Origin: Gammaproteobacteria bacterium
GTDB lineage: Bacteria > Pseudomonadota > Gammaproteobacteria > HK1
Direction of reading: 5' to 3'
Assembly: GCA_021773795.1 (NCBI GenBank)
Contig: JAJFJT010000004.1
Coordinates: forward strand, 81,204-145,203
Length of the DNA stretch: 64,000 bases
This document shows, in pieces, positions 1 to 64,000 of the stretch (within the stretch, counting starts at the first letter, position 1; each line of letters starts with the position of its first letter). Position numbers and translations under genes: made by a program. The notes under the pieces are model-generated. The model was not told the origin of the DNA, did no database searches, and saw only the letters and a program-made list of their open reading frames with translations.

Positions 1-1282
1 CCGTCCGAAAATCATGCCTTTTGGCATCCAGCGCACTGCGGAACTCCACATCCCCCGGAAAATGGCGGCGAATCTCCACTGTAATCGGCTTGTTGCTGTA
101 ATTGCGTATGCGTCGCGCATAGACCACACGCTCATCCCAGCCCACCACCTTGCCTTGCCGATCAGATACCCGGCGGCTATCGCCCACCCGCTGATAGGTC
201 TGTGATTTCGACAGCTTGAGCCAGATATTCTCGCGTACACTTTTCAGCTTCTGCAATTCAAACAGCACACGCTGATCCGCGCCCAGGTTGACTTCAATAC
301 GGTCTCCAATGGGCACATATTTGAGTTCCCGGGTAGCCAGATAACTCAATCCGTCGCGACCATTGTCACGAAAAACCGTGACCTTGCCGTTGGGTAATGG
401 GGTGCTACCAAGCCCCGAGGCCTCGTCGTTGCGAAGCAGATAAAACCGCGCCAGTTGTTCACCAAATTGCTGCGGTCGGTAACGATAGCGAATCTCAAAG
501 GGCACATTGGCTCCGTCAAAGCTCCGCAAGCGCTTGGACCAGCCCTCGGGAATGGTCTCCTTGCCCTCAATGGTATAGATGAAGTACTCGCTCAACCCCT
601 CCTTGATGATCTCCTTGGGTTGGCTCTCTGCCATCGCATCCTGAGCCATCAACGCGCCCTTGGCAGCGCGATAGCGCAATTCATTCTTGCGTTTGGCGTC
701 CATTCGCCCCACGGCCCGAACCGGAATATTCGCAAGCTGGGCAATTTTTTCCACCAGGTTCAGGGAGCCCACCACCACACGTACCTGGGCATCGGGATAA
801 TCCTCGCCCGAATTGTTAAATACGCGCACAAAACCCTCAATACGCAGATGCTTTTCCTCCACCCCGGCCACCATCAGATAATCTGCTGACCAGGTGATGC
901 CCGAGGTGAAATAAGTGATCTCCACCGCCACCTCGCCATCTATCCCGCTGTCCACATTCCAGTAGAGCATCTGGGGCTTGTCGTGGGGGAAGGTGGTATC
1001 CAGAACCGTCATACGATCACCGTGTGACGGGAAACGTAATTCCACCGAAGTGGGGTCAATAAGTGTGTTGGCCCAACTGAACTGCAGACTGTTCAGCCCT
1101 TTTTTGAAGCTCACCACCCGAGTCTCGCGCACCAGGGTCAGATCCTCGGAGTTATAAATGGTGAGCTGCACCGTGTCGCGTTTGGGCACCGTGGATAGAT
1201 CCACATTTTTGGCCCATCCCGGCGCGCTGCCAAAGCCGTAGACAACCAGCACCAATACCACTCCGGCAAGCTGACGCATCAT
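1..1282 (-). CDS. DUF4139-domain secreted protein, partial (C-terminus beyond window)
   Basis: An open minus-strand frame runs without a stop to the left edge, so the C-terminus is missing. I start it at the MetMet pair (1282) followed by a hydrophobic signal peptide (MRQLAGVVLVLVV...). An upstream in-frame ATG at 1324 would overlap the previous gene. AGGAG lies 14 nt before 1282, which is rather far. After the signal peptide comes a beta-rich segment (TVQLTIYNSEDLTLVRETR..., then FSWANTLIDPTSVELRF) of the kind seen at the start of DUF4139 proteins. The downstream neighbour at 1314-2510 is a paralogue with the matching segment LVEEERLVPL...FSWANTRIDADSI. The two read as one operon with about 30 nt between them. 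The location is probably envelope or periplasm. The function of the family is unknown to me. Confidence 0.75.
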   Translation of the reverse strand, partial: MMRQLAGVVLVLVVYGFGSAPGWAKNVDLSTVPKRDTVQLTIYNSEDLTLVRETRVVSFKKGLNSLQFSWANTLIDPTSVELRFPSHGDRMTVLDTTFPHDKPQMLYWNVDSGIDGEVAVEITYFTSGITWSADYLMVAGVEEKHLRIEGFVRVFNNSGEDYPDAQVRVVVGSLNLVEKIAQLANIPVRAVGRMDAKRKNELRYRAAKGALMAQDAMAESQPKEIIKEGLSEYFIYTIEGKETIPEGWSKRLRSFDGANVPFEIRYRYRPQQFGEQLARFYLLRNDEASGLGSTPLPNGKVTVFRDNGRDGLSYLATRELKYVPIGDRIEVNLGADQRVLFELQKLKSVRENIWLKLSKSQTYQRVGDSRRVSDRQGKVVGWDERVVYARRIRNYSNKPITVEIRRHFPGDVEFRSALDAKRHDFRT

Positions 1283-1313
1283 CCGCGTTCCTGCTGCTCC
1301 TTTCACATCCCGA

Positions 1314-2510
1314 TTACCATTCATTTTTTAGCACCAGATGCAGTTTGTAGATCTTTTTCTCGGCCTTCCCGTCGGCAGCCGCTGGCAGCGGTGCATGCAG
1401 CACAACTCGCTCAGCCCGGGTTTTCTCCCTGTCTGGCCCACCCGGAAAGCTGGTTTCCTTGCCCAGTGCCCACTCCACGACCCGCCGTTTCCCTCCGAGC
1501 AGCCGGTTACGCAGTTGCTCAAGATTTTCTACCACATCGAGGGTCACCGCCTCGGGCTTGAAATTTTCCACTTCGTAGCGCACCACCACATCCTGATGGA
1601 AGAGATTGCCGGTGATGCGACGGCGCTTGTTGCGCTCAATGGTGCGTTTGACCACCACATCACGGGCCACCCCGAGGTACAGCGGCATCCGATCCCCCGG
1701 CGCAGTGAACTTGCCCCAGTCCTCACCAAGAAAGGCGCTGCCACCGTGCCCGTCCTGCTGAAAGATGCGCACCTTGCCATAGGGCAACGGCGCTTCGCCC
1801 AGACCATGTGCCTTATCGTTCTCCAGCACATAGTGCATCGCCACCCGCAGCTTCTTCTCTTTTTTTACCTGATAGCCGATGGCACTGAGATCCGCGGTGT
1901 AGGTCTTGCGTACGGGCACATCCGGGTAACGGCGGATCAGCATCTCCCGGGTCTCGTTGAGCCCGATGGGCTTCACCAGGCGTTTGCCATGGCCAATGAA
2001 AATACCGCTCTCCCCAAAGGATTCATTGGCGAGATTGCGCAGCTTCAGGTACTGGGATAACACCAGCCGCTGTTCATCACGGGAGGCAATCGCGCGATAG
2101 CTGAAACTCTTGTCCAGATTGCCAAGCAGGTAACTGATACGCACCCGCGCAGAGCCGGGACGGCTTGCATAAACACTCCACACCAAGGCGTTCTCCCCCG
2201 GGGGATAACTCACCGCCAGCACCTTTGCCTGCTTGCCAACCTTGCCCGCGCCACCCAGCACACGGAATACGATGGAATCGGCATCAATACGGGTATTAGC
2301 CCAGGAGAAATCCACCTGATTCAGACCCTTGACCAATGGCACCAGGCGTTCCTCTTCCACCAGGGTTGCTCGCGGGTGGTCGAGTTGCACCTCTACCCGC
2401 TCCCGTGCCGGCAGGGTAATGAGCTTGATACGGGCCTCGACTTCGCCAAGGGACAAAGTAACGCCCAATAACATCAATAGCACGCGACTTGAGGACAAAT
2501 ATCTCATCAT
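1314..2510 (-). CDS. DUF4139-like secreted protein (paralogue of the next gene)
   Basis: A 398-residue product. The start at 2510 is chosen because GGAGGAG lies 8 nt upstream and the following residues (MMRYLSSSRVLLMLLGVTLSLG) form a signal peptide. A longer frame back to a TTG at 2552 has no such support. The mature part is beta-rich, with a 'V..L.KGLNQVDFSWANTRID' segment shared with the downstream gene (1-1282). Its C-terminal half resembles the DUF4139 type (VVRYEVENFKPEAVTLDVVENL). It is likely exported and perhaps envelope-associated. It is the first gene of a two-gene operon. The region upstream (2511-2745) contains a MITE-like repeat, so the promoter may lie in or near that element. 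Confidence 0.7.
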   Translation of the reverse strand: MMRYLSSSRVLLMLLGVTLSLGEVEARIKLITLPARERVEVQLDHPRATLVEEERLVPLVKGLNQVDFSWANTRIDADSIVFRVLGGAGKVGKQAKVLAVSYPPGENALVWSVYASRPGSARVRISYLLGNLDKSFSYRAIASRDEQRLVLSQYLKLRNLANESFGESGIFIGHGKRLVKPIGLNETREMLIRRYPDVPVRKTYTADLSAIGYQVKKEKKLRVAMHYVLENDKAHGLGEAPLPYGKVRIFQQDGHGGSAFLGEDWGKFTAPGDRMPLYLGVARDVVVKRTIERNKRRRITGNLFHQDVVVRYEVENFKPEAVTLDVVENLEQLRNRLLGGKRRVVEWALGKETSFPGGPDREKTRAERVVLHAPLPAAADGKAEKKIYKLHLVLKNEW

Positions 2511-2584
2511 CTGTTTAGCTCCTCCGGGCTTGTTCCGAACCTTGACCGCCAACTTCTGAGGTCCATAGGCAAGGTTAAAACTTG

Positions 2585-2746
2585 GGAAACCTCTGATTTA
2601 TTCTGGACGAAGCAGATTGTGATTCAAAATGCTCAGATTTGAGGCGCTGATCGCACGTAATAGCTGGCTATTGCGAAGATCAGCAACGATAAAGATGGGC
2701 ATTTTGAGCGCAAGATGAGAGTTCACGAATAGATCAGAGGTTCCTT
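2585..2746. repeat. MITE-like element, copy A
   Basis: About 162 bp with near-perfect terminal inverted repeats (GGAAACCTCTGAT at the left, ATCAGAGGTTCC at the right). It has no coding capacity. An almost identical copy lies inverted at 31566-31726. The right end touches the stop codon of the glutamate dehydrogenase gene (TAA, 2747-2745). Size and structure fit a non-autonomous transposable element mobilised by a DDE transposase. No full-length parent element is in the window. Confidence 0.8.
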
Positions 2747-4094
2747 AGGGCCAGATACCACGCTGCAAGGTTACCCGTGCCACATGCTCAATTGCCTGTA
2801 CCAGTGCCGCAATTCTGAGATTTATTTCCAGCGAGGTATCGTTGGCTTCATCACCTCTGGTCCCTTCCAACAGGGTCTGCCAGCGTCCCATTACCGCATC
2901 CACCGCAGCGTCCATTTTCCGACGCAGCTTCTCGTTCACCTCCTCCAATGACCAGCTTTCATTGGCGAGGTTCTGTACCCATTCAAAATAGCTGACCGTT
3001 ACCCCGCCGGCATTGACCAGAATATCCGGCAATACCGGGATCTGCCTTGCCTGCAGGATCTCATCTGCCATCAAGGTAACCGGCCCGTTTGCTGCCTCCA
3101 CCACCAGCCGTGCCGCAACGCGCTCGGCGTTATCGTAGTGGATGACTGCGCCAAGGGCTGCGGGAATGAGAATGTCACACTCCAGTGCGAGCAAATCTTC
3201 ATTGCTCAAGGTTTGCGTATCCGGAGTTCCCACCACGGTACCCACCTCTCGTTTCTGGGTGCTCACCATTTCCAGATCCAGGCCCCCCTCGGTATAAACA
3301 CCTCCTTTGGAATCACTCACCGCAACAATGATGGCTCCCGCCTCCCGAAACTGACGCGCAACCACCGAGCCTACGTTGCCAAATCCCTGAACCACTACCC
3401 GTGCATCCGCCACGGAAGACAAGCCAGACAACCCGGCGCCTGCAAGAAAGCGCTGGGTCGCGTAGAGACAACCACGACCTGTGGCTTCCGTCCGCCCCAG
3501 TGATCCTCCGAGTTCCAGCGGCTTTCCGGTAACCACGGGAAGGTTATTTCGACCTGGATGGAGGATATCGTAGGTATCGTAAATCCAGGCCATGGTGTGC
3601 TCATCGGTATACATATCCGGGGCCGGGATATCGGTCTGGGGGCCGATCGCATCCCCCAGTTCGCTAATAAAGCGTCGGGTAATGCGCCGCAGCTCCGTCT
3701 GGCTGAGCTGCTTGGGATCACAGATAACACCACCCTTGGCGCCGCCAAAAGGCAAATTGGCAATGGCGCACTTCCAGGTCATCAGTGCGGCAAGGGATGC
3801 GACCTCTGCACGCGTAACTTTGGGGTGATAGCGAATGCCGCCCTTGCCCGGGCCAAGGACGTGATTGTGCAGAACCCGGTAGCCGTGGAAGGTACGTACC
3901 GTACCGTCATCCATTTCGATCGGGAAACAGACGCCAATAGTACGTTTGGGCGCCTTGAAGAAATCGATCAAACCTTCCTTAAAGCCGGCGATATAGGCAG
4001 CAGCCTGTTCAAAACGCTGCTGGGCAATAAACAGCGGGGCGAGGTTCTCGACACTCACCACATCCTCTTTCCCCGATTTTGTCGTCGCTTCCAT
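2745..4094 (-). CDS. gdhA: Glu/Leu/Phe/Val dehydrogenase, glutamate dehydrogenase type
   Basis: A 449-residue product of usual length for hexameric bacterial NAD(P)-dependent glutamate dehydrogenases. It would interconvert glutamate and 2-oxoglutarate plus ammonia in the cytoplasm. Visible family signatures are the substrate-binding GPGKGGIRYHP near residue 85, the catalytic-lysine region LPFGGAKGGV near 120, PAPDMYTDEHTMAW near 160, and a Rossmann motif VVQGFGNVGS near 235. ATG at 4094 is preferred over the adjacent GTG at 4097. A GGGG tract lies about 10 nt upstream. It is transcribed divergently from a second, shorter dehydrogenase at 4314, and the 220-bp gap holds a perfect FNR-type box. 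Its 3' end abuts MITE copy A. Cofactor preference cannot be read with certainty. Confidence 0.9.
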   Translation of the reverse strand: MEATTKSGKEDVVSVENLAPLFIAQQRFEQAAAYIAGFKEGLIDFFKAPKRTIGVCFPIEMDDGTVRTFHGYRVLHNHVLGPGKGGIRYHPKVTRAEVASLAALMTWKCAIANLPFGGAKGGVICDPKQLSQTELRRITRRFISELGDAIGPQTDIPAPDMYTDEHTMAWIYDTYDILHPGRNNLPVVTGKPLELGGSLGRTEATGRGCLYATQRFLAGAGLSGLSSVADARVVVQGFGNVGSVVARQFREAGAIIVAVSDSKGGVYTEGGLDLEMVSTQKREVGTVVGTPDTQTLSNEDLLALECDILIPAALGAVIHYDNAERVAARLVVEAANGPVTLMADEILQARQIPVLPDILVNAGGVTVSYFEWVQNLANESWSLEEVNEKLRRKMDAAVDAVMGRWQTLLEGTRGDEANDTSLEINLRIAALVQAIEHVARVTLQRGIWP

Positions 4095-4204
4095 CACCTG
4101 AATCCCCTCTCTTGATGGCTACTTCACGATTGTGAAACTATCCGCCGAGATACTCCAATTGCAACCACACTCTATTTCTCGAAACGGAATCCAATCACCA
4201 AATA

Positions 4205-4218
4205 TTGATCACAATCAA
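4205..4218 (+). promoter_or_regulatory. FNR/Anr-type binding site
   Basis: The sequence TTGAT CACA ATCAA matches the FNR consensus TTGAT-N4-ATCAA exactly. It lies in the divergent region between the two dehydrogenase genes. A class II arrangement (box centred 41.5 bp upstream) would put the rightward start of transcription near 4253, with a -10-like TTTACT at 4241-4246. That fits anaerobic activation of the oxidoreductase operon starting at 4314. The site could also affect gdhA on the other strand. Confidence 0.75.
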
Positions 4219-4313
4219 TAGACCTGTGTCTGTGGTGTGCTTTACTCATCATAGGAGTTGGTTATTATTTCCATCGCGGATAGAGAAAAACTGCTAAAAG
4301 CCAGGAGGCGACC

Positions 4314-5447
4314 ATGGAAGACGTATTTGCCTTTGCGGATGAACTTGGCCCCCTGAAAGTTATCCATGTTCACGAACCGTCGGTGGGCCTGCGTGCAGTG
4401 CTGGTAGTGGATAACATCGCCAAAGGTCCCTCAATCGGCGGAGTGCGTATCGCACCGGATGTGAGCACCGAGGAGTGCTTCCGGCTGGCCCGGGCGATGA
4501 CGCTAAAAAATGCCGCGGCCGGACTGCCCCATGGCGGTGGCAAGGCCGTGGTTTACGGCGACCCCAGAATGCCACTGGCCGATAAAGAACGCTTGATCCG
4601 TGCCCTGGCCAATGCGCTGCGCAATACCGAGGACTATATTTTCGGGCCCGACATGGGTACCAACGAGACCTGCATGGCCTGGGTCAAGGATGAGATCGGT
4701 CGTGCCGTGGGGCTACCGCGTGAGATTGGCGGCATCCCGCTGGACGAAATCGGTGCCACCGCCTGGGGACTCTGCCACGCCACCGAGGTTGCGGTGCAAT
4801 ACGCTGGGCTCGAACTGTCCGGAGCACGCGTTGTGGTGCAGGGCTTCGGCGCCGTGGGCAAGAATGCGGCACGCTTTCTGGGTGACCGCGGCACGGTGCT
4901 GGTGGCAGCCGCCGACTCCCGTGGCACCCTCTACTATCCTGCGGGCCTCGATGTACAGCAGCTCATTGCGCTCAAGCAGCAGGGCGGCTCGGTAATCGAC
5001 TCTACCCAGGGCGAGGCGATGGATTGCGACGCAGTGATCGATATCGAATGCGACATCTGGATTCCGGCCGCACGACCGGATGTGATCCACGCGGACAATG
5101 TGCATCGGCTGAATACCAGACTGGTCATGCAGGGTGCCAACATTGCTATTACCCACGATGCCGAGCAGATACTCGCAGACAGAGACGTGCTCTGCATACC
5201 CGATTTCATCGCCAATGCCGGCGGCGTGATCTGTGCCGCGATGGAATATCGTGGCGCCAGCGAAAGTGCGGCACTGCAATTTATCGAGGAAAAGCTACGC
5301 CGCAATACCGAGCTGGTGCTCACGGATGCCAAAGAGCGCCACATCCTGCCCCGCACGGCAGCCACGGAGATGGCACTGGCCCGGGTTAAAAAGGCCATGA
5401 GCCTGCGGCGCTTCTCACTATTTTCCACCGCGCCCGGTTTCGTCTGA
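4314..5447 (+). CDS. Glu/Leu/Phe/Val dehydrogenase, short form, first gene of 2-oxoacid oxidoreductase operon
   Basis: A 377-residue amino-acid dehydrogenase. The substrate motif IGGVRIAP and the catalytic-lysine region MTLKNAAAGLPHGGGKA lie within the first 85 residues, and the NAD-binding VVQGFGAVGK is near residue 180. It would deaminate an amino acid (leucine, valine or glutamate class) to the 2-oxoacid. It is shorter than the GDH at 2745-4094 and clearly a different subfamily. The start is well supported by AGGAGG 5 nt upstream. The stop overlaps the next start (TGATG), so translation is coupled to the ferredoxin-oxidoreductase subunits. The likely role is to feed the 2-oxoacid to that enzyme. 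Exact substrate unknown. Confidence 0.85.
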   Translation: MEDVFAFADELGPLKVIHVHEPSVGLRAVLVVDNIAKGPSIGGVRIAPDVSTEECFRLARAMTLKNAAAGLPHGGGKAVVYGDPRMPLADKERLIRALANALRNTEDYIFGPDMGTNETCMAWVKDEIGRAVGLPREIGGIPLDEIGATAWGLCHATEVAVQYAGLELSGARVVVQGFGAVGKNAARFLGDRGTVLVAAADSRGTLYYPAGLDVQQLIALKQQGGSVIDSTQGEAMDCDAVIDIECDIWIPAARPDVIHADNVHRLNTRLVMQGANIAITHDAEQILADRDVLCIPDFIANAGGVICAAMEYRGASESAALQFIEEKLRRNTELVLTDAKERHILPRTAATEMALARVKKAMSLRRFSLFSTAPGFV

Positions 5448-6400
5448 TGTACCGTATCCGCTTTCATGGCCGTGGTGGTCAGGGCATGAAAACCGCCAGT
5501 CGCGTACTCGGAACGGCCTTCTTTCAGGAGGCCTTCCAGGTGCAGGACGCGCCACGTTATGGTGCCGAACGCCGCGGCGCACCGATCTTTGCCTACGTAC
5601 GCGCATCCCGCACGGCGATTAACGAACGCGGTGTCATCAACCACCCGGACCTGGTGGCCATCGCCGATGACAGCCTGATATCGGCCCCGGCGGCGGGCGT
5701 GTTGCAGGGAATTGGCCCACGCACGGTGATGCTCATCAACAGCCACGAGTCCCCGGAAACATGGCAGCACCGGCTGAATCTGGATAATACAATCCTCATC
5801 GTGCCCGCGGAGGACGCGGTGACGGATCGCGCTGATCTGCCCTTTGCCGGCATGGTGTGTGCCGGAGCAGCGGCGCGATTGGTCGGCGTGATCGGCCGTG
5901 AGGCGCTAGCCACGGCAATCCGCGAGGAGTTGCACACCCACGGTAGCGGCTTGGTGGATCGCAACATTGAAACCGCACTTCACACCTATGATTTGATGCA
6001 AGACCATGCCAATGCGGTGACCGAAGGCACGGAGATCAGTGCCAAAAGCTATGCCTCACCGCAGTGGATAGAGCTGCCGCTGGAGAACGCCGGCAGCGCG
6101 GCACCTAGCATCCACGCCGCCGCTACCAGTACGCTGCTGAAAACCGGCCTGTGGCGCACCATGCGCCCGGTGATCGATTACGACCATTGCAGCCACTGCT
6201 GGTGGGTGTGCAGCACCTTCTGTCCAGATAGTGCGATCCGGGTGAACGAGGAAGGCGTTCCTGAAATCGATTATGACCACTGCAAGGGCTGCCTGATCTG
6301 CGTGGCCAAATGCCCACCACACGCCATCGAGGCGATTCCGGAAAACGCGGCTAAAGCCAGGGAGGAAAAGGCGCATGCAACCAAAACTCCTGACCGGTAA
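5447..6400 (+). CDS. 2-oxoacid:ferredoxin oxidoreductase, fused gamma-delta subunit
   Basis: A 317-residue product. Residues 1-180 match the gamma subunit (RFHGRGGQGMKTASR at the N-terminus, DAPRYGAERRGAP near 35). Residues 240-300 form a delta-type 2x[4Fe-4S] ferredoxin. The second cluster motif is canonical (CKGCLICVAKCP). The first reads CSHCWWVCSTFCP, that is C-x2-C-x3-C-x3-C, one residue longer than usual between the second and third cysteines. It forms one cytoplasmic complex with the alpha (6375) and beta (7619) subunits and oxidatively decarboxylates a 2-oxoacid to acyl-CoA with reduction of ferredoxin. It overlaps the preceding stop (TGATG) and the next gene by 26 nt. Confidence 0.88.
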   Translation: MYRIRFHGRGGQGMKTASRVLGTAFFQEAFQVQDAPRYGAERRGAPIFAYVRASRTAINERGVINHPDLVAIADDSLISAPAAGVLQGIGPRTVMLINSHESPETWQHRLNLDNTILIVPAEDAVTDRADLPFAGMVCAGAAARLVGVIGREALATAIREELHTHGSGLVDRNIETALHTYDLMQDHANAVTEGTEISAKSYASPQWIELPLENAGSAAPSIHAAATSTLLKTGLWRTMRPVIDYDHCSHCWWVCSTFCPDSAIRVNEEGVPEIDYDHCKGCLICVAKCPPHAIEAIPENAAKAREEKAHATKTPDR

Positions 6401-7619
6401 TGCCGCTGCCGCCTGGGGCGCACGTCTGGCCCGGGTGGATTACGTGCCGGCCTTTCCCATCACGCCACAGACGGAAATTATCGAGACCCTCGGTCGCTGG
6501 ATCGAGGGTGGCCAGATGCCGGGTCGCATGGTCACACTGGAATCGGAGCACTCCATGATCACTGCGGCGGGCGCAGCCGCAGCCACCGGGGTCCGGGTAT
6601 TCACCGCCACCTCCAGCCAGGGCCTGCTCTACGGTATGGAAATGATCTACACGGTGGCCGGCTGGCGGGCACCCTTCGTACTGATCAATGTATCTCGCGG
6701 CCTCGCCTCGCCCATCACCCTGGAACCGGATCACAATGACGTACTCGCGGCACGTGATAGCGGCTTTCTGCAAATCCATTGCGCCACCTGTCAGGAGGTG
6801 CTGGACAGCGTGATCATGGCCTATCGCATTGCCGAGGATCCGCGGGTGCGCTTGCCGATCATCGTTAACCTGGACGGCTTTTATCTCTCCTTCACCCGCG
6901 AACCGGTGGAGATTCCAGAGCCCAAAAGTGTGGCGGACTTTCTGCCCGCCTACGACCCGGAGAGCACGCGTTTTCGCGCCAGCAGCCCCAATAGCCAGGC
7001 AGTTGCCGTTTTGGGAGGCGCGCCCTACTCCTATTTTCGTTATGAAAGCCATCTGGCTTCGCTGAATGCACTCGACGTACACGCGGAGGTGGCGGGGGCC
7101 TTCGCACAGCAATTTGGCCGCCACTACGAAGCGGTGGAGGCCTATCGCTGCGAGGATGCGGAAATTGTCTTCCTGATGATTGGCTCCTTTGCCACCAAAG
7201 CGAAGGCGGCGGTCGATCGCCTGCGCGATGCCGGCGAGCCTGTCGGGTTGGTGCGCCCGCGCCTGCTGCGCCCCCTGCCCGCTAAGGAGCTTGCGCAAAT
7301 ACTGGCCGGAAAGCAGGCGGTCGCGGTCATCGATCAGAATATCTCCGTGGGTATGGGCGGCATGCTGCACGCGGAACTGGCCTCGGCACTGTATGGCAAG
7401 GCGAATGCACCACCGATACTCACCAGCTTCATCGGCGGGCTGGGTGGCCGCGATATCTCTCCGGAGGAGTTTTACGAGATTGCCGCCATCACCCGCAAAG
7501 CGGCACAGAGCGGTGTCATACCACCGGCACGACTGCTGTACACCCAGGAGGAATACCGCGAGGTGCAGAAGCTGCAAGCTATCGCCCACGCCGAGCGTCA
7601 CGAGATGGGAGCGGAGTAA
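6375..7619 (+). CDS. 2-oxoacid:ferredoxin oxidoreductase, alpha subunit
   Basis: A 414-residue alpha subunit of the pyruvate/2-oxoisovalerate ferredoxin oxidoreductase family. The N-terminal pyrimidine-binding half is visible (VPAFPITPQTEIIE near residue 25, LESEHSMITAAGAAAATGVRVFTATSSQGL near 55-85). The following transketolase-C-like half contains MIGSFATKAK and VGLVRPRLLRPLP. GGGAGG upstream of the ATG at 6375 supports the start inside the previous gene. Its stop overlaps the beta-subunit ATG (taATGg). Together with the gamma-delta and beta subunits it makes an oxygen-sensitive complex, consistent with the FNR site upstream. Whether it prefers pyruvate or branched-chain oxoacids is not evident. 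Confidence 0.9.
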   Translation: MQPKLLTGNAAAAWGARLARVDYVPAFPITPQTEIIETLGRWIEGGQMPGRMVTLESEHSMITAAGAAAATGVRVFTATSSQGLLYGMEMIYTVAGWRAPFVLINVSRGLASPITLEPDHNDVLAARDSGFLQIHCATCQEVLDSVIMAYRIAEDPRVRLPIIVNLDGFYLSFTREPVEIPEPKSVADFLPAYDPESTRFRASSPNSQAVAVLGGAPYSYFRYESHLASLNALDVHAEVAGAFAQQFGRHYEAVEAYRCEDAEIVFLMIGSFATKAKAAVDRLRDAGEPVGLVRPRLLRPLPAKELAQILAGKQAVAVIDQNISVGMGGMLHAELASALYGKANAPPILTSFIGGLGGRDISPEEFYEIAAITRKAAQSGVIPPARLLYTQEEYREVQKLQAIAHAERHEMGAE

Positions 7620-8536
7620 TGGCCAAAACTCTCATCAGACGCATGAAGGACCTGCCCTCCACCCATCTGTTCGGCAGCGGCACGCCTATGTGTGCCGGCT
7701 GTGGTGGGCTGGAGTCACTGCACCAGATCTACGAGATACTCGGTCCCCGCACCGTCTTCGTGAATGCGGCGGGCTGCATGACCCTGCTGGCGATCTATCC
7801 TTTCACACCCTTTCGTGGCTCCTGGCTCTATACCGCCATGGCCTCCGCACCTGCCGGTGCCCAGGGCATTCGGGACGCACTGGATATTCTGCTGGCGCAG
7901 CAACGCATCGGGGCGGACGAGGATCTGAACGTGGTGGTGCTCACCGGTGATGGTTCAGCCAACGGCATGGGACTATCCGCCACCTCGGCGGCCATGGAGC
8001 GCGGGCTGGATTTTCTCTATATCTGCTACGACAACGAAGGCTACGGCAACACCGGTCAGCAATTCTCCGCCGCCACACCCCACGGAGCAAGAACCGCAAC
8101 CAGTACCGGCCCGCATGGTTTTGGCGGCAACAAGAAAGACCTGTTCTCTATCTGGGCAGCGCACAAACCTGCCTACGTGGCCACCGCCATCGGTGCGGAA
8201 CCCGTGGATCTCGCGCGCAAGGTTGAAACCGCAAAGCAACTCAAGGGACCACGGCTGATCATCACCCTGGCGCCCTGCCCCCCGGGTTGGGATTTTGACC
8301 CCCGCGACGCGGCGGATATAGGCAAGCTGGCGGTTAAAACCGGAATCTGGCCGCTAAAGGAGTACATCGACGGCAAGGTGGTGCACAGCAAAATTCCCCA
8401 TCCGCGTCTGCCGGTAGAGGAATATCTGAAGACCCAGGGACGTTTTAACCATCTGTTCCAACCGCAACGCGATGAAGCCCTGCTGGCGGAGATACAGGAC
8501 AGCGTCGATCGCTATTGGGACGGGATAGCGGTGTAG
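7619..8536 (+). CDS. 2-oxoacid:ferredoxin oxidoreductase, beta subunit (TPP-binding)
   Basis: A 305-residue beta subunit. It carries the iron-sulfur CAGCGG motif near residue 27, the TPP-binding signature GDGSANGMGLSATSAAMERG around 110-130, and YDNEGYGNTGQQ after it. CPPGW near 220 is also typical of the family. It binds thiamine diphosphate and one [4Fe-4S] cluster and carries out the decarboxylation. It is last of the three oxidoreductase genes. The following acyl-CoA ligase begins within about 30 bp of its stop, so the two are probably co-transcribed. Confidence 0.9.
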   Translation: MAKTLIRRMKDLPSTHLFGSGTPMCAGCGGLESLHQIYEILGPRTVFVNAAGCMTLLAIYPFTPFRGSWLYTAMASAPAGAQGIRDALDILLAQQRIGADEDLNVVVLTGDGSANGMGLSATSAAMERGLDFLYICYDNEGYGNTGQQFSAATPHGARTATSTGPHGFGGNKKDLFSIWAAHKPAYVATAIGAEPVDLARKVETAKQLKGPRLIITLAPCPPGWDFDPRDAADIGKLAVKTGIWPLKEYIDGKVVHSKIPHPRLPVEEYLKTQGRFNHLFQPQRDEALLAEIQDSVDRYWDGIAV

Positions 8537-8562
8537 TGGCGCCCATTCTCAAAGTCAGACCC

Positions 8563-10263
8563 ATGTTCACAACACCTCTCAGTTATAGGCATCGTGGTGG
8601 TAACGAGCCCCTGCTCGGAAGTACCATCCCGCAGCATTTCTCCGTAGTAGTGGCCCGGTTTCCCAACCGCGAGGCGGTAGTCTCCATAGCTCAAAACCAG
8701 CGCCTCAGCTATGCCCAATTGGCCGAGGCCACCACGGAACTCACCCGCGGCCTGTTGGGACTGGGCTTTGGCAAGGGTGATCGTGTCGGCATCTGGTCCA
8801 CCAACAACCTGCAATGGTTGCTGCTGCAAGTGGCGGCCGCTCACATCGGCGTGATCCTGGTCAATATCAATCCTGCCTGCCGGGCCAGTGAGCTCGCCTA
8901 TGCGCTACAGCGCTCCGAGGTCAACGGCCTGTTTCTGATTCCCGGTTTTCGTGACAGTGACTACATCGGGATACTGACAGAGCTGATTCCACAGTTAAGA
9001 GATAAGGCGGGACTTCCGAAGGATGGAGATTTCCCGTCCCTGCGATGCATCGTGGTTTACGACCCGGCTGCACCCGAAAAAACCCGCCGACCGCATCCAG
9101 GCTTCACGGTCTGGCCGGAGCTACAAGCCGCGGCCACTACCGTGTCGAGCAACGAGCTTGCGAGTGTCACGGAAACACTGGACCGGGACGACCCCATCAA
9201 CATTCAGTACACCTCCGGCACCACCGGCTCCCCGAAGGCCGTGGTGCTAAGCCACCACAACATCCTCAACAACGCCTGGTTTTGCGCACGGCGCATGCAC
9301 TTTAATGAGACCGATCGCCTTGCTGTACCGGTGCCCTTCTATCACTGTTTCGGCATGGTGCTGGCGAATCTTCTATGCCTCTCGGTGGGCGCCTGCATTG
9401 TGATCCCCTGCGAGCATTTCGATGCCGGGGCGGTGCTGAAGGCGGTGGAAAGTGAATGCTGTACAGCGATCCACGGGGTACCAACCATGTTCATCGCCGA
9501 ACTCGAACACCCGCAATTTCATGACTTCCGGCTCGAGACCCTGCGTACCGGCATCATGGCAGGCTCTCCCTGCCCGGCAACACTCATGCGGCGGGTGATG
9601 GGCGATATGCATTGCCAGGAAATCCTTATCGGCTATGGTGAAACCGAGGCCTCACCATTAACCCACCTGACCGCACCAGACGACAGCCTGGAGCGCCGGG
9701 TTGAGACCGTGGGCACCAATCTGCCCCACCAGGAAGTGAAGATCGTTGATGTAGAGACCCGGGCCACGCTACCACTTGGCACCGTGGGAGAGATCTGCTT
9801 TCGCGGCTACCACATCATGCAGGGTTACTACGGTGATGCCGAGACCACGGCAAAGACCATCGACAAGAATGGCTGGCTGGCCTCCGGGGATCTGGGCACC
9901 ATGGATGCTGACGGCTACCTGAAAATCACCGGGCGGCTCAAGGAAATGATTATCCGCGGTGGTGAGAATATCTATCCACGTGAGATCGAGGACTTCATTT
10001 TCAGCCACCCCAAGGTGGCCGGGATCGCGGTCTTTGGTATTCCCGATGACTACTACGGCGAGGAGATCATGGCCTGGATTCAACTACACGAGGGTGAAAC
10101 CGCAACAGCTGAGGAAATCCGGGACTTCTGCAAAGGCAAGATTGCCCACTTCAAGATCCCGAGACACATCCGCTTCGTCAGCGAATTTCCCATGACGGTA
10201 ACCGGAAAATTACAAAAACACCGTATGCGCCAGCTGGCACTGGAAGCGCTCGGCTGCTCCTGA
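8563..10263 (+). CDS. AMP-dependent acyl-CoA synthetase/ligase
   Basis: A 566-residue ANL-family enzyme activating a carboxylic acid to its CoA thioester via the acyl-adenylate. The motifs are complete: YTSGTTGSPKAVVLSHHN near residue 220, GYGETEASP near 355, the hinge TGRLKEMIIRGGENIYPREIE near 455, and the catalytic lysine TGKLQKHRMR close to the C-terminus. I start at ATG 8563 (MFTTPLSYRH). An in-frame GTG at 8536 overlapping the previous stop (TAGTG) is an alternative. It is likely the last gene of the FNR-box operon. Context suggests that it activates, or works in reverse on, the acyl group made by the oxidoreductase. Substrate unknown. Confidence 0.85.
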   Translation: MFTTPLSYRHRGGNEPLLGSTIPQHFSVVVARFPNREAVVSIAQNQRLSYAQLAEATTELTRGLLGLGFGKGDRVGIWSTNNLQWLLLQVAAAHIGVILVNINPACRASELAYALQRSEVNGLFLIPGFRDSDYIGILTELIPQLRDKAGLPKDGDFPSLRCIVVYDPAAPEKTRRPHPGFTVWPELQAAATTVSSNELASVTETLDRDDPINIQYTSGTTGSPKAVVLSHHNILNNAWFCARRMHFNETDRLAVPVPFYHCFGMVLANLLCLSVGACIVIPCEHFDAGAVLKAVESECCTAIHGVPTMFIAELEHPQFHDFRLETLRTGIMAGSPCPATLMRRVMGDMHCQEILIGYGETEASPLTHLTAPDDSLERRVETVGTNLPHQEVKIVDVETRATLPLGTVGEICFRGYHIMQGYYGDAETTAKTIDKNGWLASGDLGTMDADGYLKITGRLKEMIIRGGENIYPREIEDFIFSHPKVAGIAVFGIPDDYYGEEIMAWIQLHEGETATAEEIRDFCKGKIAHFKIPRHIRFVSEFPMTVTGKLQKHRMRQLALEALGCS

Positions 10264-10480
10264 GCCAAAAACCTGCCGTTGAACCGCTTCCACCGGGGTC
10301 CAAGAGCAAATCTCCTTGAAAAACATGTGGATTCTCGGAGAAAGATAGTATAGGGTTCTTGACAGCAGAAATTTGTAGTCGTTTTGGGTAGTTCCTCAGC
10401 AGTGAATGCAGTAGACCGTCCCGTAATTTCCCCACAAATTTGTTTGCTAACACTTTTTTCATTGATATGAGGTAACTAGA
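10264..10480 (+). promoter_or_regulatory. Long leader of cold-shock gene
   Basis: 217 bp without a convincing gene lie between the ligase and the cold-shock protein. A leader of this length is characteristic of cspA-type mRNAs, whose 5' UTR acts as a thermosensor. The start codon follows GATATGAGGTAACTAGA, with a GAGGT-like ribosome site. I could not fold the leader by eye. Confidence 0.4.
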
Positions 10481-10684
10481 ATGGCTACAGGTACAGTCAA
10501 GTGGTTTAACGATTCCAAGGGCTTTGGGTTTATTGCCCCCTCCGACGGTAGCGATGACGTGTTTGTTCATCACAGTGCCATCCAGGCCAGCGGCTTCAAG
10601 TCCCTGGCCGAGGGACAGCAGGTGACTTTTGACACCGAGCGCGGTCCCAAAGGTTTGAGCGCCACTAACGTCGTCGCCGAATAA
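10481..10684 (+). CDS. Cold-shock protein, CspA family
   Basis: A 67-residue single cold-shock domain (OB fold) of standard length. RNP1 (KGFGFI, near 16) and RNP2 (VFVHHSAI, near 29) are intact. It binds single-stranded RNA/DNA and acts as an RNA chaperone in the cytoplasm. It is monocistronic, with its own long leader and a strong intrinsic terminator 33 bp after the stop. The exact paralogue (cspA, C, D or E type) cannot be told. Confidence 0.95.
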
Positions 10685-10716
10685 GCCCACAAGGCTTCGC
10701 TAACGTCGTACCTAAA

Positions 10717-10742
10717 AGCCCCGCTCCGGCGGGGCTTTTTTT
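10717..10742. terminator. Intrinsic terminator of the cold-shock gene
   Basis: AGCCCCGC-TCCG-GCGGGGCT hairpin (10717-10736), 8-bp perfect stem, followed by a run of T on the plus strand and preceded by AAAA. It ends the cold-shock transcript. It may work weakly on the minus strand for the hydrolase transcript. Confidence 0.9.
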
Positions 10743-10857
10743 ATGCCTGTCTGAAACCCCCGCCTCCGCTGAACACCAACAGGAACAAGCCCCGAAAGAT
10801 AATGGCATAGCCAAAAATGAAGTAGCCGCTCCACCAGGGAACCAGCGGCGGCAACAC
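10741..10857 (-). CDS. Possible 38-residue hydrophobic peptide
   Basis: A short frame from GTG 10857 encodes a hydrophobic peptide (LPPLVPWWSGYFIFGYAIIF..., one likely membrane span) ending in FSGGGGFRQA. It begins 15 nt after the stop of the upstream hydrolase on the same strand and ends inside the terminator hairpin. Residue composition looks protein-like, but there is no clear ribosome site and I do not recognise it. It could be the end of a decayed gene. Confidence 0.25.
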   Translation of the reverse strand: MLPPLVPWWSGYFIFGYAIIFRGLFLLVFSGGGGFRQA

Positions 10858-10872
10858 GATTCAGCACAGCGA

Positions 10873-11856
10873 TCAAAGCACCTTGCTGTGGTTGCTATAG
10901 ATCGGACTGTCCTCCGGAAAATACCGCAGCATGACTGCCGTATACCGATCAAAGGGATTTTTCACGGCGCTCAGTGCCCGCTTCGTCGCAGGTGGGAGAT
11001 CATAGCTATTGAATCGAACGGGAAAGGGCACCGGATAATCGGTGGCAAAGAGAAGCTTGTGATGGATATCCCGTTGTGCGGCGAGATGGCGCAGTGCCCG
11101 CGCTCGCAGGGGCGCCAGAATGGCCGCGATATCGGCGTACAGGTTCGGATGGCGGCGCAGCCGCTCCAGCAATTCAAAATAGTCGGCGTCAAAGTAACGC
11201 GGGTCCCGTGACAGATTTCTCCAGAAACGCAGTTTGTAGTTGATGCGCCCGAGGGCCATGTGTGCGGCAATGACAGTCACGCCCGAGGCCACGGGAAGAT
11301 CGAGCATGTCGATACGCTCGAAGCGGGCAAAGGAATGGATGCTGTACTCACTGCCGATATGAATCACCAGCGGGATATTCTTTTCCTTTAACTTTTCGTA
11401 GTAGGGAAGCAAACGCTCATCGTTGAGATCCAGCCCCCAGTAGTTCTGCAGGAACTTGGCGCCACGGCACCCCTTCTCCGCATATTCATCAATGAGATCG
11501 AGGGCCTCAGGACGACGCGGATTGACCGAAAGGAAGGGGATAAATTGCTCCGGATAACGCGCGGCAACCGCCAACACATCTTCACTCGTGGAACAGACGG
11601 TGCCATCCCGGTGGATCTCCCGGCCATGCTCATCCAGACGACTGTCCACGGGGTACAGGCAGGCCTGGGCGACATAACGGGAATCCCGAATAGAGCGGGC
11701 CATACCTTCGACGTAGGTCTCAAAAGGTGCGGCGTGCAGACGTTCGGAATCGACGCCAAGCCCACGGGCGAAGAAGCGTACTGCGATCTTGTCGAACAGC
11801 CGCTCAAAACGGACATTCGGATTCAGCAGATGGGTGTGCACGTCAATCGTTTTCAT
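10873..11856 (-). CDS. Metal-dependent hydrolase, amidohydrolase (TIM-barrel) family
   Basis: A 327-residue protein beginning MKTIDVHTHLLNP, the HxH metal-binding motif of amidohydrolases at residues 7-9. Further histidines occur in LVIHIGSEYSIH and VTVIAAHMALGR, and the metal-ligand aspartate is in LLFATDYPVPFP. This is the architecture of the COG2159-type hydrolases and decarboxylases. Substrate unknown. Its ATG overlaps the TGA of an upstream gene remnant (ATGA), so it was once translationally coupled to that gene (an acyl-ACP-synthetase-like end at 11853-11948). It now lies at the edge of the accessory island. Confidence 0.75.
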   Translation of the reverse strand: MKTIDVHTHLLNPNVRFERLFDKIAVRFFARGLGVDSERLHAAPFETYVEGMARSIRDSRYVAQACLYPVDSRLDEHGREIHRDGTVCSTSEDVLAVAARYPEQFIPFLSVNPRRPEALDLIDEYAEKGCRGAKFLQNYWGLDLNDERLLPYYEKLKEKNIPLVIHIGSEYSIHSFARFERIDMLDLPVASGVTVIAAHMALGRINYKLRFWRNLSRDPRYFDADYFELLERLRRHPNLYADIAAILAPLRARALRHLAAQRDIHHKLLFATDYPVPFPVRFNSYDLPPATKRALSAVKNPFDRYTAVMLRYFPEDSPIYSNHSKVL

Positions 11857-11948
11857 GCGCCGACGGCCTCCATGGCAATCTGCCTGGCGCGACCGAAGTC
11901 ACCCTTGCCACTGCCGAGTTTCGGAATAGCCTCGACGGCTTGGGTGTT
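11853..11948 (-). pseudogene. C-terminal remnant of an acyl-ACP/acyl-CoA synthetase-like gene
   Basis: About 28 codons in one frame read AVEAIPKLGSGKGDFGRARQ and end ...AMEAVGA with a TGA overlapping the hydrolase ATG. 'LGSGKGDF' resembles the C-terminal catalytic-lysine region of AMP-binding synthetases such as Aas. The frame has no start and is broken at about 11948, exactly where the island gene for the epimerase ends. I infer that the gene was cut when the island was acquired. The identification rests on a short match. Confidence 0.5.
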
Positions 11949-12869
11949 TTATGACGTTGAAATACCATCCGTCCTTTGCAGTAAGTGTTCGAACGCATCC
12001 CCAAGCACAGAGTGGCGAAACTTGTAGCCACTGTCCGTCAGCTTCTTAGGTGCCACTCGGACGCCGGCCAGCAATAGCTCGTTGGCCATCTCGCCAAATG
12101 CTAATTGAGCCGCGAACGCCGGCATTGGAAATATCGTCGGACGATGCAATGCCCGCCCTAGCGTCTTCGTGAACTCGCGATTGCTGACGGCGTTCGGCGA
12201 GACAAAATTGACCGGGCCTTGCATTGACTCGTTCGCGATAACGTACTGGATCATTTCCACCATGTCATCGATACTCACCCAACTCATATACTGCCTTCCA
12301 CTACCGATAACGCCGCCCAGCCCCATCCTGAAGGGAAGAAGCATCTTCTTGAGGGCACCACCTGCAGGGCTCAGGACTATGCCAAAGCGAGCATTTACCA
12401 CTCGGACGCCCGCATCGACAAGCGCAGCCGTAGCGCCTTCCCACTGTTTGCTCACATCGGCCAAGAAGCCGTTTCCGGGCTCACTGGTTTCATCAACAAG
12501 CTCCTCTCCACGATCCCCGTAAAAACCTATCGCTGATGCTGAAACGATGACAAACGGCTTATGAGCGGACGCCGCAAAGAACTCGGATAACAGCCGGGTT
12601 CCTCTGACACGGCTATTGACGATGCGAGCCTTCTTCCGATCAGTCCATCGGCCCTTTGCTATGTTGTCCCCGGCTAGATGAACGACCGCGGTGATACCTT
12701 CGACATCAGCCAAATCGATGACGCCTTTCTCCGGGTCCCAAGATGGTGAGCCCTCTGCAACATCCTTGCGCAGCAAACGTACTGCCTCATGACCGTTCGC
12801 ACTAAGAGATTCAATTAGCGCCGTTCCGATCAGTCCCGAGGATCCTGTGATAAGCACTTTCACCGTCAT
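11949..12869 (-). CDS. TIGR01777-type NAD(P)-dependent epimerase/oxidoreductase
   Basis: A 306-residue extended short-chain dehydrogenase. The Rossmann motif is at the N-terminus (VLITGSSGLIGTAL), followed by VVHLAGDNIAKGRWT near 64-78, SASAIGFYGDRG near 110, and the characteristic QYMSWVSIDDMVEMI near 190 of the YfcH/TIGR01777 family. The catalytic step in this family is unknown. It starts 3 nt after the stop of the RloB-like gene on the same strand, so it appears to be the third gene of that operon, unusual company for a housekeeping-type enzyme. Its stop lies at the left junction of the island. Confidence 0.85.
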   Translation of the reverse strand: MTVKVLITGSSGLIGTALIESLSANGHEAVRLLRKDVAEGSPSWDPEKGVIDLADVEGITAVVHLAGDNIAKGRWTDRKKARIVNSRVRGTRLLSEFFAASAHKPFVIVSASAIGFYGDRGEELVDETSEPGNGFLADVSKQWEGATAALVDAGVRVVNARFGIVLSPAGGALKKMLLPFRMGLGGVIGSGRQYMSWVSIDDMVEMIQYVIANESMQGPVNFVSPNAVSNREFTKTLGRALHRPTIFPMPAFAAQLAFGEMANELLLAGVRVAPKKLTDSGYKFRHSVLGDAFEHLLQRTDGISTS

Positions 12870-12872
12870 GGC

Positions 12873-13385
12873 CTAATCGGTAAACGACAAACAATCCAGT
12901 AACTGGGCAAGCTCGGGAACACCATCTCGTCGTCCATCCAGTAGGCCCTTTGGAAAGCTCCCAATATAATCTCCTGGAAATGTGAGACGCTCGGGAAGTG
13001 CACTACCATACTGCTGCTTACATTCCGTACTCGTCGCTGGAACATACTCACCAAGAATCATGAGCAGCAGGCCTTCAATACAGGGTGTTGAGCCTATGAT
13101 CTGGATCTTCTTAGTCCTTGCCCGCCTGCGCATCGCAGCTGACATTTTCAGATCGGTATCTAAAAGCACCACAACTCGATCATAAGCTGCATTGCGACAC
13201 TGCCTGATGGCATAGTCCACCACATGATCAGGCCCTTTCCCGTGGGCATTGCGAATCGTGACACCCACGCCACAGCCCCGGCTGATGTAGAGGGATTTTA
13301 TGTACTTCAGAAAAGCCTGCTCGGTTGTGCCCTCACCAACCAGCAAAACGGTATGGGAAACAGAGCGGCGTACAGGTGCTGGCAT
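12873..13385 (-). CDS. RloB/AbiLii-like TOPRIM-type protein
   Basis: A 170-residue product. The N-terminal VLLVGEGTTEQAFLKYIKSLY gives the glutamate of a TOPRIM-like fold. RVVVLLDTDLK (near 75) supplies the DxD, and STPCIEGLLL (near 100) matches the RloB pattern. It begins 11 nt after the stop of the COG1106 ATPase gene. ATPase plus RloB pairs are known as RloA/RloB and as the abortive-infection system AbiL. By analogy the ATPase senses or licenses and RloB is the putative nuclease effector. Both act in the cytoplasm. Assignment is by motif and context. Confidence 0.7.
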   Translation of the reverse strand: MPAPVRRSVSHTVLLVGEGTTEQAFLKYIKSLYISRGCGVGVTIRNAHGKGPDHVVDYAIRQCRNAAYDRVVVLLDTDLKMSAAMRRRARTKKIQIIGSTPCIEGLLLMILGEYVPATSTECKQQYGSALPERLTFPGDYIGSFPKGLLDGRRDGVPELAQLLDCLSFTD

Positions 13386-13396
13386 TCGCTATGCCA

Positions 13397-14593
13397 TCAA
13401 AGGTTTGGAACAGCACCATAAGCACCTGCACGATACTTGGCGTACAGGTTGTCATCCCGCCGAATACCTTTCATATCACCCAGCCTCCATGCCTCGCTAT
13501 ATCCATTAGAATCCTTCTCGATGAGAAGCACCTGATCCTTCTGCAAATCATTCAACACCTCATGAGCATGGCAGGTAAAGATAATTTGCGCATTATGGGG
13601 ATTGCTTTCGCGATCAATGAACAGAGCAAGTATCGCGGTAATCATCTCTGGATGCAGGTCTGCCTCCATCTCATCAATGATGACAATACCACCATGCTCC
13701 AGGGCAGGCAGAATCTTCCCAAGCAACACAAATGCCGCCTGGGTACCACTGGACTCGTACCAGAACAGTAGTTTCTGCACTTTTTCACCCATCCGGTGAA
13801 CACCCGCGGGAATATTGGCATCTTTACTCTCGCCAGTTTCCTTTTCCACAAACTTACGGGATTCAATAACAACTTCCGAGAGACCCAGGTCCATTTGACT
13901 CAAGAACTCAGACATCTGTGCTCGCAGTGCCGGACGACCATGAAAAAAATCCGTGGCCTCAAAAACATCACTGCTCTCAAAGTGATCTCGACCGCTGTAA
14001 TACACATTGGTATAAAACCGGGCAAAATAACCGACCAGTGCACGCGCACAAGGCACGTTGTACTGAGCAGCCGTGGCAATCAAGGAGGCATTAGGCCGAA
14101 CCCTGGCGGCTTCCCTGGCGGAGAAACCAAACTTCTGCTGCCGGATTTCATAGGCTGAATCCAACTCAGACCAGTCACGGCGAAAAATAAAGCTGAAGAA
14201 CTTGCTGGTCTTGAGATGCAACGACTCATGCACCACCCGCTCCGGATTGATGATCAAAGAATAGCGATAGTGCTGCCCCTTGTTCTCGAACTCAATCTCG
14301 AACTCGCTGTCCTTCTCGTCCGAGAAAAAATGGGCCTGAATCAGGATCTCATCCTCAGGTTTGCTAGCGGCAAACGAATGCGCGATAAACCAGCTCAGAA
14401 AGGCCAGCGGCTTTAACACGTTGGTTTTGCCCGAGGCATTCGGACCGATTGCTGCAACCACCTTCGATAGGCGGGCACCGCCCGGACTCTCGAAGACCAG
14501 ATCCGTTACCGGTGCCTGGCGATTCAGCAAAAAGAAAACCTCCGTCTCGCCAGCAAACGAGAAAAAGTTCTTGAATCGGTATTTATGGAGCAT
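13397..14593 (-). CDS. AAA family ATPase, RloA/AbiLi-like (COG1106)
   Basis: A 398-residue ABC-type AAA ATPase. The Walker A IGPNASGKTNVLK is near residue 50, and a long insertion follows. The Walker B HGGIVIIDEMEADLHPE is near 310, and the sensor-like QIIFTCHAHEVL near 340. The order 'RFKNFFSF' then Walker A then IIDE..DLHP is that of the AAA_15/AAA_21 group used in several phage-defence systems. The ATG at 14593 is preferred over a GTG at 14605. The ribosome site is weak. It is followed by the RloB-like gene and the epimerase with almost no gaps, and preceded by a large palindrome that may be the operator. Confidence 0.8.
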   Translation of the reverse strand: MLHKYRFKNFFSFAGETEVFFLLNRQAPVTDLVFESPGGARLSKVVAAIGPNASGKTNVLKPLAFLSWFIAHSFAASKPEDEILIQAHFFSDEKDSEFEIEFENKGQHYRYSLIINPERVVHESLHLKTSKFFSFIFRRDWSELDSAYEIRQQKFGFSAREAARVRPNASLIATAAQYNVPCARALVGYFARFYTNVYYSGRDHFESSDVFEATDFFHGRPALRAQMSEFLSQMDLGLSEVVIESRKFVEKETGESKDANIPAGVHRMGEKVQKLLFWYESSGTQAAFVLLGKILPALEHGGIVIIDEMEADLHPEMITAILALFIDRESNPHNAQIIFTCHAHEVLNDLQKDQVLLIEKDSNGYSEAWRLGDMKGIRRDDNLYAKYRAGAYGAVPNL

Positions 14594-14615
14594 GGCGGCA
14601 CCCACATAATGCGTT

Positions 14616-14655
14616 ATAAGCTATAATTGACAATATATTGTTGATTATAGCTTAT
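14616..14655. promoter_or_regulatory. 40-bp palindrome/operator upstream of the ATPase operon
   Basis: The arms ATAAGCTATAAT (14616-14627) and ATTATAGCTTAT (14644-14655) are perfect inverted repeats. Between them is a second perfect 12-bp palindrome, ACAATATATTGT (14630-14641). On the minus strand it contains a TATAAT (-10, 14649-14644) with TTGAAA 15 bp upstream, so a repressor bound here could block the ATPase operon promoter. No regulator gene for it is evident next door, apart from the winged-helix antitoxin at 14765. Confidence 0.6.
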
Positions 14656-14764
14656 ATATGACTTTTTCAACCTGATAATTACAATTTTTTGTCAGTTGAT
14701 GTCTCAGAGACCCTTTAGGGATGCACCGTAGTCGCGTCGATCTGGAGGCGCTTATTGGAAATCA

Positions 14765-15160
14765 TTATGCAGCCGATTCATTAGGCACCGGGGCGCTATA
14801 ATGAATCCCAAATAAGACCCTGAAATCTGTCGCTTTGACCTTGGGAGCAATTTTCCCATCAACCTTTGGGAGTTCAACGATACCGTATCTCTCCAATGTC
14901 CTGAGAGTTCTGGATAAATTGGATTTTTTCCGATGACTGAGCTTTTCTAATTCAGCTAAAGAGTTCGGGTGGTGGCTTATAATTAACTTCAGTAGTTCTT
15001 GATTATCGCTACTTAGAACCTGAGACATTGACTTGACCGACTCAAACCAGACCTTTGGCTCATCCTTTCCGGGTTTATACTCCCCTTTAGCGATGGCAAT
15101 GGTTCTCTTTTTATAATCTTTTGCCGAGATGACACCGATATTTAGAACCCTGGTATCCAT
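14765..15160 (-). CDS. Winged-helix DNA-binding protein, putative TumA-type antitoxin
   Basis: A 131-residue protein. Residues 55-105 (LLKLIISHHPNSLAELEKLSHRKKSNLSRTLRTLERYGIVEL, given in parts) form a winged helix of the HVO_A0114 type: 'SLAELEKL', 'KKSNLSRTL' recognition helix, 'LERYGIVEL'. The N-terminal part KPKVWFESVKSMSQVLS is usual in this family. It starts 12 nt after the TumE-like toxin gene on the same strand, the order known for tumE-tumA toxin-antitoxin pairs. It probably neutralises the toxin and represses the pair through the palindrome at 15551-15569. Confidence 0.75.
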   Translation of the reverse strand: MDTRVLNIGVISAKDYKKRTIAIAKGEYKPGKDEPKVWFESVKSMSQVLSSDNQELLKLIISHHPNSLAELEKLSHRKKSNLSRTLRTLERYGIVELPKVDGKIAPKVKATDFRVLFGIHYSAPVPNESAA

Positions 15161-15172
15161 AACCCCATCCCT

Positions 15173-15519
15173 CTATTTTCCAATAATCAAATTTACATCT
15201 TTCCAAAAGTCTTCCATTAGCTGGCCTGGACCCTCAAATTCATAAACCTGAATTTTTTCTTTATTGTGTTTATGGTCCCACACAAGCCTCTTCCCACCAT
15301 ATTTCTTATTTCCCGGCTTAATCCCATGCGCATTGTCATACCCAAGCACTCTCTTGTTACTACAATCATGCAGTGTTAATGAATATTTAATTCCATGAGG
15401 AATATGCACATCTGGATCCACCCTTTTCACAGAGAATTTCCTCCAGTATCCATTGGAAACACTTCACCATCCATCTCAAGCAGGACGGATAACCCAACAT
15501 CATCAATGTATTTAGTCAC
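15173..15519 (-). CDS. TumE-family toxin (DUF6516-like), apparent one-base frameshift
   Basis: An open 85-residue frame from GTG 15430 (GGAGG 9 nt upstream) contains the TumE-like core HGIKYSLTLHD, RVLGYDNAHGIKP, and YEFEGPGQLMEDFW. Directly upstream, in another frame from GTG 15519, sequence such as DDVGLSVLLEMDGEVFPMDTGG looks like the missing N-terminal third. Adding one A at the AAA (15437-15439) joins the two into ...MDTGGKFSVKRVDPD. So the toxin gene either has a real inactivating frameshift or a base is missing from the assembly. If real, the GTG product may be a truncated toxin beside an intact antitoxin. Toxins of this family are thought to act as RNases. Confidence 0.7.
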
Positions 15520-15550
15520 TTAAGGAAACTGTCCATGTTCTCACCAATGG

Positions 15551-15569
15551 GTTATCATCCAATGATAAC
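15551..15569. promoter_or_regulatory. Palindrome upstream of the TumE/antitoxin operon
   Basis: GTTATCAT-CCA-ATGATAAC: perfect 8-bp arms 32 bp upstream of the toxin start region. Position and symmetry fit an autoregulatory operator for the winged-helix antitoxin (inferred). Confidence 0.5.
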
Positions 15570-15642
15570 TATAGTCTAGCACAGTGTAACAATGAATATA
15601 CGGGTCCGTATGAGACACCTTTCCTTTGCTAGCTTACCGAGG

Positions 15643-16500
15643 CTACGGGGTCTTGTTCCGTGCCTTCTCTATCTGCCTGATAATCCTGCTGATTCTGGAA
15701 TAGTGAAGGTCAAACTGCTCGCCGATAGCACTCATACTGTAACCCCCACTTCGGTAAGCTTCGGAAATAGCACGATTCCGGTCGGTGTACCTGCCTATAT
15801 ACCACTCTAATGGCTTGGCGACCGGTCGCCGCTGGGTCCTGGGAATTTCACTCAAACGCGGGTTGCCAGCTATCTTTTTCTGCATCTTCTCGACAAATCT
15901 TTCTGAGCCTAGATAGATCTGGTTTTTGAGTTCCTCCCAGGGCGAGGGCTGGTTCTTGCCTTGGGCAACAAACTTCCGGTATTCGTTTTGAGCCTGCCGC
16001 TTACGCCTTGCAAAGGCGGCCAGTAGCCAGTCCGTTTCCAGCCATGGGAAGCCGGGGCTCATCCCCGCTGTCTCCCGGTAGCTGCTCCATCGCCACTCCC
16101 GGGCTGAGCGCACCATGCGGGCACGAACGGGGTTCAATACGATATAGCGGGATAGTTCCAACAAGTAGCTGTCTTTCTGAACCAGGATGGCCTTGTAACG
16201 CCCCTGAAAGACGTGGCCTGTCCGTTGGTGGGCGTGATTAAAGCGCTGGGTGTAGACACCATTGAGCTGACGCATACCCTGTGACAGGTTGCCGTCAGGA
16301 GTTTCGATAAGCAGGTGGTAGTGGTTGCTCATCTGGCACCAGGCATGGACTGTCCAGTTAAAACGCTCGCAGACTTGCCCAAGAACCTCAAGCCACCGCT
16401 CCCGGTCAGAATCCTGGAGATAGATATCATCCTGCCCATCTCCACGGGAAGTCACATGATAGAGGGCACCGGCAAACTCAATACGTAGCGGTCTCGACAT
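15643..16500 (-). CDS. REP-associated tyrosine transposase (RAYT, Y1/HUH type)
   Basis: A 285-residue single-strand transposase. It starts MSRPLRIEFAGALYHVTSRG (written in family style) and carries the HUH motif in MSNHYHLLIETPDGN. The downstream tyrosine region RYIVLNPVRARMV is also typical. The C-terminal 70 residues add an HTH-like tail (GGYSMSAIGEQFDLHYSRISRII). ATG 16500 is chosen by alignment with the family; an ATG at 16506 is also possible. These enzymes mobilise short REP-like sequences. It sits between the toxin pair and a truncated DUF927 gene. Confidence 0.88.
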   Translation of the reverse strand: MSRPLRIEFAGALYHVTSRGDGQDDIYLQDSDRERWLEVLGQVCERFNWTVHAWCQMSNHYHLLIETPDGNLSQGMRQLNGVYTQRFNHAHQRTGHVFQGRYKAILVQKDSYLLELSRYIVLNPVRARMVRSAREWRWSSYRETAGMSPGFPWLETDWLLAAFARRKRQAQNEYRKFVAQGKNQPSPWEELKNQIYLGSERFVEKMQKKIAGNPRLSEIPRTQRRPVAKPLEWYIGRYTDRNRAISEAYRSGGYSMSAIGEQFDLHYSRISRIIRQIEKARNKTP

Positions 16501-16548
16501 AAACATAGGCTACTTGACGGGAGAGCACGAGACAAGACCTGACCCCGT
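15645..16548. mobile_element. RAYT element with imperfect terminal inverted repeats
   Basis: The left end ACGGGGTCTTGTTCCGTGC (15645-15663, inside the transposase C-terminus) and the right end GCACGAGACAAGACCTGACCCCGT (16525-16548) are imperfect inverted copies of each other. The DUF927 reading frame starts immediately to the right (after a TGA at 16549-16551), so the element borders the truncation. Confidence 0.6.
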
Positions 16549-16551
16549 TGA

Positions 16552-17559
16552 CTCTTTGGAAATGCCTTGGAGGCGACAGCAGCAGCGCACAACGACAACC
16601 TTTTGTGCCTTGATGAAATCGGCACCTGTGATGTTCGGGATATCCGAAAGGTGATCTACGATCTATTCGGTGGCACTGGCAAGGCCCGCCTTAACAAAAA
16701 CAGTGAAGCCCAGCAAAAACGATCCTGGAGGATTGTTGGCCTCTCCACGGGAGAACTCTCTATTGCGGAGAAAATTTCAGAGGAGCCTCGCCACACTACG
16801 AAAGCAGGCCTAAAAGTCCGCCTGCTGGATATCGCTATTGATGACAACGTGATTATGGATAGTCACGGCGCGTCCCCTAGTTCATTTGTAAATAGCCTAA
16901 AAGAGCACTGTGGCCAATTCTATGGTAGCGCTGGGCCTATATTTATTGAGCAGTTGATAGCCTTAGAAACTACTCCAACGGAGCTATCAGCACGCGTTAA
17001 AAAGAGCGTAAATGAATGGGAAAACAATCTAAGCGAGAGCATAAATCTAGAAAGTTACCAGAAACGAGGAATACGGAGGCTTGCCCTCATTTTAGTTGCA
17101 GGTCTGCTAGCTCGTGATTTTGGCATCTTACCCTTCGAAAAAGCTGAGCTAGTTTTAGCCATCAAACACATACGGGATGCGTGGCTCAATGACGTGCTCA
17201 ACATACCCGAGGATATCAAAGGCCTCCTTGCCATACGGAACTTCATTATCCGCTATCGGGAGAGCCGATTCCTGAACATCCACTCCCACCATAAGGCGGG
17301 TACTGTCATTCGAGATCTGGCCGGCTATATCAAAATCCACAACAATCAGGACTTCTATCTATTTACGGATGCGGGATTTCTTGAAGCCTGCGGAGGATGC
17401 TCCTCAAAAATCGCTATCACCGCTCTGAAGAAACTTGGTTGCCTCCATACTGACGACCCGAATAGGGCGAAGAGCCGGCACATGATTTCAAGCCTTGATA
17501 AACGTCTACGCCTTTACGCCATCAAGGGAGAAATATTGGAATGGGACGGGAATGCGTAG
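16552..17559 (+). pseudogene. DUF927 phage-type helicase/primase gene, 5'-truncated
   Basis: The frame is open from a TGA at 16549 to the stop at 17559. It reads from the first codons as the middle of a DUF927 protein: GNALEATAAAHNDNLLCLDEIG (Walker B region), YDLFGGTGKARLNK, LSTGELSIAEK, VRLLDIAID. Everything upstream, including Walker A, is missing, and the only nearby initiator is a TTG at 16567. The first in-frame residues begin right at the RAYT end, so the transposase element and a linked deletion appear to have removed the 5' part. DUF927 proteins come from phages, satellites and integrative elements, so this marks an older mobile element here. Confidence 0.75.
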
Positions 17560-17822
17560 GAGGCCCCACCACGCGGGACAGCCGGGACACCAGGACCAAA
17601 CCCAGACACGGCGCTGCGTTGAGGGGTATTAGATTGGGAGCCAAGGCGGACCACACCGGACGACGTGGTCCAAATAGCCCGTCGAGGGAGAAGGCAGAGC
17701 GATCTAAAACCTCTTGTCATACCTAACTCTGGTCCATATAGCCCACATGGACCAGGGGATAATCTAATGGGTCTACACGCGCAAGCAGCATTTGAACACA
17801 CTGCACATAACATTCCGAACAA
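17560..17822. other. Intergenic, no gene seen; short repeats
   Basis: 263 bp between the DUF927 remnant and the reverse transcriptase stop. TGGTCCA(A/T)ATAGCCC occurs twice (17668-17682 and 17731-17745). The second is part of an inverted repeat CTGGTCCAT/ATGGACCAG (17729-17737, 17747-17755). It may terminate one of the two converging genes, though no T-run follows. Confidence 0.4.
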
Positions 17823-18794
17823 TTAATGAAGTTTCTGAGTTGATTTTTTTTCTATTATCCTAGCAACTCGGGTCTTTTCCTGAAGAAGAGACTTTATTCG
17901 CGTAACCAACTTAGGATCTGATTGGCTACCTGCCACCGCCCTTCCTATTACCACATTAAGGAGCCGAAGTTTTTCAGTGGAATCCTCCATTCTGAGGATG
18001 CTAGAAACCTCATGATGCATACCCATGTGTTTCTTGTTTGGCAGTCTAAGCCCATCATCTAGAACTATCGAACCCGTAACTTCTTTTGGATATCCTTTTT
18101 CATATACAAATTCCTTTTTAGCAGGTGATTGCAACCCACGTTGTTTCAAAATACCACGAATCCTATAGAGTGTAGACCTATTAGCCTTTTCGCCCGAGAT
18201 GGCAATATCATCTACGTAACACGTCATAGTTAACCCAAGAGATTGGGTTAACTCATAGATCGCCTCAAACATTTTGTAATGAGCATAAAAAGCGGTGACC
18301 TGACTTAAACAACTGCCAGTAGGAACATGCCCACGACAAACTGACAACAAAGTCAGAAGGCCTGCAACATCTCTACTGCAGTGCAATACATCAAAGTAAA
18401 ATTCAAATACATGCCACCCCAAGGTAGAAGGATAGAATTTTTGGATATCTAATTTTATAAGCCGACTATTCCCGACATGTGCAGCTGCATTTGTTATATA
18501 GGACCTTTTTTTAACGCCAGAGTGCAAGTAACTCGGGGGCATAATTCTTCTCAATAAATTAAATAACCTCCTATGAATCCTTTCAAGTTTAGGTTTTGGA
18601 ACTTCAACCTGACGGGATTTATCCCGTTCCTTGCCAAGAATGAAGTGCCGATAGTTATCAGGCCTTTTAGCTAATCGTTCCAAATCATTTAGTGATGTAT
18701 TGAATAGTGTCGCGAGTTTTTTACGACTTTTAAGCCTATATAACGGCGACTGGTCAAACGCATATAATTTATGCTGATTTTTCCTGCACTCCAT
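17823..18794 (-). CDS. Retron reverse transcriptase
   Basis: A 323-residue RT. The catalytic box is CYVDDIAIS (YVDD, 193-196), the first catalytic Asp is in LIKLDIQKFYPS (near 116), and VPTGSCLSQ is near 160. Two retron hallmarks are present: NAxxH (NAAAH, 102-106) and VTG (239-241). It synthesises msDNA from the non-coding RNA encoded just upstream at 19114-19387. Its ATG overlaps the 3' end of the HTH gene by 26 bp, so the two are translationally coupled. Base composition is more AT-rich than the housekeeping genes, which fits transfer. The layout ncRNA-HTH-RT resembles what I recall as the type VI retron class; this was not verified. Confidence 0.9.
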   Translation of the reverse strand: MECRKNQHKLYAFDQSPLYRLKSRKKLATLFNTSLNDLERLAKRPDNYRHFILGKERDKSRQVEVPKPKLERIHRRLFNLLRRIMPPSYLHSGVKKRSYITNAAAHVGNSRLIKLDIQKFYPSTLGWHVFEFYFDVLHCSRDVAGLLTLLSVCRGHVPTGSCLSQVTAFYAHYKMFEAIYELTQSLGLTMTCYVDDIAISGEKANRSTLYRIRGILKQRGLQSPAKKEFVYEKGYPKEVTGSIVLDDGLRLPNKKHMGMHHEVSSILRMEDSTEKLRLLNVVIGRAVAGSQSDPKLVTRIKSLLQEKTRVARIIEKKSTQKLH

Positions 18795-19089
18795 CCCTAA
18801 CGCTCTCTGTTTCTGATAGCCAATTCATAATCTTAACTATTTTTCCAGCAACTCTGACTCTGACCCTCTCCGAGAACATATTCTTCTCTAGGTTTTCAGA
18901 AAACAATAAGAGAGAAGATGCTGGAAGATCAAATATCGATGAATACTTTTCAAGCACTTCAAGGCTAGGAGATTTTTTTCCGGATTCTAGTTCTGATAAA
19001 TACGATCGTGAGATCCCAATTCTCTCTGCAAGCGTAGACTGATTAATATCATGAAAAACCCTGACTAATCTTAGCGCTTCATTTAGCAT
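18769..19089 (-). CDS. XRE-family HTH protein, retron accessory protein
   Basis: A 106-residue protein. An N-terminal HTH_3 domain (NQSTLAERIGISRSYLSELESGKKSPSLEVLEKYS in parts: 'STLAERIGIS', 'SYLSELESGKK', 'PSLEVLEKY') spans residues 15-60. A basic/hydrophobic tail of about 45 residues follows. ATG 19089 is used, with AGGTG 6 nt upstream. It lies between the retron RNA and the RT and overlaps the RT gene by 26 bp. It may be the effector/antitoxin partner of the retron, its repressor, or both. Confidence 0.8.
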   Translation of the reverse strand: MLNEALRLVRVFHDINQSTLAERIGISRSYLSELESGKKSPSLEVLEKYSSIFDLPASSLLLFSENLEKNMFSERVRVRVAGKIVKIMNWLSETESVRDGVQEKSA

Positions 19090-19113
19090 AATAATCACCT
19101 AATATTAGAAACA

Positions 19114-19387
19114 TTCAGGGGTCATTGCATGAGCTGTTGTAACACCCGAACAACGCACATAAAAATGCGGAATAAGTTTGTTACAAACACCCAGGTTTTC
19201 CGATGGACGAAAAGACTTTTTATCTTTCCAAGGCCATCTTTCCACCTAACATGCAATGCCCGCGATCGTGTAGTAAGTTGATCATTTTTCATAATCTTCA
19301 CCTTTAGGTTATCAGTACAGCAAAACTGCTATACCGTGTCGTCACAACCTAAAAGACGAGAGTACGAACGCGGGAGTTACCCCTGAA
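19114..19387 (-). ncRNA. Retron msr-msd RNA
   Basis: Read on the minus strand, the parts follow the retron order. a1 is TTCAGGGGT (19387-19379) and its exact complement a2 is ACCCCTGAA (19122-19114). An msr hairpin has the 8-bp stem TTTAGGTT/AACCTAAA (arms 19346-19353 and 19303-19310). The msd is closed by a perfect 9-bp stem CATTGCATG/CATGCAATG (19250-19258 with 19123-19131) directly abutting a2. Inner msd hairpins are GATGG/CCATC (19202-19206, 19234-19238) and TTGTAACA/TGTTACAA (19137-19144, 19179-19186). It ends 25 nt before the HTH start codon. The branching guanosine is not identified with certainty. Confidence 0.8.
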
Positions 19388-19555
19388 CACACTAACGGCT
19401 CACTTGTCGTGTGAGCCGGCTATACCTGCATCGTCATGGCATCCATCTCGGGTGCAGCATGAGGAGGGCGGGCATACAGTAGAGACCTAAGCCTCCGCGG
19501 GCCTAAAACTGCCCATAGATAGACGACATCTCTCGTATACTCAGCTACGGTTGAA

Positions 19556-19606
19556 AACATAGCAGACGGGTTCGCTGACGTCAACATATATTCGCTGACA
19601 GCGAAC
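19556..19606 (-). promoter_or_regulatory. Candidate promoter/operator for the retron transcript
   Basis: On the minus strand, TTGACG (19584-19579), a 17-bp spacer and TATGTT (19561-19556) form a sigma-70-like promoter aimed at the msr-msd locus. It overlaps an inverted repeat GTTCGCTG/CAGCGAAC (19570-19577, 19599-19606) and a direct repeat of TTCGCTGAC, a plausible operator for the HTH protein. A separate hairpin GGCTCAC/GTGAGCC (19397-19417) sits just before a1. Confidence 0.5.
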
Positions 19607-19650
19607 AATGCTTGCGGCGGATAGCCCTACAATCACCACTTAACGCGCAA

Positions 19651-20676
19651 TTATCCGGCGCTGGGATGCAGAGCCTTAATATGTCGCTCTGCCCATGTAT
19701 GGCCAGAATAGTAGTCACATATCCAGAGCAGTTCTTGCACTGCAGCTATTATCTCCACCACCTTTTCGTGAGTCGGGGGAGATGCTCCCTTGTGGAGCAT
19801 TTGATTTCTTATATAGACCGCATCTGTAATTACCTTGATTAAAGAATTTTCTTTTGTAGCTTCGTAGAAGCTCTTATCGACCGAGAACAAGACGGGGAAA
19901 TAATGCAAAAGAATGTTTACCACAGGAGGAGACTGCATCGAATCGACCAACCATGCAGCGTCTGGAACTTTATTTACAATCACCGTTTTTACTGCGACCT
20001 CTAGGGCAGATACGGCTATGAGGACGGAACTCCTCGGGCTACTATGTTGAAGCCCTTTTGCCTCCCTTAGTAACTCCTGGCTTACTGGCTCTTGCTGGTT
20101 TTCTTCCACAAGGTTACAAATTTCGCCAATATCTATTTTTTGATGAGCAAGAACGGAGTGTGGTGGCGTAATACTTACAATCGAATGTCGCGAAGGAGCT
20201 GGGTACCAGGAAACCCCGTTGTTGTTGGAGACAGACAGTCCCCTCGTACTAATTGGCGATGGACCACCCTCCTGCGCATATCTCCAGCGCAAGATGCTCA
20301 CCAGTGAGCATCCCACTGAACTCAATTTCCGTCCTACCATATCGATGAACGACCCAAACGGCTCTGGATAGCACTTCAAGCCATAGGAAGGGCCGTCATG
20401 ATGAATCATTTCCTCGGCGGAGCTCACTTTCACTCCCTCCGGAGGGCGCCGACCCTCAAACAATGCTGCAAATACAGGGATAGTCTTTTTTGTCGGTTCG
20501 ATCTCACCCAGAATATCTAGAAATGCATTGAAGCTCTGAAATCCCTTATCCCTCTCGTCATCGGAGGGAGCTCTAATAAAAGCACGAATTTCGTCAGGAC
20601 CCCCAAAATCAAATTGAATGGGTTCGCTAGAATGGATGTCCAGCCGACTCACAGTGTAGGAAAGCTTGAATAACAT
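19651..20676 (-). CDS. Unrecognised protein with C-terminal HEPN-type RxxxxH motif
   Basis: A 341-residue product I do not recognise as a whole. The C-terminal region is helical and contains AVYIRNQMLHKG, an R-N-x3-H motif (Arg290 to His295) of the kind that forms the RNase site of HEPN domains. It is preceded by a helix LEVAVKTVIVNKVPDAAWLV and followed by EIIAAVQELLWICDYY. The N-terminal 200 residues show no motif I can name. It lies upstream of the retron RNA on the same strand, 264 bp away, within the defence-like island. It may be an abortive-infection RNase, alone or with the retron; that is inference. Confidence 0.55.
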   Translation of the reverse strand: MLFKLSYTVSRLDIHSSEPIQFDFGGPDEIRAFIRAPSDDERDKGFQSFNAFLDILGEIEPTKKTIPVFAALFEGRRPPEGVKVSSAEEMIHHDGPSYGLKCYPEPFGSFIDMVGRKLSSVGCSLVSILRWRYAQEGGPSPISTRGLSVSNNNGVSWYPAPSRHSIVSITPPHSVLAHQKIDIGEICNLVEENQQEPVSQELLREAKGLQHSSPRSSVLIAVSALEVAVKTVIVNKVPDAAWLVDSMQSPPVVNILLHYFPVLFSVDKSFYEATKENSLIKVITDAVYIRNQMLHKGASPPTHEKVVEIIAAVQELLWICDYYSGHTWAERHIKALHPSAG

Positions 20677-21052
20677 CGTTCTCTTTTCTGGTGATATACG
20701 GCCTCTAGATCTAGACGGAAAAGCTCGTAGGCTGCAACAACTTTCTTACATTCCTAACTCAGCCACGTCGGGGTTTTCTTTCCAAATCCCATTTTCTTCA
20801 TAGGCCTAGATGTAGTGGACTTGTCTAACACTGAGAGTGTGCAATCCACTAATTTCTAACGATCGACAAAGGGATAACAGAATGATGACGAAACCGAGGA
20901 TTCGGACTCAACCTAAGGCTCTGTATAAACCTTGAGTAGCCTAACAATTCTCAGGCCACGACAAATAAAGTAGCCCCGAGGTAGAACCATTATATGGCTT
21001 GGGTTGCAAGGCGAGAGACCGCAATATAACGCATTGATTATATTGAATTTAT
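20677..21052. other. Intergenic between the HEPN-motif gene and tRNA-Thr; no gene seen
   Basis: 376 bp of mixed composition with stops in all frames. Only a small nested inverted repeat stands out (AGTGGA 20814-20819 with TCCACT 20845-20850). This is where an attachment site would be expected if the island entered at the tRNA 3' end, but I find no second copy of the tRNA end sequence. Confidence 0.4.
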
Positions 21053-21128
<76 letters not shown>

Positions 21129-21279
21129 GTGGGATGCGGAGTATACAGGGAAAATGCTGGCCTGATCACGGCGGGCTATGGTGACAAATCAGTCCCGCTT
21201 ACAAATATATATAGCCCATCCCTGGGTTTCGTCGCCGCCCGTTCCCGACGGTCTGGCGACATACACCCCATCCCTGGGG

Positions 21280-22587
21280 CTAACTGCCGTGCGTCGGGGG
21301 GATGCGCAGTATCTGGCCCGTGAAGAGTTTGTCGTGGGGTAGTGCGTTGACCATGCGCAGGGCGTCCATGCTGACCCGATAGTGATCGGCAATTTTGGAA
21401 AGGGTATCGCCACGAGCAATCACGTGTTTGCGCGCGGCCAGCAGACTGTCAGGCGGGGCAGTGCGTTCAAGGTGGGTACGGATACCCTTGAGTATCGCCC
21501 CGGCCAGTAGGCGCTGATGGCGCGGAGAAAGCAGTTTTCGCTCCTCATCGGGATTAGAGATAAATGCGGTCTCAATCAGGATGGAGGGAATATCGGGGGA
21601 TTTAAGCACCATAAAACCGGCCCGTTGCACCTTCCGTTTATGGGTCTTTCCCAGTCCTTTGAGCTGCTTGAGGATGTCTCCCGCAGCTTCGGTGCTGGCG
21701 CTCAGGGTTGCGGTCTGAGATAGATCGAGAAGTACCGAAGCCAACAGATCATCCTTGTCGTCCAGACTCACACCACCAATCAGGTCGGCGGAGTTCTCCT
21801 GAACCGCTAGCCACTTGGCAGCCTCACTACTGGCACCGTTGTGGGAAAGCACGTACACCGAACTGCCCCGAACCCGGGAATCACGGAAAGCATCGGCGTG
21901 TATGGAGACGAAGAGATCGGCCTTTTCACGTCGCGCAATACGCATCCGTTCGCGCAGGCCGATGTAGTAATCACCACGGCGAACCATGACCGCCCGCAGT
22001 CCCCGCTCCCGCCGAATCAGTTTTTCCAACTGGCGTGCGATCTGCATGACCACGATCTTTTCCCGGCTCCCCCGAGCCCCAAGGGCACCGGGATCCTCAC
22101 CGCCGTGACCGGCATCAATGGCGATAACCAGGTCACGCAGCTTTGCCTTGGGGGCGCTAGCTGCAAGCCGTTTGGCTGGCTGTTTTGGCTGCTCGGTGCT
22201 TACCGGGCTCTGTAAGTCGATCACCAGACGATGACCATATTTGGCGTTGGGTTTTAATAAAAAGCTCTTGGCCCGTGCTGCTTGCTTGAGGTCCAGCACC
22301 ACGCGCAAATCACCGTGGTCCCGGGTGGCGGAGCGAATACCCGCAAGAAAACTGTCCTCAGAAGGTACCACCGGGATCGGTCGACGCAAGCGCGTATTGC
22401 GCAGGTCGATAACGATGCGGTTGGGTTGCTTGAGGACAAACAGGCTGTGGGGCACGGGCGCGCCCACATCAAAAACGACCCGGGTATGTTTGGGCGCCGG
22501 CCACAGGCGCACATTTTCAATGTCTACCTGGGCTGCAGCGCAGTCCAGGGCCACCAACAGAGAAAAAAGAAGACCGAAAAACCTCAT
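21280..22587 (-). CDS. amiC: N-acetylmuramoyl-L-alanine amidase, AmiC-type with AMIN and LysM
   Basis: A 435-residue exported amidase. The signal peptide (MRFFGLLFSLLVALDCAAA) selects ATG 22587 over an upstream TTG. An AMIN domain follows (residues 20-110, VDIENVRLWPAP...RVVFD). The Amidase_3 zinc enzyme covers 150-370: VIAIDAGHGGEDPGA with the first His and Glu, VSIHADAF, and catalytic ILIETAFISNPDEE. A C-terminal LysM runs from 385 (VIARGDTLSKIADHY...). It cleaves the peptide from MurNAc in septal murein during cell separation. The neighbouring tsaE, nnr and orn form the usual gammaproteobacterial cluster. AmiB is an equally possible name. Confidence 0.92.
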   Translation of the reverse strand: MRFFGLLFSLLVALDCAAAQVDIENVRLWPAPKHTRVVFDVGAPVPHSLFVLKQPNRIVIDLRNTRLRRPIPVVPSEDSFLAGIRSATRDHGDLRVVLDLKQAARAKSFLLKPNAKYGHRLVIDLQSPVSTEQPKQPAKRLAASAPKAKLRDLVIAIDAGHGGEDPGALGARGSREKIVVMQIARQLEKLIRRERGLRAVMVRRGDYYIGLRERMRIARREKADLFVSIHADAFRDSRVRGSSVYVLSHNGASSEAAKWLAVQENSADLIGGVSLDDKDDLLASVLLDLSQTATLSASTEAAGDILKQLKGLGKTHKRKVQRAGFMVLKSPDIPSILIETAFISNPDEERKLLSPRHQRLLAGAILKGIRTHLERTAPPDSLLAARKHVIARGDTLSKIADHYRVSMDALRMVNALPHDKLFTGQILRIPPTHGS

Positions 22588-22734
22588 GGTTCTACACCCG
22601 AGAAAGAGAGATTCTGCCCTATTTTCCGCCTGTTCCACCCTGTTTTTCAAGTAGTTTCTATGTAATTCTAATTTTTACATGTATAACAATAAGTTAGGCT
22701 TATTAACACGATGCGCAATCACCTTTATTACCGT

Positions 22735-23181
22735 CTATTCCCGCAACAAGGCAGCCAAGTGTTTGCCGGTTTCCGAATTGGCCTCCAAACGGATCTCACG
22801 TCCCTCTCCCTGATAGGCGATATGGATACGCAAATCCGCAGCCGGCAGGTAATCACCACCACGCTCGGGCCATTCCACCAGGCAAAGCGCCTGATTATCG
22901 AAGTAATCTCTCACCCCGATCGCCTCCAGTTCCTCGCCATCAGCGAGACGATAAAGATCAAAGTGGTAGACCGGGCGCGTGGGTAGCTCATAGGGCTCGA
23001 CCAGCGTGTAGGTGGGACTCTTGACCGCTCCCTTCACTCCCAGGGCACGTAACAGCCCGCGGGCAAAGGTGGTTTTTCCGGAACCCAGCTCACCCTCGAG
23101 CCAGATACAGGCCCCGCCGTCGATGAAGGCTGCGAGCCGCGCGCCCAGGGCCAACATCGCCACCTCATCCGCAACAAACAT
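22735..23181 (-). CDS. tsaE: tRNA threonylcarbamoyladenosine biosynthesis ATPase TsaE
   Basis: A 148-residue ATPase needed with TsaB/C/D to make t6A37 in ANN-decoding tRNAs. The P-loop LEGELGSGKTTFARGLLRALG, SPTYTLVEPY and the HFDLYRL segment are all canonical, as is LVEWPERG. The frame stays open to ATG 23280, but that extra part runs over REP-like hairpins and does not resemble TsaE. ATG 23181 (MFVADEVAMLALG) gives the family length. It lies downstream of nnr, whose product is often co-encoded with tsaE and an Ami-type amidase. Confidence 0.93.
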   Translation of the reverse strand: MFVADEVAMLALGARLAAFIDGGACIWLEGELGSGKTTFARGLLRALGVKGAVKSPTYTLVEPYELPTRPVYHFDLYRLADGEELEAIGVRDYFDNQALCLVEWPERGGDYLPAADLRIHIAYQGEGREIRLEANSETGKHLAALLRE

Positions 23182-23238
23182 CAGGCGGCACAATACGGCG
23201 TTAAAAATCGGCTCAAAATGCTCATTGGCTACTTGCAG

Positions 23239-23286
23239 GGTCGCTCTCGCACATCCTTGTGCTTCGCGACCTAAGGCCATCCATGG
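23239..23286. repeat. REP-like nested hairpins between nnr and tsaE
   Basis: GGTCGC...GCACA-TCCT-TGTGC...GCGACC (23239-23271), followed by GGCCAT-CC-ATGGCC. These two adjacent palindromes in the 150-bp nnr-tsaE gap look like a REP-type element or an mRNA processing/stability hairpin. Confidence 0.5.
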
Positions 23287-23338
23287 CCAAAGCTTTTTCG
23301 CCGATTTTTGCCTTGTCTTGCACTCGCCTGAGCCTTTT

Positions 23339-24823
23339 TCAACGGCCTGCCAGAGCGCGTAAATGTGGAATCAGATCGCGGGCCAGCAGGCCACGCTCGC
23401 CGCTTGCCGCCGCCAGATCACCGGTGCGGGCATGCATAGCAACACCGGAACACGCTGCCTGCCAGGGAGAAAGTCCCTGGGCCATGAGCCCGGCAATGGC
23501 ACCGCCCAGCACATCGCCCATGCCCCCGCTTGCCATCCCGGGGTTCCCATCGCTGCACACTTGGGGTAACTCATGTTCTTTCAGTACCACGGTGCCCGAA
23601 CCCTTGAGCACACAGACCCCGCCGTAACGCGCTACCAACTCATGAGCAGCAGCAAAGCGGTCGGCCTGCACGGCGGCACTGTCGCTTCCCAGCAAACGTC
23701 CCGCCTCTCCGGGGTGTGGGGTGAGCACCCAGTTGTCCTGAGCCTCGGCACCCATAGCAGCCAGCAGATTAAGGGCATCGGCATCGAGCACCAGGAGCCC
23801 ACTAAAGTCGAGTACGGCAGCAAGCAGTTCACGGCCCCACGAATTCTGGCCAAGACCGGGGCCTGCCAGTACCACCGTTGCCTTCTTTAATAACGGGATG
23901 AGCTCTGCCGCTGATTCAATGCCACGTGCCATCACTTCCGGGCGCAACATACTGACCACCGGCACATGGGCCGGCCGGGTGGCCACGCTAACCAGACCCG
24001 CGCCAACCCGCGCCGCCGCCTCTGCCGCCAGTGCAGCGGCACCGGGATAGCCGAGATCTCCTCCCACCACCAGCACGTGACCGTAATTTCCCTTGTGGGC
24101 GGTACGCGGCCGCGGAGGCAAGTTGTTGCTAGCGGCATCAAATTCAAGTCGATGCGCATTGGCATCCACACGCTCATAGACCGCCGCCGGCACATCCAGC
24201 CCGGCAAACAGAATATCGCCGGCATATTCGCGGCCAAGCCCGGTATAGAGGCCCTGCTTGAGGCCAATAAAACTGATGGTTGCGGTGGCCCGCACCGCCA
24301 CACCGAGGACACGGCCGCTATCACTATGCAGCCCAGAGGGGATATCCAGCGCCAGTATCGGCACGCGGCTTTCATTCATCATTTGGATAACCGCGGCCCA
24401 CTCGCCTTCTACTGAACGGCTAAGCCCGGTGCCCAGGAGCGCGTCCACCAGCACATCGGACTCTGCCAATGATGACGCATTGAATTCCTCGCTAAGGATG
24501 CCCTCGGCCGCCATGCCCTCGTAGGCCAAACGGGCATCACCTTGGAGCTTTGCCGGATCGGAGATGCAGTGGAGCCGAAGCGCCAGACCCGCCTGCCTGG
24601 CCAGACGCGCCAGGATAAAACCATCGCCCGCATTGTTCCCGGCACCAGCAATCACCACGATCCGCCGCGCCTCGGGCCAGCGCGAACGCAGCGCCTCGAA
24701 GGCGGCCGCACTGGCACGCTCCATCAATTCGATGCCGGGGATACCAAAATCCTGTATGGCGATCCGATCGAGCTCACGCACACCGGCGGCGCGATAAAGT
24801 GTCGTGGGCAGGGACGAGTTCAT
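23339..24823 (-). CDS. nnr: Bifunctional NAD(P)H-hydrate epimerase / ADP-dependent dehydratase
   Basis: A 494-residue two-domain repair enzyme for damaged NAD(P)H. The epimerase domain (1-215) has IVVIAGAGNNAGDGF and ALDIPSGL. The ribokinase-like dehydratase domain (230-490) has HVLVVGGDLGYPGAA, LTPHPGEAGRLLG, VLKGSGTVV and GNPGMASGGMGDVLGG. ATG 24823 (MNSSLPTTLYRAAGVRELD) matches the family start; the frame upstream of it overlaps orn and is not credible. Only 2 nt separate it from orn, so the two are probably co-transcribed. Confidence 0.95.
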   Translation of the reverse strand: MNSSLPTTLYRAAGVRELDRIAIQDFGIPGIELMERASAAAFEALRSRWPEARRIVVIAGAGNNAGDGFILARLARQAGLALRLHCISDPAKLQGDARLAYEGMAAEGILSEEFNASSLAESDVLVDALLGTGLSRSVEGEWAAVIQMMNESRVPILALDIPSGLHSDSGRVLGVAVRATATISFIGLKQGLYTGLGREYAGDILFAGLDVPAAVYERVDANAHRLEFDAASNNLPPRPRTAHKGNYGHVLVVGGDLGYPGAAALAAEAAARVGAGLVSVATRPAHVPVVSMLRPEVMARGIESAAELIPLLKKATVVLAGPGLGQNSWGRELLAAVLDFSGLLVLDADALNLLAAMGAEAQDNWVLTPHPGEAGRLLGSDSAAVQADRFAAAHELVARYGGVCVLKGSGTVVLKEHELPQVCSDGNPGMASGGMGDVLGGAIAGLMAQGLSPWQAACSGVAMHARTGDLAAASGERGLLARDLIPHLRALAGR

Positions 24824-24825
24824 GT

Positions 24826-25374
24826 TCACAGGGGGCGGAACAGATGCTCCCGGTAATAGACCAGTTCGGCGATGGAATCGCGGATATCCTGCAGGGCGAG
24901 GTGGGTGGTTTCCTTCACCAGGCCCTTTGCCACCTCGGGTGCCCAACGCATCGCCAGCTCCTTTAAGGTGCTGACATCCAGGTTACGGTAATGGAAATAG
25001 GCCTCCAGTTCCGGCATACAGCGATGCAGAAAGCGACGATCCTGACAGATGCTGTTACCGCACATGGGGGAAGCACCAGCGGGCACATACTTGGCGAGAA
25101 ACTCCAGGGTCATACGCTCGCCATCCGCCTCGCTGTAGCGGCTTTCCTTCACCCGCTTAACGAGACCGGACTCCCCGTGTTGCCTGGTATTCCATTGATC
25201 CATAGCGCCCATAATCTGATCGCTATGATGAATCGCCACCATCGGTCCCTCGGCAAGAATATTCAAAGCCGAGTCTGTAACGATTGTCGCGATCTCAATG
25301 ATATAATCCTGATCCGTGTCGAGACCCGTCATTTCCAGATCAATCCAGATGAGATTCCCCCCATCTTGCGCCAT
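24826..25374 (-). CDS. orn: Oligoribonuclease
   Basis: A 182-residue DEDDh 3'-5' exonuclease that degrades 2-5-nt RNAs, including pGpG from c-di-GMP breakdown. That is relevant given the several EAL proteins in this window. The exonuclease motifs are IDLEMTGLD (ExoI, residues 11-19), [17 protein letters not shown] and [16 protein letters not shown] (His/Asp of ExoIII). Length and ends match E. coli Orn. It precedes nnr on the same strand and is divergent from the M48 peptidase at 25482. Confidence 0.97.
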
Positions 25375-25481
25375 ATCAATTACTCCGTATTAATGCCGTT
25401 GCCGGCCAGCCTGTTCAACTCGGCAGAGTGCCATAAGCCCGAAAGCCTGAAAACCACCATATCCACAAGGAAGGCCGGCCC

Positions 25482-26726
25482 ATGAATGAATTCTCCATCG
25501 TTTTTCTTGCTGCCCTCGCACTCGCCACCGCCATCCATAGCTGGCTTGCCTTGCGCCAATTTCACCGTGTCGGCGAGCGTCGCGGCGAGGTGCCAGCGGC
25601 CTTCAGGGAACAGATCTCCCTGCAGGCACACCAAAAGGCAGCTGATTATACCCGTGCACGGGTTCGCGTTTATCTGCTGGATCAGGTGCTTGGCGCTGTC
25701 ATCCTGTTGATCTGGACCCTCGGTGGTGGACTTGCGCTGATGGACGGCTGGTGGCGTGAGGTGCTGGAAAACCCCTTGTTCGGCGGTGCTGGCCTTATTC
25801 TCTCGGTATTTATCATCTCCGGGTTGCTGGACCTGCCGCTATCGGCCTACCGCACCTTTGTGCTGGAGCAGCGCTTTGGCTTCAATCGCTCCAGTGTCAG
25901 CATCTTTTTGATCGACACCCTCAAACAGAGCGCCCTGATGCTGCTTATCGGCACCCCGCTAATACTCGCCATCCTCTGGGTAATGACTCATGCCGGTCCC
26001 TACTGGTGGCTATACGCCTGGCTGCTCTGGAGCGCCTTCAGCCTGCTGCTGGCCTGGCTCTATCCTGCTTTCATTGCCCCCCTTTTCAATCGCTTCACGG
26101 CACTCGAAGATGAGACGCTCAAGGCCCGGCTGGAAGGCCTGCTGAAGCGCAACGGCTTTGCCCCGAATGGCATCTTCGTCGCCGATGGCTCGCGCCGAAG
26201 CAGTCACGGCAATGCCTTTTTCAGTGGCTTTGGAGCCCAAAAGCGTATCGTTCTCTACGACACCCTGTTGGGCAGTCTGGAGCCCGAGGAAACCGAGGCC
26301 GTGCTGGCACACGAACTGGGGCACTTCCGCCGTGGCCATATCCGCAAGCAGATGGCTATGGGCATGGGTTTTGGCCTGCTAGCCTTTGGCCTGCTGGGCT
26401 GGCTCATCGATCAGAACTGGTTCTACCACGGGCTAGGAGTTCCACAACCCTCCCTTGCCATGGCCCTGGTACTGTTCCTCTTCGTCTCGCCCTCATTCAG
26501 CTTTTTCCTGAGCCCGCTGCTGGCCTGGTTTTCCCGCCGTCACGAATATGAAGCCGATGACTTTGCCGCCCACCAGACCGGGGCAAGGCCGCTCATCCAG
26601 GCCCTGGTAAAGCTCTATCGGGACAATGCCAACACCCTGACTCCCGACCCACTTTATTCCGCCTTCCACGAGACTCATCCGCCAGCGCCGCTGCGAATTG
26701 CCCATCTGGAGGGAAAACTGGACTAG
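25482..26726 (+). CDS. M48 family zinc metalloprotease, Ste24/CAAX-prenyl-protease-like
   Basis: A 414-residue membrane protease. It has hydrophobic segments at about 5-20, 65-90, 100-125, 145-170 and 180-205, then the zinc motif HELGHFRRGHIRKQ (near 275). Two further spans and YEADDFAAHQTGA with the third zinc ligand lie near 350. The order and the N-terminal peptidase_M48_N-type region fit the Ste24 branch. Bacterial members probably take part in membrane protein quality control. It is divergent from orn and followed by phhB at 36 bp. Confidence 0.88.
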   Translation: MNEFSIVFLAALALATAIHSWLALRQFHRVGERRGEVPAAFREQISLQAHQKAADYTRARVRVYLLDQVLGAVILLIWTLGGGLALMDGWWREVLENPLFGGAGLILSVFIISGLLDLPLSAYRTFVLEQRFGFNRSSVSIFLIDTLKQSALMLLIGTPLILAILWVMTHAGPYWWLYAWLLWSAFSLLLAWLYPAFIAPLFNRFTALEDETLKARLEGLLKRNGFAPNGIFVADGSRRSSHGNAFFSGFGAQKRIVLYDTLLGSLEPEETEAVLAHELGHFRRGHIRKQMAMGMGFGLLAFGLLGWLIDQNWFYHGLGVPQPSLAMALVLFLFVSPSFSFFLSPLLAWFSRRHEYEADDFAAHQTGARPLIQALVKLYRDNANTLTPDPLYSAFHETHPPAPLRIAHLEGKLD

Positions 26727-26761
26727 GCTTTTATCTAAAGGGTGCCCCAGGGAGAACATCC

Positions 26762-27103
26762 ATGAATCCATCATCAGACCTCACACAAAGGCATTGCAAG
26801 GCATGCGAAAGTGGCACCACCCCCCTGACTCTGGAAGAAGCGAGTGCACTCGCCACCTTGTTACCAGACTGGGAACTAAAGGCCGACGGATTGAAAATTC
26901 AGCGCAGCTTTAAATTTTCCAACTTTCACCAAACCATGGCCTTTGTTAATGCACTGGCCTGGATCGCCCACCGGGAGGATCATCATCCCGACCTGGAAGT
27001 GAGTTATGCCCGGGTGGTCGTGCATTACCAGACCCATGCCGTGAGCGGGCTATCGGAAAACGACTTTATCTGCGCCGCCAAGGTGGATGCCCTGTTGATA
27101 TGA
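26762..27103 (+). CDS. phhB: Pterin-4a-carbinolamine dehydratase
   Basis: A 113-residue DCoH/PhhB protein. 'LPDWELKADGLKIQRSFKF' and the active-site stretch AHREDHHPDLEVSYARVVVHYQTHAVSGLSENDF (HHPD and TH.GLS) are intact. It recycles 4a-hydroxytetrahydrobiopterin to the quinonoid form. No phenylalanine hydroxylase gene is in the window. The context (M48 protease, RsgA) is that of the common pterin-dehydratase family member found apart from phhA. The gene sits in a same-direction run with rsgA, 37 bp downstream. Confidence 0.92.
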   Translation: MNPSSDLTQRHCKACESGTTPLTLEEASALATLLPDWELKADGLKIQRSFKFSNFHQTMAFVNALAWIAHREDHHPDLEVSYARVVVHYQTHAVSGLSENDFICAAKVDALLI

Positions 27104-27140
27104 GCCACCCGTCCGTAGCACGAAACATCCCCGGAGCCGG

Positions 27141-28097
27141 ATGATCCAAAATCGTTCCGGAAGACCCACGGGCCGCGCAAAGCCCAAGCGCGGCAAAAAA
27201 TCGGCAGCACGCGATGGCCTGGTGATCAGCAGTCATGGGAGACGGCTGAAGCTGCGGGGTCCGGAGGGAAAAACCCAACGCTGTGCGGTACGCAGCAACC
27301 TGCCTCCATTGGTTTGTGGTGATCGGGTGCGCTGGCTGCCACCGGAAACCGGGCGCCTGGGAGTAGTGGAATCCCTGCTGCCCCGCGACACCCTGCTCGC
27401 CCGCCCCTCTCCCTCGGGGGCATTACGCCCGGTAGCGGCTAATCTCGATCTCATTCTGATAGTGATTGCCCCTCGGCCGGAGCCCACCCTCAAGGAAATC
27501 GACGCGTATCTGGCCAATGCAGAGTATCTCGGCATTACCCCCGGATTGGTGATCAACAAGGCAGAGTTGCTGGATGAAACCGGACGCGCCGCACTGGAGG
27601 CCCGCTACGCCCACTACGCCGCCATTGGCTATGCTCTGATCTTTTGCAGTGCCCACAGCGGTGACAATCTGGAGGCGTTGCAGCAAACCCTGGCAGGGCA
27701 TTGCAGCGTCCTTGTAGGCCAATCCGGAGTCGGAAAATCCTCCCTTACCATGCGCCTGCTACCAGAGGTTAAAACCGCCGTTGGGGCACTGAGCGACTAT
27801 CACGGGCTCGGCCGCCATACCACCAGTTCTGGCAGCCTCTACCCACTGCCCGAGGCCGAGGGTGGTTTTCTCATCGACTCCCCCGGGGTGCGGGATTTCG
27901 GCCTCTGGCACGTACCCCGCCGGGAGTTGGCAAGACAGTTCATCGAATTTCGACCGCACATCATCAACTGCCGCTTTCGCGATTGCAGCCATCTCACCGA
28001 GCCCGACTGCGCGGTACGTGCTGCCGTTGAAAAAGGTTTAATCAGCCAGGAACGAATGGAGACTTATACGGCCTTATGGGAGGAAGCCGAAGCCTAA
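27141..28097 (+). CDS. rsgA: Ribosome small-subunit-dependent GTPase RsgA
   Basis: A 318-residue circularly permuted GTPase: N-terminal OB fold, G4 INKAEL (near 140), G1 GQSGVGKSSLTMRL (near 195), G3 DSPGVRDFG (near 250), and a C-terminal zinc knuckle CRFRDCSHLTEPDC. It checks late 30S assembly. The usual neighbour in gammaproteobacteria is orn, which is 1.8 kb upstream on the other strand here. It follows phhB closely. Confidence 0.96.
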   Translation: MIQNRSGRPTGRAKPKRGKKSAARDGLVISSHGRRLKLRGPEGKTQRCAVRSNLPPLVCGDRVRWLPPETGRLGVVESLLPRDTLLARPSPSGALRPVAANLDLILIVIAPRPEPTLKEIDAYLANAEYLGITPGLVINKAELLDETGRAALEARYAHYAAIGYALIFCSAHSGDNLEALQQTLAGHCSVLVGQSGVGKSSLTMRLLPEVKTAVGALSDYHGLGRHTTSSGSLYPLPEAEGGFLIDSPGVRDFGLWHVPRRELARQFIEFRPHIINCRFRDCSHLTEPDCAVRAAVEKGLISQERMETYTALWEEAEA

Positions 28098-28117
28098 CAA
28101 TCCGGGGGAAGCAATAA

Positions 28118-28381
28118 ATGAAAGTTGCAGTATTCGATACCTACGTTCCGAAAAAAGACGGCCAGACCATGCACTTCGACATCCTTGTGGTTGAGGGAAC
28201 GGGTGAAGCGAAGGTGTTCCGTTACGGGCTGGAATATCTGGCGAGCGTGGGACAGGAAGGCCAGCCGCTTAGCACCACCGAGTGCCGTTTCTGCCATATG
28301 GAACAGGCGGAACCGGTAATAGAAGCCTCAATTGGCGAACTCGGCTACTTCATTATCGAGATGGAGGGCTGTCCGACATAG
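28118..28381 (+). CDS. DUF2024 family protein
   Basis: An 87-residue protein matching the DUF2024 pattern: MKVAVFDTYVPKKDGQTMHFDILV, then YLASVGQEG and CRFCHMEQA and a C-terminal GYFIIEMEGCP. Function unknown. It starts 20 bp after rsgA and probably shares its transcript. Two cysteines in CRFC could bind metal; that is speculative. Confidence 0.85.
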   Translation: MKVAVFDTYVPKKDGQTMHFDILVVEGTGEAKVFRYGLEYLASVGQEGQPLSTTECRFCHMEQAEPVIEASIGELGYFIIEMEGCPT

Positions 28382-28670
28382 GCCCGCAGCAGTGAGTACG
28401 GGCCAATTCAGGCCTTCGCAGGTCCAGCATGCAGCCACCAGCTGTACCCCGATAAAAGCCAGCGCATCTCCTGGCTGAATACCGGTGAAGGTATCAGTCA
28501 GGGTACGCCCAATGGTCACCGCCGGGTTGGCGAAAGAAGTCGATGAGGTACCGCCATGATAAACAGCCCCACCGCATAGGGCACCGTCTCGGGGCGCATT
28601 GAGGGTCGCAAGTTACCAACTGGCGCGTTGAATGCACGCGTCAGACCCAAATAGTTGGCGTGAGTCCCTC
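28382..28670 (-). pseudogene. Decayed aquaglyceroporin (AqpS-like) in the ars cluster
   Basis: Minus-strand fragments in two frames: NLRPSMRPETVPYAVGLFI (about 28600-28550), then after a frame change SFANPAVTIGRTLTDTFTG and ALAFIGVQLVAA. 'SFANPAVTIGR' contains the second NPA box of MIP channels. The joining segment lacks about ten bases compared with a normal channel, the N-terminal half is missing and the C-terminus is garbled. It follows acr3 on the same strand. MIP channels of the AqpS type often accompany acr3 and export arsenite. Confidence 0.7.
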
Positions 28671-28733
28671 TACCGTCTAACTTTGATCTGAATTGGCAAC
28701 GCGAAGAAACAGGATGCTTTGCTTTATCGTTAC

Positions 28734-29807
28734 TTATGTTTCCTTTGCTGATGCCATGCGTTGGGTAACGCGTCGGCGCACGACGGCACCACTTTCATAC
28801 CAACCTTTACTTGCGCCCACGATCCGTACCACCGACAACATGACTGGCACTTCGACGAGCACGCCAACTACTGTGGCTAGCGCCGCTCCCGACTCGAAAC
28901 CAAACAGCGTAATCGCAGTCGCCACAGCGAGCTCGAAAAAGTTGCTGGCGCCGATTAATGCTGAAGGCCCTGCCACACAATGCGCCACGCCAAATGAACG
29001 ATTCAACAGATACGCCAGTCCGGAATTGAAATAAACCTGAATCAGGATAGGCACGGCCAGCAGCGCGATAATGAGAGGCTGCGCGAGGATCTGCTCGCCC
29101 TGAAAACCGAATAGCAAAACCAACGTGGTCAAAAGTGCAATCAAGGATGCGGGACCGAGCTGTTTCAATGCAGTCTCCAGAGCCGCAAAACCACCACGTT
29201 TAATCAATTGTTTACGCAGTATCTGCGCGACAATGACAGGCACTACTATGTAAAGTACCAGCGATAGAAACAGTGTTTGCCACGGTACCGTGATCGCCGA
29301 CAGGCCCAGGAGCAAGCCCACGATCGGAGCAAAAGCGAACACCATAATCAGATCGTTCACGGCCACCTGGCTCAGTGTGAAATGCGGTTCGCCGCCCGAC
29401 AGATTACTCCATACGAACACCATCGCCGTACAGGGCGCAGCAGCAAGAATGATGAGACCAGCGATGTAGGAAGTAATTTGCTCAGCCGGCAAATACGGCG
29501 CAAACAAGTGCCCGATAAAGAACCAGCCCAGTGCTGCCATCGAGAACGGTTTGACTGCCCAGTTAATGAACAAGGTTACACCGACACCGCGCCAATGTTC
29601 CTTGACCTGACCCAATGCTGCAAAGTCGATCCTGATCAGCATCGGGATGATCATCAGCCAGACCAGTACTGCGACCGGCAGATTGACTTGTGCCACCTCG
29701 ACCGACCCGATTGTACGAAACACATCTGGCAAGAAGTGTCCAAGCGTGATGCCAACCACAATGCAGAGGATGACCCATAGCGAGAGATAGCGTTCAAAGA
29801 TCGACAT
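28734..29807 (-). CDS. acr3: Arsenite efflux transporter, ACR3 family
   Basis: A 357-residue inner-membrane protein with about ten hydrophobic segments. It carries the conserved cysteine in LAAAPCTAMVFVWSNL (near 125) and the conserved glutamate in IGASNFFELAVATAI (near 300) that are essential in ACR3 proteins. It exports As(III) using the proton gradient. It lies 29 bp downstream of arsR in one operon and is followed by the decayed aquaporin. Confidence 0.93.
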   Translation of the reverse strand: MSIFERYLSLWVILCIVVGITLGHFLPDVFRTIGSVEVAQVNLPVAVLVWLMIIPMLIRIDFAALGQVKEHWRGVGVTLFINWAVKPFSMAALGWFFIGHLFAPYLPAEQITSYIAGLIILAAAPCTAMVFVWSNLSGGEPHFTLSQVAVNDLIMVFAFAPIVGLLLGLSAITVPWQTLFLSLVLYIVVPVIVAQILRKQLIKRGGFAALETALKQLGPASLIALLTTLVLLFGFQGEQILAQPLIIALLAVPILIQVYFNSGLAYLLNRSFGVAHCVAGPSALIGASNFFELAVATAITLFGFESGAALATVVGVLVEVPVMLSVVRIVGASKGWYESGAVVRRRVTQRMASAKET

Positions 29808-29836
29808 TAGTTAGCTCCGTTCCATGTTTTATGGGT

Positions 29837-30169
29837 TCAGGATGCATCAGAAAGGGACTGCCCCACGGGCACACAAAGATCAGGGCGACCACCACAGCAA
29901 TCCTCATAGAGAAACTGCAACAGCCCCTGCATCTCGGTGAAATTGGCGCTGTAGACAATCTGCCGGCTATGACGGGCAGAGACCAATAATCCGGCATGCT
30001 GCAGTTCCTTCAAATGGAAGGACAGGGTTGGCGCGGCGACACCGAGGCGGTGCGCGATCTCCCCTGCCGCCAAACCAGCTTCACCAGTACTGACCAATAA
30101 GCGAAATATGGCCAGACGGGTTTCCTGGGCCAGAGCAGACAGTGCGGTAAGGACTTTAGTTGAATTCAT
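29837..30169 (-). CDS. arsR: ArsR-family metalloregulator
   Basis: A 110-residue winged-helix repressor. The start MNSTKVLTALSALAQETRLAIFRLLV at 30169 is typical; the longer frame to 30262 adds an unlikely extension. The recognition helix is GVAAPTLSFHLKELQHAGL. It lacks the ELCVCDL site of E. coli ArsR. It has instead a C-terminal cluster EDCCGGRPDLC, a vicinal Cys pair plus a third Cys, like the As(III) site described for the Acidithiobacillus ArsR type. It would repress its own operon with acr3. Confidence 0.9.
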   Translation of the reverse strand: MNSTKVLTALSALAQETRLAIFRLLVSTGEAGLAAGEIAHRLGVAAPTLSFHLKELQHAGLLVSARHSRQIVYSANFTEMQGLLQFLYEDCCGGRPDLCVPVGQSLSDAS

Positions 30170-30198
30170 TTCGATACTTATTGAAATATGAAATCGAA
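30170..30198. promoter_or_regulatory. Candidate ArsR operator
   Basis: An inverted repeat TTCGAT (30170-30175) / ATCGAA (30193-30198) lies immediately upstream of the arsR start, in the arsR-thiolase divergent region. Position fits autoregulation; the assignment is inferred. Confidence 0.4.
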
Positions 30199-30318
30199 CT
30201 ATAAGCCCAATGGCTATTCGAAGATAAGCAAAAAAGCCCTCTTCACGTTTACATTCCGGCAATTAGCGTCTATACCCTTTAGCCTGCTGTCAGCCCCAGC
30301 CCAGGAGAAGTAAACGCC

Positions 30319-31566
30319 ATGCGTGAAGTTGTCATTATCGAAGGAGTACGCAGCCCCATCGGAAAATTTGGTGGCGGACTTTCCAAGGTGCGACCGGATG
30401 ATCTGCTCGCCCACGTGCTGGCGTCACTGATGGAAAAGACCGGGGTGGACCCGGCACTGCTGGAGGATGTGTATGCCGGTTGCGGCAACCAGGCCGGTGA
30501 AGACAACCGCGACGTGGCACGCATGGCGGCACTGCTCGCCGGTTTTCCCGTAGAGGTGCCCGGGGTAACCCTCAACCGCAACTGCTCTTCGGCACTGGAG
30601 GCGGTGAATCAGGCTGCCAAGGCGATCCTGGTTGGCGAGGGGGACGTTTATATTGGTAGCGGTGTGGAATCCATGAGCCGCGCGCCCTGGAGTCTACCCA
30701 AGCCCAGTCGCTTGCCGGGCACCGAGGCGCCGAAAATGTGGGATACCACCGTCGGCTGGCGTTATAACAACCCCCGCCTCAACGCCCTCTACCCCATCAT
30801 CAGCCTGGGTGAAACTGCGGAAAATGTCGCAGAGCAGATGGATATCAGCCGCGAGGAACAGGATGCCTACGCGCTGGAAAGCCATCGGCGTACCGTGGAA
30901 GCCATGAATGAGGGCCGCTTTGTTGATCAGATCGTCCCTGTCGAAGCGCCCGCCGGACGGGGCAAGAGCCAGACCATCACGCTGGACGAACATCCACGCT
31001 ACCGCGAGGTGGACGGCGGTTTCGAACTGGGCACCACGGTGGAACAGCTGGGTAAACTGCGACCCGCCTTTCGCAAAGGGGGAACGGTCACCGCAGGGAA
31101 TTCTAGTGGTATCAATGATGGCGCTGCTGCCCTGCTGCTCATGGAGGCCGAACGAGCCGAAACCCTGGGGCTCAAGGCTCAGGCACGCTGGCTCGGCTCG
31201 GCTGTAGCCGGCATTGACCCCAGCATCATGGGTCTGGGCCCGGTACCCGCCACCCGCAAACTGCTCAAGCGTCTCGATATCGGTATTGAGGAGATCGGTC
31301 TGGTGGAGATCAATGAGGCCTTTGCGGCCCAAACCATCGGTTGCATGCGTGAATTGGGGATCGACCCTGCCATCACCAATGTCAACGGTGGTGCCATTGC
31401 CCTCGGCCATCCCACCGGTTGCTCGGGGGCACGCATCCTCGTGACCCTGCTACACGAAATGGCGCGCCGCGCACCCAATCAACCCCGCCCCTTCTACGGC
31501 CTCGCAACTCTCTGCGTAGGCGTCGGCATGGGCGTCGCTACCGTTATCGAATGGATTGGAGACTGA
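30319..31566 (+). CDS. Thiolase (acetyl-CoA acyltransferase)
   Basis: A 415-residue thiolase. The nucleophile Cys lies in [13 protein letters not shown] (near 90). The C-terminal active-site segments are NEAFAAQ (near 335), [19 protein letters not shown] (near 355, catalytic His) and LCVGVGMG (near 400, catalytic Cys). It would form or cleave a 3-ketoacyl-CoA. The stop is directly followed by MITE copy B, and a CoA-transferase gene starts right after the element. The pair probably once formed one transcription unit. It could be a beta-oxidation or an acetoacetyl-CoA thiolase. Confidence 0.93.
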
Positions 31567-31726
31567 GGAACCTCTTATCTATTCGTAAACTCGTATCTTG
31601 CGCCCAAAATGCCCATCTTTATCGTTGCTGATCTTCGCAATAGCCTGCTATTACGTGCGATCAGCGCCTCAAATCTGAACATTTTGAATCACAATCTACT
31701 TCGTCCAGAACAAATCAGAGGTTCCT
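31566..31726. repeat. MITE-like element, copy B
   Basis: 161 bp with terminal inverted repeats (AGGAACCTCT... and ...CAGAGGTTCCT), the inverted near-identical copy of 2585-2746. It fills the whole space between the thiolase stop (31564-31566) and the next start at 31731. I see no unambiguous target duplication: TGA on the left, TAA on the right. Confidence 0.8.
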
Positions 31727-31730
31727 AAAT

Positions 31731-32945
31731 ATGGCACGCCCCCTGGAAGGTATTCGCGTTATTGGCATGGAGCAGTACATGGCCGGCCCCTATTGCTCGT
31801 TGTTACTGGCAGATGCGGGCGCCGAGGTGATCAAGGTGGAGCGCCCCGGTAGTGGTGATCCGCGCCGTGCCATGCCGCCCTTCGCCGAGCGTGGCGCTGC
31901 ACGCAAGGCCGCCGGTTTCATGGCCTATAACCGCAACAAAAAGAGTGTGGCACTGGATCTGCGCGGTGATGCGGGCAAGGAAGTCTATCGCCGACTGGTA
32001 GCCAGCGCCGATGTGGTGGTGGAGAATCTGCGCCCTGGCTCGCTGGATCGTCGCGGCATCGGCTGCCAGGCCATGCGCGAACTGAATCCACGTCTCATCT
32101 ACGCCATGATCTCCGGCTTCGGCCGCCTGCCCGGCTTTGAGGGGCCCTACGGCGACCGCCCCGCCTTCGACATCGTCGCCGAGGCCATGAGTGGCATCAT
32201 GCATCTGGTGGGCTTTGAGGATAAACCGCCCTCCTGGACCATCTACGGCATGGCGGACATCTACTCCGGCATGGTCACCGCCTTCGGCATCATGCAGGCA
32301 CTCTACATGCGCGAACGCACCGGCAAGGGTCAGGTGGTGGATTCTGCCATGTACGACAATATGCTCTCGCTGAACGAAAGCATGGTGACCCTGCACTCCG
32401 TGGCTGGCCAGTCACCGCATCGGGGCCGGTTACAAAACACTTATCCCCGTGGTGCATTCCGTACCCGGGACGGTTATATCGCGGTAAATGTGCCCGATGA
32501 GCGCATCTGGAAGCGCCTGTGCGAGGCCATGGGCCGACCGGAACTGGCGGATGATCCGAAGAGCAACAGCGTTACCGCGCGAGTCGCCAATCGGGAATAT
32601 CTGGACCCGATTATCGATGAGCTTTTCGCAGGCCTCACCCGGGAGCAGGCAGTGGACAAACTCAATGCTGCCGGCGTACCCACGGGCCCCGTACATACCG
32701 CGGAAGACATCTTCAACTGTCCCCAGGTGGCAGCCCGAGGCATGTTGCTCCCGGTGGATGACCCTGAAATCGGGGAATACCGATTCTCCAGTACCGCTCC
32801 CCTGCTTTCCAGCGCCCCGGAAAAGGCACATGCGCCGGCACCAGCGCTCGGCGCCCACACCCGGGAGTTGATGGAGCAGGAACTCGGCTATAGCACGGCC
32901 GAAGTGGATGCGTTGGCGGGGGAAGGCGTCATTCAGGTGGCCTGA
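31731..32945 (+). CDS. CaiB/BaiF family (class III) CoA-transferase
   Basis: A 404-residue class III CoA-transferase. Family motifs are LEGIRVIGMEQYMAGPYCSLLLADAGAEVIKVERP at the N-terminus, NRNKKSVALDLR near 65, the catalytic-Asp region YGDRPAFDIVAEAMSG (Asp near 148), and PTGPVHTAEDIF near 325. It moves CoA between carboxylic acids; the substrate is unknown. It begins 4 bp after MITE copy B, so its promoter or ribosome site lies in or across the element. It is followed by REP-like repeats. Confidence 0.92.
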   Translation: MARPLEGIRVIGMEQYMAGPYCSLLLADAGAEVIKVERPGSGDPRRAMPPFAERGAARKAAGFMAYNRNKKSVALDLRGDAGKEVYRRLVASADVVVENLRPGSLDRRGIGCQAMRELNPRLIYAMISGFGRLPGFEGPYGDRPAFDIVAEAMSGIMHLVGFEDKPPSWTIYGMADIYSGMVTAFGIMQALYMRERTGKGQVVDSAMYDNMLSLNESMVTLHSVAGQSPHRGRLQNTYPRGAFRTRDGYIAVNVPDERIWKRLCEAMGRPELADDPKSNSVTARVANREYLDPIIDELFAGLTREQAVDKLNAAGVPTGPVHTAEDIFNCPQVAARGMLLPVDDPEIGEYRFSSTAPLLSSAPEKAHAPAPALGAHTRELMEQELGYSTAEVDALAGEGVIQVA

Positions 32946-33002
32946 GGAAACAGGGCCCAACTCTTTCCCCACCTCCAAAGCCCATCATGCCGATTGTAGC
33001 CG

Positions 33003-33106
33003 GTAGCCTGGATGAAGCGCGAGCGGAATCCGGGAAATGGAACCAGCATTGGCAAACACCGCTAAATGGATGCTCCCCGGATTCCACGTTGTTGCATCCG
33101 GGCTAC
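33003..33106. repeat. Long inverted-repeat element (REP/BIME-like)
   Basis: The left arm GTAGCCTGGATGAAGCGC...GGAATCCGGG and the right arm CCCCGGATTCC...GCATCCGGGCTAC form a large hairpin of about 104 bp in the gap after the CoA-transferase. The same GTAGCC(C/T)GGATG...AATCCGGG motif recurs at 42204-42394, so it is a dispersed genomic repeat. Confidence 0.7.
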
Positions 33107-33215
33107 GGACTGGATTACCCACTTTCGTGGGTAATGACGAGACAGGGGTGGAGGGAAGTCGGGAGCCAGACTTGTGCTATCTTTAACAACTGCATTGCCC
33201 TAAGCGGTACCCATC

Positions 33216-33524
33216 ATGCAGTTGCTTGCAGCCCCGGATCACAGCACCCTCATCGCGTTTCAAACCGCGGGCAGCGCGCGTGAGCAGCCCACGCGCAGGT
33301 TGCCGGAAGAACGCGTGGTTCAGGGGGAATTACTGGAGCGCCCCGCTGCCGAGGGCAGCCTGTTGGGGCAAGGCACGCAGAACCTGCGCTTGCTGAATGC
33401 GGTGTCTCGCGGGTCAGCGGGACAAGCACCACGCCGGGTATCCCCGGAGGCCGCCATCGCCAGCTATCGTGACACCGCGCGGATTATGGAGTTGGCAGAG
33501 CCTACGGTGGATTTACGGGCCTAG
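33216..33524 (+). CDS. Small hypothetical protein
   Basis: A 102-residue product, hydrophilic, without signal peptide. It has a proline/arginine-rich start and a C-terminal helix EAAIASYRDTARI. 'RVVQGELLER...' followed by 'A..SY..TA' resembles small conserved proteins of unknown function in purple-sulfur-type gammaproteobacteria, by memory only. No clear ribosome site is seen upstream of ATG 33216. It stands alone between two repeat elements, so it may not be expressed. Confidence 0.45.
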   Translation: MQLLAAPDHSTLIAFQTAGSAREQPTRRLPEERVVQGELLERPAAEGSLLGQGTQNLRLLNAVSRGSAGQAPRRVSPEAAIASYRDTARIMELAEPTVDLRA

Positions 33525-33544
33525 CTCCATTGCAACGGCTATCG

Positions 33545-33621
33545 TCGGATTACGCTATCGCTAATCCAACCTACGGCAAAGCCAAGCTAGTAGGTCGGGT
33601 TAGCGCAGCGTAACCCGACAG
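33545..33621. repeat. Pair of short palindromic repeats
   Basis: CGGATTACGCTATCGCTAATCC (33545-33566) and GTCGGGTTAGCGCAGCGTAACCCGAC (33595-33620) are two inverted-repeat units of the common 'TAGGT(T/C)GG(A/G)TTAGCG' dispersed type. They lie just after the stop of rsd on the other strand, perhaps serving as its transcript end. Confidence 0.6.
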
Positions 33622-33626
33622 CAACA

Positions 33627-34067
33627 CTAAGCCTGCAGGCGTTCAATCAAGCGGTCTTCCAACTCAATTCGGGTCGCCAACTGCTCCCCGAGCCGGGAAA
33701 GATCCTGAGACAGTTCATCACTGATCACTGCCTTGCCATCCTCATATTTACTATTAAATTCCACTACTGACTCGGTGGTATCGGAGATCCCCGGATAGAG
33801 ATCCTCGGCCAACTCGCGGACCCCATGACGCCGCTCCCGACCATCACCGATACGCTCATACAGGCCAAAATGACCGACGGCAATATAGTCCACCAGCAAC
33901 TCGCAAAATTCCTTCAATAGTGCCTGCACCGGCTGCTCATCCTTGAAGGGCTCCAGCCCCCCGGCACGGCACAACAGCGCCAGTACGTGGCTACGTTCGG
34001 CCAGCATGTGTTCAATCAAATCGCGAGTACGTAACCTGCGGTCCTGAGTTGTCGCCACTTCAGTCAT
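33627..34067 (-). CDS. rsd: Rsd/AlgQ family regulator (anti-sigma-70)
   Basis: A 146-residue helical protein of the Rsd/AlgQ family: 'RRLRTRDLIEHMLAERSHVLALLC', then EFCELLVDYIAVGHFGLYERI (highly conserved VDY.S.GHF.IYERI block, near 60-85) and a C-terminal LGEQLATRIELEDRLIE. Rsd binds region 4 of sigma-70 in stationary phase. In pseudomonads AlgQ also affects alginate. It is monocistronic and divergent from pabB. Confidence 0.88.
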   Translation of the reverse strand: MTEVATTQDRRLRTRDLIEHMLAERSHVLALLCRAGGLEPFKDEQPVQALLKEFCELLVDYIAVGHFGLYERIGDGRERRHGVRELAEDLYPGISDTTESVVEFNSKYEDGKAVISDELSQDLSRLGEQLATRIELEDRLIERLQA

Positions 34068-34133
34068 GTTTTGCCCTTTTCTATGCCGTTTATTATCCCC
34101 ACGAAGCGTGAATCATACTGCACTTGAAGGCCC

Positions 34134-35552
34134 TTGCGTCAGCGCTACGCCCTCACCGGCACTTTAAGGGATAATCCCCGGACCTTGTCTGCCATCAACT
34201 CACAACGCCCACCACCGTCCCGGCTCCACGCGCTGCCCTATCCGGCGAATCCCGCGACACTATTCGCCCGTATCCGGCATCTGCAGCGGCCGGTTTTTCT
34301 CGATAGCTGTCACCCACACTATGCCGACACCCGCTACAGCCTGTTCGCGGCCGAGCCACGCATGGTGCTCAGCACCCACAAAGGCATCACACGAATCCAG
34401 GATGCGCACGGCGTGCGCCACGCCAAGGCTCATCCCTTACAACTGTTGCGCGAGGCCCTGGGAGCACCCCGCCCCGCCATACCGGGATTGCCCTTTAGTG
34501 GTGGCGCCATGGGCTACTTCAGCTACGATCTCGGTCGCTGCAACGAATACTTGCCAAGCCTTGCCGAGGACGATCTTGGCATGCCTGAAATGGATGTGGG
34601 GATCTATGACTGGGCGGTGGTCATCGACCATCGGAAAAAAACCGCGGTGCTGACCGGCGATGCTCCGGCCCACATCCTGGAGCATCTGCATGTGGAGCCA
34701 TCTATAGCCACAGGGTCTTATGCCTTGGGCAAGCAGGTCCGCAGCAACATGGAGCAGACGCAATACCGGCGCGCGTTCCGGCGAGTGCAGGCCTTTATAC
34801 GCGAGGGTGACTGCTATCAGATCAACCTGGCGCGCCGCTTCGAGGTGGATTTTTCCGGCGACCCCTGGGCCCTGTATCAACGCCTGCGCAGCCTCAGCCC
34901 GGCCCCCTTCGCCGCCTATCTCGAGACCTCTGAGGGCGTCATTCTCTCCGACTCCCCGGAGCGTTTTCTGCGACTACGGGGTAATGAGGTGCTAACCACG
35001 CCGATCAAGGGCACCCGTCCACGCAGTTCCAATCGAAGGCAAGACCAACGGCTTGCCCGGGCACTACGAGACAGCCCCAAGGATCAGGCAGAAAATCTGA
35101 TGATTGTTGATCTGCTGCGTAATGATCTGGGGAAAAACTGCCGCCCGGGCAGTATTGAAGTACCAAAACTTTTCGAGCTGCAATCCTTTACCTCGGTGCA
35201 CCATCTGGCAAGTACGGTCACTGGCTTGCTCAAGCAAGAAAAGCACGCCACCGACTTGCTCCGTGGTTGCTTCCCCGGGGGCTCGATCACCGGGGCCCCG
35301 AAACTTCGTGCCATGGAGATCATTGAGGAACTGGAACCACATCGCCGCGGGGTCTACTGCGGCGCTATCGGTTATCTCGGTTTCGATGGTGGTATGGATA
35401 CCAATATTGCCATCCGCACCCTGGTGATTCACCGCGATACGGCCTATTACTGGGCGGGCGGCGGGCTGGTCGCGGACTCCGATGCAGAGGCAGAGTACGC
35501 GGAGATCCTGGACAAGGCCAAGGCCTTGTTTAGCCTGCTTGCCGAAAGCTGA
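34134..35552 (+). CDS. pabB: Aminodeoxychorismate synthase component I
   Basis: A 472-residue chorismate-utilising enzyme making 4-amino-4-deoxychorismate for folate. Signatures are GDCYQINLARRFE (near 225), ILSDSPERFLRLRG (near 280), TTPIKGTRPR (near 295), and GCFPGGSITGAPKLRAMEIIEELEPHRRGVYCGAIGY (380-420). PIKG matches the PabB-type PIKGT motif. No ATG start exists. TTG 34134 (GAAGG very close upstream) or TTG 34185 are the options. The stop is 10 bp from the convergent GGDEF gene. Confidence 0.92.
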   Translation: MRQRYALTGTLRDNPRTLSAINSQRPPPSRLHALPYPANPATLFARIRHLQRPVFLDSCHPHYADTRYSLFAAEPRMVLSTHKGITRIQDAHGVRHAKAHPLQLLREALGAPRPAIPGLPFSGGAMGYFSYDLGRCNEYLPSLAEDDLGMPEMDVGIYDWAVVIDHRKKTAVLTGDAPAHILEHLHVEPSIATGSYALGKQVRSNMEQTQYRRAFRRVQAFIREGDCYQINLARRFEVDFSGDPWALYQRLRSLSPAPFAAYLETSEGVILSDSPERFLRLRGNEVLTTPIKGTRPRSSNRRQDQRLARALRDSPKDQAENLMIVDLLRNDLGKNCRPGSIEVPKLFELQSFTSVHHLASTVTGLLKQEKHATDLLRGCFPGGSITGAPKLRAMEIIEELEPHRRGVYCGAIGYLGFDGGMDTNIAIRTLVIHRDTAYYWAGGGLVADSDAEAEYAEILDKAKALFSLLAES

Positions 35553-35562
35553 TCAGGAGCCC

Positions 35563-38500
35563 TTAATGGGCAGGAGTTGTCCCGCCACCATTATCTTTGG
35601 CAGGCGGCGAGTGCATCTTCGCAACCAGCTCCGGTTCACCCTGAGGTCGGAGGCACGGAAGCCCCGTGGGACCCGGATCATTGTCCGCCCCCGCCCGGGC
35701 CAGTAAGGCACTCATATCCGTTGCCACCAGCGCTGGACTATAAAGATAACCCTGGGCAACCTCGCAACCTGCCTCACGGAGAAAGGCAAGCTGAGCGCGA
35801 GTCTCTACACCCTTTGCCTGGACCCGATAACCCAGCCCCTTACCGATGGAAAACATGCCCTCAACCACGCAACGCAACTTGGCATCCATATTCAGTTTTG
35901 CCACCATCGAACAATCAAATTTCAGCGTATCGGCCAAGTGGCGCCGAAGGTAGGTGATAGAGGCGAAACCGGTCCCAAAGCTATCAACGGTCAGATGTAC
36001 ACCCTGATTCCGAAGCTCCGCCAACGCATCGCTGGCATCTCTCTCTTGATCAAAAAACGCCTGCTCCGTCAGCTCCAGGACCAGGTTCCCGGGTATAAGC
36101 CCCGCCTGCCGTAGAATCTGCGGAATCACCTGGGCGACTCGACCACGCTGCAATTGCCGAGAGGTCAAGTTCACGGCCACACGCAAACCGCTATAGCCTT
36201 CACCATGGAAACGCTGCAATTGATGACAGGCCTGACCTAGCGCCCATTCACCAATAGGCACAATCAAGCCCGTCTGCTCGGCAATGGGTATAAAGCGTTC
36301 TGGAGATACCCGGCCATATTCAGGATGCTGCCAGCGCAACATTGCCTCCAGAGCAATCACCTCGCCGCTCGCCACCCTCACCAGGGGTTGGTAAATAATA
36401 CTCAGCTCATTGCGTTCCACGGCATGGCGCAGCTCAGCCTCCAGCTTGATCCGCTCGCCAACCCCGACTGCCAAAGACAGGCTAAAGAATTGGTAATTGT
36501 TTTTACCCTCCGCCTTCGCCCGGTAGAGCGCAAGGTCTGCATGTTTCATCAGCGTCGTATTATTTGCGCCATCCTGAGGATAGAGGCTGACCCCCATACT
36601 GGCACTAATGAAAACCTCGTGCTCTCCCAGCATAAAGGCCTCATTTAAAGCGCGCAGGACACTTTCCGCCACCAGTGCTACCGCCTGGGGCTCATTGATC
36701 TCCTCGAGGATAAGCAGAAACTCATCACCACCGAAACGGGCAACGGTATCTTCCTTGCGAATTCGTGCCTCGAGGCGTTGGGCCACCTGTTTTAACAGCT
36801 CATCCCCCACCGGATGCCCCAGACTATCGTTCACGTCCTTGAAGCCATCCAGATCCAGGAAGATAACGCCCACTTGCCGAGCGTTGCGCTGCGCCCGCTC
36901 CAGGGCGTGTTGCAGACGTATCCGGCACAGCAAGCGATTGGGTAAGCCGGTGAGTGCATCATGGTGGGCCAGATACTCCATTCGCTCCTGGGAGCGTTTG
37001 AGCACGCTGATATCCGACAACACGCTGACGTAATGGCTGGTCTCTCCCGCCGGATTAAGCACCGCACTGATGGTGAGCCACTCAGGATAAATCTCTCCAC
37101 TCTTGCGCCGATTCCAGATCTCGCCGCGCCAGACCCCCTCCTCTGTCAGTGCGCGCCACATCTCCGCGTAGAACGCCTGATTGTGACGCCCCGACTGGAG
37201 TATGCGGGGATTCCTGCCCAGCACCTCGGCCTCACTGTAGCCAGTGATGTGGCTAAAGGCCGGGTTGACCGCGAGTATCTCTGGCTCAGTCGAGGTGATC
37301 ACCATCCCCTCGCTACTGTTCTCATAGAGGCTGCGGGCCTGCCGCAGGCTTTGCTCCATTTCGCTGCGTTCCAGGAGGATTTGGGCATTTTCCAGGGCCA
37401 CCGCAGCGCCCGCTGCCAAGCCCTCCAATAACTCCACATCGTACGGGTTAAAAGCGCCATCACGCTTGTCGTGCAGCTCAAAGCAACCGAGCAAGACATC
37501 ATCGTGGGAGAGGATAGGGACGTTTATCAGGTTAATAAATCCAAGCTGCTCCCGAATTTCCGGAATCACATGCGGGTCCCTGCGTGCATCCGCGATGAGA
37601 TACGGCCTGGCGGTGCGCATCACCTCTCCCGGTACCCCCTCACCTTCACTAAAGCGGTAGTCGATAGCGATCAACTCCGTCCCCCGGTGATACTCGCGGA
37701 AAATCATCTCCTTTCCTTCCATGATCCCTGTGATCCCGGAAGCAGCATCTATTAGCCGCATGCCATTGGAGACCAGGGCACGCATAACCGCGGAGCTCTC
37801 CAGCACGGCATTGGTTTCACGCACCGCACTGACGAGCAAACGCAGTTGCCGCTCACGTTTTGTGAGCAGCCGCAGAGGCTGGCTCAATCCCTCCTCCACA
37901 ATCAGGTGATAGATGCACCACAGGGACAAGAGCGTGAAGAAATGGCTCAAATTTTCCCGCACCGTCCCGCTTCCATAACCGTAACCACTGATAGCTGCCA
38001 GCAACGCAAGACCGAGGGCACCCAAAATCCAGGCCAGGAATCCATCCGCAAGTCTTTTGCGCACACTCTGGAAGCGATACATGGCAGCCAGCAGTAACAG
38101 AACCGTCGCGCCGCTTGCACCAACTCTAACGGCCTCTGGATCGCCCACCAGAGAATACAGCCCGCTCCACACCAGCATCACCAGAAATCCGGCGCACAGG
38201 CCCAGCGCGGCGAATAACTTGAAACGTCCAAAAATCTGCCCCGAAGCACCCGGCGCGACGAATAGTACAAAACTTGAAAAGAGTGCAGGCAACATAAAAA
38301 ATTGAACCGATATATCGCTATTATCATCCCCGGCAACACCCATCCCGGCATCCAGCAAGAGATGTATCAGGCTAAGAATGGCCGTCCAGAAGAGGCCCAT
38401 GGAGATAAACAAAACCAGGCGGTTTTGTGAAAGGGGAAAGCTATGCCAACCCACTGCCGCAACCATGGCGGCCAGCGCGATACCGAGAAATTCAGCAAGA

Positions 38501-38625
38501 TAGTGATATAGCTCGAGGCTGTAGCTCGCCCCGGCGGCCAAAACAACCACCAAGAGGATGGGCACCATCCCTGTGCGCCAGATTGCCCCCACAAGGGGCA
38601 ACGACCGTTTGGTCAAAGGGCACAT
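35563..38625 (-). CDS. Membrane GGDEF/EAL protein with GAF and PAS sensors; EAL degenerate
   Basis: A 1020-residue protein. About seven membrane segments occupy residues 15-250. A GAF domain (275-430), a PAS domain (440-560, NSSEGMVITSTEPEILAVNPAF), a GGDEF domain (565-725) and an EAL-like domain (745-990) follow. The cyclase site FGGDEF is intact, with an RKED inhibitory-site motif before it. The EAL domain has lost key residues: EAM for EAL, DSFGTGF for DDFGTGY, LKFDCSM for LKIDRSF. It therefore probably makes c-di-GMP and does not degrade it, the EAL part being at most a binding module. It is convergent with pabB. Confidence 0.9.
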   Translation of the reverse strand: MCPLTKRSLPLVGAIWRTGMVPILLVVVLAAGASYSLELYHYLAEFLGIALAAMVAAVGWHSFPLSQNRLVLFISMGLFWTAILSLIHLLLDAGMGVAGDDNSDISVQFFMLPALFSSFVLFVAPGASGQIFGRFKLFAALGLCAGFLVMLVWSGLYSLVGDPEAVRVGASGATVLLLLAAMYRFQSVRKRLADGFLAWILGALGLALLAAISGYGYGSGTVRENLSHFFTLLSLWCIYHLIVEEGLSQPLRLLTKRERQLRLLVSAVRETNAVLESSAVMRALVSNGMRLIDAASGITGIMEGKEMIFREYHRGTELIAIDYRFSEGEGVPGEVMRTARPYLIADARRDPHVIPEIREQLGFINLINVPILSHDDVLLGCFELHDKRDGAFNPYDVELLEGLAAGAAVALENAQILLERSEMEQSLRQARSLYENSSEGMVITSTEPEILAVNPAFSHITGYSEAEVLGRNPRILQSGRHNQAFYAEMWRALTEEGVWRGEIWNRRKSGEIYPEWLTISAVLNPAGETSHYVSVLSDISVLKRSQERMEYLAHHDALTGLPNRLLCRIRLQHALERAQRNARQVGVIFLDLDGFKDVNDSLGHPVGDELLKQVAQRLEARIRKEDTVARFGGDEFLLILEEINEPQAVALVAESVLRALNEAFMLGEHEVFISASMGVSLYPQDGANNTTLMKHADLALYRAKAEGKNNYQFFSLSLAVGVGERIKLEAELRHAVERNELSIIYQPLVRVASGEVIALEAMLRWQHPEYGRVSPERFIPIAEQTGLIVPIGEWALGQACHQLQRFHGEGYSGLRVAVNLTSRQLQRGRVAQVIPQILRQAGLIPGNLVLELTEQAFFDQERDASDALAELRNQGVHLTVDSFGTGFASITYLRRHLADTLKFDCSMVAKLNMDAKLRCVVEGMFSIGKGLGYRVQAKGVETRAQLAFLREAGCEVAQGYLYSPALVATDMSALLARAGADNDPGPTGLPCLRPQGEPELVAKMHSPPAKDNGGGTTPAH

Positions 38626-38842
38626 TTATAATCTCATTCTTCAGCTGCAAATAGCTTATGCTACACACACCTTATATGCCCTTTTTGCTGCTTTATCTAC
38701 CCAGTATTTCTGTCGGGAACAGACCCCGTCCCGTGAGTACCTTCCTTCCAGAAAGCGACGTCGTAGCACGCGTTCGAGGATTCTTTTATGCTATGGTCGC
38801 GAGCGCGGGATCGCCCGCAGGGTTTTGCAATAGGAATTGCTT

Positions 38843-39607
38843 ATGCGCCTGAGGATTCTGGGTTGTAGTGGCGGCATTGGTGCCGGGCTGCGCACCACCT
38901 CATTTTTGTTAGACGATGAGATTCTCATTGATGCTGGCACTGGCGTCGGCGACCTTACGCTGGGTGAGATGCGCCGCGTACGCCACATCTTTGTGACTCA
39001 CTCCCACCTCGATCACGTCACCTCGATTCCAAAAATCCTCGATACCCTGTTTACCGATATTGAGGACCCGATCCAAGTCCATGCCCAGCCCAAAACTATT
39101 GAGGCCCTCACCACCCATATCTTCAACTGGACCATCTGGCCGGACTTTGCGGTCCTGCCCAATCTGCATGCGCCAGTGATGAAATACATCCCCATGTTGC
39201 CAGGGGAATCCATAACCATCGGCACCAACACGCTGGAGATGATTCCGGTCAACCATATAGTGCCGGGAGTGGGGTATCTGGTTTCCAGTGGGGGAAAAAG
39301 CCTTTGCTTTAGCGGTGACACCACCACCAACGATTCGCTTTGGGAGCGGCTGAACCAGCAGAAGAAACTGGAACTTCTATTGGTGGAATGTGCCTTTTCC
39401 GAGCGTGATCATGCGATCGCGGAGCTGGCCAAGCACTACTGCCCGGAACTGTTGATGACGGATATGAAAAAGCTCAAACACCGCCCTCGGGTGGGCATCT
39501 CCCACCTTCAGCCGGGAGATGAAGAACTCATCATGCAAGAGTGTGAAGCCCTGAATACGGGTTTTGATATCTTCCCCCTCAAGGGCGGCGACATCCTCGA
39601 GATCTGA
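38843..39607 (+). CDS. MBL-fold hydrolase, class II cyclic-nucleotide phosphodiesterase-like
   Basis: A 254-residue metallo-beta-lactamase-fold protein. It has RILGCSGGIGAGLRTTSFLLDDEILIDAGTG at the N-terminus, the metal motif THSHLDHVTSIP (near 52), CFSGDTTTNDSLWE near 155 and HLQPGDEELI near 220. The overall layout is that of class II 3',5'-cAMP phosphodiesterases (CpdP/PDE1). ATG 38843 has AGGA 8 nt upstream; a TTG at 38837 is less likely. It would lower cAMP in the cytoplasm or periplasm; no signal peptide is visible. Substrate is inferred from the family. Confidence 0.75.
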   Translation: MRLRILGCSGGIGAGLRTTSFLLDDEILIDAGTGVGDLTLGEMRRVRHIFVTHSHLDHVTSIPKILDTLFTDIEDPIQVHAQPKTIEALTTHIFNWTIWPDFAVLPNLHAPVMKYIPMLPGESITIGTNTLEMIPVNHIVPGVGYLVSSGGKSLCFSGDTTTNDSLWERLNQQKKLELLLVECAFSERDHAIAELAKHYCPELLMTDMKKLKHRPRVGISHLQPGDEELIMQECEALNTGFDIFPLKGGDILEI

Positions 39608-39622
39608 GGAATTCCCGATGCT

Positions 39623-40402
39623 TCAGTCGTAACGTGAATCCTTCCACTCACGCACTGCCCCAAATATCTCCGCCACAGAATCCAGTTCCCGATCTGCAAA
39701 CTGCTCCGCCGCCTGTTTTACCTGAGGAATATGGGTACGCAGGAAGGGATTGACCCGCAATTCCTGGCCCAGGCTTGACGGCAAAGTGGGCTCGCCACGC
39801 TGCCGCTGAGCATTGGCTTCGTCCTCCCGCGCTAATAACTCAGGATTATCCGGCTCCACCCACTTGGCAAAACCGATATTATCCAGGGTGTACTCATGGG
39901 CACAGTAAACCTTGGTGTCCTGAGGCAGCGCCGCTATCTTCGCCAGCGAAGCACTCATTTGTTCCGGCGTCCCCTCGAATAAACGACCACAACCCACGCT
40001 AAACAAAGCATCACCACAAAACAACGCGCCCGCCCCAAAATAGGTGATATGTCCGGCGGTATGTCCCGGGACATCCAGCACATCAAAGTTCACACCCAGA
40101 TCCTCCAGGCAGACCCGGTCTCCTTCTTTAAGTGGCTGATCGATAGCTGGAATATGCTCCCCCGTGGGGCCATAGACCGTCGCCGATGGATAATGCATCA
40201 GCAAGCGCCGAATGCCTCCGGTGTGGTCTACATGATGATGGGTAATGAGAATGGCCGAAAGCTCAAGGTCTTGCTGTTCCAGAGCAACAATTACAGGCAA
40301 GGCGTCACCCGGATCCACAACCACTGCACTAGTGCTCTTTTTGCTCGAGAGCAGCCAGATGTAGTTGTCAGAAAAAGCCGTGATGGGTGAAATATTCAGC
40401 AT
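39623..40402 (-). CDS. gloB: Hydroxyacylglutathione hydrolase (glyoxalase II)
   Basis: A 259-residue MBL-fold thioesterase. It shows FSDNYIWLL at the start, the binuclear metal motif THHHVDHTGG (near 55), TPGHTxGH-like VPGHTAGHITYF (near 110), GDALFSVGCGRLFEGT (near 130) and the glutathione-binding YCAHEYTLDNIGFA (near 170). It hydrolyses S-lactoylglutathione to lactate in methylglyoxal detoxification. It is convergent with the MBL-fold gene at 38843. Confidence 0.96.
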   Translation of the reverse strand: MLNISPITAFSDNYIWLLSSKKSTSAVVVDPGDALPVIVALEQQDLELSAILITHHHVDHTGGIRRLLMHYPSATVYGPTGEHIPAIDQPLKEGDRVCLEDLGVNFDVLDVPGHTAGHITYFGAGALFCGDALFSVGCGRLFEGTPEQMSASLAKIAALPQDTKVYCAHEYTLDNIGFAKWVEPDNPELLAREDEANAQRQRGEPTLPSSLGQELRVNPFLRTHIPQVKQAAEQFADRELDSVAEIFGAVREWKDSRYD

Positions 40403-40456
40403 GCAAAGAAAATCCTTAAGGGCAATCTGAAATAATAAAGCAATTATAGTGCCACT

Positions 40457-41377
40457 TTAAGCCTCGCTGCTACGCACCAAGCGATCTTTTAGCAGATAAA
40501 TCGATAGCGCCACCCAAATCAGCGCAAAGCTCAAACCGTGTGCCGGGGAAAAAGGCTCAGAAAAGATAAAGACCGCAAGCACAAAATGACTGCTGGGTAC
40601 GATGTATTGCAGTAGCCCGACGGTGGCCAGCGTCAAACGTTTGGCGGCCTGGGCAAAGAGAATGAGAGGCAAGGCCGTTACCAGCCCGGCCAGAATCAGA
40701 TAGCCGTCCAGCCTGATATCACCACCCGCGAACACGCTGGTTCCTGAGGCCTGGAGCCAAGTGAGATAAGGCAGAGCCACGACCAACAAAAGCATGGTTT
40801 CCACCAACTGGCCGCTGATGGCATCCACCGGTGCCAGCTTGCGTACTAACCCGTAAAAGCCAAAGGAAAAGGCCAGTCCCATCGCCACCCACGGAAAGGC
40901 ACCCAACTGCCAAATCTGGTTAAGCACGGCCGCCACTACCAGGCCAACGGCCAATAGTTGCCGATACGATAAGCGCTCTCCAACAAAGATGAAGCCCAGT
41001 AATACCGATACCAGAGGGCTAATAAAGTAGCCCAGGCTCGACTCCAGCACGCGATCGTGGGCGACGGCCCAAATGAATATTCCCCAGTTAATACTGATAG
41101 TAAGCCCGGAAAGCAGCATGGTTCCCAGCAACCGGCGATTAAGGAAGATCGGCGCAATCTTGCTCCAGCGCTGCAGCCCGCTCACTAACAGAGAAACAAA
41201 TACCACCGACCAGACGACGCGGTGAGCGAGCACCTCAAGGGCAGGCACCATGGCCAGCAGCTTGAAATAGAGCGGAAACAACCCCCAGATGGCATAGGCC
41301 CCCAGGGCAAAGAGAACACCCGCTGGCGACAGTGCTTGTTCCCGAGGCTGACCGACCGCTCTTGAATTTGCTCCCAT
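40457..41377 (-). CDS. rarD: RarD-type EamA family transporter
   Basis: A 306-residue inner-membrane protein with ten predicted spans. It matches RarD (GVLFALGAYAIWGLFPLYFKLL at the start, LAHRVVWSVVFV near 50, NWGIFIWAVAHDRVLESSLGYFI near 100-120). The substrate is unknown; chloramphenicol resistance was the original phenotype of the Pseudomonas gene. It is followed upstream on the same strand by a pitA remnant. Confidence 0.9.
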   Translation of the reverse strand: MGANSRAVGQPREQALSPAGVLFALGAYAIWGLFPLYFKLLAMVPALEVLAHRVVWSVVFVSLLVSGLQRWSKIAPIFLNRRLLGTMLLSGLTISINWGIFIWAVAHDRVLESSLGYFISPLVSVLLGFIFVGERLSYRQLLAVGLVVAAVLNQIWQLGAFPWVAMGLAFSFGFYGLVRKLAPVDAISGQLVETMLLLVVALPYLTWLQASGTSVFAGGDIRLDGYLILAGLVTALPLILFAQAAKRLTLATVGLLQYIVPSSHFVLAVFIFSEPFSPAHGLSFALIWVALSIYLLKDRLVRSSEA

Positions 41378-41384
41378 GAATTCC

Positions 41385-41668
41385 TTAGCTGAGTAAAAAC
41401 TGAAATAGAAAGAAGAAGGTAATGGGAAGCACCGCCCCGGCTGGCAGGGTAACAGCCCAGGAGAGAAAAATTGTACGCACTACATTGAGCCGCAGGGCAC
41501 CAATGCCGCGGGCAAATCCCACCCCCAACACCGCGCCCACCAGGGTCTGAGTCGCAGAGATTGGCAGCCCCGTTCCTGATGCCAACACCAGCGTAGTGGC
41601 CGCGCCCAGTTCGGCGGCAAAACCACGACTGGGGGTCAGTTCGATGATGCCACGGCCAAAGGAAGTCT
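41385..41668 (-). pseudogene. C-terminal fragment of a PiT-family phosphate transporter
   Basis: About 93 codons run into a broken 5' end near 41668: GIIELTPSRGFAAELGAATTLVLASGTGLPISATQTLVGAVLGVGFARGIGAL (in parts) and a final hydrophobic helix. This is the last quarter of PitA-type inorganic phosphate permeases, with the second signature motif intact. The upstream three quarters are absent from the window, so the gene was truncated by a deletion or rearrangement between here and 41800. Confidence 0.8.
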
Positions 41669-41800
41669 AGCTGGAATAACAAAAATATCAGGCGCCAACA
41701 ACATATCCTGCTGGAGCTAATCCATGCAGGGATATAACATAATGCCCGTTCACGGCCTGTCGCCGGCACCACCCCGAAAATCACATGGATTTCCGCCACT

Positions 41801-42184
41801 ATGAGCAAAGCAGCTAGCACGCCAGATCTTCTCTATTTTCAGTTAGGCGGATTCGGTGATCGCCAGGATCTGGAACTTGGAGAAAACGGAGAAATCACCA
41901 TCACCAGCGGCAATGCCGGCATCTCCTGGTTCTATCCGGGAGAGAAGAAAAGCACCAAACACGAAACACCCGATGCGGGAAAATGGGCGGGCTTCATGGC
42001 CTGTCTGGAGGAACTGGAGGTCTGGAGCTGGGAATCCCAGTATTTTCACACCGATATGTGTGACGGCATCCAGTGGGAAGTAAAACTTGAGCTGGGTGAC
42101 AAAACCCTGCACAGCCACGGCACCAACAAAACCCCGGAAGGTTTCGATGAATTCAAGGCGGCGATAAAAGAATTACTGTCCTGA
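41801..42184 (+). CDS. Conserved hypothetical protein
   Basis: A 127-residue soluble, acidic protein without signal peptide or known motif. It is tryptophan- and glutamate-rich, with ISWFYPGEKK, KWAGFMACLEELEVWSWESQYF and a C-terminal TPEGFDEFKAAIKELL that suggest a small alpha/beta fold. I do not recognise the family. It is a lone gene between the pitA remnant and a repeat cluster. Confidence 0.65.
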   Translation: MSKAASTPDLLYFQLGGFGDRQDLELGENGEITITSGNAGISWFYPGEKKSTKHETPDAGKWAGFMACLEELEVWSWESQYFHTDMCDGIQWEVKLELGDKTLHSHGTNKTPEGFDEFKAAIKELLS

Positions 42185-42203
42185 CACCTCGGGGTTCATA
42201 GCT

Positions 42204-42394
42204 AGTAGCCCCCGGGGAAATAGAAACAAGGTCGACCGCTACGGTGAACGCCCCCTGGATTCTACTTTGTTTCATCCAGGCTACCGACTGGTAGCCCGGA
42301 TGGAGCGATAGCAAAATCCGGGGAAATAGAAACAAAGTCGACCGCTACGGTGAACACCCCCCCTGGATTCCACTTTGTTTCATCCAGGCTACGA
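42204..42394. repeat. Two tandem ~80-bp REP-like repeat units
   Basis: Two near-identical units (about 42214-42291 and 42315-42391) share CCGGGGAAATAGAAAC, GTCGACCGCTACGGTGAAC and TTTCATCCAGGCTAC blocks. They are linked by GTAGCCCGGATG...AAATCCGGGG. Each can fold on itself (CCTGGATT... with AATCCGGGG). It is the same repeat family as 33003-33106. Confidence 0.7.
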
Positions 42395-42419
42395 ACTACG
42401 GGCGGAGAATTTCTGAAGC

Positions 42420-44033
42420 TCAGGCCGATTTGGCCAGCCTGGCACCCGTCTCCTGTGCCTTCAGATATTCATCGTAGGAACCGCTGAAGTTCACCAGACC
42501 ATCACGATTCATTTCGATAATGCGCGTGGCCAGCGATGACACTACCTCACGATCATGGCTAACGAAGATCAGTGTGCCGGGGTAGTTTTCCAGCGCCAGA
42601 TTCAGGGCCTCGATAGTCTCCATATCCATATGGTTGGTGGGCTCATCCATCAGCAAGACATTGGGCTTTTGCAGCATCAACTTGCCAAACAACATCCGTC
42701 CACGCTCGCCACCGGAAAGAATCGTCACCGACTTATTGATGTCATCCTTGGAAAACAGCAAGCGCCCCAGGGTCCCGCGCAGGCTCTGCTCGTCGTCGCT
42801 CTTCTGCCCCCAGTGACTCATCCAGTCATATAGCGACATGTCCTTGGCGAAATCCTCGGTATTATCCTGCGGATAGTAACCAAGCCGGGCATTTTCAGCC
42901 CACTTCAGGCGCCCGGAATCCTTCTCAAGCTCGCCGTACAGGGTGCGCAGCAAGGTGGTTTTACCAATACCGTTGGGGCCGATGATGGCAATGCGCTCCC
43001 CCGTCTCTATCAACAAATCGAGTTTGGAAAATAATGGCGCCTCGCCATAGCCCTTGGTCAAGCCCTTAACTTCCCCTGCCAGGCGATAGAGCTTTTTATC
43101 CTGCTCAAAGCGAATATACGGGCTGACACGGCTGGAAGGCTTGATGTCCTCCAGCTCAATCTTTTCAATCCGCCGGGCCCTCGAGGTGGCCTGCCGAGCC
43201 TTCGATGCATTGGCGGAAAAACGGCTGACGAAGGCCTGCAATTCGGCAATCTGCTTCTTCTTGCGGGCATTGTCGCCCTGCTGGCGCTCCCGCACCTGGG
43301 TGGAGGCAATCATGTATTCATCATAATTACCCGGATAGACACGCAACTCGCCGTAGTCGAGATCCGCCATGTGGGTACAGACGCTGTTGAGAAAATGGCG
43401 ATCATGAGAAATGATAATCATAGTGCTGTTACGCCTGTTCAGCACCTCCTCCACCCAGCGAATCGCATTGATATCCAGATTATTGGTCGGCTCGTCCAGC
43501 AGCAGAATGTCAGGATCCGAAAACAAGGCCTGAGCCAGCAGCACGCGCAGCTTCCAGCCCGGCGCCACCGCAGTCATGGGCCCCTCGTGCTGCTCCAGGG
43601 GAATGTCCAGCCCCAGCAACAGCTCTCCGGCACGGGATTCCGCGGTATATCCATCCATTTCGGCGAAGGCGTTCTCCAGTTCCGCCACCTGCATGCCCTC
43701 TTCCTCGCTCATCTCCGGCAGGCTGTAGATGCGATCGCGCTCACTCTTCACGGCCCACAGCTCGGCATACCCCATGATCACCGTGTCGATGACGCTGTAT
43801 TCCTCGAAGGCAAACTGGTCCTGGCGCAACTTGCCGACGCGTTCGTTCGCGTCGATGGAGACATTACCCGAACTGGGTTCAAGGTCACCCCCAAGAATCT
43901 TGATGAGGGTGGATTTTCCGCAACCGTTGGCGCCGATCAATCCGTAGCGATTGCCGCCTCCAAACTTGGCGGAGATATTTTCAAACAGGGGTTTGGCACC
44001 GAACTGCATGGTGATATTGGCGGTGGTAATCAA
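42420..44033 (-). CDS. ybiT: ABC-F family ATPase, YbiT-like
   Basis: A 537-residue soluble protein with two ABC cassettes. Cassette 1 has Walker [11 protein letters not shown] near 40 and [11 protein letters not shown] near 190. The linker (240-310) is the basic helical P-site tRNA interaction motif. Cassette 2 has [10 protein letters not shown] near 355, [15 protein letters not shown] and [11 protein letters not shown]. It acts on the ribosome E site in translation. No ATG fits; TTG 44033 ([13 protein letters not shown]) matches the family start and length, with GGAA upstream. The frame is also open to GTG 44135 through a terminator hairpin. Confidence 0.9.
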
Positions 44034-44313
44034 GATACTTTTCCAGCTCTGAGGGTTATGGGTAAATCGGTCGTGGCCATAAAAAAGACCCGCTGGCAGC
44101 GGGTCATCTTCGCTTATGGCTCGCCCGACTAGCACAAGACCACATAAGCATTTGTTTTTATTTGACTATTACAACGATGTAATCCCGTTGGATTTTACAC
44201 GACGGTGGATAAGTGCGCCAGACTTCTTCCGGACAAATGGGTGCACGGCGATCAATGCTCCGAAACCCCTAAAGGTAGGGCAGCATGTACCGCTAACTTA
44301 CAATAGAAAACAG
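43962..44313. repeat. ~350-bp direct duplication, copy 1 (ABC-F start and upstream region)
   Basis: From codon ~24 of the ABC-F gene through its leader hairpin and 200 bp beyond, the sequence is repeated in the same orientation at 47802-48168. Only scattered differences and a short insertion of CCCCAAAG units separate the copies. The two flank the 44523-47497 signalling gene. Confidence 0.85.
44080..44106 (-). terminator. Terminator/attenuator hairpin in the ABC-F leader
   Basis: GACCCGCT-GGC-AGCGGGTC (44088-44106), perfect 8-bp stem, followed on the minus strand by TTTTTT. It lies 47 bp before the TTG start of the ABC-F gene on its own strand, so it would stop transcription before the gene unless bypassed. 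The duplicate at 47802-48168 has a weakened stem. Confidence 0.65.
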
Positions 44314-44522
44314 CAATATCCCTGCCCGAGAAGGTAAGCAACATTTTCCCGACCGGTAGTGGTGGTTTTTACCCCACCGCGACCAGCAGGCCAAACGGAT
44401 GCTGATACGGCTATATGGAGAAATCATCCTCCCGATTCGGCTCTGGGTACTGGCCAATGTTCTACCCGGACTTGCCGAACAGAGAAAGACAGGCCCGTAC
44501 ACCTCGTGGATACAGCTTGGAT

Positions 44523-47497
44523 ATGACTGATAATTTAAAATTCCGTATTGCGGGCCTACAAGGCACCCTGTGGCTCATTACCTGCCTGTTTTCCACTTTC
44601 AGCCTGGCAGACACGCCCCCGGTCAGCTCCGCAAGCGAGCTTGATTACCCCCCTTTGCTGTAGTTCGTAATGACGGTAGCGCTGACGGTTTCTCTGTTGA
44701 ACTGATGCGCGCGGCCCTCAAGGCCATGGGCCGTAACGTACGTTTTAAAGTGGGACCCTGGAACGAGATCAAACAAGAGCTTGCGGAGGGCCGCCTGGAG
44801 GCACTACCCCTCGTCGGCCGCACCCCGGAGAGAGAGCTTTATTATGATTTCAGCATCCCCTATATCACACTCTACGGCGCCATTTTTACGCGTGCAAGCG
44901 AAGACAATATCGCAGGGTTGAAGGATCTGGCTGATCGCCGCCTGGGGGTAATGCGCGGTGATAATTCCGAAGAATTCCTACGCCGTGAGCATGTCTCAGA
45001 GCAACTGATTCTGACCAGTAGCTTCAAGGATGCCTTTCTCAAACTGTCCCGGGGTGAAGTGGATGCCGTTGTGTCCCAGCGCCTGGTGGGCCTCAACCTG
45101 ATTGAAAAGCTCAAACTGGATAATCTGAAAACAGCGGCCGGCCCCCTGCAAGAATTTCAACAGTCATTTTCTTTCGCAGTCCCCAAGGGAAACAGTGTGC
45201 TGCTGGCACAACTCAACGAAGGTCTGGCAGTAATCATCGCCGACGGGACTTATGAACACATACGCCAGAAATGGCTCGGCATCCTGAATCGCGAAGAAAA
45301 TCAGCAACGTTTTATCTGGCAGCTGGTAGCGGGAACCGTGACCACCCTTTTTCTCGGCCTGCTTTTGCTCTACGTCTACCAAGCTTGGCGAGCACATCAA
45401 CAACTCAAAATAAGCGAGGAGCGCTGGCAATTTGCCCTGGAGGGGAATCGGGACGGCGTCTGGGACTGGAACGTAATCACCAACGAAATTTTCTTTTCCA
45501 AACGCTTGAAGGAGATGCTGGGATACGATGAAACCGATATTGGTAACAGTCTGGATGAATGGGAGAAGCGTATTCATCCAGATGACAAGGAGCAAACCTA
45601 TGCCGATATGAAACGGCTGTTAGACACTGAAACACCCTATTACGAAAATGAACACCGAATGCTATGCAAGGACGGCTCCTATAAATGGATACTGGATCGC
45701 GGGAAGATATTTTCGCGGACTAAGGACAACAAACCATTACGGATCATCGGCACGCACATGGATATCACCGCTCGCAAAGAGGCCGAAGACAACCAACGAC
45801 TTGCAGCCAGCGTCTTCACACACTCCCAGGAGAGCGTCATTATTACCGATACAAATAATCGTATCGTTGATGTTAACCCTGCCTGCCTTCAACTGACTGG
45901 CTATACCCGGGAAGAAACACTGGGCCAAGATCCCCGTATATTCAGTTCCGGCAAGCACCCCCCGGGCTTTTATTCAGCCATGTGGAAAACACTCGCTAAA
46001 CGTGGCCACTGGCAGGGCGAAATTCAGAATCGAAAAAAATCGGGGGGGCTGTACACCGAGCGACTCAGCATCGACGCGGTACATGATAAAAACGGGAAAC
46101 TACAACATTATGTAGGTGCTTTCTCCGATATCAGCTACCTCAAAGAACACGCTGTCGCACTGGAACAAATCGCCTACAACGATACCCTCACCGGACTGCC
46201 CAATCGCCTGCTGCTGCGTGATCGGATGGAACAGGCCTTGGCCCAGGCAGAGCGCCATAAAAAACTGCTGGCTGTCTGTTACCTCGATCTGGATGGTTTT
46301 AAATCCGTCAATGATACCTACGGACATCAAGTCGGTGACCATGTCCTGCTAGAGGTCGCTGTCCGCCTCCAGCAGAGCCTGCGGAGCAGCGATACGGTGG
46401 CTCGGCTGGGAGGCGACGAGTTCATCCTGTTAATGCCTGATTTCCAGCAAGCCACTGAACTGGAGCACTTACTGGGCCGGGTGCTGAAGAATATTGCCAA
46501 GCCCTATTCCCTGGGAGGTGAAGAGACCTCTCTATCCGCCAGTATTGGCATCGCCGTTTATCCTCACGACGATGGTGAAGCCGATACCCTGCTGCGTCAT
46601 GCCGATCAAGCCATGTATGCCGCCAAACAAGGGGGCAAGAACCGCTACTGTTTTTTTGACTCCAGTGAAGAACAAAGGGCAATGGCCACCACCTCGGTAC
46701 AGCGTGAAATTGAGATGGCACTGGCCCATGGACAGTTGCAGCTGTACTACCAGCCCAAAATCAATATGGCCTCGGGGGCGATGGCGGGAGTAGAAGCTCT
46801 GGTCCGATGGCAACACCCCAAGAAGGGTCTGCTACTACCGGATGCCTTTCTGCCAGCCATTGAACACAGCGAATTGATCATTGACCTGGGTAACTGGGTG
46901 CTACGCCAGGCCCTGTCCCGGATGCGAGCATGGCAGGCGGAGGGACGTGAACTGGAGGTCAGTGTTAATATCGCTGCACCACACCTTCAACAGGCAGATT
47001 TCGTCCCCTCATTGAAAGCCCTGCTGGCCGAGTTTCCGGATATTCCTGCCTCGCGGCTGCAACTGGAGATTCTGGAAACCGCCGCCTTGCAGGATATCAG
47101 CCACGTCAACAAGATTATTTCCGAATGTGCCGAATTCGGGGTCCAATTTGCCCTCGATGACTTTGGCACCGGTTATTCCTCCTTGACCTATCTGAAACAC
47201 CTCCCTGCACAGGCACTCAAAATTGACAGGAGCTTTATATGCGACCTGCTAGACAATGCGGAGGATCTGGCCATAACCAAGGGTATATTGGGCCTGGCTC
47301 ATGCCTTCCACCGTACGGTCATCGCTGAAGGTGTAGAAAGCGTGGCTCACGGTACCTTGCTGTTAGAGCTTGGTTGCAAACTGGCCCAGGGATATGGCAT
47401 TGCCCACCCAATGCCGGCACAGGAATTGCTCGCCTGGTTGGACAGCTACCAGGTTCCGCACGAGTGGAAGAGGGTGACTCCGGATTACATGATATAA
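44523..47497 (+). CDS. Substrate-binding-domain/PAS/PAS/GGDEF/EAL protein, one-base frameshift near the start
   Basis: The main open frame starts at 44705 (930 residues). In another frame, ATG 44523 encodes a signal peptide (LWLITCLFSTFSLADT) and ...SASELDYPP, reaching a stop just after a C6 run (44648-44653). One extra C would join it to VVRNDGSADGFSVELMRA, restoring a normal SBP_bac_3 periplasmic sensor of about 240 residues. A membrane span, two PAS domains, GGDEF (RLGGDEF with RSSD inhibitory site) and an EAL domain follow, with intact VEALVRW, DDFGTGYSS, LKIDRSF and AEGVES. It would couple a periplasmic ligand to c-di-GMP turnover. The frameshift may be real or a read error. Confidence 0.85.
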
Positions 47498-47703
47498 ACA
47501 AAAACCCCCCTCACGAGGCAGGGTCACTTGTCTTATCCCGCAGGGTGTTTTGAGGAATACGCCGGAGACGAGTCTGGATTCACGCTCTATATCGAAAGTG
47601 GCCAGAGCGATACATTTGGCTCACAGGAAATCTGCCTGCAAGAGCAGTACCAGGCCTGGATAGACACTGCCATAAATCTCGACCAGCACCCTAAAAAGGG
47701 CAT

Positions 47704-47874
47704 TCATTTCTCAATTGAGCTAGATGCTTCGACCCCGTTCAGCAAGCCGATTAGCATATCTTCCCAGCCCGTCCGAACCACCCCATCTTCGTCGCCATCG
47801 CAAAACTTGGCCAAGATATTTTCAAACAAGGGTTTGGCACCAAATTGCATGGTGATATTGGCGGTGGTAATCAA
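47704..47874 (-). pseudogene. Duplicated ABC-F start fused to unrelated sequence
   Basis: From TTG 47874 the frame encodes the ABC-F N-terminus ([22 protein letters not shown]) for about 25 codons. It then continues into unrelated codons (DGDEDGVVRTGW...) and stops at 47704, giving 56 codons in all. It is the coding part of duplication copy 2. The remaining 200 bp up to the signalling gene (47498-47703) hold nothing recognisable. Confidence 0.6.
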
Positions 47875-48168
47875 GATACTTTTCCGAGTCTGAGGGTTAT
47901 GGGTAAATCAGTCGTGGCAATAAAAAAGACCCGCTCGCAGCGGAACATCTTTGCTTATGGCCCGCCCGACTAGCACAAGACAACATAAACATTTGTTTTT
48001 ATTTGACTATTTATAACGATGTTATCGCGCCCGATCTTACACGACGGATAAGTGCGCCAGACTGCTTCCGGGCGAAGGGGTGCTCGGTGATCAATGGCCC
48101 GAAGCCCCAAAGCCCCAAAGCCCCTAAAGACAGGGCAGCATGGGCCGACAACTTGTGATAGAAGACGG
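47802..48168. repeat. ~350-bp direct duplication, copy 2
   Basis: Same orientation and order as 43962-44313, including the TTG-start region, leader and the 200 bp beyond. The hairpin is degraded (CCGCT-CGC-AGCGG) and the extended GTG frame is closed by a TGA. Confidence 0.85.
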
Positions 48169-48543
48169 TGACGAGCGCGCGAACTATTAAGGCCATTCTA
48201 CGGTGGCGCTTTGCGCGGCCGTAGGCGCATGCCCATATGCTGGAACAGGCTGAACACAGGTCATTCACATTCCGGAATATCAGGCTGCAATGCCCGAAAC
48301 ATCGACCGACGTTTATGGGTATTGCCAGCCTGCCCTGTCGGTTCGAATAGCATGAAAGCAGTTGCTGGAATACATCTACTGTTTTGTTTCACGACAATTG
48401 GGCCCTTTTATTGCGTAATCTGACGCAACAACACATGAAAATCCCTTAATGCACAACTAAAATATAGTTACGGAAGAATTGTCCCACTTCGGTGGTTTTG
48501 GCTTTTTACTCGCCTTCATTTTTTCTGTGACATTGGAGGATGA
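48169..48543. other. Intergenic leader of the binding-protein/kinase operon; no gene seen
   Basis: 375 bp without a credible gene. A palindrome TTGCGT-AATCTG-ACGCAA lies at 48411-48428, 116 bp before the operon start, and could be an operator. The first gene has GGAGGATG overlapping its ATG region (TTGGAGGATGAATG). Confidence 0.4.
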
Positions 48544-49830
48544 ATGGGAAAACAGAATTGTGACCAGCCTGATAGGCGAGAGTTTCTGAAAACATGCGGT
48601 TGCATGGCAGCTGGGACTGCTACCGCGCTTGCTTTCCCTGGCATTATTAGCGCGCGTGACAGCAAGCCGACGATTCGGGTAGTCGGAACACATGTGACGC
48701 TACAGGATGCCCTGCGTCAAAAAGCTGAACAGGATCTGGGCATCAACATTGAATTCTACCCCGGTGGAAGTGCGGAAGTGTTGCTGAAAGCCTCAACTGA
48801 TCCTTCCTCGTTTGATCTGTACGAACAGTGGTCCAACAGTATCAATATACTCTGGCAGGCCAATACCATTCAGCCTATTTCAATCAATAAACTCACATAC
48901 TGGGATGAAATTAACAATTTGACCAAAAAGGGAAGAATTTCTCCTAACGCCAGAATCGGGTTAGGTGATGCCCCGTACAAATTGCTATATGCACAATCCG
49001 ATGGCTCGTTGGGTTCGGATCAGTCCGGAGAAATCAGTTTCTTGCCTTATGTGCACAATACTGACTCTTTTGGATACAACTCCGCAGTCATTGCCAAAGG
49101 CGTTCCCTATGAAACTGAAAGTTGGGGCTGGCTACTCGATGAACGATATAACGGAAAAGTTGCCCTGGTGAATGCACCGACCATTGGTCTGTTTGATGCG
49201 GCATTAGCTACAAAAGCCCGTGGTCTGATGGATTTCAAAGATATGGGTAACATGACCCGTGAAGAGTTGGATGAACTATTCAAAATCATGGTTGATTTCA
49301 AAAAACGTGGCCATTTCAGAGGTGTATGGTCTTCCGTGCCTCACTCGGTTGAACTGATGCGATCAGGTCAGGTCACGATTCAGAGTATGTTTTCTCCCGC
49401 TGTGTCCGCGCTCAACGGCATGGGGATTCCATGCATCTATGCCGCACCTAAAGAAGGATACCGTGCATGGCACGGTGTGATGTGCCTTTCAAGGAAATCT
49501 AGAGGGGAGCGTCAGGAAGCCGCTTATGCATTTATGAACTGGTGGTTATCCGGTTGGCCCGGCGCCTTTATTGCCAGACAGGGCTACTATATATCCAATC
49601 CAGAGCGGGCTAGAAAACATATGTCACGGGCAGAATGGGACTATTGGTATGATGGAAAACCGGCCAGCGAGGCTTTGCGCGGTACTGATGGAAAGATTTC
49701 CGTGCAACCCGGTGAGGTTCGTACCGGAGGTTCATATACAAAACGTTTCGAGAATATTGCCGTGTGGAATACGGTGATGGATACATACGAATATTCGCTC
49801 CTGAAATGGAACGAGTTTGTGCTGACATAA
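48544..49830 (+). CDS. Tat-exported extracellular solute-binding protein
   Basis: A 428-residue periplasmic binding protein. The N-terminus has a twin-arginine signal (DRREFLKTCGCMAAGTATALAF). The mature part follows the polyamine/iron class SBP layout (IRVVGTHVTLQDAL..., FDLYEQWSN, TDSFGYNSAVI, AAYAFMNWWLSG). No permease or ATPase genes are nearby. Instead it is followed after 1 bp by a sensor histidine kinase, so its likely role is as a periplasmic sensor partner delivering ligand status to the kinase, as in TorT/TorS. GGAGG is well placed. Ligand unknown. Confidence 0.85.
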   Translation: MGKQNCDQPDRREFLKTCGCMAAGTATALAFPGIISARDSKPTIRVVGTHVTLQDALRQKAEQDLGINIEFYPGGSAEVLLKASTDPSSFDLYEQWSNSINILWQANTIQPISINKLTYWDEINNLTKKGRISPNARIGLGDAPYKLLYAQSDGSLGSDQSGEISFLPYVHNTDSFGYNSAVIAKGVPYETESWGWLLDERYNGKVALVNAPTIGLFDAALATKARGLMDFKDMGNMTREELDELFKIMVDFKKRGHFRGVWSSVPHSVELMRSGQVTIQSMFSPAVSALNGMGIPCIYAAPKEGYRAWHGVMCLSRKSRGERQEAAYAFMNWWLSGWPGAFIARQGYYISNPERARKHMSRAEWDYWYDGKPASEALRGTDGKISVQPGEVRTGGSYTKRFENIAVWNTVMDTYEYSLLKWNEFVLT

Positions 49831-49831
49831 A

Positions 49832-51694
49832 ATGACAATGGTTGGCGGACTGAAGCTCAAACACAAGATTTATGCTGGCTACTTGTCTGTAGGATTTGTT
49901 GCCGTCCTCATCGCACTGGTTTCATATTATTCTTTTGGGAACGTGTCGAGAAACTTCAGACATTTCACCGACTTTTCCGTCAAGGCGCAGATAGACTTCC
50001 AATTAGCCCAGAGAGTGTCAGAAATGCAGCGTCAAGCACTTATTTTTACTTACGAAGGGCATGATAGTGCTGCTGAGCAGGTGCATTATTTATATAACAT
50101 CATGACTGAACTTATTCAGCATTACTCAGGTGAGGAGTTAAAATATACCAACATAATAAACATCCACCTCAAGTCATATATGGCTGCATTTGAGAAGTTG
50201 CAACAACAAAGACAGCTGCAGCATACACTGGTTTATGATGATCTCAGACAGGCAGCATCTAGTACCGAGAGTCATCTAAGGTCTCAGATCAAACAGGTAT
50301 ATCAAAAGAACGGTGATAAGCAGCGCTTTGAGATTCAACGTGTTCTGAACAACCTGTTACTAATCGAAAAAAATGCCATGCGGTATTTTGACTCTCTGGA
50401 TCAGAGCTTCATTGTAAAGGTGGAAGGTAGTTTTTCAGAAGTCAGGACACGGTTACGAGAACTGCATGGAGGAAATGAACAACAGGATGTTCGGATGCTT
50501 ATCACTGATATCGGGCGAGATTTGGACAAATATGAGTCGATATTTCTGGAAGCTGTGCAACGTACTCGTGGTTATCTGTTTCTTGTAAACGTTGTGATGT
50601 CAGCTGAAGCCTATGAAGCATTGTATAACGCCCGCCAGATGTCTGATCAAATCAAAAATAAGATGGCGGACATTGAGCGGTTAACCCTGTCCACTCTTCA
50701 GAGCGTTAGTTACATTGTTGCTGCTGCAATTGTTGTCGCATTTTTTCTTATAGTTTTGTTATCACTTCTGATCGGGCGCAGCATTACTATTCCCATAGTC
50801 CGTCTAACTACTGCATTTAATACCCTGTCTACAGGCTCTCATCAGGAAGATATCCCCGCATATAATGTGGATGATGAAATAGGTGATTTGACGAAAGCAG
50901 CATCCATATTCAAAGAGAAAAATCGGCAAACTGAGGAACTTTTGTCTCAGGCAAAAGAAATGACAGAGGAACTGGCTAGCAACAAAGTAGAATTAGAGCG
51001 CTCCAATGATGAACTGGGACAATTCGTATACACAGTATCGCATGATCTTAAATCACCACTTGTAACCAGCATGGGGTTTATCGGAATAATCCAGAAGTTA
51101 TCGAAGCAAGGGCGACTGGAAGAGGCGATTGGAAAACTCGATAAAGTAGTCAAATCCAATGAACGAATGGGTCAATTGATCAATGACCTGCTTGAACTCA
51201 GTCGTGTAGGTCGTATTGACATGGATAAAGTCCACCTCGACCTGAATGAATTGCTCGCACGCTTTCACAGTGCTCATAGTCACCAGCTTGAGGAAGCTGG
51301 CTTTACCCTAAATATCGACGCGAACCTGCCACAACTGTACGCCAATGAGAGCCGGATATTGCAGGTGTTTGAGAATTTACTGAGCAATGCCCTGAAATAC
51401 GCATCCAATCCTGAGGGTTCCATTATCTCTATCGGTTCAAAAGAACAGGAAGATGCCCACTTGATATGGTTCAGAGACAATGGTCGTGGCATTCCAGAAG
51501 AGTTTCAGAAGAAAGTGTTCGGCCTATTTTATCGCTTGAGCGCTGATACAGAAGGTACAGGAATTGGTCTGGCGGTGGCTGCAAAGGTAATGAAATTCCA
51601 CCATGGAGAAATTTGGGTAGAGTCTACACCCGAAAAGGGTGCCACGTTCTGGCTACGCTTTAACAAACATGATAAGGAGGATATCCATGACTGA
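49832..51694 (+). CDS. Membrane sensor histidine kinase
   Basis: A 620-residue kinase. TM1 is at residues 13-33 and a helical periplasmic domain of about 250 residues follows (QRVSEMQRQALIFTYEG..., 4-helix-bundle type). TM2 is at about 290-313 and a HAMP at 313-365. HisKA has VSHDLKSPLV with the phospho-accepting His404. HATPase_c has FENLLSNALKYA (N box), WFRDNGRGIP (G1) and GTGIGLAVAAKVM (G2). The catalytic half resembles phytochrome-like kinases that pair with small Rcp1-type regulators, which is what follows. It presumably senses the SBP encoded 1 bp upstream. The stop overlaps the next gene by 8 nt. Confidence 0.93.
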   Translation: MTMVGGLKLKHKIYAGYLSVGFVAVLIALVSYYSFGNVSRNFRHFTDFSVKAQIDFQLAQRVSEMQRQALIFTYEGHDSAAEQVHYLYNIMTELIQHYSGEELKYTNIINIHLKSYMAAFEKLQQQRQLQHTLVYDDLRQAASSTESHLRSQIKQVYQKNGDKQRFEIQRVLNNLLLIEKNAMRYFDSLDQSFIVKVEGSFSEVRTRLRELHGGNEQQDVRMLITDIGRDLDKYESIFLEAVQRTRGYLFLVNVVMSAEAYEALYNARQMSDQIKNKMADIERLTLSTLQSVSYIVAAAIVVAFFLIVLLSLLIGRSITIPIVRLTTAFNTLSTGSHQEDIPAYNVDDEIGDLTKAASIFKEKNRQTEELLSQAKEMTEELASNKVELERSNDELGQFVYTVSHDLKSPLVTSMGFIGIIQKLSKQGRLEEAIGKLDKVVKSNERMGQLINDLLELSRVGRIDMDKVHLDLNELLARFHSAHSHQLEEAGFTLNIDANLPQLYANESRILQVFENLLSNALKYASNPEGSIISIGSKEQEDAHLIWFRDNGRGIPEEFQKKVFGLFYRLSADTEGTGIGLAVAAKVMKFHHGEIWVESTPEKGATFWLRFNKHDKEDIHD

Positions 51695-52121
51695 GCAGGC
51701 GAAGAAAATAGTCTTGCTGGTTGAAGATGATAAAGACCATGCAGATATCGTGTGTTTCCATATCTCCGAGTATGCACCAGAAATTGAAGTGGTCTGGCTT
51801 CATGATGGTGAAGCTGCAATTCACTATATTGAAGAAGGTCATGACCAATGGCCCTGGATTGTACTTCTGGACATCAAACTGCCGAAATATGATGGCCATG
51901 AGGTCCTCTCGCACATGAAGGCCAAAGAAACGTTCAATAATATTCCTGTCATCATATTTACAACTTCAAACGCATTAAATGATATTGAACAGGCGCTTTC
52001 TCTTGGCGCCAATAGTTATATTAAGAAGCCGATAAAGGCTGGCGAGTTTGGATCGGTGATTACCGAAATTATTGACTACTGGTCGCTCAATCAGCATGGA
52101 ATACTTTTTAAAGATTCATAG
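51687..52121 (+). CDS. Single-domain response regulator (Rcp1-like)
   Basis: A 144-residue receiver domain without output. Acidic pocket EDD (13-15), phospho-accepting Asp62 in IVLLDIKLPKYDG, Thr in IIFTTSNALND and Lys in YIKKPIKAGEF are all present. The start at 51687 has a perfect AAGGAGG 7 nt upstream and overlaps the kinase stop. It resembles Rcp1-type regulators, which relay or buffer phosphate for a phytochrome-class kinase. The next gene has its own receiver domain, so phosphate may be shared between the two. Confidence 0.92.
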   Translation: MTEQAKKIVLLVEDDKDHADIVCFHISEYAPEIEVVWLHDGEAAIHYIEEGHDQWPWIVLLDIKLPKYDGHEVLSHMKAKETFNNIPVIIFTTSNALNDIEQALSLGANSYIKKPIKAGEFGSVITEIIDYWSLNQHGILFKDS

Positions 52122-52136
52122 GAAATTTGTAAAGCC

Positions 52137-55100
52137 ATGCGAATTCTACTCATAGAGGACAACCTCGATCATCAGGAAATATTTCAAGAATATTTGAGTA
52201 TGAGTTCGTTTGCCAATGCAAAAGTGACCGCATCTTGTTCCATGACGAAAGGCGTAGAGCTTCTTGAAACAGAGGCGTTTGACATACTTTTTCTAGACCT
52301 TTCTCTTAATGATAGTGATATCAGTGAATCATTAAATAGGATTGAAACACTCACTGTTTACTGTCCTGTCGTTGTACTGACTTCGCTGGATGATCGCGAA
52401 ACGCTTTTGAGCATCATTGCAAAAGGTGCAGAGGATTGCCTGCCCAAGTCTGAATTGAATGACCTGCTTTTGGAGAGATCGATTCGATTTAGTATTGATC
52501 GCTGGCAGCTTCGAAAGAAGGTCATGCTGAGGGGCAAGGAGCGCCACACGATTGCGGTGCATCTTAGTGAGATTATTGAGGCTACGCGTGTAGGAACATG
52601 GGAGTGGAATGTCCAAACTGGAGAGGCCATCTTCAACTCACGTTGGGCAGAAGTCATAGGCTACACATTAGATGAACTTGAACCTATCAGTATTGATACA
52701 TGGTTTAATATTGCCCATTCGGAAGACTTCGATGTCTCTCAGGCAGCTCTGAAGCAACATTTTTCCAGAAAACTCGATTATTACGATGTTGATGGCAGGA
52801 TTAGACATAAGGACGGTCATTGGGTCTGGGTGAATGATAGGGGGAAAGTTGTTGAATGGACCGATAGTGGTGAACCCCTCTGGATGAGGGGTACACAGAC
52901 TGATATCACTGAACGCAAGCTGGTAGAGGAGAGCCTCCGCCAATTCAAGGACATTGTCGCCTCTTCATCAGATATGTTGGCACTGCTGGATACGAAATTT
53001 ATTTATCTGGCGGCCAACTCAGCCTATCTAAATGTATTCCACAAAACAGAAGCAGATCTGGTTGGGCAGTCGGTCTCCAAAATCTTTGGGGAGAAGTTCT
53101 TTAATGACGTCATCAGACCCCACGCCCAGCGCTGTCTGGCCGCGGAAGAAGTCAATTACCAGGAGTGGTTTCATTTCCCGGATTCTTCTCCGAAGTATAT
53201 GGATGTTCACTATTACCCCTATATCGCGGCTAATGGAAAAGTCGCTGGAATGGTCGTAAACGGCAGAGATATAACCCGGCAGCATGAGGTGAAAAACAAA
53301 CTGCTTGAGAGTGAACATAAATTCAGAACTCTCGTGGAAGCCACCGGCATCCTCCCATGGAAATTTGATCTGAGGACGGGCCGTTTTAATTACGTTGGAG
53401 AACAATCTGTAACTATATTGGATATCCCCGTCAGATCCTGGACAGACATGGATTCGTGGTCAAAACGTATCCATCCGGAGGATCGTCAACCATCCATAGA
53501 TTTCCGCCGTACTTCAACGGAAGCAGGTGAAAATTATGACTGTGAATACAGGTTCATATCCGGCAACAGAGAAATTATATGGATTCGTGACATCGTCACC
53601 ATCGTAAAGGATGAAAAGGGAGAGGCTATTGAGTTGGTTGGATATATGCTGGATATCACCACTCGCAAAGAGGCCGAAGATAACCAACGACTTGCCGCCA
53701 GCGTCTTCAAGCACTCGCAAGAAGGCGTTGTTATTACCGATGTGAATAACCACATCATTGATGCCAACCCGGCCAGCCTTAAACTGAGCGGCTATACCCG
53801 GGAAGAAGTACTTGGAAAAGATCCCCATATATTCAGTTCCGGCAATCATCCACCAAGTTTCTATGCTTCGTTGTGGCAAACGCTAAATGAGCACGGACAC
53901 TGGCAGGGTGAAATCCAGAATCGCAGGAAAACAGGTGAGTTTTACACCGAACGACTCAGTATTGATGCGGTGTCTGACAAGGACGGAAATCGGCAGCATT
54001 ATGTGGGGGTTTTCTCTGATATCAGCTACCTTAAAGAACACGCTGTCGCCCTCAGGGAAATCGCCTACAACGATACCCTGACCGGCTTACCCAATCGCCT
54101 GCTTCTGCAAGACCGTATGCAACAGGCCTTAAGCCGTTCGGACCGCCAAAAAGAACAGATAGCTGTCTGCTATCTCGATCTGGATAGTTTCAAACCGGTT
54201 AATGATAACTACGGACATCAGGCCGGTGATCAACTCCTGATAGAGCTTGCCAAGCGTCTTCAAAGAAACTTGCGTACCGGTGATACGGTGGCTCGTCTGG
54301 GCGGCGATGAATTTGTCATGTTAGTACTCGATATCCATACCGCTTCTGAACTGGAACAGCTGCTGGCCCGAGTTCTAAAAACCATTGCCGAACCCTATGA
54401 CCTGCAGGGTACGATGGTCACCCTCTCTGCCAGTATCGGTATCGCTACGCATCCACCAGACTCCGGCGAAGCCGATACCCTGCTCCGCCATGCCGATCAA
54501 TCCATGTATACCGCCAAACAGGCCGGCAAGAATCGTTACTGTTTTTTTAACCCGAGAGAAGAACAACGGGCAATGGCCGACAGCTTGATACGGCGTGAAA
54601 TTGAGATCGCACTGGCCCATGGACAGTTGCAGCTGTACTACCAGCCCAAAATCAATATGGCCTCGGGGGCGATGGCGGGGGTAGAAGCTCTGGTCCGATG
54701 GCAACACCCCGAGAGGGGACTGCTGACACCAGATGCCTTCCTACCCGTCATCGAGCGCAGTGAGTTAATCATCGATCTGGGTCACTGGGTGTTAAACCAG
54801 GCTCTGTCCCAGATGCGGGCCTGGCGAGCCGAGGGAATTGAAGTGGAGGTGAGCGTCAACATTGCGGCACTGCAACTACAACGCACGGGTTTCGTCTCCT
54901 CGCTGAAAGCCCTGTTGGCCGAGTTTCCAGACGTTCCTGCCTCGTATCTGCAACTGGAGATTCTGGAAACAGCGGCGCTGCTGGATATCGAAGCCGTCAG
55001 CAAAATTATTACCCAATGTGCGGAGTTCGGAGTGACATTTGCCCTTGACGACTTTGGCACCGGTTATTCATCGCTAGCCTACCTGCGACACCTCCCCTCG

Positions 55101-55388
55101 GAAGTGCTCAAAATAGACCAGAGTTTTATACGTAACCTGCTTGACGACCCAGAGGATCTGGCCATAACCAAGGGTATATTGGGCTTGGCACGGGCCTTCA
55201 ACCGCACGGTGGTCGCTGAAGGTGTGGAAAGCGTGGCACACGGCACCTTGCTGTTAGAGCTCGGTTGCAAACTGGCCCAAGGATATAGTATTGCCCGCCC
55301 AATGCTGGCAAGCGAACTACCGAGCTGGCTGGAAAACTACAAAATTCCCTCGGAGTGGAAGAAAGCAGGTCTCGACTACATGATATAA
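52137..55388 (+). CDS. Response regulator with four PAS domains, GGDEF and EAL
   Basis: A 1083-residue cytoplasmic protein: REC (1-125, phospho-accepting Asp54 in FLDLSLND), PAS at 145-265, 270-385, 390-510 and 515-635, GGDEF (645-805, RLGGDEF with RTGD inhibitory motif) and EAL (825-1070, VEALVRW, DDFGTGYSS, LKIDQSF, AEGVES). All catalytic residues are present, so it could both make and degrade c-di-GMP. It is the output of the upstream kinase. The last PAS-GGDEF-EAL half is a close paralogue of the 44523-47497 gene and ends in the same DYMI. Confidence 0.94.
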   Translation: MRILLIEDNLDHQEIFQEYLSMSSFANAKVTASCSMTKGVELLETEAFDILFLDLSLNDSDISESLNRIETLTVYCPVVVLTSLDDRETLLSIIAKGAEDCLPKSELNDLLLERSIRFSIDRWQLRKKVMLRGKERHTIAVHLSEIIEATRVGTWEWNVQTGEAIFNSRWAEVIGYTLDELEPISIDTWFNIAHSEDFDVSQAALKQHFSRKLDYYDVDGRIRHKDGHWVWVNDRGKVVEWTDSGEPLWMRGTQTDITERKLVEESLRQFKDIVASSSDMLALLDTKFIYLAANSAYLNVFHKTEADLVGQSVSKIFGEKFFNDVIRPHAQRCLAAEEVNYQEWFHFPDSSPKYMDVHYYPYIAANGKVAGMVVNGRDITRQHEVKNKLLESEHKFRTLVEATGILPWKFDLRTGRFNYVGEQSVTILDIPVRSWTDMDSWSKRIHPEDRQPSIDFRRTSTEAGENYDCEYRFISGNREIIWIRDIVTIVKDEKGEAIELVGYMLDITTRKEAEDNQRLAASVFKHSQEGVVITDVNNHIIDANPASLKLSGYTREEVLGKDPHIFSSGNHPPSFYASLWQTLNEHGHWQGEIQNRRKTGEFYTERLSIDAVSDKDGNRQHYVGVFSDISYLKEHAVALREIAYNDTLTGLPNRLLLQDRMQQALSRSDRQKEQIAVCYLDLDSFKPVNDNYGHQAGDQLLIELAKRLQRNLRTGDTVARLGGDEFVMLVLDIHTASELEQLLARVLKTIAEPYDLQGTMVTLSASIGIATHPPDSGEADTLLRHADQSMYTAKQAGKNRYCFFNPREEQRAMADSLIRREIEIALAHGQLQLYYQPKINMASGAMAGVEALVRWQHPERGLLTPDAFLPVIERSELIIDLGHWVLNQALSQMRAWRAEGIEVEVSVNIAALQLQRTGFVSSLKALLAEFPDVPASYLQLEILETAALLDIEAVSKIITQCAEFGVTFALDDFGTGYSSLAYLRHLPSEVLKIDQSFIRNLLDDPEDLAITKGILGLARAFNRTVVAEGVESVAHGTLLLELGCKLAQGYSIARPMLASELPSWLENYKIPSEWKKAGLDYMI

Positions 55389-55583
55389 GCAGCGTGGTTT
55401 TAGGCAGGCTACAAATCAGACAAACCGATAACCGATTTATTTACGATGCTTTTATGGCGCCCCGGGAGAGATTACCTGGGTCTTTTTCTCTCAGCCCCTT
55501 CTCTGTTCCAGCAGCTCCGCCACCAGTCGAACTCAAACCCGAATATTTCGTCGGGAGTTCGAATTTTTGGCTCATCTATAAAC

Positions 55584-55612
55584 AAAAAACCCCGCACGAA
55601 GCGGGGTTTTTT
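55584..55612. terminator. Bidirectional intrinsic terminator
   Basis: AAAAAACCCCGC-ACGAA-GCGGGGTTTTTT: perfect 12-bp stem with A and T runs on both sides. It can end the signalling operon (plus strand) and the tRNA/csrA transcript (minus strand). Confidence 0.93.
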
Positions 55613-55617
55613 GTATT

Positions 55618-55694
55618 TGGCGCGCCCGGAGGGATTCGAACCCCCGACCGCCTGGTTCGTAGCCAGGTACTCTATCCAGCTGAGCTACGGGCGC
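55618..55694 (-). tRNA. tRNA-Arg (anticodon ACG)
   Basis: Complete cloverleaf with encoded CCA: acceptor GCGCCCG/CGGGCGC, anticodon stem CCTGG/CCAGG with loop CTACGAA (ACG, read as ICG), T-arm GGGGG-TTCGAAT-CCCTC. It is downstream of tRNA-Ser and csrA, the same order as argV/serV in enterobacteria. Confidence 0.97.
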
Positions 55695-55851
55695 AATAAA
55701 AACTGGTGACAACTTTGAGTGGAAAGGAAGGGATCATTCGGGTCCAGCTTGGCTGTTCCGCCGGTCGAACCTGATGTTCTGATACATCGAGGTTTCGAAT
55801 CTACCCTAACCACCACTTTGCCGTAGCAAAGGTCCTACTCAACACAACTTT

Positions 55852-55942
55852 TGGCGGAGAGGGAGGGATTCGAACCCTCGATGGGCGATTAACCCATACT
55901 CCCTTAGCAGGGGAGCGCCTTCAGCCGCTCGGCCACCTCTCC
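55852..55942 (-). tRNA. tRNA-Ser (anticodon GCU)
   Basis: A 91-nt class II tRNA with long variable arm and encoded CCA. Acceptor GGAGAGG/CCTCTCC, anticodon stem CTCCC/GGGAG with loop CTGCTAA (GCT). It sits 64 bp after csrA on the same strand. Confidence 0.97.
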
Positions 55943-56006
55943 AGACTGTTGCGAGCGCGGAGCATACCGATGCAGGGCACTCGCGTCAAAGGCTGCTTTC
56001 GATGGT

Positions 56007-56237
56007 CTATACGTTACCCGCGTTATCGTCGTCGCCTTCCTGTTCCTCACCTGCGTTATCGCCGCCGCCTTGCTGTTCCTTGCGAATCCGCTCGTAAATT
56101 TCTTCACGGTGTACAGACACTTCTCTTGGTGCATTCACTCCAATACGCACCTGGTTTCCCTTCACGCCCAGAACGGTCACCGTGACCTCGTCGCCTATCA
56201 TCAGCGACTCGCCTACTCTCCTGGTCAAAATCAACAT
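56007..56237 (-). CDS. csrA: Carbon storage regulator CsrA/RsmA
   Basis: A 76-residue RNA-binding regulator that represses translation at GGA motifs. The core [37 protein letters not shown] and HREEIYERI is canonical. The tail is longer than in most CsrA proteins and acidic/glycine-rich, with an imperfect repeat G(G)[16 protein letters not shown]. It may affect partner binding or be neutral. The neighbours lysC and the two tRNAs are the standard context. Confidence 0.97.
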
Positions 56238-56310
56238 TTCTATACCTTCCTCATGGGTCCCGCGTTCGGGACCTTCAATCTATCTATATGGAACCTGTTT
56301 CTGGACAAGC

Positions 56311-57540
56311 TCAGTCTTCTTCCGAGTCCTGATCCAGTCCGAAGGCGGTGTGCAGTGCGCGCACTGCCAATTCGAGATATTTCTCATTCACCACGACGGA
56401 GATCTTGATCTCCGACGTAGAGATCATCAGGATATTTACCCCTTCAGCAGCCAGCGCACCAAACATGGTGCTGGCGATCCCGGCATGGGAACGCATCCCA
56501 ACACCAACCAGTGAGATCTTAACAATACTGTCGTCCCCGGTCACTTTTTGTGCTCCGAGCGCGCCACAGGTGCTCTTCAGCAAGCTCAAGGCGCGTTCGT
56601 GGTCACTCCGATGCACGGTAAAGGTGAAATCGGTGGCACTCGCATTGCTGATGTTCTGCAAGATCATATCCACTTCGATGTTGGCATCGGCAACCGCGCC
56701 CAGGATCTGATGCGCGATGCCCGGCTTATCTGGCACACCCAACACGGTGATCTTGGCCTCGTCACGGGTAAAGGCGATGCCGGAAATTAAGGGTTGTTCC
56801 ATTTCTGCTTCCTCGGGGGCAATCAAGGTGCCCTCTCCTGGTTCAAAGGATGACAAAACGCGGATGGGCACGTTGTATTTACTGGCGAATTCCACAGCGC
56901 GTATTTGCAGTACCTTGGCGCCGAGACTGGCAAGCTCCAGCATCTCCTCAAAGGTCAGCCGGTCAAGCTTGCGAGCCTTGGGCACGACCCGCGGGTCGGT
57001 GGTGTAGACACCATCCACATCAGTATAGATCTGGCACTCTTTGGCACCCAGGGCAGCAGCCAGGGCCACCGCTGTGGTGTCGGAGCCACCTCGTCCCAGG
57101 GTGGTGATATTGCCGTCCTCATCCACGCCCTGGAAACCCGCCACGACCACCACTCGACCCTTATCAAGATCGCGACGGATGCGACGTTGGTCAATATCCA
57201 GAATGCGTGCCTTGTTGAAGGCGCTGTCGGTACGAATATGGACCTGGGCCCCGGTATAAGATACCGCTGGGCAATTCCATTCCGCCAGACACATGCTAAG
57301 CAGCGCTATGGTCACCTGCTCACCCGTGGACAACAGCACATCGAGCTCCCGCGGATCGGGATTGTCCGAAGCCTCCAGAGCCAGCCCCATGAGACGATTG
57401 GTCTCACCGCTCATGGCGGAGACCACGATCACCACATCGTGCCCCTGGCGACGGTCCTCCTGAGCCTGCTCGGCCACGACCCGAATGCGTTCCAGATCCG
57501 CTACCGAAGTACCACCGTATTTCTTTACCATCAATGCCAT
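56311..57540 (-). CDS. lysC: Aspartate kinase, lysine-sensitive monofunctional type
   Basis: A 409-residue kinase phosphorylating aspartate at the entry of Lys/Thr/Met and diaminopimelate synthesis. KKYGGTSV is at the N-terminus, FQGVDEDGNITTLGRGGSDTTAVALAAAL spans 155-180 and YTDVDGVYTTDPR lies near 195. Two ACT domains (265-335 and 345-405) give feedback control, as in the alpha/beta-type AK with an internal start. It lies between alaS and csrA. A short poly-T stretch (minus strand) lies between alaS and lysC, but no hairpin is evident. Confidence 0.96.
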   Translation of the reverse strand: MALMVKKYGGTSVADLERIRVVAEQAQEDRRQGHDVVIVVSAMSGETNRLMGLALEASDNPDPRELDVLLSTGEQVTIALLSMCLAEWNCPAVSYTGAQVHIRTDSAFNKARILDIDQRRIRRDLDKGRVVVVAGFQGVDEDGNITTLGRGGSDTTAVALAAALGAKECQIYTDVDGVYTTDPRVVPKARKLDRLTFEEMLELASLGAKVLQIRAVEFASKYNVPIRVLSSFEPGEGTLIAPEEAEMEQPLISGIAFTRDEAKITVLGVPDKPGIAHQILGAVADANIEVDMILQNISNASATDFTFTVHRSDHERALSLLKSTCGALGAQKVTGDDSIVKISLVGVGMRSHAGIASTMFGALAAEGVNILMISTSEIKISVVVNEKYLELAVRALHTAFGLDQDSEED

Positions 57541-57602
57541 AAGCTACCTGCAGCACCTAAAAAAAAAAGTGCCACATCTCCTGAATAAAACCATGATTCA
57601 AA

Positions 57603-60209
57603 TTATGAGGCTAACTGCTTCTCTACCCAATCCCGCACTGAAGCGAGCGCCTTGTCTATATTGGCCGGCTGGCTGCCACCAGCCTGGGCCATATCCGGGC
57701 GTCCACCACCCTTACCGCCTACCTGTTTGGCCACATGGTTCACCAGCGGACCTGCCTGCACGCGATCGGTGGCATCAGCGGTCACACCCGCCACCAGACT
57801 CAGCTTGTCACCACTGACCGCAGCCAACACCACTGCTGCGGTACCGAGCTTGTTTTTCAACTGGTCAACCGTATTACGCAGGGCGTTTCGATCCTCGCCC
57901 TCAAATATAGCGGCCAATACCTTAATGCCACCCACCTCCACCGCCTGGCCGGCGAGTTGCTCTCCCTGATTGCTCGCCATACGCGCCTTGATACGCGCCA
58001 GTTCCTTTTCCATCTCATGATTGCGCACGAGAATCTGCTCGAATTTATCCTCCAGGGAATCTGTATCGCTCTTAAGCATGGCCGCCAAACGAGCCTGACA
58101 GCTCTCGGTCTCGGTGACCCAGGCCAGTGCCTCGTTAGCGGTCACCGCCTCGATACGGCGTACCCCAGCGGCTACTCCTGTCTCCCCGGTGAGTTTGAAC
58201 AAGCCGATATCCCCGGCCCGACTCACATGGGTGCCACCACACAACTCAGTGGAATGCTCGCCGATACTCAAGACCCGCACGACCTCATCATATTTCTCAC
58301 CAAACAGCGCTTGAGCCCCACTCTCCATGGCCTCATCCCGGGACATCAGTACCGTGGCAACCTCGCTATTCTCTAGAATCCAGTGGTTAACCTGCTGCTC
58401 AATGGCCTGCAATTGGTCGCTGGATACCGGTTCAAAATGAGAAAAATCAAAACGCAGTCGATCCGGCCCTACCCGTGAACCCTTCTGGGACACGTGACTG
58501 CCCAATACCTTACGCAAGGCCGCATGCAACAGATGGGTGGCAGAGTGATTTCGTGCCGTTGCCAACCGCTGCTCCCGGTATACGCTCGCCTTGAGTTCGT
58601 CACCTACCCGCAGTTCGCCATCGGTTAGCACCCCGGCATGTACCACAGCACGAGCCTGACGCTGGGTATCAGTTACCTTGAAGCGTACGCCCCGGGCCTT
58701 GAGCAAACCGTGGTCACCCACCTGGCCACCAGATTCCGCATAAAAGGGAGTACGTTCAAGCACCACCAGGCCATGATCCTCCGGGCGCATCACCTCGGCC
58801 GCGACACCATCCACATAGAGCGCCGTAACCAGTGACTTGCCGACCAACTTCTCATAGCCGATAAATTCACTCTCTTCCGTACACTCCAGCAGCGGCGTAA
58901 CGCTGTCGCCAAAGCGGCTGGCAGCACGGGCACGTTCACGCTGGGACTCCATTTCCTTTTCGAAGCCGGCCATATCGAGCTTCAAGCCCCGCTCTCTGGC
59001 CACATCAGCAGTTAGATCCGTAGGAAAACCATAGGTGTCGTAGAGGCGAAAGATGGTTTCACCCGAGAGTGTCTTGCCGTTGAGTTCAGCCATCGCCTGA
59101 TCGAGCATGCGCATACCCTGCTCCAGGGTCTCGGCAAAACGCTCCTCCTCCTGCAACAACACCTTCTCCACCAGCACACCTTGCTCACGCAGATCGGGAA
59201 AGGCATCTCCCATCTCCTTCGCAAGCGGCGCAACCAAACGATGGAAGAAAGCACCCTCGGCGCCGAGCTTGTGACCGTGCCGAATGGCACGACGAATAAT
59301 GCGCCGCAGCACATAGCCACGCCCTTCGTTTGAAGGGATAACGCCATCGGCAACCAGAAAGGCACAGGAGCGAATATGGTCGGCAATCACCCGCAGAGAT
59401 TGATTGTCTCGTGCCAAGACACCGGTAACATCACCCGTGCTTTCAATCAGATCCCGAAACAGATCAATCTCGTAATTATTGTGCTTGCCCTGAAGTACCG
59501 CCGCGAGGCGTTCAAGCCCCATACCGGTATCTACTGACGGTTTGGGCAGCGGCTCAAGATTGCCCTTGGCATCCCGGTTGTACTGCATGAACACGAGATT
59601 CCAGATCTCGATGTAGCGATCGCCATCCTCGTCCGAGCTGCCCGGAGGCCCACCGGCAATCTCCGGACCATGGTCATAAAAGATCTCGGAACAGGGACCG
59701 CAGGGACCGGTCTCACCCATGGACCAAAAATTGTCCTTCGCACCACAGCGCGAAAAGCGTTCAGCACTGACGCCAACTTCCTTGAGCCAGATATCGGCAG
59801 ACTCGTCGTCGTCATCAAAGACCGTCACCCACAGCCGTTCCGGTGCCAACCCAAATTGTTCGGTCAACAGCTCCCAGGCGTAGGCAATAGCCTCATGCTT
59901 GAAATAATCGCCAAAGCTGAAGTTACCCAGCATCTCGAAGAAGGTGTGATGGCGAGCGGTATAGCCCACATTTTCCAGATCATTATGCTTGCCACCGGCA
60001 CGCACACAGCGCTGACTAGAGACTGCACGGTTATATGGGCGTGCCTCAGTACCCAGGAAGACATCCTTGAACTGCACCATTCCCGCGTTGGTAAACAACA
60101 GGGTGGGATCATCCGCCGGCACCAGCGAACTGCTGGGCACCACGGTATGGCCGCGGGCACTAAAAAAATCCAGAAAGGTCTGGCGAATCTCGCTCGTTCG
60201 CATACTCAT
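57603..60209 (-). CDS. alaS: Alanine--tRNA ligase
   Basis: An 868-residue class II synthetase of usual length. It has the catalytic core ([15 protein letters not shown] near 40, [26 protein letters not shown] near 80), the tRNA-recognition domain, and an editing domain with the zinc motifs [12 protein letters not shown] (HxxxH) and ELCGGTHV (CxxxH). The C-Ala/DHHA1 domain ends with [12 protein letters not shown]. It charges tRNA-Ala and clears Ser/Gly mischarging. It is downstream of recX in the conserved recA-recX-alaS order. Confidence 0.98.
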
Positions 60210-60227
60210 CGCTGTAATAAATAGCCT

Positions 60228-60683
60228 TTACTCATCATCTGCATCACCCATAACACCGCGAATCTGCTCCATGGTAAAACCGCGATAACGCAGGAATTTC
60301 ATTTGCCGCGCCTTTTCCCGATATTCCTTCGGGATAGACAAGCCAAAACGCTTATTTCTGACCGCCACTGCGCGTTGCCACCATTGTCGATCGCCGGGGT
60401 CGAGAAAGTCCTCTATCAGGCAATCTTCTATACCCTTGTTCTTCAGCTCCGCGCGGATTTTTTCCGGCCCCTGGCCCCGCTCCGAACGGTAGCGGACGAT
60501 CATCTCGGTGAAACGTCGCTCGGAGAGCAGATCTATCCGTTGCAGGTCTTCAAGTACCGGGCCAATGAGCTCCGCCTCAAAACCCCGGCTCTTGAGCTTC
60601 TCCGCCAGTTCCCGTACCGAGTGCTCGCGCCGGCTCAGTAAGTGCAGGGCCTTGTCACGAAGTTCGGCCAGCTCCTCGCTCAG
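60228..60683 (-). CDS. recX: Regulatory protein RecX, apparent CTG start
   Basis: A 151-residue inhibitor/modulator of RecA filaments with three RecX helical repeats: [20 protein letters not shown], then [23 protein letters not shown], and ALKxKG-type [17 protein letters not shown], ending [19 protein letters not shown]. The first in-frame ATG is at 60503, far inside the protein. The only position that fits the family N-terminus is CTG 60683 ([13 protein letters not shown]), with GGAGG 7 nt upstream and overlapping the recA TGA (CTGA). A stop lies 8 codons further up and no ATG, GTG or TTG is available in between. Confidence 0.88.
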
Positions 60684-61714
60684 GCCTCCGCCTCCACGGC
60701 TTCCTCAACCTTGGGCTCAGCCGAACTCGCCAACAGGCGGCTGCGCAGCTCGCTATCAATCGCCTGAGCGATCTCCGGATTGTCCTTGAGGAACAGACGT
60801 GCATTGTCTTTCCCCTGGCCAATACGGTCGCCTTTATAGCTGTACCAGGCACCGGCCTTATCAACCAGACCGTGCTCAACACCCAAGGTGATCAACTCGC
60901 CAAAAAAGGAGAAGCCCTCGCCATAGAGAATATCGAATTCCACCTGGCGAAATGGCGGTGCCACCTTATTCTTTACCACCTTGACCCGGGTCTGGTTACC
61001 AATGATCTCGTCGCCCTTTTTGATAGCACCAATGCGACGAATATCGAGACGCACCGAGGAATAGAACTTCAGGGCGTTACCGCCAGTGGTGGTCTCCGGG
61101 CTACCAAACATCACGCCGATTTTCATGCGAATCTGGTTGATGAAGATCACCAGGGTGTTGGAACGCTTGATATTGGAAGTGAGCTTGCGCAAAGCCTGAG
61201 ACATCAGGCGCGCCTGCAAGCCCACATGATGGTCCCCCATCTCCCCTTCCAGTTCCGCCTTGGGGGTCAGCGCCGCCACCGAGTCGATCACCACCACGTC
61301 CACCGCGCCGGAGCGCACCAGCATGTCGGTAATCTCCAATGCCTGCTCACCAGTGTCGGGCTGAGACATCAGCAGCTCGTCCACATTGACCCCGATCTTA
61401 CCGGCATATCCCGGGTCCAGCGCGTGTTCCGCATCCACAAAGGCCACCGTACCGCCCAGTTTTTGTGCCTGCGCCAGCACCTCCAGGGTCAGCGTGGTCT
61501 TGCCCGAGGATTCCGGCCCGTAGATCTCCACCACTCGCCCCCGCGGCAGGCCACCGATGCCGAGGGCGATGTCGAGCCCCAGGGAACCCGTGGGAATGGC
61601 GTCCATCTCGCCTGCGGCGGGCCGGTCACCCATACGCATGACCGCGCCCTTTCCGAACTGTCGTTCAATCTGGCTAAGAGCCGCACCCAGGGCCCGTTTC
61701 TTGTTTTCGTCCAT
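60680..61714 (-). CDS. recA: Recombinase RecA
   Basis: A 344-residue RecA with Walker [12 protein letters not shown] near 66, Walker [13 protein letters not shown] near 140, loop L1/L2 regions [21 protein letters not shown], and an acidic C-terminus EEAVEAEA. It carries out homologous recombination and SOS induction. The start is backed by AGGAGG 6 nt upstream. I looked for a canonical LexA box (CTGT-N8-ACAG) in the 120 bp upstream and did not find one. It is followed by recX overlapping the stop. Confidence 0.99.
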
Positions 61715-61834
61715 GTCTTCCTCCTGGCAAATCCAGGGGCTGTTCCCTTGCCCCGACGATTAAGTTGACGCACAGCATCGCTGCAAAGCGGCGCATTATC
61801 CCACAGTTAGCCACCAGCCCCCAAGGTGCTGCGC

Positions 61835-62361
61835 TCAAACAGTCTCAAGCGGCCACCGACCCCGACTTTCATAACGTACCCCCCTATCCACGGGTACCGA
61901 AGCGAGTAACTGGAAGGCATTTGCTTGCCAGTTGATAGGAGCATGGGTACTTGTTTGCAGGCGCCGGCGCACGCGCCGTGCAAGGGTAATATGGGGGCGA
62001 TAGGGGTGAAGCTCCCGCGCCAATCCACAGGTCATCGCCCCCTGCTCCAGCCTGCCCACCAATTCCTGCAATGCTAGCGGCATAGTATCGGGAGCCGACC
62101 ACATGACTTGTGAACGGCGCCAGCTTCCAAGGTGTTCAAACAATAAAGAGATGGGTGCACCCTCAATACATGCGGCCATATCCAGCAAACAATGCTCCTG
62201 TTCCGGCTTGGTACGACCCAGAAACAACAAGGTGAGATGAATATTTTCCGGCGGCACGACCCTCGCGCGCCGGGGAGCCGAGCTCACCGCAAGCGCATGC
62301 AACACCTGAACAGTAGCCCGGTCGGGCACCAGAGCAAAGAACAACTTCGATAATTTAGGGC

Positions 62362-62365
<4 letters not shown>
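61835..62365 (-). CDS. thpR: RNA 2',3'-cyclic phosphodiesterase (2H superfamily)
   Basis: A 176-residue 2H phosphoesterase. Both catalytic motifs are present: HLTLLFLG (near 42) and HITLARR (near 125). The N-terminal KLFFALVPD is also typical. It opens or ligates 2',3'-cyclic ends in RNA in vitro; its role in vivo is uncertain. ATG 62365 overlaps the stop of pncC (ATGA), so translation is coupled. It lies between pncC and recA. Confidence 0.9.
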
Positions 62366-63434
<1,069 letters not shown>

Positions 63435-63481
63435 TTATAAAAACAACAATCTAGGATGGTCCCAAAACCAGTTTCCCCAGA

Positions 63482-64000
63482 ATGGATTTCTGTCGCATGT
63501 CCCGATTATTTGCAGGTTTGAGAAATAAGCCCGATGTATGGATTGCAGTACTAGGCACCGTATTTGCCAGTTCCACCGTACTTTCAGTACCCACCGTTAC
63601 CGTTAATGACTGGACGTATAGAAGCAGTGTTGGCGAAACAGGAATCGTTGACTTTCGAGTTACCGAAACATTTACCACCGCAGCAGAACTCGGCGGAGTC
63701 GATAATTCCTATCAATATTCCGTCACCAATCTCACACCTGACCTCATGGCAAGTATTTTCAGCATCAACAATCCGAACAACCTTGCGCATACCGTCATCA
63801 CCCCTGCAGGTTGGACAAGTAGAGGAACCCAGGCCCCCGTATGGGAAAACGGCTCTATAGCACCAGGACAAACCGTGTCTGGCTTTGAGTTTCTTACTTC
63901 GGGAATACTTCCCGAAATGACAACCCCGCCATTTCTCGTCAATGAGAGGGGCTGGATTATGACCGGGGTTCAAGGCGTGAACCGTATTGATCATTTCGGT
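63482..64000 (+). CDS. Secreted hypothetical protein, partial (runs off right edge)
   Basis: A frame open from ATG 63482 (or ATG 63497) to the window end, 173 codons. The N-terminus carries an uncharged stretch (DVWIAVLGTVFASSTVLSVP) that looks like a signal peptide. It is followed by a threonine/serine/asparagine-rich beta-type sequence (VSGFEFLTSGILPEM, TTPPFLVNERGW). Such composition is seen in exported proteins with C-terminal sorting tags, but the C-terminus is not in the window. Family not recognised. Confidence 0.6.
   Translation, partial: MDFCRMSRLFAGLRNKPDVWIAVLGTVFASSTVLSVPTVTVNDWTYRSSVGETGIVDFRVTETFTTAAELGGVDNSYQYSVTNLTPDLMASIFSINNPNNLAHTVITPAGWTSRGTQAPVWENGSIAPGQTVSGFEFLTSGILPEMTTPPFLVNERGWIMTGVQGVNRIDHFG

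What the first reader, a model, noticed from the sequence alone, without database searches (positions are those of the whole stretch)
17823..19387. Complete retron with a foldable msr-msd RNA
Seen: RT with YVDD, NAxxH and VTG. Upstream, on the same strand, exact complementary arms a1/a2 (19379-19387 and 19114-19122), an 8-bp msr stem, and a perfect 9-bp msd-closing stem abutting a2, with inner hairpins. Known: this is the retron RNA order and the RT hallmarks. Inference: an active anti-phage retron with an HTH partner, possibly a new variant.
Basis: partly seen in the sequence, partly recalled or inferred. Interest (0 to 1): 0.85.

Follow-up and report, generated by a model that had tools for sequence, protein, structure and literature searches.

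The report
Retron RNA that encodes a peptide
This is a type VI bacterial retron (a probable anti-virus system) whose supposedly non-coding template RNA contains a conserved ~50-residue, toxin-like peptide gene, so that copying the RNA into DNA should destroy the peptide's own message.

Summary
In detail: a retron reverse transcriptase (RT), an HTH gene and a foldable msr-msd RNA lie at 17823-19388 (-). RT and HTH are the best matches to PADLOC RT_VI (1.6e-84) and HTH_VI (6e-35), so this is a type VI retron. Behind a Shine-Dalgarno (SD) sequence lies a 56-codon ORF (19292-19122, -), basic at its N-terminus with an amphipathic C-terminal helix. Its SD is in a msr stem, codons 12-56 form the msd, and the stop codon touches a2.

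In 80 of 88 RT clusters (<80% identical) the same ORF occurs (controls 2-11%). It is under in-frame purifying selection (pN/pS 0.20-0.37 in the best-sampled clades, about 1 or more in other frames). a2 starts a median 6 nt after its stop; ~81% of the ORF is msd. Covariation supports the fold. HTH-less variants keep the ORF. A clade-specific loop motif occurs in two hairpins flanking a1.

Preferred model: the peptide is the effector, and reverse transcription of its own message is the antitoxin (inferred, ~45%). Small proteins in type VI were already noted; no held paper describes their embedding in msr-msd. Activity is untested.

The parts
17823..18794 (-). Retron reverse transcriptase, type VI (323 aa; NAxxH, YVDD, VTG)
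   Evidence: PADLOC RT_VI 1.6e-84, 281 bits, next RT_III-A 128 bits; Ec86 RT in PDB 1.1e-11; alignment A1
18769..19098 (-). XRE-type HTH protein, type VI retron HTH; likely start ATG at 19089 (SD AGGTGA); overlaps the RT start
   Evidence: PADLOC HTH_VI 6.2e-35; HTH_3 1.6e-13
19122..19292 (-). Small ORF inside the msr-msd RNA, 56 aa: MKNDQLTTRSRALHVRWKDGLGKIKSLFVHRKTWVFVTNLFRIFMCVVRVLQQLMQ; candidate effector
   Evidence: no Pfam/NCBIfam/PADLOC/PHROGs match for the window peptide
19298..19304 (-). Shine-Dalgarno AAGGTGA of the small ORF, partly paired in the msr hairpin H2
19379..19388 (-). a1 arm (GTTCAGGGGT)
19113..19122 (-). a2 arm (ACCCCTGAAT); its first base is the last base of the small ORF's stop codon
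19365..19374 (-). P1 stem, 5' arm (msr)
19259..19268 (-). P1 stem, 3' arm; also coding (about codons 9-12 of the small ORF)
19346..19355 (-). H2 (SD hairpin), 5' arm CTTTTAGGTT
19301..19310 (-). H2 (SD hairpin), 3' arm AACCTAAAGG, overlaps the SD
19123..19258 (-). Predicted msd (template) region, closed by a perfect 9-bp stem; encodes codons 12 to stop of the small ORF
19397..19417 (-). H1 hairpin 5' of a1 (GGCTCACACGACAAGTGAGCC); loop motif ACGACA repeated in H2

Best explanation
A type VI retron in which one transcript is both the msr-msd template and the mRNA of a ~50-aa basic, amphipathic peptide. Shown by sequence and comparison: the ORF lies inside the a1/a2-closed RNA, is conserved and under amino-acid selection, its SD lies in a msr hairpin, and the msd is the 3' ~80% of the ORF. 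Inferred: the peptide is the toxic (probably membrane-active) effector. The RT is the antitoxin: it binds the msr hairpins, keeps the ribosome site shut, and copies the ORF into cDNA from the stop codon backwards while host RNase H removes the coding RNA, leaving msDNA. The HTH protein probably represses the operon. When phage infection disturbs RT, RNase H, msDNA or operon repression, intact message accumulates, the peptide is made and the infected cell stops.
For: Type: RT_VI and HTH_VI best hits. ORF: 80 of 88 non-redundant loci against 2% (reverse strand), 7% (shuffles), 11% (shifted); six further distant loci read by eye also have it, including Staphylococcus and Enterococcus plasmids. 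Coding selection: pN/pS 0.35, 0.37, 0.20 in frame and about 1 or more in the other frames for three clades. Embedding: a2 begins a median 6 nt after the stop (IQR 4-7), msd begins at codon 11, 81% of the ORF lies in it (n=64). SD pairing 0.61 against 0.22 in shuffles. Covariation: 0/500 shuffles in two alignments. HTH-less loci keep the ORF in the RNA. Peptide: C-terminal helix pLDDT 81-95, hydrophobic-moment z +1.8 on average. Retron RTs use host RNase H1 to remove the template (PMC8989520). Close homologues of the peptide in the phage collection occur only beside the RT.
Against: No expression, msDNA, toxicity or defence data. Hydrophobicity is moderate, so membrane activity is a guess. SD pairing is partial in many loci (e.g. 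0.00-0.10 in L033, L058, L074, L152, L093). No guanosine is invariant at the a1-P1 junction, so the priming nucleotide cannot be assigned. Other characterised retrons neutralise their toxin as a protein, not as an mRNA.
Confidence: 0.45

Rival explanations
1. The peptide is the effector but is held inactive as a protein by a complex of RT, msDNA and perhaps HTH, as in other tripartite retron toxin-antitoxin systems. The overlap of its gene with the msd is compactness or a co-regulation device, not the silencing step.
For: The precedent of known retrons, where RT-msDNA sequesters the toxin (reviewed in PMC12409349); the cationic N-terminus (net about +5) could bind msDNA or RNA.
Against: It does not explain why the ORF stop is locked to a2 and ~81% of the ORF is template in every clade, or why the SD lies in a msr stem.
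Confidence: 0.28
2. The peptide is not toxic: it is a basic accessory protein that binds or protects the msDNA, or helps the RT.
For: Basic N-terminal half in nearly all relatives; the gene always sits beside the RT.
Against: The amphipathic hydrophobic C-terminal helix resembles small membrane toxins; no other effector enzyme is conserved at these loci.
Confidence: 0.15
3. Conventional view: the HTH protein is the partner or effector, and the small ORF is a leader peptide whose translation only controls RNA folding.
For: The HTH defines type VI in PADLOC and is present in most loci.
Against: Amino-acid-level purifying selection on the ORF; HTH-less loci that keep the ORF.
Confidence: 0.08
4. 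The ORF is a chance open frame inside a structured RNA.
For: Highly structured RNAs can contain open frames by chance; no tool result favours it here (the small ORF has no named family).
Against: 80/88 against 2-11% controls, frame-specific selection, and conserved start, SD and stop positions.
Confidence: 0.02

Closest known systems
Type VI retrons (classification of Mestre et al. 2020; PADLOC RT_VI/HTH_VI)
   Same: RT and HTH are the best matches to the type VI models; gene order and overlap are the same as in P2-like phages and plasmids. PMC8541194 (citing Mestre et al.) describes type VI as RT plus DNA-binding gene plus small auxiliary protein genes.
   Different: I found no held paper saying that the small protein is encoded inside the msr-msd, with msd = coding sequence. 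Mestre et al. itself was not readable here.
Ec86 (type II-A) and other characterised tripartite retrons
   Same: RT homologous to the Ec86 RT; a1/msr/msd/a2 RNA order; msDNA expected.
   Different: There the effector is an enzyme encoded outside the RNA; here no enzyme effector is present and the template RNA is coding. An extra hairpin (H1) lies 5' of a1.
Type I toxin-antitoxin systems (Hok/Sok, TisB)
   Same: A short amphipathic or hydrophobic peptide whose message is translationally locked by RNA structure; antitoxin acts at the RNA level.
   Different: The proposed antitoxin is an RT that turns the message into DNA, not an antisense RNA. No sequence homology found.
DRT2 (Neo)
   Same: A defence RT whose template RNA relates to a small toxic ORF (PMC12039810).
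   Different: In DRT2 reverse transcription creates the gene; here it is expected to remove the message.

Membership tests
Retron | RT of the retron clade with NAxxH and VTG motifs | tested here: met
   Motifs present and key residues invariant in relatives; retron HMMs best; Ec86 RT homology
Retron | msr-msd RNA upstream with complementary a1/a2 closing msr and msd | tested here: met
Retron | Conserved priming guanosine directly after a1 | tested here: inconclusive
   a1-P1 junctions read AACT, CTAG, TTAA, TCA, AAA and others; no invariant G, nearest conserved Gs are the 3' end of a1
Retron | msDNA with 2'-5' RNA-DNA linkage is made | not testable with these tools
   Needs the strain or heterologous expression
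Type VI retron | RT of the type VI clade | tested here: met
   RT_VI 281 bits against 128 for the next type
Type VI retron | Adjacent XRE/HTH gene of the HTH_VI family | tested here: met
   HTH_VI 6.2e-35
Type VI retron | Small auxiliary protein gene | tested here: met
   Small ORF 19292-19122; PMC8541194 gives small proteins as part of type VI
Type I toxin-antitoxin (analogy only) | Antisense RNA antitoxin | not tested
   Not searched for specifically; the cDNA would be antisense to the message
Type I toxin-antitoxin (analogy only) | Toxicity of the small peptide | not testable with these tools
   Only helix prediction and composition available

The most novel reading that the evidence does not exclude
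In type VI retrons the template 'non-coding' RNA is a toxin mRNA. The RT acts as antitoxin by binding it and reverse-transcribing the coding sequence from the stop codon backwards, so msDNA is the by-product of silencing and any block to reverse transcription arms the toxin.
Probability: 0.4. Interest if true: 0.88.

Novelty: new variant of a known kind. Interest (0 to 1): 0.74.

Why it matters
Type VI retrons occur in proteobacteria, cyanobacteria and Firmicutes plasmids and in P2-like prophages of E. coli (99 of 5,426 E. coli genomes hold the one lineage searched), but lack an obvious effector. A coding msd would supply the effector, explain why the RNA has this shape, and define a toxin-antitoxin logic in which reverse transcription silences the toxin's own message. 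It is directly testable in laboratory E. coli, and it warns against treating every retron template as replaceable non-coding cargo.

Tried and rejected
Rfam: no retron family at gathering or relaxed threshold. A single-protein scan of viral contigs found nothing; the alignment query worked. The small peptide has no Pfam, NCBIfam or PADLOC family; only close phage relatives hit PHROGs 15287 and 5826, unknown function. HTH operator as explanation of the twin loop motif: unlikely because HTH-less L049 and L063 keep it. tRNA-Thr attachment: no second copy of the tRNA 3' end in the window. Orphan small ORFs without an RT: none among close phage hits, none in plasmids; in the E. coli search the RT was annotated beside all listed places. 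A first whole-region common-substring test for the twin motif was weak (16% of loci at p<=0.05) and was replaced by a loop-based permutation test. First-pass ORF calls were wrong in several loci because the HTH start was misplaced; corrected. The best-helix test alone was weakly significant per locus (15 of 96), so pair probabilities and covariation were used instead.

Full report
1. What is there. On the minus strand, 5' to 3': hairpin H1 (19417-19397), a1 (19388-19379), the P1 stem 5' arm (19374-19365), hairpin H2 (19355-19346 with 19310-19301), Shine-Dalgarno AAGGTGA (19304-19298), ATG at 19292, P1 3' arm (19268-19259), msd (19258-19123), a2 (19122-19113), HTH gene (19098-18769; likely ATG 19089) and RT (18794-17823). 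The RNA folds far better than shuffles (z -7.5).

2. Which retron. PADLOC models give RT_VI 1.6e-84 (281 bits; next type 128 bits) and HTH_VI 6.2e-35. The RT is a sequence relative of the Ec86 RT in the PDB. RVT_1 is only a sub-threshold Pfam match. Rfam has no matching family.

3. The overlooked part: a gene inside the RNA. From ATG 19292 a 56-codon frame runs to TGA 19124-19122. The stop's last base is the first base of a2, and the 9-bp msd stem ends in the first two bases of the stop. The ORF has its own SD. Relatives were collected from phages, plasmids, E. coli genomes, GTDB genomes and viral contigs: 142 loci with an RT, 124 with the HTH found by sequence. After collapsing RTs at 80% identity, 80 of 88 loci have an ATG ORF of 42-95 codons with an SD ending next to the following gene, against 2% on the reverse strand, 7% in shuffles and 11% at a shifted position. 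Of the eight misses, L004, L005, L006 and L162-L164 score poorly and are probably not type VI, L044 has a longer version of the ORF, and L110 has the ORF but no SD. A few of the 80 calls (L143, L112, L003) look unrelated and were left out of later tests. Six additional distant loci (Staphylococcus, Enterococcus, Acinetobacter, Burkholderia, Rhizobium, Leisingera) were read by eye and all carry it.

4. It is translated, by evolutionary evidence. In-frame pN/pS is 0.35 (enterobacterial clade), 0.37 (cyanobacterial) and 0.20 (betaproteobacterial), while the other two frames give about 0.9-7; two alphaproteobacterial groups are more saturated (0.57 and 0.70) and alone would not decide. Lengths are kept at about 45-62 codons in most clades. 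The product is basic at its N-terminus (net charge typically about +5 in the first 25 residues) with an amphipathic hydrophobic C-terminal segment; AlphaFold gives a helix with pLDDT 81-95 over residues 31-56, while the N-terminal half is uncertain.

5. It is part of the msr-msd. Across 73 loci, pair probabilities for the a1/a2 helix around the ORF exceed 5 pairs in 86% (shuffles 24%), for P1 in 96% (22%), and the SD is paired with upstream RNA at 0.61 on average (0.22). Where both helices are in the minimum-energy fold (n=64), a2 starts a median 6 nt after the stop (IQR 4-7), the msd begins at codon 11, and 81% of the ORF lies in it. RNAalifold found this topology separately in enterobacterial and alphaproteobacterial alignments, and in a less resolved form in the cyanobacterial one. 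Compensatory changes exceed all 500 shuffles and all slid controls in both tested alignments. The tool warns that related sequences can exceed such shuffles without structure, so the slid controls and the agreement of separate clades carry the weight.

6. Twin motif. The loop of H1 shares a clade-specific 6-8 nt motif with H2 of the same locus (window ACGACA; others GGGCGA, CGATGGC, GGACGAC, CGAGAG, GTGAGA). Shared run 6.2 nt within a locus and 4.2 nt between loci, 0 of 20,000 permutations as high. HTH-less loci keep it, so an RT-binding RNA element is likelier than an HTH operator (inference). A hairpin 5' of a1 is not part of the textbook retron layout as I know it.

7. The HTH is dispensable on an evolutionary scale, the ORF is not. 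L046-L049, L063 and L091 have no detectable HTH gene; the ORF, still inside a1/a2, runs directly into the RT. In L143 an apparent insertion replaced the RNA, the ORF and the HTH start while the RT frame stays open. No locus was seen with the ORF but without an RT, though only close relatives could be searched.

8. Mechanism. Shown: coding and template functions share one RNA, with the stop codon at the priming end. Established for other retrons: RT-DNA synthesis starts next to a2 (general knowledge of retrons) and host RNase H1 removes the template (PMC8989520). It follows that making msDNA would remove about 80% of the message. Inferred: the peptide is the effector and reverse transcription (with RT binding to the SD hairpin) is its antitoxin; triggers would be phage functions that disturb RT, RNase H, msDNA or operon repression. 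The main rival is protein-level neutralisation of the peptide, as in other retrons.

9. Prior knowledge. PMC8541194 describes type VI as RT, DNA-binding gene and small auxiliary protein genes, citing Mestre et al. 2020. So the small protein is not new; its position inside the msr-msd, the coding msd and the twin motif were not found in any held paper. Mestre et al. and the experimental retron census could not be read, so an earlier description is possible.

10. Verdict. Observation confirmed; membership in type VI retrons firm; peptide-coding template RNA strongly supported; mechanism a testable inference. The remaining gap is experimental.

Noticed in passing
window 13397-15430 (-): AAA ATPase gene best matching PADLOC AbiLi (2e-76), with two small ORFs upstream (131 aa HTH-like, 85 aa): a probable second defence module near the retron.
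   Followed up: partly
window 15643-16506 (-): REP-associated tyrosine transposase (NCBIfam 3.5e-22, just below cut-off) directly beside a helicase fragment.
   Followed up: no
window 16567-17559 (+): C-terminal fragment of a DUF927 / cassette-chromosome replicative helicase-like protein, probably a remnant of a mobile element.
   Followed up: no
window 19651-20676 (-): 341-aa protein upstream of the retron without any Pfam, NCBIfam or PADLOC family.
   Followed up: no
window 10353-10742 (+): cspA thermoregulator RNA (Rfam RF01766, 95.5 bits).
   Followed up: no
L046-L049, L063, L091: HTH-less type VI-like retrons (Pseudoalteromonas, Catenovulum, a gammaproteobacterium, Pelomonas): the small ORF lies in the RNA and runs into the RT gene.
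   Followed up: partly
L033:3865-4017; L165:2539-2634: Known type I toxins (Hok/Gef, Fst) lie next to type VI retrons on Aeromonas and Staphylococcus plasmids.
   Followed up: no
L038:3489-4448: A TIR-domain protein gene directly downstream of the Microvirga type VI retron RT.
   Followed up: no
L143:1750-2500: Apparent insertion has replaced the msr-msd RNA, small ORF and 5' part of the HTH gene while the RT frame stays open.
   Followed up: partly
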